Positions 1 to 64,000 of a DNA stretch of 64,000 nt are shown here, piece after piece. Under the pieces are notes generated by a model. That model was not told the origin of the DNA. It made no database searches and worked only from the letters and a program-made list of their open reading frames with translations. This stretch comes from Dioscorea cayenensis subsp. rotundata (Eukaryota > Streptophyta > Magnoliopsida > Dioscoreales > Dioscoreaceae): positions 248,001 through 312,000 of the forward strand of contig NC_052479.1 in assembly GCF_009730915.1 (NCBI RefSeq), given 5' to 3'. Every line of letters begins with the position of its first letter. Within the stretch, counting starts at the first letter, position 1. The translations under genes and the position numbers were made by a program.

Positions 1-920
1 GTGAAAACGGATTGCCATGCATTTGAGACGGTGATTGACCGACAGTGCTCTTAGTCGAGCCGGCCATTACTGAATACTTATCAGGTGTCCCCGGGGCGAT
101 AGCTGAATTAGAAGCATGAGAAGGAGAGGCCGGAGCTTCATCGGGCAAATTAACAGTTGTGATATCATGAATGCTAGATCTTCTCTTGTCTTTGCCACCG
201 GAACTAAGCCGAATAAAATACTTCTGAGCATGACTAGCAACCTGAGTAGGAGTCCTGGAAGTGACGAAATTCCTAGAGATATTCCTCCAATCCCCTTTTC
301 CATACTTCTTCAACCCCATTAGAAACCTCCTGCAGTAATAACAATCACTCTCAATCAAACTACTAACAAACACAAGCATTCATTTCATTCAAGAATTGTT
401 TGTCAATCATGAATATTGATTTATTTGATTGCAATTGATGAATAGTTAAAAGAGTATGGAGATTTGAGGACTAACTGATTGATTACCTGTGTTCTTCTTC
501 AGTCCAAGGGACTCCCTTCTTCCTCTCTTGATCGGAAAGACGAGCAGCACCGGATCTCTTCGCACCAACACCATAAGTGTGCTTGAAGCCATCAAAGCCA
601 AAGGAGGTGTCCCAATCCAATGTGAAGGATGAGGAGCCATAACCAGGAGCAGGGATCATCCCTGCTTCAATGTACCTAACATCATGCTCCAAATCTTGGT
701 AATGGCTAATGATATCATCCACTGTCTTGCCAGGGATTTCTGCTGCTACTTGCTCCCATCTATCAGGAATGTTGCTGTCTACTTTGGCAAGTGCATCTTC
801 AAAGAGTTTGTTCTCATCTGGTGTCCAAATCCCACTCCTGCTCTGGCTCAACAACCAATTGGAGTTGCCAAAACAAGCTGAAGATGGAGGGAGAACCTCC
901 ACTCCCCTCCTTGTCATCAT
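1..920 (-). CDS. DIVARICATA-like two-repeat MYB transcription factor (3' part cut off by window start)
   Basis: This is a nuclear DNA-binding factor of the DIVARICATA/R-R-type MYB family. Exon 1 runs 920 to 487 and exon 2 from 329 into the window edge. The join (CACAG at the donor, CTGCAG acceptor) restores the frame [18 protein letters not shown]. The first SANT/MYB repeat (about residues 28-85) begins [16 protein letters not shown] and is followed by the [11 protein letters not shown] linker typical of the family. The second repeat (from about residue 133) begins [10 protein letters not shown] and ends with the diagnostic SHAQKYF motif and [12 protein letters not shown]. The second repeat normally binds an I-box-like GATAAG site. 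The ATG at 920 gives [17 protein letters not shown], as in relatives. The C-terminus lies outside the window. Family assignment is firm; the exact orthologue is not. Confidence 0.95.
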
Positions 921-3061
921 CTTCCCAAAACTTTCAATTTATTGGAATACCAAACTAACACCTTTGCCAATGTACTCACACCTTATATAATATAATAACC
1001 TTCACTTCTTCTTCTTCTTCTACTCCTCCTCCTCCTCCTCCTCCTCCTTCAAAGAATCAGAACAATAAATTGTAGAAGAAGCAGGGAATTTGGAAAAAAA
1101 GGAGAGGTGAGGATTCAATGAACAGAACAACGGAATAACTGAGAGAGATTTTAAGCCATGGGTTGAAAAAAGGTAAAAAGAAAGAAGAAGAAGATGTAGA
1201 TGATGATGATGAACAACTATGATGGATCTCAAGTAAACCAAGATGGAATTTTGCAGTGAAAAAACTAAATAAAAGGTGGAGAATTTCATAACTCATGGTT
1301 CAAATTCATACCTTTGTAGAAGATACCACCAACACCAAAGATCATCATCAACCACAAGAATTCAATAAAATAGCCACCTTTTTTTGCTAACAAAGAAGCA
1401 AAGTAAACAAAGAAGAGAAGTAGAGAGAGAGAGAGATAAGAGTGATGTCTAAATCCCTCTCAATCTATGTATCACTCTCTCTTTCTCCCTTAAATTCAGA
1501 GAGAGATAAAGAGAGAGAGAAAAGAGAGATGGTGGCCTTTAATTGGTTCTTGGTGGAGCTTATGCTCTCAACCATGGAAAGGTCCTCCCTTTCCTGTTTG
1601 TTTAAATGCATAAAAATTTAAAAAATAAATTAAAAAAAAAGTAATATTAAAATTGGTAGAAGCACCACCCATCAATCATGAAGTTAAAGTTCATCCAAAT
1701 TGATTTTTATTTTTATTTTTTTCTCTCTATATATATTTTTATTAATTTAACTTTTCTTTTTTGGCCTTTGTCATGTCATTAGTCCACATGCCAAAAGAGA
1801 TTTGCACAAACTTTAGAAAATATCAGACTGATAAATTAAAACACTTAAAATAAAATGAAACCAAATTAGTACTCATTCATTGGTTTGTTGAGGATTAACA
1901 AAGGTTAGTGCCCATACCTTAATCTTATTCTTTTTTCTTTTTTTTTTTACTACTTAAAAAATAAAAATAAAAATAAAAATTGGGCACATCTTCATGCACA
2001 CTTAGAAACAAAAACAAAGAAAAGGTTACTATTAGATTAGAGATATAGTTATTCTCCCCAAAAATTATGGGTAAGTAAAGGAGATTCAGATTCCAGTATT
2101 CAATTGAAATGGCCAAGAAAAACAAGAAAGAATATATATTTTTTTTTAATAGAAGATTGGAAGAAAAGAAATTTTAATCAAGATTTAATGTAATATAAAG
2201 TTGAAAAAACTAAAACTCAAATCTAATGTCAAAATTGATATTCTTAAAAAAAAAAAAAAATTTCAAAGTTCAAGTTTTTTTTTCTTTTAGAAAATTATAG
2301 CATGGAAAGAAATTAATTTTTTTGAAATAAAGACAAAGAATCTAATAGTTGCAAAAAAGATTCACTTTAGATTTACTCATAAAATACTATTTAAAGTTGA
2401 CATTTTGAATGCATTTTTTCCCCCAAAATTACATTATTAATGGAGTAAATTACGACTTTCGAAGTCAGCAAAAGGCTAAAAAAATTTCAAAGTTTGAATT
2501 TTTTTATAAGTTCATCTTATTATATAGTTTGCATGCGTAAAATTTAAAATAAAAAAAAATACCATTCCAATTCCAATAACTTAATCAAATTAAAATACTT
2601 GAAAAAAAAAAACAGCCCCATTTCAAAACTACGACAAAATTACCAAAAATAAAAAATAATAGCCAGTTAATAATTAGACGCATCTTTAATCTATTGAAGC
2701 TGATTGATGGCAATTGAAAACATTTAAGATTTAAATTCTATTTGGATTGGACTTCAGAGGAACATTATTAATTATCATATCATTTTTCTTTTTTTACAAA
2801 ACAGTTGCAAAAGAAGCCATGGGATGCACAAACAAGGAGTTAGTATCTTCACCCATCTTTACCCAATGAAATCAATCACTCATCAACTGCAAAAGGACCT
2901 TAAGGGGACCAAGTGCCAATTGACCCCAAGGATGTTGGTTAATTATCATTTAGTAAAATTTTTTTTTTTATTTATTTTTTTATTTATTTTTTTTATAAAG
3001 GCAACAAGCGTCGCCCCTCCAAAAATTATCAACAAACAATCTGGTACGGTGATGCACTAGT

Positions 3062-3300
3062 TATAGTAGCTTAATGACCTCTTAAAAATTTATTAACTCA
3101 GTCAAACATAACATATGGCGATTAAGACTATAGATATTTGTGGAATCAAACCAAATTGATAAATTCCTCTGTTATGTATAACAATAAATGAACAATAACT
3201 TTATAATATTTATATAATAGTTTATGATATAAGCACACTATTACAACAGTACTTCCGATCCAAGGATTCGTTTCTAGATCAATCCATTCACTATTATCAT
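3062..3300. repeat. Dispersed repeat, copy 1
   Basis: Degenerate copy of a repeat also present at about 52345-52530 in the same orientation. Shared landmarks, in order, are a GGCTTAATGACC-like start, a TTTATTAACTCGGTCAAACAT-like block, ACATAAGG-like sequence, and an end resembling GATCAGCCCATTCACT. No coding capacity or clear ends were seen, so the class is unknown. Confidence 0.5.
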
Positions 3301-4732
3301 AACGTTGTTAATTATTAATTTTATAAATTTTATTTTATTTGGGTTTGTGATTGAGTGCTTGGAAGTTGGTTCGATGGGTGTCAGTGCCCACATTTGCGGT
3401 CCCCCTAACCATGAGACCAACTGTTTCCCGCCCTTCCCTTCTTGTCCCCAATCCCCATTGCATCCGCTGTATCTTCACAAACAGCAAAAACCAGCATCTG
3501 TTCCTGATGATGACGTGGCCATCTCATTCCTGAATCCTGTGTTTTGTCTGTTTGTTCAATGGGACCCACCTTATGAATTTTTTTTTCCTGTTTGGGATTG
3601 AACAGCTGATCTATTTTCCACATGCTCTTATGGTGTAATGGTAGGGATGATCACTTCCTTAATGGTTCTCTAACTAATTAATAATCACTTTCATTTTATG
3701 TTTACTTTAATAGTTGTACTTACATGGTACTTCATTGACTAGACTTGTTCTTTCTTCTACTTCTTATATAATATAATATATATATATCATAAAATTGGAT
3801 TTATTAGTGAATTTTAGGAATGTCAAATGTTGAATTTAATTTTATCATTTTTTAAAGTTTATGAGAACATGACTTTACTTGTGAAATAATTAAATAAATA
3901 ACTATTATTTGTGTTTTGTAAGTAATTTTTAAAAAAATCTTGTTCATATCAGCAAGAATGAGATGGTGTATTTATATAAATATATAATAATTAAAGAATG
4001 AATTCTAATTGTGAGAATTTCTAGATCATTACGTAATGCTCATTTTTCATTTTTCTCCCAAGAATAGTTTATTTTCTAATTCTCAAGTGTTGATTGCTTA
4101 TGAGAAAAGGTCTTTGAATTTATATAATTTCATAATATTATTTTCTAATATTAGTTCAAATGGGAAAGGAGACAAGGAAAAAAAATTATATATATATATA
4201 TATATATATAGATATATTATAATGAGTATAAAGTTTGACATTCAAATGTTTATAATGGATAGAAAGATTAAAAAAAAAAGGAAAAAAAAAAAGACGCACT
4301 AAGTCTAATTATATATAAAGAAATGATGCATAAATTTGCAAAGTAAAAGGTAAGAAGCCACACCTCCAAATCTTTGAATAAACCAAGAGAAGAAACGTTT
4401 TCTATAATAAAATATAAACATATAAACATTAAACCATACACTTAATTAGTGTCTCTTGCAAACACCATGGGTTGTCAAACTAATGGCTAGCTCTTTACTG
4501 CTATGAGAAGAAATAGATTTTGGTCCCAAGAGAAGAAGTTGAAGAAGAAAACAAATATTATTAAAACAAAAAAAGGGAAAGAAATAAAGAAAAAAAGGGC
4601 TTTGGAGTCTGTGTTTTTGGAAAATAAATAAATAAATAAATAAAAAGGCGAAGAAGAGAACTAGAGAAGAAGAAGAAGAAGAAGAAGAAGTGGGGCTTGG
4701 CACAGCTCAGAATAAAAAAATGGAGGAGAGGA

Positions 4733-4734
<2 letters not shown>

Positions 4735-4770
<36 letters not shown>
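4735..4770. repeat. (ATT)n microsatellite
   Basis: Uninterrupted ATT trinucleotide run of about a dozen units in intergenic DNA. Confidence 0.9.
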
Positions 4771-4771
<1 letters not shown>

Positions 4772-4972
4772 AAAATAAAAAATGGTAAGTGAGGAAATGA
4801 AGAACAAAACGTGCATACTGCCACAACTCTCAATATAATAAATAATATAAAATGGAATAGAATAAATGGTGGATCTGGTGTCAGCCATTGGTTCAATGCC
4901 ACCATGTGATTGGTTCCTAACCTTCAGTATTACTCTTTGGAAACTCACCGGTGCCCTTTCAATTCTCTCTTC

Positions 4973-4975
<3 letters not shown>

Positions 4976-5037
<62 letters not shown>
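4976..5037. repeat. Compound (CT)n(AT)n microsatellite
   Basis: A CT run of about 17 units passes directly into an AT run of about 13 units. Confidence 0.95.
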
Positions 5038-5042
<5 letters not shown>

Positions 5043-5973
5043 ATTTTATCATAGTCCAATTAATATGAAATATAATATGTAATGAAAGATGGACATGTTA
5101 ACAACTGTGAGAATATATAATTTAATAAATAAAATTTTGAAAAAATGAATGATAAATTAAGGGCAGATTGAACTGTCAACATATGAATTTTCTTGGGGGT
5201 ACTTGATTTGGTAGTGTAATGGGAGGACTTGGGAATAGAGAGGAAAACCTCTTTTTTTCCTCTCTATTATTCATTGACCTTTCTTATAAAGGAGGGATGA
5301 GCTGTTGGGGAGGATAGTGACTATGATTTTTATATGCATTTATATAAATATATTATTATATAACAAAATGTACATCTTTATACCAGAAATGACAAATCCT
5401 GCGCTGGAGACGCATCTAAGTATTTTCCAAAAATGGTAAGGAATCCACTCATTACGGGGAAATTTATAATTTAATAATAATAATAATAATATGAGCATCA
5501 CCAATAACAAGTGCAATAATAAGTATAGGTGGCAAGCGTGCATAACCTCCACTAACAAAAAATATAAAGAAGAGAAGAGAAGAGAGAGATGTTTTTTTTT
5601 AAAAAAAAAAAAAAAATTATTCTTTCTACTACTACTACTACTCCAACTCAAAACTGGTCTGCATGAATTGAATTCAATGAGAGCATGACAAACAAGACAA
5701 AGGGGGTCCAGGAACTGCAAATAATTGAATAGGGTTGTTGCCTATTCACTTCCCAACTCCCAAGGAAGCCAGGACAACGCTCAACCAATGAAAAAAATAA
5801 TAAATAAATAAATAAACAAATAAATGAAAAAGAGAAGCCAAACGACAAAAGCAAAGGGAAGAGCATCCCCCTCTATAAAGTTTAGTGCTCTTCCTTTTGT
5901 TTGTTTTTTTTTTCTCGCTTTACTGCACTTTGATAAAGAACCTTTCTCAGGCTTTGGCATTATGGCACACACC

Positions 5974-6016
5974 AACTCATAACTCATAACCCATAACCCA
6001 TAACCCATAACCCATA
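5974..6016. repeat. Heptamer tandem repeat CATAACC
   Basis: Two CATAACT units are followed by four CATAACC units and a partial unit. The 7-bp length and CCCATAA register resemble the plant telomere repeat CCCTAAA, with one position changed and one shifted. It lies just beyond the 3' end of the neighbouring minus-strand gene. Confidence 0.85.
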
Positions 6017-6348
6017 CACGAGATTAATGTTTTACAACTTGAAGAAAAAGTTCTCAACAAAAGGAAACAGAAACAGAAACATCAGCACAGACTTGGATGC
6101 AGGAAATTTTAACAGATTAAATCTATTGTACAAGTGGAACAAGAGGGCATCAATACATCCAAGCCCCTGGCAATGACAAAGTGAAAAAGATACGAATAGA
6201 CATTGATTGGAAGAAGAAGAGATGAACATTGAGACTAATCACATCAATAGAGAACTTAACACCAAGCTAATTGCATTGCCATCACACAAAAATACCGACT
6301 GTACATCTCCGGCCTACACTTTGTAAGGTTACGAACACAGTCGAGTTC

Positions 6349-9300
6349 TTAATACGAGTGATCGTCCATTGCACAAGAAAATACTTTTGGGTACTTTGTG
6401 TCATCACTGTCAAGCCGTTCGTCTGCGTCGGAGCTGCCATGTTCAGATAATCTTTCCCCTGAAGCCACTGATTCGAATGAAGGTATATTCTTAATTATAA
6501 GTCCATGATCACCAGGAAGGTCAGCTTGATTGTTCACCTAAAACACAATGTGATCAGTACTGAGTCAGAAGGGTAAATAAAAATACACATCCGCATCCTA
6601 ACCTAAACCGAAAAAATATAGAGATGATGAAACAACATTAAACTCACATGGATGAAGGCAAGTTTTTCATTTTCTTTGCCAAAGACAGCTGGTAAAACGT
6701 TCATCAAATGCGGACTGGAAGTGATTGGTGTAGAAGCCATTAGCATCCGAAGAGTTTCCCTTGCACTCTTTTCCAATGCAGATTCAGAATTTAGGATAAT
6801 GGGATTTACAACGTTTGGAAGCAAGGGTGGAATAGCCGAGGAAATCGCAGGTCCAGCACTGACAAGGTAACCTTGACCAGAGGAGCAAACATCAATGATT
6901 GGAATATGCACAATAGGATCAGAGATTAAAGGTGTAAAGGTTGGAATTTGTGGCGAAAGTGGTGTTGTAACAAGAACTGGTGCAGTGAATGGCAAGGGAA
7001 ACAGCGACTCATTCAGAAGATTTGGAGGACCCATTGATACTGGCCTCTCGATGACCCCAGTGGACGATCTGGATGAAACCAAGGCCGGGCCTTCAACAGC
7101 TACCAATACTGAAGGGAAAGGTGGTAGAGGTTTAGATTCCAAGGTTGATGACAGACATGAAGTCACGAGGGTAGACCTCACTGGGGTTACACAGGGCGGA
7201 CACCAGCAGTAATAAGGTGACAACTGGGCACCAGGAAAAACATCCCTGGGAATTGGGAGTTGAACTGATAAAGGACTTAAAGAGGCCAGAGGTAGGGATG
7301 GACATGGGATGCTAGATATGCAACATTTCACAGAATCACAGAGTTCTGTGAGCTTCTGATCAACAAAGTGGTCATTTGCAGGCAATGCATCAGTCATGTT
7401 AGAGGCAATATCTGAAGCTGCTGGTCGGCCATTGCCAGTCACAAAGCTAGAATTACCACCTCCACGCCGCCTGATCTTATCCCTCACCGAACTTCTGATT
7501 AAGGATGAGCTTCTGGGCGGTGCATCCTTGAATGTGCTTGATTTTGGACTGAGACTTCCTTGGTGAAGAGAATGTGCTTTTGTGGTATGAGAAACTCCAA
7601 GCCGAAAGCAAGATGACTTAGGAACAGGGGCTAATGCTTGGGGGTCACAGACAGATTCATGTTCGCTGGAAGTGCTCATTATTGAGCTAGTTGATGAAGC
7701 AGCTGAATTAGCTGCTTCTGCAATACCAGTTGATCCATGAAAATACGCCTGAAGATGTGTGGCAAAAGAAGCTAGACGTGACTCGGAGACACCAGAAAGA
7801 TGTGCTAATGATGGCCTCCTTAACAACAAATCTTTCATCTGCCATGCAGAAGCAGAAAGAATGAAAATCCACAAGGAAAAGACATATATACTATATAAGT
7901 ACAAAAAGAAGGCAGCATTATCACAATAGACTTGGAACTTTTCAAATAAAATATACAATCACAAACAATCTCATAAAAATGAACCCGAGACATAACCACC
8001 TGCAGTATACAAACCTGTGATGAGGTTCTAAAGGACTGTTCTAACATGTCTAAGACATTCAACAAACAAGCGAGACAAGCACTCAGATAATGAGGAGCAT
8101 CATTGAAGTAAATCAACGCAATACCGAGGTAGAAAAAGTGAAAAAAAAAAAAAACATCACATTGAACAATTTCATATAAAACAAACCTTTGTAAGTAGCC
8201 GCATTCCTTCTGATTTTGACTTCTCAGAGCACCAGAAATACAAAGAGCCAGACCCTGGGAGGTTTATTAGAAATGACCGGCCAGACCTGTCTGCTGAAAT
8301 TTCTTCAATAGCCACAGCTGGGCTCTCAGAAATGCTGCTCACTACAGCTAGTTTACTGATACAACCATCATCACCAAAAAATGATATGCACATGTTGGAT
8401 GAAGGCAAGAGAGTCAGGTTAAGATGTCCCCTGTAGAAAGAAAAACGATAGACATAAAATGCCTCAGAAAAGCCTTCAAAATATAGAAAACAAGAAGAGC
8501 ACTTGACTGGAAAAAAAAAACACAAACAAAATGAAACAAATTAAAACTCAAGAAGGTCATTGTCAATATTACTTTGCAGAGCAAAAACAGACTTGACACC
8601 ATCAATAGCAATTCTAAGGGTTTCATAGTAATCATAAGAATGAACTGATCAATGTACTCTTAAAAAGACAAAAATGTACATGAAGTCTAGAGAAATGCTG
8701 AGATTAAGAGTACTTATGTTGGTTCGATTGGAAAGTTCCAAGGGTAAGTAGCCAGATTAAAATCACTGGTTTTGAGAATTTAACTCACAATTAGAATCCT
8801 AATCAGTGACCATAAAAAATAACCAGCCCAAATTCAGCCTGAAAGCAACAATATAGTTGTTGGCTGAAAACAAAATGAATTCACTATCTGGAAGCAGTAA
8901 GGATGCAATCAAAGTGATCCATCTTATTTTTCATCATAACATGCTTTCATTGTTATCAAGCAACATTTTGGAAGAGAAATATTACTATAGGCAAACACTA
9001 TAAGTTCACATATTTTGTTTTTAAATAGACAATGCAGCAAAACAATAATACCAAATAAACACACTCTACCAACAAAATTATGGATATGAATGCTGATAAT
9101 ATCTATATAAGGGCCTAGAGAAGCAATAGAAAATGAAATCGATCCTTTTTTTTCTAACTGAAGTAGATTATACAGTGGCAGCATACAATACATATTCACT
9201 GATAATAGAAAACAAATGATTATAGACAAACACTTGTCAGGCCATGTTCCCAAAATGCTACTTATAATATGTTTCTACAAAGGGTGTGGTCAACCATAAT

Positions 9301-12300
9301 TTGGCAGAGTAGAAGTTGGAAGGTGAAGAACAAATCCAACGCTTCTTCTCGTCACCTGAATAAAGCATATGATGTTTTTATTTAGATTTGCAGGCACATC
9401 ACATCAATGAGGCATGCAATAATATTCTGCGTGCATGGATAAATCAAATTCATAATACACCCAGGTTAATTTTTCCAATGATAATGCAGTAGCGAAAAAG
9501 AGCTTTAGGACATCCAAAAGATTTGACATCATGCTACAAAACCATAAGGAACCCATCAAAATCACATAATAACAGCTTAAATTTATATCAAAGCAAAACA
9601 ATATGAGCAATATAAAAAATTCGCAAGTAGCTAACCCAAGGCATGAAACCAGTACACTGTATTGGTATCCTTCAACAAAATACGGACATTAAAAATACTA
9701 TAATCTGAAGACACAACATCTCACATGTTTGCTTCTAAATAGGATGTAACCTCTATCAATTAAACATTAGTCGTGATGAATTTGTCAGATTAATTTCCCA
9801 AGCTAATACTCTGTCCATTGGAGGTAGCAAGCATAGTGGGCCACTGGCCAATCTCAAAGAAGCATGCTGCATCAAATCACTCATCATAAAGACATAGAAC
9901 CATCTGGTACAATAAATAGAAATAAAATAAAATAACTTCACCAAACAAAACTAAAGTGAATTATACAAAAGCCAATGAAACAAGTGGCAACTAAAGACAA
10001 CTGTGTATATAATATAATTAATTCACTCCTTCCAATTGCTGTCTCATTAATTACATAACTAATAATGGTTCTGCTTGCATATGAGGACCAGGAGTTTCAT
10101 AAAAACAAGCAGAGCAAATATCACAAGGATATCGGAGACTACCTTTCTTTCCCTCATATTCAGAGATCATAAGAGAACATCATTCAGCAACTTCACCTAC
10201 AAATCAAAAGACATTTATTTGGAAAGATGCGCAGTATTGTTACTAATAGAAGTTGATACTAGGAAGCCTGTAATCTTCAGTAAGCAACTCACAGGGATGC
10301 ACTTTTAATCAAGGTATATAGGGCACAAAGTTAACAATATTATGGTGCCCTTGGCAATAGTTGCAGACTATTCAAACAACCATTCAAATAGCTAATAACA
10401 TCAGCGCATGTCCTAAGCACTTATAACTAATAGTATGTTTGTCACAAGGTCAACACAAAATGAAACTCAAATAAAGTTAAACACCGAGCAACAGAAATTA
10501 ACATTTAACAAATATGAACAGAACAAATTTTCAGCTATAATACCAAGCCAATCACATTGAAAAGTATCAAACTGATTCCATAATTCAGTTTTCAAAATGT
10601 GCTAAGACCTAAGAAGGGAACACAACGACCAATCAAATGGTTAATGGAGAATGCAGTTAATTGCACCATCCTAGCTATGTGCCAATAAATACCAAATCTT
10701 TATGTCTAAAATCAACGGTGTCAATTTGGCAAGTTCATGTAGTTAACTATTTTCATAAAAACACAATCAAAATCATTAAGGTAAGGAACCAGTTGCAAGC
10801 AGTGAATGACTCAAAATATGTTCCTACTATGTTATATTAATCGAAACAAATGCAGAATGATATGAGATGAGTTCTAAAATTTAAAAGCTCATCCATTGAC
10901 CCATTAATATGGTACAATAGTCATCAGCAGCCAAAAGTAAAAAAAGTATTTTAAGAAACGGTAGAATAAAATTAATAAAAAAAAAATCCTTGAGAAGTAT
11001 GAACTTTTGAAATGAAGTTGTTTATGCCTGCCACTAGACAGAAATTATATTTTCTTCTAAATATTAGCAACACCAAACACAAAATAACAATAACAATAAT
11101 TAAATCAGCAACAACAGCAACAACAAGAATCAAAAGAAACAATATTCTTTAATTCAGTAGCAATAGAAGATGACTTCAGTATGGGCATTCAGTAGTGGTC
11201 TTTAGTCTCATTCTCTTGTTATTAATTGGTGTTAGCTGAAAGTTCTTGATTCCATAACAAATATGTCTTAATGGAAATGTATTTATGAGATTACCATGGC
11301 CTAACTTAGAAGTGAAAATTAATGTTTTCTGCTTCATAAGGAGTAGTGTGAGCATAACCACTGATGTCCAAGAACAATAATGGTAGTGATCTATCAACTG
11401 CCCCAGTATAAACTGATGTGATAAGGAGCAAAGGAATATCCTACTAGAGAACATCACTTGTTGACTGTTCTTAAGAAAAGAAAAAAAAATTCCGCTCCAT
11501 TTCATGTGTATCTATTCTTCTCCTCTGTCTATACCAAACATGTCTGATGAAAGAAGAATTTAATACAAAGTAGGTCTTCTATTTGTGTTTACACTGATTA
11601 ATTATGATATAGAGATGCTTACTAATAGCTTAAAAAGATAAAAACAGAATTACTGCAACCAATCCAACAATTATATGCACAGGGATTCTCCTTAGAGACA
11701 AGCATGTAAACAATCATCCAAATGTACAAAATGGAAAATTAAAAACTAAAAATGAGACAAACAATTAGATGGAATGATGAGATGGAATGTATCTTTACTG
11801 GTTTATTTTCATCACATGGAAAAAAAGAAAAATGAAGGAAAATATTCATATAATATTGTAAAAATCGACTTGAACTACCTTATAGAAGTCGGACATAGAT
11901 GGCTCCCTTGCTTCTTGATCTTTCCCACACGGATCGAAACCAAAGGAACGCAGAGACACCTCGCAAGCATCCCAATCTCCGATGCTTCAAAATGCTGCGC
12001 AAAAATCAAAAGTCAGAAGCAGAGAAATAAATAGGCACAAGGAGAAGACCAAGATGAGTGAAGAATAATTGCAAACCTGGCTTAGATGCGCCATGAGCTG
12101 GTACTCTGCAACGCCGCTTGAAACGTTGAGCTTCAGCATAGGATTCATCCTTTCATCAGCACGGCAAGCACCAAGAACCTGGGAATCCAAAGCTCGAAGC
12201 CACTGCAAAACCCCGTTCTCCAGATCCCCCCGATCAAGCAGCAGATCGGAATCCCCCTCGTTCTGAAGAGCATCTCTGAGCCTCAGGGTGAGAGAAGCCG

Positions 12301-12418
12301 GCAAACCTCTTCCATCCATCTCCCTGGATTCTTCGGAGGAATCACCACCCGAAGCCTGATCCACACGATCGGAGCCCTCATCGCCATCACTCAGACCATT
12401 TCTCTGACGAACCATCAC
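6349..12418 (-). CDS. Conserved plant protein of unknown function, 693 aa, five exons; possible PH/PRU-like domain
   Basis: I do not recognise a named family. Exons read 12418-12077, 11994-11879, 8430-8187, 7838-6648 and 6537-6349. All junctions are GT-AG and the frame stays open for 2082 nt. Residues 1-152 are acidic, then helical (DLENGVLQWLRALDSQVLG). Residues 153-235 alternate strand-like segments with ISFFGDDGC and end GRSFLINLPGSGSLYFWC plus a helix (GMRLLTKMKDLLLRR). This order resembles the PH-like Pru domain of RPN13, which is inference. Exon 4 (residues 235-631) is rich in Ser and Pro, with a basic patch RSSVRDKIRRRGGG, and looks largely disordered. A CCCTA telo-box motif lies near 12469 in the 5' leader. 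Gene structure is well supported; function is open. Confidence 0.85.
8431..11878 (-). other. Long intron 2 of the unknown gene
   Basis: Intron of about 3.4 kb between the second and third exons. No convincing internal exon, RNA gene or element was found; the reading frames here are short and lack recognisable protein features. Confidence 0.75.
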
Positions 12419-12978
12419 AAATCCCTAGAAATTCGCTGAGAAATCGCACGAACCAATCCCGATCTAGAAACCCTAGGCTTCTCCGATGAAAGATTCTTTG
12501 TTTCGAGAGAAGTCGGGCGAACGATGTAGAGGGAGACGTCGTCCAATAAGCTTGCTCTGTCGGCGATGAAGAGAGCGAAAGCGGAGAACGAGATGGGATC
12601 GAGTGGGCTATTTATAGACGCTTCCCGGATTTGTTGTGATTTCTCCGCTTTTGTTTAATAAATTTTGGAGTCCGTTTCGTTTTCCTTGTATAGTTGTATG
12701 TGCTTCTAAATTATATCTTTTGTAACATAAATATCTCTTATTAAATTAGACTACATATGGTTTGCAAAAAAATAAAAATTGTAGGATAAGTCCAGAACTC
12801 TATTACAATTATTACAATAATCAATTACATGTGTGGTAAGATCTTCGTTCATGAGGCCCAAATATTTTGCTGTTGTCAGTGAATGCATAGATGAATCTTT
12901 ACTTTTCACAAATACAAACGTTTTGGCATTAAATGGCCTGTATATGATTGGCTAGAAAGCATGAAAGCAAGAAGAAAA
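12419..12978. other. Spacer: 5' leader/promoter of the unknown gene and 3' UTR of PXN
   Basis: The first 200 bases are GC-richer, with a telo-box (AAACCCTA near 12468), and look like the 5' leader and promoter of the gene read leftwards. The remainder is AT-rich and should hold the PXN 3' UTR. No other gene was seen. Confidence 0.7.
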
Positions 12979-15900
12979 TTAAGGTGGTTTCAATTTTGAT
13001 CCATTGAGGAGCAAACCGGCAGCCTTGACAAGTTCTTCCTTGATCATGAATAAGACTGCGGCAGCTAATACACTTTGGACAATTTTAGTGTTCATTCCTT
13101 TGTAGAAGACGGAGATGCCCTCGTACCGGATCATCTTGGTGATGGCGTCAAAGGTTCCTGCACACCGATAATACGAGATTCGGTTAGAAATGATGGTAAT
13201 GTGTCACACAAGATGATGTTCTTATTATTCAATAGACTTAAGTTTTTAAGAACAATAATTGTAGAAAGAGAGTCCCATACCTTTATAGTGATGTCGCTTG
13301 TCATCACCTGAAGATTGTTTTGCCTGAAGCCTTGACTGCAAAGGAAAAATATGAAGCCTAATATGAGTTTCAAAGCAACAGAACCATAGATCAGGTTGCA
13401 GAGTTCCACAAGTTTTAGATTGTCCACTGGAAACATAGAAAAGGCCAAATATGAACCTTCACAACAAGCAGGGGATATGTCACGACAGTTGCTCCGAGTT
13501 TTGCCATAGCTCCAAGAAGAAAAATCTGAAGTAGGGGAATGCATTTAGTAAAATAGCAACACACATACATGAAAGACTATAACATATGTAAGAGTTGAAG
13601 TAACAAAGGAAAAAAATTGAATCCCATGAACAAATACATTAACGAGCAGAAATCATATTTTTGAAGAGAAGAAAGAGGTATCTCAATCACTAACATAGTG
13701 ATTCTGTTTAACAATGGAAAGCTTTTATTTTCCAACCAAAATGTCATGGAACTTGTAAGTCATCTAGAGGAGACATGACAATTTTTTTATCACACAATCA
13801 ACCCCCATATGAATAATAAACCGAAATGCAAGCCAAAATCAGCATCATAATACTTGTTGGATAACTCTACAGTTTGCTTATCAGTAAGTCAACCAAAACG
13901 AATTCCAAAAAGAAAAGAAAAACTTAAATATACATGCTCAACAACATATCATAAAACTTGATTTTCATTTGTTGATATTCAAAGAAACAGAAGGGAAAAA
14001 GTACATAAGTGGGAAGAGAATGAAAATAAAACGACGCATCCAGAACAGAGATTGAATAACCCCAAGCACCTAAAGGGGCAAACTTGAAGATTATAAAATT
14101 TGTGCCAAAAGTTTACCTCAAGAGCAGTTACTCCATCAGCTCCCTTCCCACTCAATGCACGTTTCTTCTTTAACCTCTGCAAGAGAGTCTCATACAACAT
14201 GAATTGGATGGATGGGTTGCTAACCTGCACAGCCAATGTTTGATTTACATTCTCATTCAATATGAACATAGAAATTTACTTCATACCAACCATAATAAGA
14301 GTAGGGATCACACCCTTCCAGAAACCAGTCAATCCGGCTTCCTCATATAATTCTCGAACCTGGACTATTATAACAAGTATTAGGTCAAAACTAGCTTCAG
14401 CTCACAATGCTGTAACAATGTTATAAATGACTCCACTACACCAACAATGAAACCCAAAGACTAAAAATAGAAACGGATAGTGGTACGATATATACCGCAC
14501 GGCTAGTTCCATAAGGCGTGGGACTGTTTGCATTATCCGAAATGAATGGAAGTGCTTGTGTGGGTGGTCTTCTTTTGGTCTTGTGTGTCTGCAGAATGCG
14601 AAGGCATATCCAATGTAAACAAAGAGATGCTTTTCAGACTAACTACAAACAATCTCCAAAGATCAGCTAAAGAGAATAATCTCCATTCTCCCAAAACAAG
14701 CCTGGTCATTTGAAAGATACTGATTTTATACATAAACCACCAGAAGAACCCGCTGTGTACAAGATTCTTACCTGCATACGAGTTACTATAACCCAGATTG
14801 GGTTAGTCAGCAGCACATTCACACACCTGGACCATAAGACAATTGATTGAACCAAAACCATGAAGAAAAGCTAAAATGATACATTTTTGCATAGAGGCTG
14901 ATACAAACAAAAGAGCTGCTTATAAATGCAGGATGGCCCATAAAAACTTTGCTGAGATAATAGAAGAATGGCTTTTCTAACTTCATTCAGATAAATAGTG
15001 ATACCAACAATCCAATGCTAAATAAATCACCCGGATATTGCAGCGACAATGAGGGATTGGAACATTCCAACTGATCCATCCCCGTTTCCTTTTTTGAAAC
15101 GTTTAAGAGCAGCACTTTCTGCTCTGTCCCTGAATATTTGGTAGAAATAATAATAAACACCCTGCATAACAAAGATGGCATATCAGAGAGACAGCCAAAA
15201 AGTAAAAAGGTTATATAACATTTAACAATTTCCACTAACAATGATGGTGAACAAAAACAACTGCAAAAGGACACAAATAAGAAAAGTTTCAGGAATCAAG
15301 GCATCATAACAATTTATATGTTCAACACTTAAGCTTAGGTCAACTGGTCAAGCAAAGAAGATGAGGCCAAAATTCTATCATAGAATATAAATAGAATATA
15401 AACCCTCAAGCAGGTATAAGATATATTCATGCAAACCAAATGGTTAAGAATTGTAGTACAGAAACTCATGAGAAAACTCTTATCACAAGCAAGTTTTAAG
15501 CTCACTCGTATCCCAGATCCCTAATGTAGAAATTTACATTACTCTCATCAGACACTCCTTCTGAGTCTAAACTATAATGTCAGACAAAACACTCAAATAA
15601 CTAAATTTTCAATTCAAAGAATAAGCACAGAGACTCAGAACGTGTTTGAAATCCTAAACCCAATGAACAACAAAAAAAAACAAAAACAAAAACATAATCA
15701 TCCGCGCTATCAGGAAATATCAAAATCAACACTAATTCCAATTCAACAAGGAGACAAAAAAAAGAGAAAAAGAGTATGGAAAGCATAAATATGTTCACCC
15801 ACTGAAGAGGTGGCACACGGTACCAGGCCTGATAGGTTGAGCAAAAAGAGTAAAGGCATGAGAAAACAAACACCCTCCGCTCCAATTGGGAGACCATGGT

Positions 15901-16356
15901 GTTAGTTTCAGAAGGTTTTGCTCACCTGAGATGCAGCGGTGCCGATCAGCGACGGCCCTAACCCACCATACAAACGTTCCCACCCCTCGTGCTTGACGAC
16001 CTTCACATCCATTGCATTCACAACAAAGTAAACAACAGCGATCACGAAATCAATCCAAAAATAACAAGAAGAAATGGCGGAGTCCGAGACCTGGTACATC
16101 TGTTTGATGGTGCCATCCTTGCTACCAGACTTCGAGGGATCACGATCGGTCTGCTGACGAGTATTGACCTGGATCCATCCAAGCGAAGACCATAGATCGG
16201 AACATTAGTGTATAAATCGAAGAGAATAAGCATCAAAACCCTAGAAAAACAGAGAGATGTGGTAGTAGGAATTACTGTTTGCAAAGGGTATGTGATGAGC
16301 TGGGCGATGATTCCTCCGCCTGCGCCGGCGACCCCGTTGATGAGAGCGTCCGACAT
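12979..16356 (-). CDS. PXN: Peroxisomal NAD carrier (PXN-type mitochondrial carrier family protein)
   Basis: PXN imports NAD+ into peroxisomes in exchange for AMP or CoA-type counter-substrates and supports beta-oxidation. The 330-aa product matches the remembered Arabidopsis protein from MSDALINGVAGAGGGIIAQL to the end. Eleven exons: 16356-16276, 16168-16091, 16000-15926, 15161-15031, 14826-14772, 14588-14496, 14359-14291, 14224-14117, 13525-13457, 13335-13281 and 13157-12979. Together they give 993 nt with phases that all agree. The three carrier repeats each show their signature: YPLQTVNTRQQ, NPIWVIVTRMQ and YPLLVVKSRLQ. The variable linker after the second signature (KTKRRPPTQALPFI) is the usual divergent loop. 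Length equals the family norm. No truncation or missing key residue was seen. Confidence 0.97.
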
Positions 16357-19300
16357 CGCTCTCCGCCGACGGCGAGAGCGGAGGGGATCGAAGAGAGAGG
16401 ACGGTGAAAAGGGATCTCAGAGCCCGGTGTGGTGTTCGTATGAAATGAGCGCGGCGGAAGTGGGAATGGAAGAGACGGCAAGAAAGAAAGAAAGACTCGA
16501 AAGTTGTTGGAAGTTGGAACTCAGACGCAACACGCCGGGAGATTAGTTATTTTTATTTTATTTATTTATTACTTTTTTTATGAAATATTTTTTTATTTAT
16601 TTCATAAAAAAAATATTTATTTATTACTTATTTATTGGCTTTTTATTTTCAAAATATTAATATTTATTTATTTGAACTATACCTATTTGTAAACATAAAA
16701 TGGAAGGGTTTTTTTTAATTAAAAAAATTGATATGTTGGATAAGTGAGGATAAAATAAAGATATTGGAAGAAAATATTTTAAATGACTTTCTTTTTTTGA
16801 GAAAAATTGTGATATGTGGGATGATATTTTTGAAATTATAAAAATAATTAAAAATGATATTAAATTAAACCATCACAATTAATAATTTAAAAACAAAGTG
16901 AACTGATGACTTTATTAAATAATGAGTAAATACGGAGACACATCAGTAGCTTAACAATTCCATAAATTTTATCACGTGGATGAGAAGGATTAACACACAG
17001 TCAATGAGAGCCCGTTATGTGCACCTAGCATAATATAAAAAATATAGCCTCACAATAGTAAATTTTCTACCATGCAATTCTTTTTAAGGGGGAGAATACT
17101 ACTTCTTTCTCATTAGACCTATACTAGAATTTATCGAACAGTAAATATACAATTCTCTACAGAACTCGAGATCCACTAAACAATATGTAAAGAGTACTAT
17201 ATTCAATTGTTTGTATCCACAAGGAAATATATGTTCACTCTTTCCTAATTATTTTGAGTTGGTTTATAATAATTTCTATCCACGTTTAGTGAACCTAGAT
17301 TAATTCTTATGTACTATCTTCCTTTGTGATCACTTGCTCTCTTTTATTTTAATCATTCCATCTCTCAAATATTTTCCCACTTCATGAATCATTATGATAT
17401 TTATAAATAAATAAATAAAATAGAAATCTTTTAATTTATTTTTTTCTCACTTTTTTAATGGTGGGAATTAAGTTTTTTAGGTATTTTTTGGATTGGGCTC
17501 CATTTCCATTCAACAATCTAACTTAGGGCACACAAGGCCACGGCCCATTTCCACAAGGGCTGCGAGAATGCAAAGCTCCTTTATATATATTTTTTTAAAA
17601 TGCTTTACAAAAAGCAACATAACAAGCTCAAATTTTTTTCGAGAAAAAATTTAATATTTTAATTCAATACTCATTGAGCTTTTTATTTACTAATCGGGGC
17701 TAATTTAAATGGTAGAGATTCAAATCAATTAAGCAATAAGGCTTTTAGTACCTCGCTTCTACTAATAAATCGGAGAGTCAAAGACCCATAAAAAAAATTA
17801 TAATTTTCTAATTTACTTTATCCATAAGTTATATCGTAAGATTAGATATAAATTTTTAAACTTATTCAACAGAAAGATTAATCGTGTCTCTTTATATGTA
17901 TACCACTATTTAAATATTCTTAATAAGAAAACCACAATTTATTTATTTTTTTATTTTTGTCTATCTTTCGGTCAACAAAATGTTAAAAATGTTTTTCTTC
18001 TTTTTATAAAAAATTTCACTTTTTCAAAGTTGGACTGGGCTTGGCTTCAACTAAAGCATGGATTGCATGTGTACTTGATAGTTGATACTAAGTTTTGTCT
18101 TAATAAAAGGACAAAATTAAACGTCCAAACTTTAACGAAGACCTTTGACTAAACTTTGAACAAAGTTGACAATTTTAACGCCAACTTCAAATAATAAAAT
18201 AAAATATCAACAATATGTATTTTTTTTAAGGAAAAATAAATCAGATTCTTTAAAATTAAAATTCAATATGGTAGTCACATAGCCCTTCTTTTTCACAATA
18301 AAAATGATGATATCTTGTGAATATATATATATATATATATATATTAGATTTTGGCAAAATTTAAACTTTTTGAATTTATTTAAAAGCAAAAGAAAAGAGT
18401 GATAAACAATGAGATATTTATAACAAATATCTACTAGAGATGCTGATTGATATTTGACTTAATATTTAGCATATGATTGTAATTCATCTTATCTTGTCCA
18501 CACAAATTGATGAAACATATTTTTTATCAATTCTATAAAAAACCTTTTACAAAATATATATATATAGAAAGAAAGAAAGAAATTGAACAAGTCATAAATT
18601 ATATTTGATTGAATGATTTGAATTTGTTAATCTTACATTTAATTTTTTAAAATAATTAAAGAAAAAATAATATAACAATGAAGACTGTAAAACATGGTCA
18701 ATAAAAAACATACAATATTTTTATTAGAGTATTGTTATACAATTTTGACCATGAAACACGTGAAATTAACAAATACATTGAAAAATAAGATGATAAAAAT
18801 GAATGTCTTTTTCACAAAAGAAATAAAACGAGGCTTGAGCATTGAATACAGCACTTTAGAGATAAGAGTATTTATGTATGTGGTCACAATTTATAGCTTT
18901 CAAGTTTTAATACCTCCTTTTCTTCAATAAATAAATATTTTATCATTTTTATTATCCCAAAACAAAAAACAAAAAAACAAAAAAAACATTTATTAGAGCA
19001 GTATGAGCTTGACCAAATCAAACTTTTGGTGAAATGAACCAAGAATGTCACAATAAAAAAACAGGGGACCATCACAGAGTTACTATATCTCTGTCATTCT
19101 CACTCTGTTTTGTTTTGTCACAATTTCATTGCCATCAATGCTTTTAATTTCATCCATAACTTTAAAGAAAGAAACACTGTTAACATAGATCTCACATATT
19201 CACTTTCTCTCTTTCTCAAACAAACATACAAGCACAAACTACATAACACCTTGATGCTAAATAGTTCATGTTCACAGAGTATGTCTCATAGAAAGTTAGA

Positions 19301-20956
19301 AACAGAGTCGGTGCCACACTTTCTATTGATCAAATTAAGTAAAGATCAGATTCCTGCCACTTGTTCAGTGTCATCATACTCTTCTTGCAATGATTTTAGG
19401 TCCTACATAACCAAACATTTAAATCAATTTCCATTATTTTTCTATTTTTTTTTCCCTCTATAAACACTTGTGTTAGTGGCTCTTGGGTCCCCTGTTTTTC
19501 TGAAAACAATATTGCAACAGTAATAGATATTGATGAATGATGACCATATTGACTGACTGATGAAATCTTTGGCTTATGATTAGTAAATCAAAGTTTCACA
19601 TGAAATTCATGTTTCATAAATTTGAAGACCCCACAAACAGTAAATATGATTATAATGGAGAGAAGAGAGGAAAAGAGGATGAATGAAGACATAATACTTG
19701 CAAATCTTTCACTATCTTTGAACTAACTAGCAATAGAAGCAAAAACAGTTGTTTATAACTCATTGTGCTATCTTTTCTTCCAACCAAGGGCCCTGTGACA
19801 CGTTGCATTGCAAAGAGTGACAGTAAAAAAAGGAAGGTTGCTAGTGCTTTCAGTTCAGGCCCCTCTGAAATTAATGAAAACAAATAAAACAAATGAAAAA
19901 AAAAAAAAATTTAAGTGGTTGGCTTGATTTGATAAAGGAAAAGAGAAGGAAAAAGGCATGGCATTTAAGATAAGTCAAGGTTGGTCTGTTTATTGAGAGC
20001 AAGTGGGGATGAGATTCCATGAATATGGTCTAAATGGTTAAAGACATGCATGTTGTTAAACCATATCTTTGTCAATATAATGTTTTGGTTTTGGGTGGGG
20101 GAGTACTCTGTTTTTGTTGCTTCTTATTTGCACAGCAGAAACAGATAGCATGTTATGTTCATTCATGGACTCCAAAAAGATCCAAATATGTATTGATGCA
20201 TTGCTTCACGTGTCTGTTAGATTACTGTCTTGTATGTATTTTGATTTTGCGGCTCTTCTGTCATGTCAAACTTAAACACTTAGACAGATAGATAAATAGA
20301 TGCATGAATATCTATATACATCAAACAACCAAACCAAACCATGCATGCATGTATATACCATGACTATCTACACACACACACACACACACACCAAAGTACC
20401 AAAATAAACAGGGTATTTGATCTATGTCAGTATATACAGAGACAAGTGTTTGTACGTATTCCAACAATTTAGAAGCAAATAATCTTTCAAGATACAACCA
20501 TCTGGTTGGTATAACAGTTCTCTCCACCATTATTTGGATTCTGGAAAAAAAAAAGAAGAAGTTAATAATTAATAATAAAAAAAATTCAACACAATTTTTT
20601 TGGCTGCTCATGAGTCAAATCAAAGTTCAGAGGTGAAACAAGTGCATGAATGAAGAGAAAGAGCAATAATTTTAAATCAATTGAAAGACAAAAATATAGA
20701 GTCCTTACCGTCTGAAACTCGTTATTGTGTTTGAAGTCAAGTGCAAAACTATTGATTAGACACATAATTCCTTATAAAATTAGAATAAAACACATACGCA
20801 CACAATTTTTTTCAACAATGAATTAAATAACATATAATGACTTGTTAATATATTGACACCAAATGTCTAATTAGAGTGTTGTTATCATACAAAATGACAA
20901 GTTTAAACTTTAACTCATACTAATTGAGATGCATTGGAGTACATATGCCAAACAAC

Positions 20957-21135
20957 CTTCGGGTCTATTGGTACACGGGTCACCGACACATTTTTGGGAA
21001 TTGTGAATAGTAGTTGTGTATGGGTGGTTCCAGCGCCCACGTGAGCGCGACCCCATCCCTACTTGTTTCACTGAAACTTATGCACGTCTCTGGGTCTCTA
21101 GTGGGTTCGCCCCGCTCCTCTTCCCAAAAAAAAAA
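20957..21135 (+). mobile_element. SINE-like short retroposon candidate
   Basis: A GC-rich island in AT-rich DNA that ends in a ten-base A run (21126-21135). Near its start, TGGTACACGGG resembles a pol III A box with one mismatch. GGTTCCAGCGCC (about 21027) and GGGTTCGCCCC (about 21105) each resemble a B box. The A-to-B spacing is longer than in a tRNA, and no clear target-site duplication was found. Confidence 0.4.
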
Positions 21136-21194
21136 CATGATTTGTCTATTTTGTACATAAAACAAATAAACAAACAAACAAAAATCAAATAAGA

Positions 21195-21611
21195 ACATTA
21201 ACAACAATGCTCCATTAATCTTTTTACGAAATGTGAGTAAGCCATGTGTCAAGACTAATATACACAGATGTGAAGTTACTTTCTCAATAAATTTATACCT
21301 TCACTTTATATGAATTGAGGTTTGAATCCCAACAACAATACTCCATTAATTTTTTTAACGAAATGTGGATAAACGACACATCAAGAGTTTGCACAGACAT
21401 AAAATTACCCTTTCAATAAATCTATACCTTCATTCAACATGAACTGAAATTTGAACAAATTTATTTTTTCGACATAATAGAAATATATTAGACATAAGAA
21501 CTATTGCCAATAAACAAAGAGTCCACACTTCAAGAGTCTACATAGATATAAAATTACTTTTCAATAAATCTATTCTTTCATCTTACATTAACTAAAATTT
21601 GAAACTGTACT
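21195..21611. repeat. Three degenerate tandem units of about 120-140 bp
   Basis: Units start near 21195, 21330 and 21491. They share, in order, a CAAGAGT-like block, CACAGACATAAAATTAC, TTTCAATAAATCTATACCTT and a closing GAACTGAAATTTGAA-like block. The units have diverged strongly, so the array is old. Confidence 0.6.
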
Positions 21612-21884
21612 AAAATTTGAAACTGTTTGTTTTTTGAAAAGAATAAAAATATATTAGACATAACAACCAATGCCAATAAACGAAGAGTTAGTTGGCAATG
21701 CTACATTTATTTCTCTAGGTCCAATATAATTAAGAGTAGTTACATGAATGTAATAAAAAGACAAAAATGTCTATAAAGGATACTTAAGTCCTGTCCCTAT
21801 CCAGCCATTACACTGCATGCAAACATCCAAAACATACGTTGTGTGCAGTGTGCCAACTTCCCCTTCACCCTCTTCCCCTCCCCT

Positions 21885-21918
<34 letters not shown>

Positions 21919-22340
21919 GACTAAGTTAAATGTATCTGATCTTCATCCCCTCTTAATACCTACCAGCCTTGCATCCTATAATTCCCACCTATATATAATA
22001 TATAATACATTATATTTAAACCAACATATCAATCCCTCTTCATTAATCTAAAATGTCGGCACTGAAAGAGTAGTATTAGATAGAGAAAATTAAGACTGGA
22101 ATTGCCTACATTCAGACCACCATACACTCATTTTCTTAATTTTAATCAATTAAAAACCATCACTTGTATCATTGACTTATCATTATTTATATATCTCTTA
22201 ATACTAAATAGCCGGCCACCACCTGCCTTAAACTAAGTAAAAATATTTTGCCAGCCTTTTATTTATTTATTTTTTGGCTGTTAGTTCATGCATGAAAAAA
22301 GAAATACTAAATCATTATTATTTTATAATTTTTTTTCATC

Positions 22341-22347
22341 TATAAAA
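22341..22347 (+). promoter_or_regulatory. TATA box of the BAHD gene
   Basis: TATAAAA lies 84 bases before the first ATG, leaving room for a short A/C-rich leader. Position and sequence fit a plant core promoter. Confidence 0.65.
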
Positions 22348-22424
22348 CCCTTCCCCAACCCTTCACCAAAGTTCACACAAACCCAAACAAACAAAGAAAC
22401 CAAATAAACCAAAGAAACCAAACA

Positions 22425-23921
22425 ATGAGAGAGATGTCATCTTCTTCTCCTCCTCCTCCTCCTCCTTCCTCTTGTGTCACTTTGCTATCCAAAACCAGAG
22501 TTTATCCTGAGAAAAGCTCAACAATGGAGGATCTCAAGCTCTCTGTCTCTGATCTCCCAATGTTATCTTGCCATTATATCCAAAAAGGCTTGATTTTTTC
22601 TCAACCACCAATTCCAATTCCTTTGCTTTTACCTCTTCTCACTCAATCTCTTGCAAAAGCTCTCACCTTTTTCCCCGCTCTCGCCGGCCGGTTAACTACC
22701 GGCGCCGACCACCGTATCTTCATCACCTGCAACGACGCCGGCGTCGACTTCATCCATGCCATAGCTCCCACTCTTGTCACCAGTGATGTTCTCCCATTCT
22801 CCTTCTCCGACGTACCTAAACATTTCAAACAATTCTTCACTCTAGACTACACTTTAAGCTATTCCGGCCACTTCCAGCCACTCTCCGGCTTCCAACTCAC
22901 CGAACTCGCCGACGGCGCCATCTTCATCGGCGCCACCGTCAACCACGCCATCGTCGACGGAACTTCGTTCTGGAACTTCTTCAATGCATGGGCAGAGCTC
23001 TGCCGCACTGGCGGTTCTCTCATCGTCTCTAACCCACCGGACTTTCGCCGGACTTACTTCCCAGACTCCCAAGCCGTTCTCCAGTTCCCAGACTCCTCCG
23101 GCCCCAAGATCACATTCTCCGTTGACGATCCCATTCGTGAACGCATCTTCCATTTCTCCAGAGAATCCATAACCAAACTCAAAGCCAAAACAAACTCTAA
23201 ACTCATCACCACCACCACCGCCACCACCACCACCACCGCCACTGCTACCCCAACCGCCACCGCCAACCATTCTCCGTTGGCTGAAATGTTTGGAAAACAA
23301 GTGCATGATAAGAAGAAGACAGAAGACCAAATCTCATCATTCCAATCACTGTGCGCTTTACTCTGGATATCAGTGACGCGTGCGCGTGCGCGCACAAAGA
23401 GACTGAGCGAAGAGACGTCGAGCACGACGTTCCGCATGGCGGTGAACTGCAGGCATAGGTTGGTGCCCACGGTGTCGCCGTACTACTTCGGCAATGCGAT
23501 ACAGAGCATACCAACGTCGGCGACGGTCAAAGACGTGGTTTCAAACGGGATCAAGTGGGTGGCCGGGCAGCTACACAAGAACGTGCAGGCTTACAACGAT
23601 GAGAGAGTGAGGAAAGGAGTGGCGGAGTGGGAGATGGCGCCGAGGTGCTTCCCGTTGGGGAATCCCGACGGCGGAGGGATAACAATGGGGAGCTCGCCGA
23701 GGTTTCCGATGTATGACAATGACTTTGGGTGGGGGAAGCCATTGGCAGTGAGAAGTGGAAAAGCTAACAAATTTGATGGCAAGATATCAGCTTTTCCGGC
23801 GAGGGATGGTGATGGGAGTGTGGATTTGGAGGTGTGCTTGTCGCCGGAGACGATGGCCGGAATCTTGGAAGACGATGAGTTCATGCAGTATGTGTCTTTT
23901 CAGGACTTAATTTGCATGTAA
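22425..23921 (+). CDS. BAHD-family acyltransferase (At3g50280/EPS1-like clade)
   Basis: Cytosolic acyl-CoA-dependent acyltransferase. The family moves acyl groups from CoA thioesters to hydroxyl or amine acceptors in specialised metabolism. The 498-aa intronless product has the catalytic HxxxD motif (HAIVD, residues 174-178, in VNHAIVDGTSFWNFF) and the structural DFGWG motif (433-437). The N-terminal segment LKLSVSDLPMLSCHYIQKG is typical of the clade around At3g50280. Acceptor and donor cannot be told from sequence. The protein is longer than the usual 430-460 aa, partly because of a Thr/Ala-rich insertion (about 260-282). A second in-frame ATG at 22434 could also serve as start; the first is kept because it follows the TATA box and has A at -3. 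The motifs are intact, so the enzyme should be active. Confidence 0.95.
   Translation: MREMSSSSPPPPPPSSCVTLLSKTRVYPEKSSTMEDLKLSVSDLPMLSCHYIQKGLIFSQPPIPIPLLLPLLTQSLAKALTFFPALAGRLTTGADHRIFITCNDAGVDFIHAIAPTLVTSDVLPFSFSDVPKHFKQFFTLDYTLSYSGHFQPLSGFQLTELADGAIFIGATVNHAIVDGTSFWNFFNAWAELCRTGGSLIVSNPPDFRRTYFPDSQAVLQFPDSSGPKITFSVDDPIRERIFHFSRESITKLKAKTNSKLITTTTATTTTTATATPTATANHSPLAEMFGKQVHDKKKTEDQISSFQSLCALLWISVTRARARTKRLSEETSSTTFRMAVNCRHRLVPTVSPYYFGNAIQSIPTSATVKDVVSNGIKWVAGQLHKNVQAYNDERVRKGVAEWEMAPRCFPLGNPDGGGITMGSSPRFPMYDNDFGWGKPLAVRSGKANKFDGKISAFPARDGDGSVDLEVCLSPETMAGILEDDEFMQYVSFQDLICM
23203..23265 (+). repeat. Coding (ACC)n-type microsatellite
   Basis: An ACC/GCC-rich trinucleotide tract inside the BAHD gene encodes a Thr/Ala-rich run in the crossover loop between the two domains. 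Its length is probably variable between alleles. Confidence 0.85.
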
Positions 23922-24877
23922 AACAAAAGACATTATTATGATGAACAGGAAGGAAGGAATAAAAATTTGTTTTTGATTTTAATCTGAACTTTAATTTTTC
24001 TCTCTCTTTGTTTTTTTTTTTTAATTATTATTATTATTATTTAAATTAAAGTTGATTTGATGATATGGTTTGTGAACTGTGACCATTCTTTTTTATGGGT
24101 GAGAGAATTTGATCTTGGTGACCATTAATTCTTTCTTTTTGTTTTGACTGATTGATTCATTATTCTTTGTGCCTTTGAGTTTGTGGAATGAAGAATATGA
24201 ATGTATATATATCTTTTGATTCTTTGTTTAAATTATTATACTTGTTCTTTTTTTATTGGTGTGTGTTTGGTTAAAGAGATAAATGCAGAAATAATTTATT
24301 TTTACAAATTTCTAAATAGGTAGCGAGATAAAGTTTTTATCTTGTTTTTTTCTTGTGTTAGTGGTGGAAAGACTTTTTTGCGAAGTAATAATTGATATTT
24401 CAGCCATTTCATTCATGTGTTTGTTTTAGAACATGAAAACTATTTGTCAACTCCTTATAAAAGTGGTAATCATTGATATTGTTTTCTTTTAGGAAAACAT
24501 CACATCTTCTACTAGTTCATATATATATATATATAGATATATAGATATATATATATCTACATATCATACATGAATAGTAATAAAAAGAAAAGCATTGTTA
24601 AGCTATAATAATGTTAGAAATATAGAGAGGAACACATGGGCGGTGATGGGCAAAGGAAGAGTCATAAGGTGGCGAGGTGGTGAGCACGCGGAGCACGAGT
24701 GCGCTCAGTGATTCAAATCCAAATCTTAGGCCACAACCCACAAACAAATGAATGGCACGCCATCCCACAATTAATGTTTACTCTAATCATCACTCAATCT
24801 CAAAGTCTCAATCACACACACTTCCATCATCTTCAACACTCTGTTCAACCTCCATTCAGGACTTCATCTTCATCTTC
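23922..24877. other. Spacer between BAHD and FAS1 genes
   Basis: Contains the BAHD 3' UTR, a TA/GATA-rich tract (about 24519-24556) and the 5' region of the FAS1 gene. The open frame continues upstream of the chosen FAS1 start to 24752 without extra recognisable protein. Confidence 0.7.
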
Positions 24878-25471
24878 ATGGAGAGAAGAAAACAAAGAGT
24901 TTGTTCACTGGTTTTCATGGTTTTACTCATAATAATCCCTTGTCTTTGTCTTCTGATTCTACTCAGTTTAAGCCTTCCAGAAATAGCACCAGAAGAGAAG
25001 AGCATCAATGGTTTATACAGGAAAGTGATGGCTGGAACTGGGAGGAAGAGAGCAGTAAGTAGTGAAGTGAGTTTGGGCATGTTGGGAGAGATGATGGTTT
25101 CTATGTTGCCCAGTGATCTTGCTTTCACTGTGTTTGTCCCATCAGAAGCAGCCTTGGAGAGTATTCTCAAACTCAGAACTAGTGAAAGTTTAACCAAAGA
25201 GAAGATCAACAACACTTATGCTCTTCTTTCGAGAGTCATGGCTTTCTCTGCTGTTCCTCAACACTTGCCCTCTGCTTCTTTGCCTTTCAATGGAGAAATC
25301 TCATTTGATTCAGTGTCTGGGTTTAGACTTCATGTTTGGAGATCTCTTGATAAGACTCTGCTTGTTAACAATGTCAATTCTGAAAGAGTGGATCTCAGTA
25401 AGGATGAGATCATTGTACATGTTATTTCTGGTGTTCTCATGGATGTTGAGTTTGAGCAATCATTAGAATGA
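24878..25471 (+). CDS. Small membrane-anchored FAS1 (fasciclin) domain protein
   Basis: The 197-aa protein starts MERRKQRVCS, then has one strongly hydrophobic segment (about residues 9-34), fitting a signal anchor or signal peptide. The rest matches one FAS1 domain: an H1-like block (DLAFTVFVPSEAALE), a central helical part, and a C-terminal block (KDEIIVHVISGVLMDVEF) typical of the end of FAS1 folds. FAS1 proteins act at the cell surface or wall, but single-domain plant versions like this have no settled function. The ATG at 24878 was preferred over 24752 because it puts the hydrophobic segment at the N-terminus. Its stop lies 75 bases from the stop of the convergent SQD2 gene, so the two 3' UTRs must overlap. 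Confidence 0.8.
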   Translation: MERRKQRVCSLVFMVLLIIIPCLCLLILLSLSLPEIAPEEKSINGLYRKVMAGTGRKRAVSSEVSLGMLGEMMVSMLPSDLAFTVFVPSEAALESILKLRTSESLTKEKINNTYALLSRVMAFSAVPQHLPSASLPFNGEISFDSVSGFRLHVWRSLDKTLLVNNVNSERVDLSKDEIIVHVISGVLMDVEFEQSLE

Positions 25472-25546
25472 ATGAATGAATGAACAGACTCACAACATTG
25501 ATTCAAACTTGTTTTGTATTGAATATGAAATTCTGAACAAGATTGA

Positions 25547-28500
25547 TCAGGTGTATGTGATCGCTGGTGACCGAAAAATTCTCCTGGCTAACCATTGGAT
25601 GGGCCTAAGTAGTTGTGCTCTCTTTTTCCTCCAGAACCAGATAGCTGCATTGTATTGCTCATTTCGTATTTTTCGTGTGGCGGCATGCCAATCATACTTC
25701 TCCATCTCTTCTCGAGCAGCCCTGCCCATGGCTAGTCTGACTTCGTCGTTTGACAGCAGTTGTTCGAGCTTGCTCACACAATCGTCAAGGTCACCGGGAG
25801 TGTAGAGGATGCTGGTTTTGCCTTCTTGCTCCTCTGGAATGATGTCGGGTATCCCTCCAGCACGAGCAGCCACAACCGGAACACCAGATGCCATGGCCTC
25901 CAATACAACAAGTCCTAGAGTTTCGGATTCAGATGGCATTAGGAATATATCACCACTGGCATATGCCTGAGATAGCTCTTCGCCTAGAAGCATGCCCGTG
26001 AACACTGCTGGCATTCCCGCGAATATCTTCTCCAGCTCATTTCTGTGATGTTAGTGAAAATTGTATTTATATCGAAAAAGAATACTGAGCATTAGTTTCG
26101 GAGTGATTAATCAATAGAATAACTTGACTTGCCTATATGGTCCATCTCCTATGAATGCAATCCTTACTCCAGGCAGTCTATCCATAACCCTGGTAAGAAG
26201 CACATTACAATTGTCGACAGCAGGAAGGATGTGTGATTCAACTCATTGTACAATTCATGTATATTTTTAGACATGATGTATCAATATTTGAAAAATAACA
26301 CATCAACAAACTGATTAAGCAGAACACACGAGTTGCTCGTAATTGATAAAATTAAGAACTAACCTTTTGAGGAAATCTAAGCTCTTCTCTACTCCCAGAC
26401 GACCAACATGAATCAATAGTGGTTTTTCAGTTTCACCAGCACTGATGAGCAAACAAAGCTTTTACTTGACATGCAGACATATGCGTGGATACTTTGTGGG
26501 TGCATATATTTGGATTTTTTCTAGTTTCGATGAGCAGGGGCAGGAGCTACCTTAGCCTTTCACGCATTTCGTGACTCCGATATTGTGGATGGAAGCTTTC
26601 AGAGTCAACGCCCTTGTTCCACAGGCGTATTTTGTTTGCTGGAGATCAATAACACATTAACAACAAGAGCAGCACAAAATGATCTTTCGCTTGAACATGA
26701 AAATGAATTTACCTGCTGTGACACGAGCAGCTAGAAGATCCCTGCTGATGGCTGCCGAAGGGACTAGTGTAAGATCAGCAGCTCTATGAAGGAATTCTGG
26801 ACGGTGAAAAGAGACAAGTTAACCATTCATATAAGTGACAGTGATCATTAATTGAATCAAGAAGAAACACATAGTACATACTTATGATCATCCACATAGG
26901 CTTCACCAACCAACTAAAGGTATATCTCGGAATGTAACTGAGCACAAGCACAAGAAAGTGTACGCAATTCAAGATTCTGGTAAAACTCCAAAAATCATGT
27001 ATAAGAATTGCACTAAATCCTAAACCTTAATTTTCAACATTGCTAGACAGATTAAATTTTGTACCAATCTCCACTTGTTTTGGACTTCGATTATCATTCA
27101 TGAACTAAAACAACTACATGTATTTGCTCATTGAAGTCAAGCATTCAACTCAAGCGCATTTGCTTGTTTTAATTATAATATCCATCAGTGGCTGAGAATT
27201 AAGAATCATCAAAATACAGTCAAATATGAGATGATGACATGATCAGCACTTACATGGGAACATGAGTGTGATACGACATTACTAGAGGTACGCAAAGCAA
27301 CTTGGCAATTATTAGAGCACCAAAAACCTGGAATGTTTCAACAAGGTTAACCATACAATGCAACACAACATGATATTTATTAATCAGTTTTTATAGACAT
27401 AATTACCATAATTCCAGGTGAAGAAGCATGTATTATATCTGGCTTGAACCTGGCAATTTCTGAAATAATTCGAGGGCTAAGGGCTAGTGACAATGGGACC
27501 TTTTTATACCATGGGCAGGGAAAGCTAGAAAGAAAAGAAAAAGAATATTAGTGAAGATAAAAGGAAGCAATGGAAATACTCAAGTTTAAGTTTAACAAAT
27601 GAGATTTACCACAAATAGATTTTCATAATCAAGTTTATTGGAACTTCCACAAATAATTAAATGAGATTTATTACACAAGTACTTCCCCAATCTAACTTAT
27701 CAGAAGCTAATAGTGATGGTAGTGAGCCTCCATCAGCTGGAAAAGGTCTCATGAATAATGTCTATCAATTCAGGAAATCCTCTTCAACAATGCCTCCTTA
27801 TAAAGCTTGCATACTTAAATGAGCTTCTCAAGAAATACCTTTATCTCCAACAGTGTGTATACAATGAAGTCTCTAAATCATTACATGTGGAGTTAATTTT
27901 GTCCCCAACTGTGCATCTATGTTAAAAGTTTTTCTACCAAGGTGCTCATATATACTTCTAAGTGCATCAAGTATCAGTAGTTCTTGCATCAATGCAATAA
28001 TATCTTCAAGGTCCTAAGTAAAAGAAAGAAACTAGAACATGAACAGAAATTGTCCTGACTGACCAAGTATCAGTAGTTCTTGCATCAATGCAATAATATC
28101 TTCAAGGTCCTAAGTAAAACAAAAGCCAGAACATGAACAGAAATCATCCTGACTGACCTCCATGAGCCAATTAATTTTGCTCCATAGAACTCTTGAGGCA
28201 CTCCTTCGTGGGTTGTAACAACAATGACCTGCAGCAGGAGCCCATTTTTTTTCTTCTTAAATCGAATGGATTTAAAGGTTCTATTGAAATAAATTGCAAC
28301 TTATTTTGATGCAAAACAAGGGCTCATTGTCTCCCATTAGGTACACATTCTGATTACATAGTCTTAGAAAGCAAGTAAACACAAAATATATAGCCAGAAG
28401 GAATTCAAACAATGAATTCAGTAGTTACAATTTATACTGTTTTTGTTTGAAAGGCAGGAGTACCTCATCTCCCATTTCCCTGAGATTCTTGATGAAATGC

Positions 28501-29241
28501 TGAAATCTGTTCTTATAACCAGAAACATATCTGCCAAAAATTGAAAAATAAAAAATAAAAAAAATCAATATTGCCCAATCAAAAGATAGCAAATACAAAC
28601 TGATGAGAACATCAAAGTCATCATCTGCAAATAGTAATAGAGACATTTTCAAGACTAATGGCTTGCCAAATAATAAAAGTTCATATACCAAGACTAAAAA
28701 GCCACAAATCAATGCAAACAAAAAGGGCCTCTTTTTTTTCTCAGATTAGCAAATACAAACTAATGAGGACATCAAATACATCATTTACGAGTATCAAAAG
28801 AGACATTCAGGACTAACAAATAAATCAAAACTAAAACCACTAATCAATGCAAACAAAAGTTAAAAAAAAAACCAAAACTTCAAACTTTGAACAATGAAAC
28901 AGAAACTAAGAAGCTCACGCGAAGGGGGAAGGCTCAACAAAGAGAGCAATGCGGCGGGGCTTAGAGTTCAGCTCGGCATCATCCAACAGCGGAGGCATCT
29001 CCTCTTCTTCATTCACCTCCCCACTGATCATCGTATTGCTCGCAAGGAGCTCTCTTTGCTTCAATGGATGCCTTGAAAGCAACGGCAAGGACCTTCTGGG
29101 AACGAAGGAAAGAGAAGAACAAAGGGAATAAGAGCAAGAACAAGGGTAAGGACGAGGAGGAGGAGGAGGATGAGGAGAGAAAGGAGAGAGATTTATGGAG
29201 AAGGAGATGGAATTCATGGTGGAGTTAGTGATTGATAGCAT
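25547..29241 (-). CDS. SQD2: UDP-sulfoquinovose:DAG sulfoquinovosyltransferase, chloroplastic
   Basis: SQD2 makes the plastid sulfolipid SQDG by moving sulfoquinovose from its UDP form to diacylglycerol at the chloroplast envelope. Eleven exons: 29241-28919, 28530-28464, 28228-28158, 27524-27407, 27327-27254, 26937-26882, 26796-26713, 26638-26551, 26441-26364, 26189-26133 and 26042-25547. They give 503 aa, close to the Arabidopsis length. Residues 1-85 look like a transit peptide (Ser/Pro-rich, few acidic residues). The GT4 core shows RRIALFVEPSPFAYVSGYK, SYHTHVP, HVGRLGVEKSL and the nucleotide-sugar motif ESETLGLVVLEAM with E379 and E387. The intron between the last two exons begins with GC (AG|GCAAGT), a legitimate minority donor. 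Intron 3 carries a 96-bp tandem duplication next to its donor. The gene looks intact. Confidence 0.97.
27968..28159. repeat. 96-bp tandem duplication at the SQD2 intron 3 donor
   Basis: Two nearly identical units start at 27968 and 28064 with CAAGTATCAGTAGTTCTTGC. Unit 2 ends in the real donor (GGAG|GTCAGTCAG on the minus strand). The unit boundary recreates a second GTCAGTCAG inside the intron. Confidence 0.9.
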
Positions 29242-30522
29242 CAAAGATATGCGTAGTAGAATTCAAGCTTTTCAAAAGACGGCCCTTTGAACTGTCAATG
29301 GAATCCCATTCTTTTCAGATGGGTATATACTTTGGCATTTCTAATTTTTTTTTTTCTCATTAATTAATTAATTAATTTATTAATTTATATACTCATTCCG
29401 TTTATTTTTATCGGTCACAAATCCATGTTTTTTATCTGTTATTTTATAACATAAAAAAATATTTATTATATTTTTTTTTAAATTACTCTTAACACTCTAT
29501 TCAACTCTCTTGTAAAAATTAAATATGAAAGAAAAATGTGAAGATATAAATTAGGGATAATTTTAAAAAAATAACTAATTTTTTATAAAATGTTGTGAAA
29601 TAATTAAGTTTCTATATAACATTCAGGTAATATATTTACCTACTTCACACTCATTAAAAAAATCGGTTAAAGTTAGTTAATAATCTGAATTTTATAAAAA
29701 AATTCATTACTTTTTAAAACTATCTCTATTTATATGATTTAATGTTTAGTCGATTGTAATTTACTGAAAATTATATAAATATATTAAATTAAAAAATAAA
29801 TTTAAAAAATTATTGAATATAATACAAAATTTCTAATGTGACAAATAAAAAGGAATAAAGAAGAGCTCTAAAATATAACAAATAAAAAAAACTGAGAGAG
29901 TATTTTATAATTTTTTTCAAAATATTAAAACGAAAAAGGTCAAAAATTAAAGTGACATTGCTCAAAGACACACAAAGCATATTGTATATGTCCATAAGAA
30001 TTTCAAATATCCAAAAACATAAAAGTCTTCAAATGATGATTTGAGGTCATGCTTTGGAAGACTAAAGATATTTCTTTGTGGTAGCGGAAATGAAAGATAC
30101 CGGCTTTCGGTGGGAACCAGTGGTCGGAAAAAATCTAGAAAAATAAAAAAAATTGCAAAAGTCGCTATTTCTACACATATATTAAAAAAAAATATAAAAT
30201 ATAGGGTAGAATCATCCGAATGACTTTCATTCTACAATAATAATTTTAAAATAACACTGGTAGTTAAAGAGTAATTCACCATAAAATATATATATAAAAT
30301 ACTGTACCTTAGAACTTAGTACTATTTATTTGACGGTGCTTTTTGCATTTGTAAAAAAAAAAAACTAAAATTATGTGTAATTATCGTATCTTTACACCTA
30401 ACAAAAATACTCTAGAGATAATCTTCAAAATGTTGGTTTAAGGAAAAAGGCAAAACAAAGTTTTTTTTTTTCCTAAAATAATCTCAACTTTTCAAGGTCC
30501 ACATGAAAGAAAAACTATACTA

Positions 30523-30552
<30 letters not shown>
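29242..30552. other. Intergenic between SQD2 and the FolB partial copy
   Basis: AT-rich DNA holding the SQD2 promoter, the MITE listed separately and a TA microsatellite (about 30521-30556). No gene was seen. Confidence 0.7.
29389..29640. mobile_element. Stowaway-like MITE, diverged
   Basis: Starts ACTCATTCCGTTTATTTTTA, followed by CGGTCACAAATCCATG, and continues with AACACTCTATTCAA and ATATAAATTAGGG. All of these are shared with the elements at 41031-41276 and 46376-46655. The right end is unclear; a related end may lie near 29900. Confidence 0.55.
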
Positions 30553-30557
<5 letters not shown>

Positions 30558-30932
30558 CTAGTTTCAGATTTTTTGTGGAAGGTTACTCATGCAAAAATCT
30601 TATGTAAAAGTTCAATAAAATAATACCATGGTTTCTTGGATTAAGTAGCCATAATTTCTAGAAAATTTAAAATCTTATCAATCAACCTTAACACATAATT
30701 TTTATCATGTTAAAAAATAATAACAATAAAAGTTCCATGCAAGTATACCACATTCACACACCACATCAATCAAACAGTCACTTGTTGTAGCAGAAGACTT
30801 GGGTGAACTTTTCGTATTGATGAAAACAAAAGACAATCTGAAATTGTATTCTCATTTAGAGAATTTCAAATTAAAAAAAAAAAATTAAATTCAAACAAGT
30901 TCAGCAAAACTTGATGACAAATATCAGAACAT

Positions 30933-31128
30933 TCAATCATGCTTTCTATACCGAAGGATCTAGACTCCAAGATAATCAACAGGACCTGGAACGGCAACAT
31001 GAGGTTTTCCAACCTTCACGCGAATGGCAGATATCTGTGGAATCTTGAGCAGAGTAGTGTTTGCAATCAGATGAGCCACTGATTCCAAAAGATTCTGTGA
31101 AGAGCCTTCCACAATTTCTTTAACAATC
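30933..31128 (-). pseudogene. Dihydroneopterin aldolase exon 2 copy (partial gene)
   Basis: This 196-base segment aligns without gaps to the second exon of the intact FolB gene at 55109-55304, and its CGGCACAG acceptor is preserved. By eye there are four differences: three are silent, and one turns the GAG of GVEILR into a stop at 30960-30962, removing nine residues. Exon 1 (substrate-loop half) is not found nearby on this strand, so the copy cannot make a complete enzyme by itself. Low divergence implies a recent duplication or a period of selection or conversion before the stop arose. Confidence 0.88.
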
Positions 31129-31244
31129 CTGTGCCGAGAAGAGATAATTCCAGTTATATAACCTTCTAATGAACATAATTGAATTGAATCACATTTTGCA
31201 AGGTTATAAAACATGGTGTCTCTGATAAAAAAGAACATGCTTAT

Positions 31245-31610
31245 CTCTTGGTTCCCCACAGCTGCCGATAGGCACCAGCATCATCTAAATGAAGCTTCAC
31301 AGAAAATCAAGTGCTCACTCAACTTCCTTAGCGCTAGAGAATCTACCTCTGCTGGCGATCATGACACTGGTGCTGCTCTGGAGTAGGTGTTCCTGTTGTT
31401 TGTCTAAGCAGGCCTGAGATGTCTGTTGACACCTCTTGTCTCCTTAGTTCCTCTTTTTTCCTGTTTGTTTTCTTCTTCTTCTTCTTCCTCCCTCACCCCT
31501 GGTGAGAGTTGACTTTCCTATTGTACCATGCTTTTCTTTTGTACTGTTGTTTTTCTTTAATAAATTTGTGGTTTATCCACTTTTATCAAAAAAAATAAAA
31601 AAATAAAAAA
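31245..31610 (+). mobile_element. Poly(A)-tailed retroposon inserted in the FolB partial copy
   Basis: The corresponding place in the intact FolB intron lacks this segment. It ends in AATAAA, TGGTTTATCCAC and an A-rich tail. It is flanked by imperfect copies of the target (ACATGCTT left, AATGAGCTTGC right, from ancestral AATGAGCTTGCC). The 3' end matches the tails at about 41730-41843 and 56735-56782, so it is a LINE-type or LINE-mobilised 5'-truncated copy. No reading frame of note. Confidence 0.75.
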
Positions 31611-32165
31611 AATAATGAGCTTGCAACTTATGCACATTGCTCATGTCGAAGAACAATATTAAATGTTTCAGTATGATTCTATCAGTAGGTGAACTTACCT
31701 GGTTTTTCCATCTAATAGTTGAATTGTTTATGTACTTGAAATAAGGTCGATTGCCGGTTTGCATTTAGAATCTTAGATCACCTTTGGCCTGAACTAGACT
31801 GTTACTAGTTGTACAATAAATTCGAAAGAACAGAAATTTGAACAAGAAAAAGGTCATCATCTGCATACAAATTGTTTCATATGATTAAAGATTCTGAAGA
31901 TGCATGGAGAAACAAGGCTAAGACCAAATCAAAGACAGGATGAAAAATGAATTATATATATTTGTAACTTGTAAGGCAACAGAGGAAGGCCAATCCTTCC
32001 AAGATAAACAAGCAAAAACTGCGACTTTCATTCATAACCTTAATTTCAGCATTACATTTCTATAAGTTTTACACTTTTTCAGTAAGCACTAGAAAAATAT
32101 TGGATCAAAAGGTTTCAAAGACTCACATTTACTAGAGATAAATAAAACAAAAATTTGTGATTAAA

Positions 32166-33593
32166 CAAGAGAAAATGTAACTTCTTCTATCATGTTAAGC
32201 AAATTCAAGTCTGTAAAAATTTAATTTTCATAAAGGCAACAACAACACGTAGTATCTTAGCATACTCATGGAGATCAACTGTCATAACCTTTTAAATCTT
32301 TATTTTTTATTTTGTTTTTTTAATTACAACCACTAATAAAAAAAAAGTAAGAATTTTATGTATCCTCTTATTCAAATTCAATGACTTGCATCACTAAACA
32401 TGTTGTTGTTGTTATTATTATTATCATTATTATTATTTTTAAATCATGTGTAAATTTAAGTAATTAAAAGTATAATCAAAAGTAGCCTAACATTTACCTA
32501 ATAAACAATTACTACAAGTGAATCTAGGCCCAGAATAAAAATAAATAAAAAAAAAGAAAAAAGAAAAAAGCGAAAATGATATTAACTTGTGAGAGGTGTC
32601 ATTCGTTGATGTTATTTTGTAGTCCCATGTTTTCAAAGGTTAAAAGTTGCAAACAATAAAAATTTATTTTAATACATTTCAAATACAAATTAACTCGAAT
32701 CAATAAAACCCGAAAAGATAAAATAAAATTGCTAAGATCATAACAATTATGTATAATTACAAAAAATAATCAATATCTAATTATCCTATAATATAATTAA
32801 TTTGGTGGTCACTGCGGAAAGCTTTACAGATATCATCAATGAACTCGTAACTCTAAACCCTTATCGCTACATAGGAAAATAACATGAACCTCTAATGTTT
32901 GTCTCATTAGTTTGGATTGATTTGCATAAATGGGACAATGAAATATTCGCATATACTTGGTAGGCAAACCACAAGGCCATGAGAACTCTTTTTGAGAGGC
33001 TAGTTCTATCAATGAGGATCACGTTCAACTGTTATTTATTCTTATCTTTTATAACATGGATAGTGGAACTTGTGTTTCATCCTTAGTGAAGGGGACAGTG
33101 TACAGCTGAACTAGGCTGTATTTAAAAGCCCCAAAAAATATTTATTTAAAAAATAAGAAAAATTGCATGAAATGGCACTATGGTGGACACCTCCGCCACA
33201 TCGGAGTTATTATATTGTCTATTTCCAAGAGCATGTTTTGGTTGTTTTTTTAAAGCCTGAAAGTGGTTTTTTATAAAATTAAGCACTTCTAGGTTTTAAA
33301 AATTATGTTTGTATTAATTTTTAAACAAAAGTTGAAGCTGTAAAAAAAAGTTAAAATACAGTTTTTTTTTCATAAGCTACTCAACAGGTGCTTTTGAGAA
33401 AAGCACTTCTGAAAAGTTGTTTTGTGGGTTGTAAAATTACTAACTTAACCTTATGCTTTTCTAAAGTTTCTCCGTTCTTCAGCCCTAATAATACATTAAA
33501 TTATAATAATAATACCAATAATAATAATGATAATTAATAATAATTATTATTATTGTAATAATCATTATTATAATCATAATACATTAAGTTATA

Positions 33594-33626
<33 letters not shown>

Positions 33627-33683
33627 GTAACTGTAATAACAATAATATTAATAAATAAATAAATAATAATAATAATACATTAA

Positions 33684-33718
<35 letters not shown>

Positions 33719-34584
33719 TTTCATTATAATTATTAATAGTAATAGTAACTCAATAAAAACTCAATGAATACCTACTTTAGTAATTTGTCATTTCTAAAAA
33801 TCAGTTTAAAAAGCCACATCCAAATAACTTCACACATATAAACTAATAAAAGTGATTTTGCATTATTTTACTCAAACATAAAATACTTAAAAACACTTAA
33901 GTTATTCTTAAAAGTGCTTAAAAAAAAATCATGATAACCATGTTTGGTTGGAAAACTCGTATTACATAGTAATCAACTTGGTAATGTTTTAAATTTTCTA
34001 AAATACCATTGTGTCTACCATTTTATTCAAATTTAAATTTAAAATAAAATAAAATTTTCGATAAAAAAAATTAAATTTTCAAAGTTAAACATATTCCCAA
34101 AATAATGTTATTTAAATTTAAATTTTTCTATTCAAAAAATAAGTATGAAAATTATTATTTTTAAACAAAGGGCATATTTGTTTAAAAATGTTTCAGATTA
34201 TCACCCACTTAATAATCCAACATAGTCACTTATTTTTTGTGGTAATGAGATTATCAAATTTTTTAGTAATCTTCCAAAGTTAGTAATCTGTGATTACCAA
34301 CAATATTATCATCACTATCAATCCAAACGTGGTACATAACATACAATAATATTTTCACATTACCGCGAACCAAACGCCCATTTAAGTTATTTTTAAAAGT
34401 ACTTAAAAAAAAACTTAAAAACACTTATTTTACTCTTAAAAAGTACTTTTAAAAACCTTCTGCAAACAAGCCCTCCTTACGCTGTATATCTCCTCCTCTT
34501 CCGAAGGAGTTCTAGGGTTTCTGATCCCCTATTCGGCGATCCATCGCTCAATTGATCGAGGGTTTTCCTAGTTTTTTCGGAGTC
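32166..34584. other. Intergenic upstream of PP1
   Basis: AT-rich. It contains a long compound TAA/ATT microsatellite (about 33490-33720), poly-T blocks, the MITE-like element listed separately, and the PP1 promoter and leader with TAGGGTTT (telo-box, about 34513). Confidence 0.7.
33943..34382. mobile_element. MITE-like element with TTTGGTT termini
   Basis: The left end CATGTTTGGTTGG and the right end CGAACCAAACGCCC are imperfect inverted repeats; the right end reads GGGCGTTTGGTTCG on the minus strand. The interior repeatedly carries GTAATC/GATTAC words near both ends. The form fits a PIF/Harbinger- or hAT-type MITE. No transposase is present. Confidence 0.45.
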
Positions 34585-37395
<2,811 letters not shown>

Positions 37396-39701
37396 TGTCA
37401 GGGAAACCTGGTTTTCGCTACTCTGGTTAAGGTGATTTAAACCCTTATCATTTTACTCTTGCATATTTGACCACAGAAATCTTGATTAAGCTAATGCATG
37501 TTGTGATTATGATGGCAATAAAAGACTTGACATCTTGCTCTTTAATGAACATTCATAAAGGTGCCTTTTTTTTTCAGGCCTCATCCATGTTTTATGTTTA
37601 AGGTGTATATGTTAAAAAAAGTAGAACTTTATATGCTGTGGTTTAAACATGCATATTTGCATCAATAGTACTGTACTAAATCATTGCCGCATTAACATTA
37701 GGGAGGTTATCTTCGTTTGTCTGAGAATTAAATCCTCTATGATTGACAGTTTCCCAGCTATCTGTTGCAACAAAAGGTTAGGATCCCAATGGAAATAGGG
37801 AGTTGATTTTAGGTTTCTTAGGCTTCACCATATATTTATGGAAGCTGGATCCCATGCCAAGAGTTTTTTTCTACAAAGTTGCAAAATGTATTTTAAATAT
37901 TTCATATTGTCTGCAATCCTACGTAAACAATGTGTCGTGTGCTGTGGTAGAAAACTTCACATTCTTTGAGGTGTAGATTTGTTGAGTTTTGAAATAATAA
38001 ATTTGCTATTCTTTTGTTAGCATTAATAATCACTCCTGGTCATCACATTCTGATACTGAGTAAATGCTTATGGTGTTGACAAACTTAATTATCCATCTCA
38101 TAGGGCTCGTGATAATACCGAGTGATTTGAAACAATTTAAAAGCATAAATTGATTGTTTGAATGGGAATTATTCACTTGCATGCTAAGCCTAATATATGA
38201 CCTAGGCCCTGATTTTTGTTCGACTTCATATGCACTTCATATTGCACAACAAGGTTCAGGTAATGATCTATTCTTCCCCCTATTTATTTTATTTGTGGTT
38301 CTTTGTTTCTTGTGATGAATTTCTCTGTGATTAATCCCTCCATAAATGAGTACCTGATTGCATTTTTAATGTGATCATACTTGATAGGCATGATATAATT
38401 GAGATGTGTCACAACACTATCCAGTAAGGTTATATATCAAGTATGAGCTAAAATGATGATGTGGAAATCAATATACGATGATCACAAAACATTCCTATGA
38501 GATTCATGCTCTTTGATGTTAATGAAATTTTAACCATGAATGACGGATTTCACACGCTGTAGTACAATAGATTTTTCGGATTTGATACTTGAGAAACTTT
38601 TGAAAGTTCCAAGAATGGCAACAATGGAATTTAAGCAGGCTAGTGACATGCGTAAGAGCAACACATGAAATCATATTTTGCACATGCAAGGATAATTTCA
38701 TGGATGCATTATCTGTGCACGGTACTTGATTGGTTTCCTTGTATTCCCCTTAGTTGGTATCATTCTCCTTTCAATTCCTTGAATAAAACACCCGGTACCG
38801 GTACGGTACCGATCAAATTCTTATCATTTATTTTGCCAAACATATTGCAGAATGTTTTTCACTCAATGACTGTGGAAGGACACACTATAGAGGGTGCGGT
38901 GCGGAGCTAAGTAGCAGTGAAGTCAGCAGATGAAAAGAGGTCAATGAGCCGGAAAATGAATCACTTGTGACCTGAAAGAAGGATGGAAGGATTGGATGTT
39001 TATTTGAGAACAATCAATTCTTTTGTATGGCAAAAGCCAGAATGTTTTGAGTTTCCTTTTGAGTGTGTGGAACCTTATGCTGCTACTGTACATACTCTTG
39101 CTGTAAAGGCCTAAGTAAACCACTTGTGCTCCTTCAACATTCTCATTCTCAATTAACTTTCTTGTTTTCTCTTCCATATGTTCATCATGTTTGGTCTCTC
39201 TGTTTATAATGTTCTTTTCCCCGTCTTCTTAGCATCCAATTTGTTCTGTTGTGCTGGGATTTTAATTTAAATATGCTTCCGTTTTGATGTAGTGTTTTAT
39301 TTAATAACAATAATTAATTCTGACAAAGTACAATACAATTAAATTCCAATTAATTCATAACAAATTATTCTAACTAATCATACCAACTAATAATTATTGC
39401 ATTACCCAATCAACATGTGTAATGTTTTTAACAAAATTTATGCATGCATGCATATATACCCAAAATCATTCTAGTGTATATATATTAATATTTAATAGTT
39501 GTTTTAAGGTGTGAAACAATTGTGCATAATTATATAATTTTATAGGGGTGTTTGTACAAAAAGAATCATCTTCTATAATTTGAAACGATGTTCATGTTCT
39601 TCAGCAATGTTCTAAACGCGCGCCACCAAAGTACAAAAACCCAAGACCATCCTCCATCGATCTCTCCATCTCTTCTCCCAATCCCGATCACCAGCATCCC
39701 A
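37396..39701. other. PP1 3' region and lectin upstream region
   Basis: No supported gene. The first part should hold the PP1 3' UTR. A small nested palindrome built of GGTACC/GGTACG words lies near 38791-38812. The last 300 bases are AT-rich and should contain the lectin promoter; TTTTATAGGGG near 39538 is a possible TATA region. Confidence 0.6.
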
Positions 39702-40523
39702 ATGGCTATCCAATCCCTAATCCCCAATCTCCTCCTCCTTCTCCTCCTCCCAGCCCTCCCCTTTTCCCTCTCCGACTACGTCCTCTACAGCGGCGAAGTC
39801 CTCACCCCCGGCCAAAACCTCACCAATGGCGATTTCCAGCTTTCTCTCCAACCCAATTGCGAGCTCATCATTACCGACGCTGTGAAAACCATCTGGCGTG
39901 CCAACACCTCCGGCCAGGGCTCCGATTGCTACCTCGGCTTCAAACACAACGGCGAGCTCGTCGTCCGCCACGGCGTCCACTACATCCTCTGGTCCTCCGG
40001 CGTGAAATCCAAAAAAGGTAAGTACGCTCTCCTCCTCGATTCCAACGGCAAGCTCAACATCTTCGGCCAGAGACGCTGGATTAGCAACAACCAAAAGGTT
40101 TTGGGGGAAAACAACATGAGAACAGTGATCACAACTGAGTATGTTCTTCATTCCGGCCATCGATTGAATCCTGGGAAACACCTCAGTTATCAAAATTTGA
40201 CCTTTGGGTTGTCCCATTGCAATCTGGTGATCAACGACACGGATTCGGGGAGGATTTTGTGGCAAACTAATACGAAAGCTCGTGGGTGCTATGTTCAATT
40301 GGATGCGAATGGGGAGCTGACAGTGAAGCATTCAAAGCAGAGGTTGTGGAGTAGTAACAAGAGAGGTGATAATGGAGCTTATATTGGAGTTCTTAGATAT
40401 GATGGTAGGTTTGGTGTTTATGGTCCTTTGCTTTGGGACAGTGATAAGAAGGATACTGTTGATGCTTTGGATTTTAATGGAGGTTTTGTGGGTGATGATG
40501 ATGATGATGTTCAGGTTCTGTAG
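39702..40523 (+). CDS. Secreted two-domain monocot-type (GNA/tarin-like) lectin
   Basis: The 273-aa intronless product starts with a signal peptide (residues 1-24, a poly-Leu core ending FSLS). Two bulb-type lectin domains follow: about 25-140 (from DYVLYSGEVLTPGQNL) and 146-255 (from EYVLHSGHRLNPGKHL). Each has the three-fold prism layout with cysteines in CELIITD...CYLGF and CNLVIND...CYVQL. The mannose-binding consensus QxDxNxVxY is degenerate: domain 1 reads FKHNGELVVRH, and domain 2 keeps QLDAN but has changed V and Y positions. Carbohydrate binding may thus be altered or lost, as in some storage lectins. Potential N-glycosylation sites are NLT, NLT and NDT. The C-tail carries five consecutive Asp. 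An ATG at 39588 opens the same frame, but 39702 puts the signal peptide at the N-terminus. Likely vacuolar or extracellular storage/defence role. Confidence 0.92.
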   Translation: MAIQSLIPNLLLLLLLPALPFSLSDYVLYSGEVLTPGQNLTNGDFQLSLQPNCELIITDAVKTIWRANTSGQGSDCYLGFKHNGELVVRHGVHYILWSSGVKSKKGKYALLLDSNGKLNIFGQRRWISNNQKVLGENNMRTVITTEYVLHSGHRLNPGKHLSYQNLTFGLSHCNLVINDTDSGRILWQTNTKARGCYVQLDANGELTVKHSKQRLWSSNKRGDNGAYIGVLRYDGRFGVYGPLLWDSDKKDTVDALDFNGGFVGDDDDDVQVL

Positions 40524-41030
40524 TTTTGTGTTTTTTTTTCTTTTTCTTTTTTTTTTTAAATATAAATGTTTGGTGGTGGTGGTGAAGAGAGTTACTTGGT
40601 GAATAAGTAGTGGGATTTGTGTTTATCAAATAAGATTAATTATATATATATATATATTTTTTAAGACTTTTTGTGCGTGTGGTTATATATGCTTTTTTTT
40701 TTTTAATGGAAAAATATATTATTTTTAAAAGAAAAGATGGATTGAGGTAAAGAAAAATTACATGAATCATTCATTTGGGAATTTTTCTTTTCGACAAGTG
40801 CGCCTCACAGGAGCGATGTAAAGGAATAAAAAGAATAATAGACAGATAGAAAAATACACTATTATAGTGATTTGATGGAGGTTTTATAAATTGGAAGACT
40901 TGAACTTGAATTTTTCTTGAGATGCGAATTTTACATAAATATATATATATATTTGGAAAAACAGTTTTTAATTATATGTTTGTAAAAGCATATGTTTTGG
41001 TTTGTGCACTGGTATTACATTTGTTTATTA

Positions 41031-41276
41031 CTCCTCTGTCGTGGTTAACCGAATCTCACGTACCAATAAAATTAGTTATTTTACTAAATTTTATAAAAAA
41101 TTAGTTATTTTTTCAAAATTATCCTTAATTTATATCTCCACATTTCTCTCATATTTAATTCTAAGAAGAGAATTAAAAAAATGTTAAGAGTAATTTTGAA
41201 AAAAAAAAAATACTTATTAGAAAATGACAGATAAAAAGAAACATGGATTTGTGATAGAAAAAAACTGATAGAGTAG
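41031..41276 (-). mobile_element. Stowaway-like MITE
   Basis: On the minus strand it begins CTCTATCAGTTTTTTTCTAT, includes CACAAATCCATGTTTCTTTT and ends with GTGAGATTCGGTTAACCACG, matching the element at 46376-46655. TA dinucleotides flank it, as for Tc1/mariner MITEs. Confidence 0.75.
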
Positions 41277-41599
41277 AATATTATTTAGAAATGTGAAGTA
41301 ATAAAACTCTTAATCTTTTAAAATGATAAAAACTAAATTAAATAATGTAAAAAAATGTATTTATTGATTAATAAACTATACTAAATCTTATAAACTATTA
41401 TGGTGCGTAATAAAAATTATTGGATCATGTTATTATAGATGATATTAATTGAACTTAAGAAATGAGAAGCCACAGATTATTTTTTCTTTTCTAATTAATA
41501 AACTTTTAAAAACTACTCGTTTTACATGCCATTCAAAGAGTATACGCAATAATAAAAATTAGGGGATCACTCTCGTTTCACATGCCATTCAAATAGTAG

Positions 41600-41843
41600 C
41601 CATGCTGATAGCTTCTCACAGCTCAGTAGACCTGTGCTCTCAAACGGCGACTTTCGTCTACTCAGCTGTTTTATCTTATTTGTGACTTTTTTTTCTCTCT
41701 TTTCCAGTTGTATTTGCCTCACCCATGGTGAAAGTTTCTGTACCTTATTCTTCTGATGTGTTTGTTTTATGTCTGTTTATGTTGGTTCTTTTCAATAAAG
41801 CAGTGGTTTATCAACTTTTTATCAAAAAAATAAAAATAAAAAT
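41600..41843 (+). mobile_element. 5'-truncated LINE-type 3' end
   Basis: The end reads TTCAATAAAGCAGTGGTTTA, a short linker and TATCAAAAAAATAAAAATA. It also has CCTCACCCATGGTGAAAGTT, matching CCTCACCCCTGGTGAGAGTT in the retroposon at 31245-31610. The left boundary is approximate. Confidence 0.6.
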
Positions 41844-42157
41844 ACTATGTCATTGAGAGTGACATCCTTCAATGAGTTTGGCTGGGATCAATACCATATA
41901 ATTTATGGTGTTATTAATTCTCAAAAACAATGACATCAACGACATCAGATACATTTATATATTTAACACAAATGTATTATAAAATTCATTTTATACAGAC
42001 GAAAGGTGAAACAAACATTTAAATCAAAATTAAAAAAAAAAAAAAAATTAACGAAGGGTTATATGCAAAACTTGAATAATCAGGGTGACAAATAATTTCT
42101 CGAATTTTGAGGGGGTAGGAGGTAAAAATCTTCACTAAAGCTCAATACAAATCTAAA

Positions 42158-42323
42158 AGCCCATAATAAATGGGCCGCCAAGTATCCAATCAGCCCACTA
42201 GACCCATCTCTACTACCATCGTGCCCTACTTCGGTCTTCGGCTTCACGTCTTCCTAAAAAGAAAGCTTAGCGTGAACCAGAGCTTCCAAAGCATCCTCTT
42301 GGATCGATCTAGGGCTAGGGTTT
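42158..42323 (+). promoter_or_regulatory. RPN8 proximal promoter: Site II motifs and telo-box
   Basis: AGCCCA (42158), TGGGCC (42171) and AGCCCA (42192) are Site II elements in both orientations. TAGGGTTT (42316-42323) is a telo-box 12 bases before the ATG. This combination is typical of plant proteasome, ribosomal and other growth-linked genes. Activity is inferred. Confidence 0.6.
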
Positions 42324-42334
42324 CTGGGCAAGCA

Positions 42335-45300
42335 ATGGATGTGATAAAAACGCAGCAGATCTCCGCTCGGCCGATCGAGAAGGTGATTGTGCATCCTCTG
42401 GTGCTCCTCAGCATCGTCGACAACTATAATCGCGTCGCACTTGACACCCGCAAGCGCGTCATCGGCGTTCTCCTCGGCACTTCCTTCAAAGGCACCGTCG
42501 ATGTTACCAATAGCTATGCCGGTCTGTTCCCCATCTCTCATATCCCTATTGTTTGATTTCCTTGCGATCAGTGTCTAAAACTTCCGTGAATTCTTTCTAG
42601 AATTGGTTTCTGGAGTCTATCGTTGCAATTGGAAAAGAAATGTTCTCGTTTGCTAACCTATTGGGTTTAGGCAAAATATGTCCTTTTCTTATTGAATTCA
42701 ATTGGGTTTATCTCTGGACGTAGGGTTTCTTTTTGAAATGATTGTTTTTTAGCAGTTTGATATGCTGGATTGATTATGATATGGCCTTGCAATTTAGCCA
42801 CCATATTATGAATTTAGAGTAGCCTTTGGGAAAAGTATGTCCTTACTCACAAATCTGTTCTGCTATCTTAATTGTGCCTGTTGAGGAAAATGGGAAAGAA
42901 ACTTTAGTGAATTTTTTCTAGAATTAGTTTCTAGGATCTATGCTTTTGTGAGCTGTGAAGTTTTTGTTGGTTAAGCTATGACTGAAGTAGGTGTACAAAT
43001 TCTAGACTAGGATTTTGATTAGGCTGCATGATATATCCTTTTTTTTACTAAATTCAACTCGGTTAAGCTCTAGACCTAGGTTTTCTTTGTGGCATGGTCT
43101 TTTAGTTGTTTCATTTGGATGGATTGATTATGATCTGGTCTTAAATTCAAAAGTATGTCCTTACTCACAAATCTGTTTGGTCATGTTAACAGTGCCTTTT
43201 GAGGAGGATGACAAAGATCCGAGCATTTGGTTTCTTGACCATAACTATCATGAATCTATGTTTTCTATGTTCAAGCGAATTAATGGTATGGTCTCTATTC
43301 CATGGTCCATAACTTTGATTATGGGTGTGAATGTTAATTCTTTCTCGGTGATTAAGTTAGTGTATCTTCCTTCCAGCCAAGGAGCATGTTGTTGGGTGGT
43401 ATAGCACTGGACCAAAACTCAAGGAAAATGATTTGGATGTTCATGCATTGTTCCACGAGTAAGATCATGCAAATTTCTTTGTCTTTTGATGATATATCAT
43501 CGTGTTATTTTAATTTGCATGTTTGTAGCCTTACGTTTGAGGCCTCAAAAAAACTTTTGAATGGATTTTCTATGGAGGTTCCTTGTCATGTTCAACAATG
43601 ATTCTATCATTTCTGTAGCCTTCTGTAGATATGAAAACACAAAGCTATAAAGTTCACAATTCCAGATACTTGTTCTTTTTAAATAATATCTATTTTTATA
43701 AAATCTTTAACTCATAATGAAGATGTTCTCTAGGTGCTCATCAGTTAAACTGCACGTGTATCATAATAATGAATAATAACTTTCTTTCTATTAAGAGGAG
43801 AGAGTGTTGTAGTCGTCACTCTCATGATTACTTAGAATTGTATGTGGCCTCAAATGAATGGTTGAAAGCTTACTCATCATCCAATTACTTGGTGATGTTG
43901 CCCCTCTCCATTCATCTTCTAATTTGTGCTCCCTTTATTGCAGTTATGTTCCTAATCCTGTCTTGGTCATTATTGATGTCCAACCCAAGGAGTTGGGAAT
44001 ACCTACTAAAGCGTACTACGCAATAGAAGAGGTCAAAGAAGTAAGTATATCTAATGTTTGCAGCTGTGCTGTAACTTTAACTGTAATGGAGATGTAGGTT
44101 GATCTTGGCAATTATTGTCGCAGAATGCTACTCAGAAAAGTCAGAGGGTGTTTGTGCATGTCCCTTCAGAGATTGCAGCACATGAAGTTGAAGAGATTGG
44201 TACATCCACTTTAAGAATCCATGGATTTTAGAGTTTCCTAACTTCCTAGAGTGGCTCTCAATTGGCAATTTGTTTCCCTTTATAATCTTAAATTGTTTTT
44301 TAGTCAAGCATCATGTGAGAATTTTTATTTGTTTTTTTTGACAAATTCAAAGTTTGGGGTGTAATATTTTCTCATAATTGGTTTTGCAGGGGTGGAACAT
44401 TTACTGAGGGATGTCAAAGATACAACTATTAGCACTCTTGCAACAGAGGTCCTACTTCTTTCCCTTCCTTATGAAGTCCTGTTGATGGTGCTGCATTTAA
44501 TAGGTCTGTACTTTGTAGCTTTAATTTCTTTATTGAATCAGGTCACCAGCAAACTTGCTGCCTTGAAGGGGCTGGATGCAAGACTACGTGAGATCCGTGG
44601 TTATCTTGATCTTGTAGTTGATGGAAAGCTTCCTCTAAATCATGAAATTTTGTACCATTTGCAGGTATTACATTCACTATAAATGTTTTTATACATCTGC
44701 AAAAGTTATCATGATTATAGTTTGAACAGCAGTTTTGGTAATCTAGAAACTGTGCAAGATGATTAGACTTGAATGGGTTCTAACTGGGCATGGTATTCTT
44801 GTAAGAATAATATTCAGCAAATTCTAAAGAGCATGGCTTTATTTCCAAGTTGGCTTCCTTTTTTTCCAAAAAGAATCATTATACATCTATTCTCTTAGGT
44901 AGTCAACCTTGGCTATAATGCTAGTTCATGTTTGCAAGTGCCATCATCACTGGGTGTTTGAAAATAAAATGTCTTATTGTTGTTTGAAAATATAATGCCT
45001 TACTGTTCAATGAGATATTTTCTGGTTTTCTGGTTTTTAATTTTCATTCCATTGGCAGCTTACCTATGTTTTATGATTATTCTTTTCTTGTTCTTTTTGG
45101 GTGCAGGATGTATTTAATCTACTTCCAAACCTTAATGTGAATGAGCTAATCAAGGCCTTTTCAGGTAATTTCATTTGACTTGACTATATTGGAAGACAGA
45201 AAATGTTCTGACCCTCACCCAACTCTATGCTTTGCTGTTATTTGGTCTAAATTCATGTTTGCACTGTGCAGTGAAAACCAATGACATGATGTTGGTTATC

Positions 45301-45849
45301 TACCTATCGTCTCTCATCCGGAGTGTCATTGCACTTCACAATCTGATAAACAACAAAGTAAGCTCTTACTTATTTGATGTATTATCAAATAATTTATGTG
45401 TGGCACCTATATGAGTGTCATTATGCCGGACTTTGACTGGATTATATATATATTTTGGAAGCTCTCTGATTTTCTCTGAACTTCGCTATATGGGAGAGAC
45501 TAGATGAATGACTACAAATAAGTCATATGGAAACAAATAACATCACAACTACTGTATCACAATTTTCTTTTTGGATGCATGAATTGCTGAAAAATTTCGC
45601 CTCGACTTACATTTACCTGAGATATGTGCCCCGTTCGCCCACCTATTACTGAAATGCTGCTAGTGTCTTTTGTGCTTTACATTTTGTTCGATTAAGCCAT
45701 TGAATACCGGATAATCTTTCTGACCAAGCTCAGCCATTATCAATGCGAAAATTTAAGTTGTCTTGTTTCTATGTCAGGTCCTAAATAAGGAACATGAGAA
45801 AGCTGAAGATGCCAAATCAGCAGCTGTACCGGCTACAGCCGGGAGCTAG
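42335..45849 (+). CDS. RPN8: 26S proteasome non-ATPase regulatory subunit RPN8 (MPN-domain, PSMD7 orthologue)
   Basis: Lid subunit of the 19S particle that pairs with the deubiquitylase RPN11. Ten exons: 42335-42521, 43193-43285, 43377-43458, 43944-44040, 44124-44199, 44390-44448, 44542-44664, 45107-45164, 45272-45357 and 45778-45849. They give 310 aa with matching phases. The MPN domain spans about residues 12-150 ([17 protein letters not shown]...[13 protein letters not shown]). It lacks the HxH part of the JAMM zinc site, as expected for the inactive RPN8 partner. The C-terminal half has the conserved [19 protein letters not shown] and [13 protein letters not shown], then the helical bundle that enters the lid core. 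The tail [19 protein letters not shown] is the variable end. Intron 1 contains an old 320-bp tandem duplication. The gene looks fully functional. Confidence 0.98.
42570..43210. repeat. About 320-bp tandem duplication in RPN8 intron 1
   Basis: GTGAATTCTTTCTAGAATTG (42586) recurs as a near copy at 42907, and AAGTATGTCCTTACTCACAA at 42833 recurs at 43151. The second unit runs into the true exon 2 acceptor. The first unit ends in a decoy copy of the exon 2 start whose AG is now TG. Confidence 0.8.
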
Positions 45850-46375
45850 GATCATTTGGACTCCGGCTTGGCATCAGCATCAGCATCATCTTTGCACCAG
45901 AGGACTTTGAACTAATGTCTCTTAGGTTTCTCCTGCCAAATGACCTTTTTGTATACATTATTCAAAGCATACGGCTTAGTGACATTCCAGTGGATCTTTA
46001 CAATCATATACTGTTGTTTAAACTGCACCTGATTTCTTTCTAGCAGTCATTCAAGTTGTTTTGTTCGGTAGTATTTGTTTACTCAATCAGGCATCAATTC
46101 ATTCCTGGAATGCTGGAGGTGATTTAATTCATCCATAAGTTTGGCTCTTGCACTGGTTAATTGTTTACAAAGTACTGTCTTATCTCTTGTGCCTAACACT
46201 CTCAATGAATTCAATGTGCTATGTCTCCTTTGTTTTTTAATTGTTATTTCTAATGAATGACCTCTATTTCCTCACCTTCCTTTCCAAAGGAGTAATTAAG
46301 GAAAAAAATAGCCCAGAAAAACTATATTATGGTAAATTTAATGTATGAAATTTCAAGATATTCTCAAACCCTATA

Positions 46376-46655
46376 CTCCCTTCATTATTTTTTATCTGTC
46401 ACAAATCTATGTTTTTTTTTTATCTATTATTTTTTAATATAAAAAAGTATTTATTTATTTTTTTTTTTCAAAATTACCTTTTAACACTCTATTCAATTTT
46501 TTTTTTTGGAATTAAATATCATAGAAAAATGGAAAATATAAATTAGGGGTAATTTTAGAAAGTTAGTTATTTTTTTAAAAAAGTTTGTAAAATAACTAAG
46601 TTTCTTGTTATGTGAGATTCAGTTAACCATGATAGATAAAAAAGAATGGAGGAAG
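46376..46655 (+). mobile_element. Stowaway-like MITE, best-preserved copy
   Basis: Terminal inverted repeats: the left end CTCCCTTCATTATTTTTTAT and, on the minus strand, the right end CTTCCTCCATTCTTTTTTAT. TA target duplications sit on both sides. Length is 280 bp with no coding capacity. Confidence 0.85.
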
Positions 46656-46704
46656 TATTATAAAAAAAAAAAAATAAATATCAAACTATGAAGTTAATTT
46701 AATC

Positions 46705-46985
46705 AATTTTTTTTTTTTTAAAAGAACCCCAGGGCGCTATTTTATTGAAAAAAGAAAGAAAGGAAACCGTGGGGAAACCAAAACTACAAGAAACAGGAAT
46801 CGTGAAAAACTAAAATACAAATCCTGAATCAGTGAAAGTCTTCATTAACCAATGAGATAATTCTCTTCCAAACAAGAAGAGGTTGAGGGCTGAGTAATTG
46901 AATCCAAGTGTAGCAAGAGAGGTTACAGGAAGCATCCAAGACCCCGGTATACAATGAATGTCAGGTGATCGTGAATGTTCAAAAG
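46705..46985 (-). mobile_element. Poly(A)-tailed retroposon fragment upstream of TRM7
   Basis: On the minus strand it ends TTCAATAAAATAGCGCCCTG, then GGGTTCTTTT and a run of 13-14 A. This has the form of a 5'-truncated non-LTR (LINE-type) 3' end, a family different from the tails at 31.6, 41.8 and 56.8 kb. The left boundary on its own strand is approximate and sits close to the TRM7 leader. Confidence 0.55.
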
Positions 46986-47172
46986 AGACTTGAATAGTTA
47001 TTCGGGTGAGATCCGATATCCGGATCCGAAAACTCGACTCTAATCGGATCCGGGTTCTTCTCTATCGGGTGCGGAGTAAGAGTCCGAATCGCTTCGGTCG
47101 CCGCCTTTATAAACCAAACGACCCCGCGGGATGCTCCCTTTGTCTTCTCTTTTCCTGGATTTCTCGTAGGGA

Positions 47173-50100
47173 ATGGGGAAAGCTTCCAAAGATAAGAGGG
47201 TAATCCTTCTAAATATTCGCAAATTTTTGTTGAGAATTCCTGTTCTTCTTTGTTTTCGCTATGTTTTGATCCTATTATGGTCGGGACTTGTGCAGGATAT
47301 CTACTACCGCAAAGCTAAAGAGGAGGGATGGCGAGCGCGGAGTGCTTTCAAGCTTCTTCAAATCGATGAGGAGTTCGATATCTTCAGAGGTGATGCTCAT
47401 AATCAGAGGCATTTTTCATTATCAATAGGTTCCGTGCTCGATGTTGGAAAAAGGTTGGATTTTTGCCTGCAGGAGTGAAGCGAGCTGTTGATCTCTGCGC
47501 AGCTCCTGGTAGCTGGAGTCAGGTGAGATATCTTCACATTGGTGCACTATTTTTCTTTGATTCATATTGTCTCCTTAAATTCGAAATAAAAAAAAATAAT
47601 TAATTGCAGGTGTTGAGCCGAAAGCTATATGTTCCTGCTAAATCGTCACCAGAGAGCAGGTAAATCGTGCTGCTTTGTGTGATTGTTTATTGCCTTTTTG
47701 TTATTCTAATTCATTCATGACTAATGACCAGCCATTTTTAGCTATGTGTTTTTGTTTCTCGCTTGTGTTTTCAGTTGAAAGTGTACTTTAATTTAAGATT
47801 GCTTATTTGTTGAAATGAGGGCCTGTTAAATTTTTAGAGCCTTCGATTTTATTGATTGTGATAAAATGTTACAATCATGTGAACTGTTGTAACTTCATAT
47901 TCAGTGAAGTTGTAGCTTATTCGTAGTTCCTCTTAAATGTTTTCTGCAGAGATGGTGATCTTCCTCTTATTGTTGCAATTGATTTGCAACCCATGGCCCC
48001 AATAGACGGTGTTATACAAGTCCAGGGTGATATCACCAATGCTCGAACAGCTGAAGTGGTAACTTCTATATTATCTTTATCTCATAAATGAAGCTAGAAG
48101 CAAACATGACAGTTCTCTGTTGTGTTTACACTGCAGTTAAGATATTTTTAGATCAGGTGCTACTGGACTTTCTGAAACTGAATGGAAACTTTGGTTATTG
48201 TGTTAGCAAACTACAAGTAGACACTAACTTTGTTTTGTTTGAACATCTTGGATTTTGTTATCTATTAACCCAGGTTTCCTGTTTCTGCAATTTCCTTGAA
48301 GTAGGTAGGATATTACAGTTTCCTTACCACTTTCCAAGTTCATGTTTCAAAATGGCATGCTTCAATTTGTATTTCTTTTCTGCTAGCCATTTATTCTGAT
48401 TGTTGTCATTTGTTCAAAAGATGTTTCCTATTGATTACTAGGCATTATGAAAAATTTGTGTATCTGACTGGAAACTAATCTTATTTAGGTCATCAAGCAT
48501 TTTGATGGATGCAAAGCTGACTTGGTTGTCTGTGATGGTGCTCCTGACGGTGAGATGATTAGATAAGATGAATTCTCCTCCATTTTCTATTTCTGCCTCA
48601 AAATGTTTCATATTAGCAATCACTGAACATCTTATCTTAAGGATGGTTTATTTCTCTGCTGCAGTCACAGGACTTCATGATATGGATGAATTTGTTCAGT
48701 CGCAACTTATATTGGCAGTAAGCCTTTCTTTTCTTCTTGATGCATGTGATGAATCATGATTCCTCAGGAGTTTATTTTAGAGTCAATAGCAAAAGGTGGT
48801 ATAGAATTTTTGGATAGGCTTGACGAAAGTGTGCCCACGAACATTACAATAAAACAAATGCTGGCACTTCAAGAAATGCCAATAAAGACGTGTCTGTGCT
48901 CAAATTTACTGCTGATATTCATTTGATGATCTTGTGTAGGCGCTAACAATTGTTACTCATGTGCTTCGAGTTGGTGGAAAATTTGTGGCTAAGATTTTCC
49001 GAGGGAAGGATACAAGCTTACTCTATTCTCAAGTAAGATGATCTGTTCTTATATGCTACTTGATCGGTAACAATCAATCGATCCTGTTCATTACAATTCC
49101 GTAACTTGTTGTCATTGTTTCTTTCTTTCTTTTGTGTGTGTGCGCGCGTGCTTGGATAACTTATTGGAAAATAGGTTGTGCTTATTTTTTGCACCCATGG
49201 AGAATGTAGACTTGTGCTTGATTATAGAGACCCAACTGACCTTCGGAGCTGATGAATCAGAATTTCCAAACTTTGTATATGTCGTGTCTGGGTGAAAATC
49301 TCTATTTAGAAGCTTATTTCCTGCTCCTGCAAATATGGAGTGCATTGGGCCCACTTTTGCCATTATTTCCAACTTTCTAATATATGCCTTTCGACTTCTA
49401 TAACAGGGAAACCCTGTAAATGCTAATGTTTGGTGTTCCTTGTACTGTAAATGGATTTCTAAAATTACCCACATATTGAAATTATTTTTTGGTGTCTGAA
49501 GATATATGTGGATGATGCATCATACGCAATAAAATGCTTATGATTGGCTTTTCTTTAATTTCTTTTTAAATTCCGCTGTCAAGCTGTGTCAAAAAATCAT
49601 GGTATCTATTCTCTTGTGATTGAGATCTTGAGAACTCTGTGTTAATATTTCACTGCTTTGTAATTTGGTACCCTTTTCTTTTCAGCTAAAACTATTCTTT
49701 CCTAATGTGACATTTGCAAAACCAAAGAGTAGCCGCAACTCAAGTATTGGTAAGTCTCTGAGTACTTTTCATGTTTTAGAAATTAGTTCTTAAGTTTTAT
49801 ATGGTTCATGCGTTTTCACTACTGTACAGACTTTGTTTGACAGTGCGCTTAAGTGTACTTGAACATAAAATTGGTTGGTAGGAATTTGGGAATTTTGTAT
49901 CTCAGACACTCTTGCATAATGTGAAGTTAATCAAAACATTTTTGCCCTTTTAATCATGGGCATCCCTTGGAAATTTGCACATATGAAGAAATATTATATG
50001 CATAGAGATGTCAATAATTTATTTCAGAAATTTCTTTTATTTACATGTGTTGGAACTAAAATTGCTTCAAATATATTAAACCAAGCTTTTCATTATCCCC

Positions 50101-50712
50101 AAGTAGTTTTTCTTATGTTTTTATTTTAGGCATTCTTTAAAGTGAGCTCTTAATTGATTGTTCTTTTGGATCTCAGAGGCATTTGCAGTTTGTGAGAATT
50201 ATTCCCCGCCTGAAGGATTTAATCAGAAAGATCTATACCACCTACTGGAGAAAGTGGGCACCCCTTGTGGAAGTGATAATTTAGGTGTGTGTTACCATCA
50301 CTCTACCCCATGTTTATCATGCCTAAACCTGGAGCTATTACCCTTTAAATGAATCCCCATTTTTAATGTCAAAAAAGTTTCATGCTTTTGAGGAAATTGC
50401 GGCAGTATCAAAATTCCTTTTTATGTGACTGTCAATCTTAGTTTCTTTTTGACTGTGCTGCTTTCTTGACCAGATTGTAGTAGTGGGTGGTTAGAGGGGG
50501 CAAACAAGGTGTACATTCCATTCTTAGCTTGTGGAGATCTTAATGGCTATGATTCTGACCGTTCATATCCACTTCCGAGTTCGGTGAATGGCAGTTCATA
50601 CCAAAGCTTGGATCCAGTGCAGCCCCCAATTGCTCCTCCTTATAAAACAGCCATTGAACTGAAGAAAGCTTCCAGCCATGGTATTGTAGACATTGAGAAA
50701 CTCTCTCTTTGA
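47173..50712 (+). CDS. TRM7: TRM7/FTSJ1-type tRNA 2'-O-ribose methyltransferase
   Basis: Methylates ribose 2'-OH of anticodon-loop nucleotides (positions 32 and 34 in known orthologues) using SAM, with separate partner proteins for each site. Eleven exons: 47173-47199, 47296-47389, 47473-47522, 47610-47659, 47950-48058, 48489-48549, 48665-48717, 48940-49032, 49686-49749, 50177-50284 and 50474-50712. They give 315 aa. The RrmJ-fold catalytic tetrad is intact: K28 (RSAFKLLQ), D126 (VVCDGAPD), K166 (GGKFVAKIF) and E201 (SRNSSIEAF). The SAM-binding motif is [13 protein letters not shown] (45-57). The start [20 protein letters not shown] is nearly invariant in the family. The C-terminal extension after residue 236 carries the plant-typical [20 protein letters not shown]. 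Complete and likely functional. Confidence 0.97.
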
Positions 50713-51071
50713 TTTCATGACCCTTGTGTACTCTTATTTCAATATTTTGAAGACTCTTTGAGAGTTTCGTGTCATGAACTAGTTTAGTTGCTCATTGAGA
50801 ATCATGCAATGATGCAAATGGTTATATTACTTTTTAGGAGAACTATGAAAAACCATGCATGCTTTTGCTCGATGATGCGTTATCGGAATATATTTCTTGC
50901 TTCCTATTCTAAATTGCGTGACACTTTGATGTTTAGAAGATCATTTTATAGATAGTACACAAAGATGGAGTAAAGACATGATTGTCATGAATCTTTCTCA
51001 GAATATTTAGCTTTGCATGAACAACAATTCCGGTTGAACTAAACATATACATATTCCGATCAAGAAAAAAA
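50713..51071. other. Convergent 3' spacer between TRM7 and the JOSEPHIN-like gene
   Basis: Only 359 bases separate the two stop codons. AT-rich, with no other feature seen. Confidence 0.75.
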
Positions 51072-51431
51072 CTAGAATGACTTCCTGTAAGAGTTAATGA
51101 ACTCTATGCAGTCATCAATTGCTTCACTCCTGTAATGATCTCCGGCAGCAGAATATCTCCGGGGAGCCACCTCCAAAGTACAACCTCTAGCTGAAGCCTT
51201 CCGTCTGGTCTTGGAAAACCGACGGAATACATTCACCACGTTACTTCCGACACGGCACAAGAATCTCATGGGTGATGATGCACCATTCCCTCTAGAACCA
51301 AAGCCTCTACCAATCAGCCTTTCATTCCTCGGCGTCATCGAACCTACATCAGAGTTATACATGAAAGATATCATCGGCTTCTCGTAGATGTCCGGGCTGA
51401 AGTTGACCCTCTTACTCCCCTTCCTCAACAT
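51072..51431 (-). CDS. Small basic JOSEPHIN-like plant protein (119 aa)
   Basis: Intronless frame starting MLRKGSKRVNFSPDIYEKP. It has a basic middle segment (MRFLCRVGSNVVNVFRRFSK, then TRRKAS) and ends DHYRSEAIDDCIEFINSYRK plus SF. The terminal block (SH/Y-R-xEA-V/I-xDCIEFINS) matches what I remember of plant proteins annotated as JOSEPHIN-like. Those lack the Josephin catalytic triad, so no protease role is claimed. The frame is open further upstream to 51623, but that part is hydrophobic low-complexity sequence and probably leader, so the ATG at 51431 was chosen. Function unknown; expression plausible. Confidence 0.75.
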   Translation of the reverse strand: MLRKGSKRVNFSPDIYEKPMISFMYNSDVGSMTPRNERLIGRGFGSRGNGASSPMRFLCRVGSNVVNVFRRFSKTRRKASARGCTLEVAPRRYSAAGDHYRSEAIDDCIEFINSYRKSF

Positions 51432-52739
51432 CTTTGATGCAACAACAACAACAAGAGTAACAGGGAAATGCAAGCAAGAAATGGGTGCATTTATTGGAAG
51501 AAAGAATTGAAATACGCCAAGAATATAAAGAAAAAGAGGAAAAGAAAAAGTGTGTTGTGTTGGAATAAGGAAGGGCAAGTGAGTAAAGATGGTCTTTGTG
51601 ATGCTGGTGGGCTCCCGAGGCATATGGTTGACAATTGAATTGATGACTAAACATGGTATGAGAATGAGAACTATATATATATATAGATATATATTTATAT
51701 TTTTTATTATTATTAGGATGGTGATAAATTGGTGTCTGATAAAGAAAATTCCTCAATCTTTATATTGTTGGATTTTAGTGAGAATCTCTGGGCATTGAAG
51801 CAATCGAGAGTTGATTGGAGGACATCTCATCTCATTCTCACCAGCGTTGCTTTTGAGGATTTGTTCTATATTTCAGCATCTCTTTTTTTTTAAAATTTTT
51901 ATTTTTATTTTTTGAAGAATAAACATTGATTGGATTTCAGTTGTTAATGCAAAATTTATTAAAGGAAATATATTCGCTTGTTTGTAGCATTCTGTTTTTG
52001 CAAAGAAAAAATGAAGTTATATTAATTATAATAATAGCTTATAAATTATATTTAGTGGTTGATGCACCATGGTTGGGGAATCATTGTGTGTGCCGTGCCT
52101 ACTTTTTTATTTTTTCCTCCGTATAATAATAATAATAATAATAATAATCTTATTTTTAAAATAAATTAATCGGTTTGATGGCAATTGTTCCGAGGTTGGT
52201 TGATCCGACAAAGATAATGATTGTTTTGATATAATGGTTGCTTTATAACCCGAATTAACTTTTATAAAACTATATATATATATATATTTGAAAAATAAAA
52301 ATATATTTTTAGCCTTTCATTCATTTTTTTTATTCGACATACATGTTACGTGGCTTAATGATCCCTTAGAGATTTATTAATTCGGTCAAACATCACATAA
52401 GGAAATTAGAATTATCAATTAGCTGCCCTCTGCACAATACACAGTACTTTAACAATATTGCTAATCTAGAGATTCAACCCCGGATCAGCCCATTCACTGT
52501 TCTAGTAATATATCACTATACTGAGTGGTGGTGGTTGTTGTTTAAATTATTCTAATTTTTATATGATTATTTGTAATCAGAAAAAAAATATAGATAATAA
52601 AACATTTTGCAGGGGTATGCAATATTTTTAAATGATTTATAGATTTAAGTTTAATCTGAAAACATATAAATAAATAAAACATTTTGCAGGGGTATGGAAG
52701 CAATTTTCAAAAAAAGAAAAAAAGAAAAGCGAAACCACT
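51432..52739. other. Intergenic upstream of the JOSEPHIN-like and FolB genes
   Basis: Divergent promoter region. It contains TA and ATA microsatellites (51672-51694, 52127-52148, 52270-52287) and dispersed repeat copy 2 (listed). The word ATAAAACATTTTGCAGGGGTATG occurs twice (about 52598 and 52675), a short direct repeat. Confidence 0.65.
52345..52530. repeat. Dispersed repeat, copy 2
   Basis: Same family and orientation as 3062-3300: it starts GTGGCTTAATGATCCCTTAG, continues TTTATTAATTCGGTCAAACA and ends near GATCAGCCCATTCACTGTTC. Poorly conserved in the middle. Confidence 0.5.
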
Positions 52740-54232
52740 GTTCTCATTCCTTGAACGGCAGCGCGCCGTCCACAATCCCTATCTCTAGGGTTTCATCGAG
52801 CTATCTTTCTTCTTCTTCTTTCCAGGTTGGCTTGATTTCATTGTCTGTTTTTCTTCTGATTTTGTTGATTCTTCTTCAGCATCAGCGCTATCAATTGATC
52901 TGTGTGTTCATTCTAGCATCTCTCTCAATTTGGATTTATGAATTGATACTGCAAATGTTATATCTTTGGATAATCTCCAGTTTCTTTTTCTTCTTTTTTC
53001 TTGAAATATTGAACTTTTGATTCTTAATTCTAGTCTTCCTTGATTGCAATATCTTGTGAAAGCATCAATCTTATCAATGGAAACCAATTCATCTTTAAAA
53101 GAGTATCCAATGTTGCATTCAAAAGAACAACTTTTGAGTAGCGAATCCTGGCTTTAGCTGCACAAGTGACCAAAACTGCTCATCCAATCCATTAATTTTG
53201 AGCAAATGTTTTTCCCAATTGTTTTGAGTATTTGATCAATTTCTTGCAAATTGCCACAAATCAATGATTTAGTGGATTTGGAGTATAGAACTCAATTAAC
53301 ATCAATGGACATAATTACACTAGATGAAAACACAAATACAGTAGAAAGAATGGAACTGTTTGTTAAAGAGGTCATCTTGTGTAGGTATCGAGTGTATTGA
53401 GGACAGCCTTTCTTTGGTTGCGGATGGTTATTGTTATTATTAAGTAGTAATCTGGTTTCGGTTTTGGGTATTGCGCAAGTATTAAAAGTTTAGGTTGTTA
53501 AATATGACTATACAGTCTATAAAGGATTTATATGCAAATATACTATAACCCCAAGACCTAGATGACAGACTTAACAGAGCAAACCAAGAATAATCTGGAT
53601 TATCTACACATGTTAGGGTTTTAGCATCAAATCAGGATTTAACTTCTAGCTTCTAAGCATTCTTTCATGCATGTTTTTCATCAATTTGGAATTTGTGATC
53701 GTCATAGAACTTGTAAATGAAAATGAAATTTTATAAAAAAAATATTAAACATCCTTGGTGAGAGAAAGGGATTCACCCTATCCCAATTCAGTTAGTGGCT
53801 GAAACATTCTAATCTTCAAGTAAGCCTCATCAACTGGCCCTTAGTGCCATGTTTTTGTTTATCTATTGTCCTCCTTTTCACTATTTGTATTATATTTGAA
53901 AATAAATTGCTGATATGGTGGTTTTTCATTATATAAACTTCTTAAAGCAGATCTTGGTATTCCTCTGAGTGATTTGATCCAATATAAACGGATGCATTAG
54001 GCTTTTGACATGAATTGGTTTACAAACTTTAATTGAGATTTTATTTCTAAGTAGATTGAAATTGAATCACAGGTGTCGTATTCCTTTATTTCTCTAAATC
54101 ATAGTGTAGATCAAGATATTGAGAGCACACTATGTGGAAAAAATTCCTCAGTTGTGCAAAATGTGTTTAAATTTATGTTAGTGTTTGTGTTCATATTGCT
54201 TAATGTGTTGCAATTTTATTTTTAGTGCGGTC
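52740..54232 (+). other. FolB 5' UTR exon and 1.4-kb leader intron
   Basis: A leader with telo-box (TAGGGTTT, about 52787) and pyrimidine tract ends at a donor CCAG|GTTGGC (52825/52826). A TTTTTAG acceptor at 54225 lies eight bases before the FolB ATG. The intron itself shows no other feature. Transcript evidence would be needed to confirm it. Confidence 0.6.
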
Positions 54233-55304
54233 ATGGGTGGGCGAAACCTTGTTGATGTTGACAAACTGGTACTTAGGGGGTTGCAGTTTCATGGGTTCCA
54301 CGGGGTAAAACAAGAGGAGAAAAAGTTGGGCCAGAAGTTCTTTGTGGATGTAGATGCTTGGTTAGATTTGAGCACCGCAGGTGCAACAGATGATATATCT
54401 GACACTGTCAGTTACACAGACATTTACAGGTATTGCTTATCATTCTCTTACTTTTGTTTTATTAATCTCTAGTAAATGTGAGTCTTTGAAACCTTTTGAT
54501 TCAATAATTTCCTAGTGCTTCCTGAAGAAGTCTAAAACTTATAGAAATGTAATGCTGAAATTAAGGCCATGAATAAAAGTTGCAGTTCTTGCTTGTTTAT
54601 CTTGGAAGGATTGGCCTTCCTCTGTTGCCTTACTATATATTATTCATTTTTCATCCTGTCTTTGATTTGGTCTAAGCCTTGTTTCTCCATGCATCTTCAG
54701 AATCTTTAGTCATATGAAACCATTTGTATGCAGAGGATGACCTTTTTCTTGTTCAAATTCCTGTTCTTTCTAATTTATTGTACAACTAGTAACAGCCTAT
54801 ATCAGGCCAAAGGTGATCTAAGACTCTAAATGCAAACCGGCCATCGACTTTATTTCAAGGACATAAACAATTCAATTATTAGATGGAAAAACTGAAAAGG
54901 AGAAAAATAGAACACAGGCAACTTCACCTACTGATAGAATCATACTGAAAAATTTAATATTGTTCTTTGACATGAGCAATGCGCATAATTGGCAAGCTCA
55001 TTTTCTTTTTGATCAGAGACACCATGTGCTGTAATCTTGCAAATGTGATTCAATTCAATTATGTTCATTAGAAGGTTATATAACTGGAATTATCTCTTCT
55101 TGGCACAGGATTGTTAAAGAAATTGTGGAAGGCTCTTCACAGAATCTTTTGGAATCAGTGGCTCATCTGATTGCAAACACTACTCTGCTCAAGATTCCAC
55201 AGATATCTGCCATTCGTGTGAAGGTTGGAAAACCTCATGTTGCCGTTCCAGGTCCTGTTGATTATCTTGGTGTCGAGATCCTTAGGTATAGAAAGCATGA
55301 TTGA
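54233..55304 (+). CDS. FOLB: Dihydroneopterin aldolase
   Basis: Folate pathway enzyme that cleaves 7,8-dihydroneopterin to 6-hydroxymethyl-dihydropterin and glycolaldehyde; cytosolic in plants. Exons are 54233-54429 and 55109-55304, joined at R66, giving 130 aa, the usual size. Conserved blocks: LRGLQFHGFHGVKQEEKKLG (substrate and catalytic half), FVDVDAWLDL, DTVSYTDIYRIVKEIVEG, NLLESVAHLIA and IRVKVGKPHVAVPG with the lysine expected in the active site. The start MGGRNLVDVDKL follows a likely 5' UTR intron acceptor. Exon 2 plus most of intron 1 and the 3' flank are duplicated in inverse orientation at 30.6-32.2 kb. This copy is intact and should be the working gene. Confidence 0.96.
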
Positions 55305-55634
55305 ATGTTCTGATATTTTTAAGTAACTGTTTGATTGATGTGGTGTGTGAATGTGGTATACTTGCATCTAACTTTTATTGTTATTATTTTTTAATATGAT
55401 AAAAATTTCAGTTTACAAGCATGTTAATTTATTTCCTGTGTCATATGTGCTAACATTTATTGATAAGATCTTAAATTTTTTAGAAACTTTTTTGTTTCTT
55501 TTTGTTGGAGGGATTTTTTTTTTAGAAGTTATGGCTACTTAATTGAAGAAACCATGATGCTTTTTTATTGAATTTTTAGATAAGATTTTTGCATAAGTAA
55601 CCTTGGGGAAAAAAATCTGAAACTAGCTATAAAC
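54447..55634 (+). repeat. FolB region duplicated at 30.6-32.2 kb (copy 2)
   Basis: Source or sister copy of the inverted duplication. Exon 2 is about 98% identical by eye (4 of 196 differences). Intron and 3' flank carry more substitutions and several indels. Similarity ends at about 55634 (AACTAGCTATA). Confidence 0.9.
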
Positions 55635-55790
55635 TATATACCATAGTTGCCTAGCAAAGTTTTTCTTTCATGTGGCCAGTGACCTTGAAAAGAAGAGATT
55701 ATTTCAGAAAAAAAAAAAAACTTTGTTTGGCCTTTTTGCTTAAACATTTTGAAGGTTATCAATAGAGTATTCTTGTTGAGCAACGATATA

Positions 55791-55821
55791 TGCACCGAAT
55801 TCATTTCCCGAATTCGGTGCA
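55791..55821. repeat. Perfect 12-bp inverted repeat, 7-base loop
   Basis: TGCACCGAATTC, loop ATTTCCC, GAATTCGGTGCA. The arms are fully complementary and form a stable hairpin on either strand. Confidence 0.9.
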
Positions 55822-56699
55822 CGAATGACGTGTTTTTTTTTTTTTAACAAAATAATTAGTAAAATAAAGTTTTCTCTTCTAAAGTTTTCTCTTACTGAAG
55901 TAGTGATAGCCTTGCCATCTTCTAAAGTTCTGCATAAAAATTGGTGGTCGTATGACAACATGGATATCAATGTTAACTCGTATGTGATATGCTCAAGTGA
56001 GTCAAGTCTATTTTCATCTGAAAAAAAACTTGAATATTAATAAATTATTATTGCCATTTTGGTATATAGATTTTAATTTCCACTTTTAATTAGTTGGTGT
56101 TTGTTCTGGAAATTTGAGAAGAAATGGACTGAAATTCGACTAAAATGACCAGATCTAACACAATTAGCACTCCAGCACAAATTCCTGCAGTTATATTGAG
56201 TACTCTCATGCAACATCCATGTCAAGCTTGCAAAAGTTCAGTTCCAATCAACAAAACAGAGTTCATCATCACATAGATTAAGTAAAAACAAGACTAGAAA
56301 TAGTAAGATAGTTTGGGAGACACTCCCTCCTGCCGCCGGTCACCGGAAATGCTCACCAGGGAGGGACTCCAGACAAACAGGCCTACTTTCCTCCAGACTC
56401 TTCTCTCCCCATCAGCTTGTTTCTCTTTCCCTTTGTTTGTTCACCATTCGTTCTCTGCCACTTCGACGCCACGTCAGTTTATTATTCGGCTCTTCATTGT
56501 TAGGTGATTGTTCAACATTGACAGCAGTGTTTTGATTCATGGAAGTTACTACACAGCTACTTAGCTGAATTAGCTTAATATGTAAAAATTAATTATAATT
56601 ATCTTAAAAATTTTATTTGATATAATTCCCTCCAAAAATATTTTTTTTATTAATTTTAAAATTATTAAAACAAGAATTGATGAATTTTGAGAGTTAAGA

Positions 56700-56782
56700 G
56701 TAATCATATATTCGGAAGTTGGAATTATAACAAACCTTTCCAATAAACGTGTGGTTTATCTATTTTTTTCAAAAAAAAAAAA
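56700..56782 (+). mobile_element. LINE-type 3' tail, short
   Basis: CCAATAAACGTGTGGTTTAT, a short linker and a run of 13 A match the ends of the copies at 31.6 and 41.8 kb. Only the last part is recognisable. Confidence 0.5.
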
Positions 56783-57107
56783 ATAATTATAACAAACCAA
56801 AGAAATAAAAGCCGGTACATCATTCATACTTACGGGAACCAAAATAGCATTACTACAATTTAAAATACAATATTATCATCTATATGCTATTCCCTTACAA
56901 TGTAATGAAAATTTGAAAAACCAAACTACCCCTTAATATTAAATTAGCCCAAATTTGTTCAATCACATATAAGGTGGTCAATGCTACACTGACATGGAAA
57001 ATCCAATCTAAAGATACTCGAGATCAATAGCTATGTCTAAAGGGAAACCAATTGCACGAATTTATAAGACCTGAGATACAGAGCACTCAAAAGACAGAGT
57101 TAAGGAC

Positions 57108-57573
57108 CTCTTGGGTTCCATGTGGACCTCTGAAAGCAGTAATCAGAGGATCTCTCCTGCCTCAAAGTTTTTGGAGAGGACACCACCAGGGGTTCTCCAT
57201 TGGAATCATCACAACACTGCTGCAAATCCAATTTTATCTGAAAATAGTTCAATCCCTCCATTACTCTTCAAATCAATGCAAACCACCATAAGGGTACGAA
57301 TAATTAAAAAAGAAAAAAAGACGAAGAACAAATCTAAAAAGAACTCACTTCTCCTTTAGAATCCACTATAGCATTGCTGCATCTACGAGGAGGTATCCTT
57401 TTGGTAGATGAGGGAACGTTCTTGATAGAGCTCTTCAGCGCTGATTGAGATCTAGATCGCTTCCGGCTGGTGGATGAACCCTGGCACCTCGTAGTAATCT
57501 CTAGATCATCGACGACGACGGCAGATCCAAGCTCGGAGGCAGATGAAAAGCTCAGAATTTTGCTCCCTGGCAT
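57108..57573 (-). pseudogene. 5' fragment of a CDC6-like DNA replication licensing gene (two exons only)
   Basis: Exon 1 is 57573-57349 (75 codons, MPGSKILSFSS start; Ser/Lys/Arg-rich with RKRSRSQSALKSSIKN). Exon 2 is 57237-57108 (43 codons plus one base), ending SSPKTLRQERSSDYCFQR then STWNPR. In plant CDC6 the basic disordered N-terminus ends in a WNPRD block just before the AAA+ ATPase domain, and here the donor AGAG|GTCC follows WNPR in the right phase. CDC6 loads MCM helicases at origins in G1. No AAA+ exon (Walker A, Walker B) is found in the 1.8 kb that follow, and FolB on the other strand comes next. Either the gene is truncated, or intron 2 is very long and leads to exons I could not recognise. 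Identity is moderate; the two-exon reading frame itself is clear. Confidence 0.5.
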
Positions 57574-57666
57574 CGTTGGGGATTCTCTCTGCTCGTCGGC
57601 GAGAATTCAGACCTGAAAACGCTGATGAGAGGGTTGATAGAATACAGTGAACATGGGTGCTTTTTG

Positions 57667-57702
57667 GGCGGGAAATAGCGTGGAGATTTGTTTTTCCCGC
57701 GC
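57667..57702 (-). promoter_or_regulatory. Two E2F binding sites upstream of the CDC6-like fragment
   Basis: GGCGGGAAA (57667-57675) and TTTCCCGCGC (57693-57702) are consensus E2F sites in opposite orientation, 18 bases apart, about 95-130 bases upstream of the ATG at 57573. Paired E2F sites are typical of S-phase genes such as CDC6, which supports the identification. Confidence 0.75.
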
Positions 57703-58592
57703 TATCTATATATGTAAAATTATTATTTAATCCTTTGTAATAATAAATAATAATAAGGTTGAATTTTTTAGAAAAGGCCTTCACTGTAATAATAATTAAA
57801 AACAGGTAGTATTCAAACGAAAGATGTTTTATTAAATAATAAAATTGTAAGTGAAGATTTTTTCAATAAATTATTATAAAACAGAACAAGATTTGTATAA
57901 TAATATACATCAATATTATACTAGATATATATATATATATATAGTAAATTGAATCGAAACAGTAAAACCAGCAAAACAAAAACCAATACCAATCGCAATT
58001 GAATCGAAATCAAATCAACGAACGCCAAATCATACCTCAGAGAGATATTCAACAAGAAGTTGAAGGGATCCAACCGTTCTTATCCAACTCAACAACTAAG
58101 CGCTCAAGTTTGGATAAGATTCACGACCCCGCAGCTCACTGCGGTCGGAGCTCAGCGAGAACAGAGGCGAAACGCGAACGAGAAGTCGGTGGAAGCCCAA
58201 GGCAAGAGCACGTCGGCGGCGGCGACGACGACAACAACGACGGCGACGGAGGCGGCCGGCCGGTCCTAGGCGACGACCACAAGAGAAGAAAGAGAGGAAC
58301 AGAAAAAAGAGGGGTTTTTTTTTTTAAAATATTGCAATTTTTTTAATTATATATTAAAATAAGTATCTTTTATATTAATTATCAAAATGCGCAAAAAATA
58401 CTATACAGTGTACTTGTATAATATTTTTTTGCACATGGGTTATATTTAAATTTTTTTTTTAATTTTATAATAGTTTTTTATATGAAATTTTACATTTACA
58501 ATCTTACAAATTTTTTAAATTAATTTTCTTTCACAACTCTATTTAAATTTTACAATGGTTTTTATATAATATTTTACGTTTTAGTTTTTAGT
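57703..58592. other. Spacer with GC-rich triplet island
   Basis: AT-rich flanks with a TA microsatellite (57925-57943) around a GC-rich island (58120-58290) containing CGG/CGA/CAA triplets. An open frame 57999-58346 (plus) covers the island, but its Asp/Gly-rich composition follows from the triplets and I do not accept it as a gene. The island could be the 5' part of a minus-strand gene or a captured fragment. Confidence 0.55.
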
Positions 58593-59335
58593 GGAAATTG
58601 CCAAAAAAACCCTTTAAGTTTGTAAAATTGCCAAAAACACCCCGTTAGTTTTGCAATCCCCAAAAACCCCCTCCTTTTAAAGTCTATGTTTTTCAAACCC
58701 CCAAACCCTGTAACGAATGTGAACGGAGTGAGTTTCAAATTTTTTGGATGAAAATGCCCTTGCATGGGGAGTCGTGGCTGCAGCCATCTCGGCGATTTGA
58801 GAGGAAGTGGGGGGTTTTCCGTAGGGTAACCCCGAGAGGCAATTTATTGGAGCCGTTTAATTGCTTTTTCTCAACTCACGTCTTGACTTTTTCCATTTCG
58901 AGTTGTCTCCGAGTTGTCTCTACGTGAAGCCTCTGTAATTAGCATTTCATCGACTTTTTCCCTTTCCACCCGGTATCTCGAAGGAGAAGTCCCCCATGCA
59001 ACTAGTTGGCATTTCATCGAGTTTCTGATCTAAGGTATTGAGTATGGTTTTTATGTTAAGCTGTCATTACTAAAGAAAGATTTTTTTCGGTTTTTGTTTT
59101 TGTGCTCCTGCTTTTTGTTGGAAGATATTGAAGTCTGCAGGGGGATTTCTCATTTGGGGTTTTTGTTAGTCTGCAGGAGATTTCTCGGCTAGGGTTTTTG
59201 TTTTTGTTTTGCAGTTTTCAGTATGTATACACTATCGAAATAGTTTTTCGATTGTTATGATTTAGTGTAATATTTATAATGTACATTTCCGTTTCGTTTG
59301 ATATGGTTGCGATTTCTACAAATGAGATGTTACTG

Positions 59336-59464
59336 ATTTAACATTTGTTGTCTCTGTTCAGTATTCTCGTCTACGTTTAACAAAAATGGGTCTCTGTTTA
59401 ACATTTTATATCTCTGTTTAATAAGCGAGAGTTTACTGGTTTAAAACCTTATATTTCAGCTTAA
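59336..59464 (+). repeat. Phased GTTTAA array 1
   Basis: GTTTAA or a one-to-two-base variant at 59336, 59356, 59375, 59396, 59416, 59439 and 59459: steps of 20, 19, 21, 20, 23 and 20. Sequence between the words is not conserved. Confidence 0.75.
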
Positions 59465-60353
59465 ACTTTTGCAATCTGCATGTTGAATGTGTTGTTATTG
59501 ATCGCGAGCTTGTGATTATGGCGGTCGACCCTAGTTAATGGGCGTTGCTATTTGACACGGTTGTGGAGACCTTAGCTGAATTGAAAGTTAACATGACCCC
59601 TCGACATTGGGAGATTATTCGAAGGACACCGTTTGCAGCGTTCATCTGGTGGAAGCCATATACCAGAGAGGCCCTTCTTGATTCTCTTTTGCAAAGATGC
59701 GATGGTCGCACCAATAAATTCGAGGATCGGGAAAAGCTGCTGAGTTTCGAGACCTCGAGATGTGGCCCTCGTTCTTGGTCTGCGTTGCGATGGCGGCGCG
59801 ATGGTCTTCGAAGAAGAAAAACCGGTCGGCGTTCGAAGGGCGGTATCTATCAAAGACCTCACGAGAGCACGGAGACTCCATCAAGAGCACTACGGTGCAA
59901 CTTGTTCGACGGAGGGAGAAGAAGATAATTTTGTCAAACTCGATGGTGTACCTCGTAGGGGGACGGTCCCTCTTCCCAAATACATCATGCTCGGTTCGAG
60001 CTGGATCGTTGATTACGTCGATGATCTACCGACCGTGAGGCGATCACGCGTAGGGCGCGGGCGACGCGAAGTGGCTTATGGAGGATATTCCATGGCGGCG
60101 CCCGAGTGCAAGATAGATGCTGCGGGAAGAAGACCAACACGAGAGTACATTAAGGGTTGCTCGGTCGCGCTTAACGTCCGGTTTCTGGTGGCCGGAGCAG
60201 GGGAAGAAAGTCCGTTTCGTGAGATCCCAAGGATCTTTGTGCTACGGTGAAAGTACTTACCGGAAGCAGCGACGGTAGAAAAGCGAGCTTGTCAGTCGCT
60301 CGATGGAAAAAGAGGTAATAAATCATGGACGATGTCTAACATAAGTCTTTAAT

Positions 60354-60484
60354 GTTTAAACATTTTATTTAGCGTTTAACTTTAGTATTTACCGTTTAAC
60401 TATTATTCATAACCGTTTAAATATTTTGTTCTCCGTTTAATTATATTCTATAACGTTTAAATATATAGTTTTTTTATAGTTTAA
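60354..60484 (+). repeat. Phased GTTTAA array 2
   Basis: Exact GTTTAA at 60354, 60374, 60394, 60415, 60435, 60455 and 60479: steps of 20, 20, 21, 20, 20 and 24. Five are preceded by C (CGTTTAA). It lies between two coding blocks of the Ulp1-like gene, probably in an intron. Confidence 0.85.
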
Positions 60485-61404
60485 AATGAATGATCTCATT
60501 TGAAATTGTTTGGTTTACATATGTTAGTTTCTGAGCTGGTTCGGCGAATCTTTGAAGAAGAAAATATTTGTTGGCGCCAACTGAAGCGGATGGATGCCGT
60601 TGCTCGGGAACCACTTGCTCGAGGCGGGGATGAGAGGCGACCTCTCATCGTGCGCTGGACGCCCGTTCTCCTACTTCCGACCCACCACGCGCACGCATTC
60701 CTCGAGCCGGAGAAGCCCTCCCCTACCCGGCGGATTGCAACAACCCCCTACCACGACAACGGCAGTCCCCCGACCATGGCGGCTCCTCCGAGCCGTGGCA
60801 GCCCCAGCGGTGACATTGGGCGAAGATGTCACCGCAACTCTTATGCGGGCGTGCCGGATATTGATGACTCGAGTTTCCTCGGCTTGTCGCTCGTGTGGAG
60901 CGCTGGAAGGGCGTTCCAGGCCATTGCGCCGTCCCTCGAAAAGCATGAAGCACCGGGACGAGCGAGGCGTCGGGATTTGAGCAGCGGCGACATCATCGGG
61001 AAGGTCGTTCAAAGGCGGCCACATTCGAAGAGACTTGCGAAAAGAGGAGAACAATACGCTCTGTCTCCACCGCCGGTGACGATGAAACAATAGTAACACC
61101 ATCGGTGCTGATCTTTCATTCTTGAGTCATCGCCGATTGATGACATGGCCGTAGCGAGTGGAGGACATCGTAGATGATGTGGCCGTTCTTGCGGTTGAGA
61201 AGGTCGTTGACTCTCTTCTCGATGAAATCGTCGACCGAGTGGAGCCAGTGCCGAGATGCGGCGTCAAGATGGACACGATCCACGAAGGTCGAGAACAAGT
61301 TAAGGGTGTGTCTCCCGATGATCTTTGTTGTCATGGCCACGGTTGAGAAGATCGTCGAATCCGTTCTGTGGCCAGTGGCTGACGATCAGCATGACCCAAG
61401 CGAG

Positions 61405-61565
61405 GACACGATCCCACCACAACAAGAACCATGTAAGGAAGTGTACTGCGGTTGATCTTGTCGCCGTCAGTCCCTCGATCGAGCCGGACACAATCCCACA
61501 ACAAGAACAACAATGTAAGGATGTGTCGCGGTTGATGTTGTCGCCATCGTCCCGCGATCGAAGGA
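61405..61565 (+). repeat. Two diverged tandem units of about 80-90 bp
   Basis: GACACGATCCCACCACAACA (61405) and GACACAATCCCACAACAAGA (61497) start two units that share AGAAC, ATGTAAGGA, CGGTTGAT and TTGTCGCC in order. They lie in the middle part of the Ulp1-like gene, so they were probably coding repeats. Confidence 0.7.
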
Positions 61566-61770
61566 AGATCTTGATGAAGACCCCGAGCCGAGCAACGAGA
61601 GAAATGATCAAGGCCGATCAAAAATTGGACGAGACGGCTCGGGAAAGCTTTTTATTCGAAGAAGAAGAAATGGGTTGGCTCGAGTCGTCTTAACAAATCT
61701 GACGAGGAGTTGATGAGGATCTTCCTCAGCTGCTCTATGGGACGGGTAAGTGTAACGTTTTTATGATATT

Positions 61771-61940
61771 GTTTAAAGGGTTTCTTATAGTGTTTAACTA
61801 TTACCTAATAGTGTTTAATACCATTATGTTATCATTTAAGTTTTCGCCTTACCGTTTAATTATATATAATATCATGTAACAATTGATAATATCATTTAAA
61901 TATTTACAATATGGTCTTCTAATATCTCATTATCGTTTAA
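61771..61940 (+). repeat. Phased GTTTAA array 3
   Basis: GTTTAA or variants (ATTTAA, ATGTAA) at 61771, 61792, 61813, 61834, 61854, 61874, 61894 and 61935: steps of 21, 21, 21, 20, 20, 20 and 41 (one word missing). Confidence 0.85.
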
Positions 61941-62881
61941 CCTCGACAGCATCGCTGTGGAAGAATGACTGTCGGCATCCACATGACGAGGGTTATACTA
62001 CGCCTGAGGGGAAGGAGATGGTCACTGATGATGTGATGGGACGCTTTTCGTATGCATAATACAAAAGTCGCTGAGCAAAGAGCCATATCCTTACAAGAAG
62101 CGCGCCTCCATCATCAGACACGCTTGCATCTGTTTATGTCAAAGCGGACGACGCACATAACACAATTATGGCTATGATCGGGGATGCTTGTCGTGACTCG
62201 CATGAAGTTCAAATTGTCATCCTCCCAGATAATCATGAATGACCACTTCCATGTCGTCGTCACGGACAATGATAAACAAGAATACATGCATTATTCTTCA
62301 TGTCCGGGAATACGATAAGGGACGCGTTGGACATGGTAAGTTCTTTAATTATGTCTAATTAATATCTGTTTGGTATTTAAATCGGTATTCTAATCTCGAC
62401 TTGCATATCTCGACAGCGGAATCTATTCGACCTTTGTGTCGATATGGAGTTAAGCGAGTCGGCGGCAACAAAAGTACCCGCTCGTCATGCGACACGAAAC
62501 CCCACGCCAAAAATAAGGAAGCGTCGATCGCGCGGCTACGTCGTGCGGTTTATCGAGCAATTATCGTAGGGGTGAGAAGTTACGGCTCACCGCAGACGAG
62601 GGCGTTCCTTACCTCGGATTACGGTATGTTACCCGCATACTTAAGGAGGGAGGCGGTGGCGTCCATGACAAAGTGGGAGTCAGTCACAAGCGGGTTAAAT
62701 TGCATTTTTGAATAACATGTCTTGTATATCGACTCGTCAATTTTGTTTTCAAATGTAAATCGGACAAATTCAATTCATTGTTTTCGTGTTCGAAGAACAT
62801 GACTTGTATATCTTAATGTAAATTTTTGTTTTGTTTTTGAATTGTAAAAGCGGGTTAAATTCCATTCGGTTTTATTTCATT

Positions 62882-63033
62882 GTTTAATTTACGTTGTAAT
62901 TGTGTACATTTGACTTTCATTGTTTAAATATAGTATATATCGCTTTAAACATCGGGTTTTAAATATTTCAAATTACGGTGTACCCGTTTAAAATAACACT
63001 TTCTCTGTTTAAATAAATGCACTCATTGTTTAA
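62882..63033 (+). repeat. Phased GTTTAA array 4
   Basis: GTTTAA or variant at 62882, 62922, 62943, 62986, 63007 and 63028: steps of 40, 21, 43, 21 and 21, that is one or two periods of about 20.5 bp. Confidence 0.7.
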
Positions 63034-63177
63034 CTAAATATGGAAAGTTGCCCATCAATACACAATTCAATTCATTGTTTTTGTTTTCGAAGAACATGAC
63101 TTGTATATCTCAATGTAAATTTTGTTTGTTTTCAATTGTAAAGGCTGGGGTTAAATTTCATTCGATTTCATTTCATT

Positions 63178-63312
63178 GTTTAATTTACGTTGTAGTTGTG
63201 TACATTTCCGTTTCATTGTTTAAATATACCATATGCTCGTTTTAAACATCGAGTTGAAATATTTCAAATTACGATAGTATCCGCTTTTAAAAATAACAAT
63301 GTCTCCGTGTAA
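63178..63312 (+). repeat. Phased GTTTAA array 5
   Basis: Words at 63178, 63218 and 63239, with weaker ones after. It is the duplicated counterpart of array 4, keeping the 40 and 21 steps but more decayed downstream. Confidence 0.55.
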
Positions 63313-63927
63313 ATACATTCAATTCGTTAGTAAATACACAATGTTTCCCCATGCATCGTCGGTTTATTAACAATGCCTAGTCGCGACAGCTTTATCGTAC
63401 AAGATCATCGATTGTGACCGGATCCTGGCGATGAGCTGCGATGTAACTCGCGGACATCAAACGCTGCGACTCGATCCCTCTTTCGTCTAGGCCGCCCGTG
63501 CCTTCTAGTCACATGCGGTCATGAAAGCGAAGCTCACGATTTCCGTCGAAGGCTCGTCATCGTCGGGTATGGGGAATATAGCTTCCTTGTATGCCCGGTT
63601 TGTAATTGTCGACGGTGAAGTACCCGCTAATAAATCGATGTACGTTGGTGTACATCGCATTATTAGCACGCAAGCATGTTTGCAAGGGATACCATAAACT
63701 TGCCACTTTCGACATGAACAAGTTCGATGGCGAGATCCACGGAGTTCTTTGCGATTGGTCGATCACTCGTAACGATCATCGTCACAACGACCAACACGAA
63801 GATTTCGCTGCTCTCAACAATGATCTCTAACTCGAATGTATGTCAGGGCGTAAGTAGGTCTCCCATTTGGTCGCTTGCTCACATGGGTTACATAACATGC
63901 GCATCAACTTGAACACGGCAAAATAAG
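63313..63927. other. GC-richer stretch between arrays 5 and 6
   Basis: The base composition resembles the coding blocks of the Ulp1-like element (CGA/TCG-rich). Frames such as 63557-63766 (minus) and 63606-63830 (plus) are open, but I recognise no domain. On the minus strand the words SLWYPLQTCLRANNAMYTNV look protein-like, so this may be a minus-strand or captured coding remnant. Confidence 0.4.
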
Positions 63928-64000
63928 GTTAAACAAAGACGGTGATGGTTAAATAATTAAGTCAACATGTTTAAACATTATTGTAATTAAATAAACGAAA
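63928..64000 (+). repeat. Phased GTTTAA/GTTAAA array 6, running to the window end
   Basis: Words at 63928 (GTTAAA), 63948 (GTTAAA), 63969 (GTTTAA) and a weaker one near 63985-63990 keep the step of about 20-21 bp up to the window end. Confidence 0.6.

What the first reader, a model, noticed from the sequence alone, without database searches (positions are those of the whole stretch)
59336..64000. GTTTAA words phased at 20-21 bp in six separate spacer arrays of the Ulp1-like element
Seen directly: in array 2 exact GTTTAA occurs at steps of 20, 20, 21, 20, 20 and 24; array 3 steps 21, 21, 21, 20, 20, 20; arrays 1, 4, 5 and 6 keep the same period or its double. The bases between the words are not conserved, so this is not an ordinary minisatellite. 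A 20.5-bp period is about two helical turns, placing each word on the same DNA face. The arrays sit between coding blocks, probably in introns. Possible meanings (inference): phased binding sites for the element's own protein, a nucleosome or bending signal, or fossils of a 20-bp repeat constrained only at the core word. I know of no described family with this pattern.
Basis: seen in the sequence. Interest (0 to 1): 0.78.

Follow-up and report, generated by a model that had tools for sequence, protein, structure and literature searches.

The report
Phased GTTTAA arrays in yam transposon
A jumping gene in the yam genome carries a six-letter DNA word repeated about every two turns of the helix in most of its non-coding parts, probably as landing sites for a protein the element makes to escape silencing, and some related elements in the same genome use other words at the same spacing.

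Summary
In detail: exact GTTTAA pairs 20-21 bp apart number 11 in 58593-64000, and none of 200 dinucleotide shuffles has one. The carrier is a Mutator-like transposon of 9,627 bp with a 9-bp target duplication, starting at window 58591. Its + strand gene is broken here; diverged relatives give PMD/DUF1985, a tandem peptide region and a Ulp1 (C48) domain. A transposase gene runs the other way. Words fill three of four inferred introns and the 3' region; mapped exons hold none.

In a systematic sample of 20 DUF1985 loci, 12 show phased words and 8 do not; two of the 12 use other words, CRCTTAA and TGTGTATA, at the same step.

Best explanation (inferred): addresses for the element's own VANC-like anti-silencing protein. 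VANC21 of Arabidopsis binds short co-oriented motifs in non-coding tandem repeats, and VANC6 targets carry others (PMC5735166). From memory, Sasaki et al. 2022 (not held) describe helical periodicity of such motifs in eudicots. So the kind is known; the monocot host and several words on one lattice appear new. Binding and demethylation are untested.

The parts
58582..58590 (.). left copy of the 9-bp target site duplication TAGTTTTTA
   Evidence: the same 9 bp follow the right end outside the window; exact 9-bp duplications found by script in 5 of 6 copies examined (own, g2, g3, g5, g6; in g4 the end motifs were not found; in g2 the site is a TAA repeat)
58591..64000 (+). left part of the Mutator-like element (9,627 bp in all; right end G000:C9:316217, outside the window)
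59336..59519 (+). array 1, inferred 5'UTR intron just before the ATG; exact words at 59375, 59396, 59416, 59439
   Evidence: relative L050 has CAG before GCTTGTG (sequence)
59520..60314 (+). exon 1, PMD/DUF1985 exon by homology (frame broken in this copy)
   Evidence: homologous exon of L050: PF10536 E 8.4e-15, PF09331 E 5.3e-8; the window's own open pieces gave neither
60315..60527 (+). array 2, intron GTAATA...GTTAG; 7 exact words at 60354, 60374, 60394, 60415, 60435, 60455, 60479
   Evidence: GT-AG borders read from the sequence, no RNA data
60528..61745 (+). exon 2, variable region (frame broken)
   Evidence: tandem 82-bp repeat 61404-61561; 51-aa tandem peptide repeat in L050
61746..61949 (+). 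array 3, intron GTAAGT...GACAG; exact words at 61771, 61792, 61813, 61854, 61935
61950..62335 (+). exon 3, first part of the Ulp1-like domain by homology (frame broken)
   Evidence: tblastn of L045 exon 3; PF02902 E 9e-7 on a joined exon 3 + exon 4 query; no PF02902 hit on L045 exon 3 alone
62336..62416 (+). intron 4, GTAAGT...GACAG; no exact word, weak one-mismatch hits only
62417..62715 (+). exon 4, end of the Ulp1-like domain by homology (frame broken)
   Evidence: homologous L035 exon: Peptidase_C48 PF02902 E 1.7e-4, 21.9 bits over cut-off 20.7; the window's own piece gave no hit
62716..63066 (+). array 5 after the coding region; exact words at 62882, 62922, 62986, 63007, 63028
63067..63370 (+). 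array 6, tandem duplicate of array 5 (85%); exact words at 63178, 63218
63505..63762 (-). SWIM exon of the convergent transposase gene
   Evidence: PF04434 E 3.9e-9
63909..63997 (-). array 7 in the transposase gene; words read on the - strand: exact at 63976 and 63934, one mismatch at 63954 and 63914

Best explanation
The element is a Mutator-like transposon of the VANDAL/Kaonashi sort whose + strand gene encodes a VANC-like protein (PMD/DUF1985, tandem peptide region, Ulp1 domain). The protein binds GTTTAA-centred sites in the element's own non-coding DNA. Sites 20-21 bp apart lie on one face of the helix, so many protein copies can sit side by side and bind cooperatively. Only dense, phased clusters are recognised, and silencing marks are removed from copies of the same family. 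Arrays grow and shrink by local tandem duplication; selection keeps word and phase while spacers drift; families diverge by changing the word while keeping the lattice. Shown: arrays, phase, location, gene content in relatives, the same phase with other words in related families. Inferred: binding by this protein, cooperativity, selection, anti-silencing.
For: Phase over chance. In 7 non-coding pieces of 59336-64000 (1,461 bp) there are 24 exact + strand words; in 5 exon pieces (3,204 bp) none on either strand. In the middle slot between words 40-42 bp apart (9 loci, both strands) 50 of 72 are exact, 19 have one mismatch, 3 have two; a control slot gives 0 exact of 72. In the window's element the spacers of different arrays are 0.32 identical against 0.31 after shuffling, within an array 0.50. 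Relatives of the gene hold PMD/DUF1985, Peptidase_C48 and tandem peptides, features described for VANC/KIU proteins. DUF1985 rings at 150 places (150 of 455 candidates were scored); 12 of 20 sampled loci have phased words, 2 of them other words. TGTGTATA pairs: 1,421 against 659 in the control; of the first 100 listed, 24 at lag 20-21 and 17 at 40-41. VANC21 binds YAGTATTAY, co-oriented and dense in introns, intergenic and terminal non-coding DNA, and VANC6 targets carry other motifs (PMC5735166).
Against: No binding, methylation or expression data. 8 of 20 sampled DUF1985 loci show no phased word. The window copy is broken: its own open pieces gave no PMD, DUF1985 or Ulp1 hit and its exon is not among the 150 DUF1985 places, so those domains rest on relatives about 70-79% alike in blastn or, for C48, on L035. 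C48 was not found on the exon pieces tried from L050, L045, g2 and the window. In five full copies a + strand array lies in the transposase half, against the sense of that gene. In three of five elements spacers of different arrays exceed the shuffled level. The intron-1 piece of the CRCTTAA locus (L072) scored 1.0, no phased word, so a change of word in all arrays of one element is not shown. CACTTAA pairs exceed their control only modestly (866 against 730). The first 745 bp hold one exact word, whereas VANC21 also sits on terminal non-coding DNA. The model of the DUF1985 exon was poor (mean pLDDT 58.6).
Confidence: 0.7

Rival explanations
1. Functionless degenerate minisatellites: a 20-bp unit duplicated locally in AT-rich introns, with the word kept by chance or by the duplication mechanism.
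For: Spacers within one array are 0.44-0.51 alike, and between arrays exceed the shuffled level in L050, L045 and L043; Tandem Repeats Finder-bp and 41-bp arrays within 60346-60466; VANC targets themselves grow by tandem repetition (PMC5735166). No rate test of words against spacers was done here.
Against: In the window's element arrays that share no spacer beyond composition share word and phase; the middle-slot test; another family has another word at the same period in the intron after the DUF1985 exon.
Confidence: 0.13
2. Binding sites of the element's own transposase, as clustered subterminal motifs serve in other DNA transposons (recalled).
For: Clustered short motifs inside a DNA transposon; arrays also in the transposase half.
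Against: The first 745 bp of the element hold a single exact word; arrays fill introns of both genes rather than the left terminus.
Confidence: 0.07
3. A host-read chromatin signal (nucleosome positioning, bending, or an anti-silencing AT phase like the periodic clusters of C. elegans introns, recalled) that needs no element protein.
For: About two helical turns, AT-rich, mostly introns.
Against: The word is a specific 6-mer and changes between families in one host with the same phase; a host signal should be one and the same.
Confidence: 0.06
4. An RNA-level intron signal, for example repeated branch-point-like TTTAAC.
For: Phased words in the first 4.9 kb are all in the sense of the Ulp1-like gene in five full copies.
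Against: Arrays also lie after the coding region and, on the + strand, in the transposase half; no known use of 20-bp phasing in splicing (own knowledge); TGTGTATA in the corresponding intron of another family does not look like a branch point.
Confidence: 0.04

Closest known systems
VANC21 / VANC6 anti-silencing systems of Arabidopsis VANDAL21 and VANDAL6 (Hosaka et al. 2017, PMC5735166; parts 1-3 of 6 and searched passages seen)
   Same: Mutator-like element; DUF1985 protein with tandem peptides in its variable part; short motifs, dense, co-oriented, in introns and intergenic DNA; arrays made by tandem repetition; related families with other motifs.
   Different: Words GTTTAA, CRCTTAA, TGTGTATA instead of YAGTATTAY and AGTTGTCC/AC; monocot host; strict 20-21 bp step (the words spacing, periodic and interval do not occur in that paper's main text); one exact word in the 5' terminal 745 bp; binding and demethylation unproven.
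Kaonashi (KIU) Ulp1-carrying non-TIR Mutator-like elements (passages of the review PMC13317346)
   Same: Ulp1 domain joined to a VANC-like gene inside a Mutator-like element; the review says such elements recognise motifs of their own kind.
   Different: Transposase phylogeny not tested here. The review places the Ulp1 capture at the monocot-eudicot separation, stresses conservation in eudicots, and also cites Ulp1 Mutator-like elements of rice, melon and grapevine, so Ulp1 elements in a monocot are not new in themselves.
Sasaki et al. 2022 EMBO J (PMC9016345; not held, not read; title seen in reference lists)
   Same: From memory: motifs act by sequence, density and helical periodicity; many VANC systems with changing motifs and domains.
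   Different: Title restricts it to eudicots; these elements are in a monocot.
SIRC repeats of Arabidopsis (PMC10342631; abstract and section 2.1 read)
   Same: Short direct repeats separated by diverse DNA in transposon-rich regions.
   Different: Repeats of 10-29 bp, 2-8 per cassette; no DUF1985 protein named in what was read; defined by detection, not by function.

Membership tests
VANDAL/VANC anti-silencing Mutator-like elements | Mutator-like transposase | tested here: met
   SWIM PF04434 E 3.9e-9 in the window; in relatives DBD_Tnp_Mut PF03108 E 4.2e-5 (23.5 bits, under its cut-off of 25) and MULE PF10551 E 0.011-0.034 (below cut-off)
VANDAL/VANC anti-silencing Mutator-like elements | 9-bp target duplication and degenerate or missing terminal inverted repeats | tested here: met
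   exact 9-bp duplications in 5 of 6 copies examined; no inverted match of 60 bp or more at E 1e-10 inside the window's element; the 9-bp feature is recalled, degenerate TIRs are stated in a passage of PMC10398659
VANDAL/VANC anti-silencing Mutator-like elements | DUF1985 protein gene | tested here: met
   met in relatives: L050 exon PF09331 E 5.3e-8, 33.4 bits, just under the cut-off of 35.1; other places exceed it. Not detected on the window's own broken pieces
VANDAL/VANC anti-silencing Mutator-like elements | variable region with tandem peptides | tested here: met
   51-aa repeat in L050, score 124 against a maximum of 37 in 500 shuffles
VANDAL/VANC anti-silencing Mutator-like elements | dense co-oriented short motifs in non-coding DNA, different between families | tested here: met
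   8 of 20 sampled DUF1985 loci have none
VANDAL/VANC anti-silencing Mutator-like elements | element protein binds the motif | not testable with these tools
   needs EMSA, DAP-seq or ChIP
VANDAL/VANC anti-silencing Mutator-like elements | expression removes DNA methylation from cognate copies | not testable with these tools
   needs methylation sequencing
VANDAL/VANC anti-silencing Mutator-like elements | transposase falls in the VANDAL clade | not tested
   no reference VANDAL sequences were fetched
Kaonashi (KIU) Ulp1 Mutator-like elements | Ulp1 (C48) domain in the same gene | tested here: met
   L035 exon 4 PF02902 E 1.7e-4 over cut-off; joined exons of two loci E 9e-7. Against: no hit on the pieces tried from the window, L050, L045, g2; no homologue at E 0.001 with a joined query, residues 590-824
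ordinary minisatellite | whole unit conserved between copies | tested here: not met
   word and a short 5' flank stand out; spacers 0.44-0.51 alike within an array

The most novel reading that the evidence does not exclude
VANC-type anti-silencing is not confined to eudicots. It operates in a monocot through a fixed two-turn (20-21 bp) DNA lattice on which the recognised word is swappable between families (GTTTAA, CRCTTAA/GCTTAA, TGTGTATA), so that lattice spacing is the conserved part of the code and the word the family key. The system would then predate the monocot-eudicot split or have moved between them.
Probability: 0.4. Interest if true: 0.7.

Novelty: new member of a known kind. Interest (0 to 1): 0.5.

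Why it matters
Sequence-specific escape from silencing is established for a few Arabidopsis transposon families. A monocot genome with many phased arrays, at least three words and DUF1985 genes at many loci would let one ask how protein and address co-evolve, whether helical phase is required, and how old the system is. It also offers word and spacing rules that could direct demethylation in plants.

Tried and rejected
Rejected: chance; splicing signal (arrays outside introns and on the + strand in the transposase half); 'words always follow the sense of the gene' (phased pairs of the first 4.9 kb follow the Ulp1-like gene in 5 of 5 copies, but the + array in the transposase half does not). 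I looked for another word in the 8 negative DUF1985 loci: L056 gave a weak hit (4 of 300 shuffles as good), L060 has about 80-bp tandem repeats without a clear word (read), the rest nothing above their shuffles.

Led nowhere: literature searches with Ulp1, GTTTAA and periodicity terms; Ulp1 homologue search with a joined query (none); exon 3 against solved structures (none); fold of the DUF1985 exon (too poor to search with). Searches whose listings showed no monocot VANC report by title or abstract start: 20 of 247 papers listed; 20 of 309; 15 of 1,707; 12 of 12. The paper most likely to matter (PMC9016345) is not held, so novelty is judged partly from memory. An 11-sequence alignment of intron 2 was only looked at; no rate test was done.

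Sample notes: 20 DUF1985 loci, every 7th row of the 150 counted by hand (rows 1 to 134; that step would give two more). Two first fetches (L053, L054) were cut short by my coordinates and completed by L071 and L072. Ten (L061-L070) were read only as a 341-391 bp piece around intron 2. L053/L071 and L059 have mixed GTTTAA/GCTTAA-like words and are counted as phased, though L071 alone does not exceed its 20 shuffles. The L054 chain was found as TTTCACTT; CRCTTAA is my reading of the sequence. A further 20 loci were planned and not obtained. Whether the TGTGTATA clusters hold DUF1985 genes was not checked; some of its lag-20 pairs come from irregular simple-repeat-like clusters.
Full report
OBSERVATION. 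In 58593-64000 exact GTTTAA occurs 25 times on the + strand; 11 pairs lie 20 or 21 bp apart, and none of 200 dinucleotide shuffles has such a pair. Array 3 needs words with one or two mismatches, intron 4 has no exact word, and arrays 5 and 6 are an 85% tandem duplicate. In the pieces tallied, 5 exon pieces (3,204 bp) hold no exact word on either strand; 7 non-coding pieces from 59336 to 64000 (1,461 bp) hold 24 on the + strand, and the 745-bp 5' end holds 1.

WHERE IT LIES. The window is G000:C9:248001-312000 of a 584-Mb genome. Two homologues named Dioscorea cayenensis subsp. rotundata sit on contigs of exactly the lengths of C14 and C16, so the host is taken to be white yam, a monocot. The element runs from window 58591 to C9:316217, 9,627 bp, between 9-bp copies of TAGTTTTTA; exact 9-bp duplications flank 5 of the 6 copies examined, and no inverted match of 60 bp or more was found inside. 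The + strand gene has four inferred coding exons. Arrays 2 and 3 coincide with GT-AG introns, array 1 lies in an inferred 5'UTR intron, arrays 5/6 after the coding region; no RNA evidence was available. The window copy is broken and its own pieces gave no PMD, DUF1985 or Ulp1 hit. Relatives gave PMD and DUF1985 in exon 1 of L050, a 51-aa tandem peptide in its exon 2, and Peptidase_C48 in exon 4 of L035 alone and in a query joined from two loci; pieces tried from L050, L045 and g2 gave no C48 hit. The opposite gene is a Mutator-type transposase.

NOT ONE COPY, NOT ONE REPEAT. The pattern CCGTTTAA-N13-CGTTTAA occurs at 853 places against 2 for the reversed control. Arrays were called in all 14 groups examined; 13 of these were chosen from hits of that word pattern and are not an unbiased sample. 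In relatives about 70-79% alike in blastn (L043, L045, L048, L050) the homologous introns keep word and phase with largely other spacers and other counts; L048 and L050 share spacers with each other. In the middle slot between words 40-42 bp apart, 50 of 72 are exact, 19 have one mismatch, 3 have two, against 0 exact of 72 in a control slot. Spacer identity within an array is 0.44-0.51 in five elements. Between arrays of one element it equals the shuffled level in the window's element (0.32 against 0.31), is close to it in g3 (0.35 against 0.33), and exceeds it in L050, L045 and L043 (0.36, 0.40, 0.44 against 0.30-0.32). So units arose by local duplication, while word and phase are shared beyond that, most clearly in the window's element.

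UNBIASED SAMPLE AND OTHER WORDS. DUF1985 was found at 150 places by protein profile; I took 20 by every 7th row. Phased words: 12 of 20. Ten have GTTTAA, two of these (L059, L053/L071) mixed with GCTTAA-like words. L054 has CRCTTAA (score 4.0, 0 of 300 shuffles as good), but its intron-1 piece L072 showed no phased word. L066 has TGTGTATA at steps 20, 20, 20, 21, 21, 20 (score 6.2, 0 of 300). Eight of 20 (L051, L056, L058, L060, L062, L067, L068, L069) show none. Genome-wide TGTGTATA pairs number 1,421 against 659 in the control; of the first 100 listed, 24 are at lag 20-21 and 17 at 40-41, and four clusters show + arrays followed within a few kilobases by - arrays, the convergent layout of this element; DUF1985 genes at those clusters were not looked for. 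CACTTAA is weaker: 866 against 730, with 13 of the first 100 at lag 20-21, 21 at 40-41 and 24 at lag 22, the last largely from another repeat with like spacers.

ORIENTATION. In five full copies every phased pair of exact words in the first 4.9 kb is on the strand of the Ulp1-like gene and none on the other. The transposase half has - strand pairs and also a + strand array.

MECHANISM. VANC21 of Arabidopsis binds YAGTATTAY in vitro and in vivo in introns, intergenic and terminal non-coding DNA of its own family; motifs are dense and co-oriented; arrays evolve by tandem repetition; VANC6 targets have other motifs; VANC proteins carry DUF1985 and tandem peptides (PMC5735166, parts 1-3 of 6 read). 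The yam family has the gene, the peptide repeats, the arrays and family-specific words. The inference is a VANC-like protein that occupies a two-turn lattice and opens the element's chromatin. Binding, cooperativity, selection and demethylation are inferred, not shown.

KNOWN OR NEW. The kind is known. From memory, Sasaki et al. 2022 (title seen; paper not held) report sequence, density and helical periodicity of VANC motifs in eudicots. A 2026 review (passages only) says that Ulp1-carrying VANC genes recognise motifs of their own kind, dates the Ulp1 capture to the separation of monocots and eudicots, stresses conservation in eudicots, and cites Ulp1 Mutator-like elements of rice. I saw no report of phased VANC-type arrays in a monocot in the listings, which show a part of the matching papers in a library that lacks most subscription journals. 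New here as far as seen: the monocot host, GTTTAA, the strict 20-21 bp step, and at least three words at that step in one genome.

Element length and right end were corrected; the tally of non-coding pieces was corrected; results on the broken window copy, on missing C48 hits and on L072 were added, and the confidence of the best explanation was lowered from 0.72 to 0.70 for them, with small rises for two rivals.

Noticed in passing
window 58319-58582 and G000:C9:316700-316975: Inverted repeat (87% over 276 bp) flanking the element outside its ends, as if it had inserted into another element with inverted ends.
   Followed up: no
window 61404-61561: 82-bp tandem repeat inside exon 2, at the place of the tandem peptide region of L050.
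   Followed up: partly
G000:C1:25330-26740 and C1:1109406-1110651: Dense GTTTAA arrays over more than 1 kb with spacers of another kind (AAATGAGTTTTCT), perhaps another family using the same word.
   Followed up: no
L060 intron-2 side: About 80-bp tandem repeats (four times 20 bp) in a DUF1985 family without an evident word (sequence).
   Followed up: no
L031+L032 joined coordinates 9705-9815 and 10387-11590: A + strand GTTTAA array on the far side of the transposase exons, and further - strand open frames that may be a third gene.
   Followed up: no
G000, many places: A dispersed repeat with two CACTTAA words 22 bp apart (CACTTAAAAATYGAGACACCAACACTTAA and variants), apparently unrelated to the phased arrays.
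   Followed up: no
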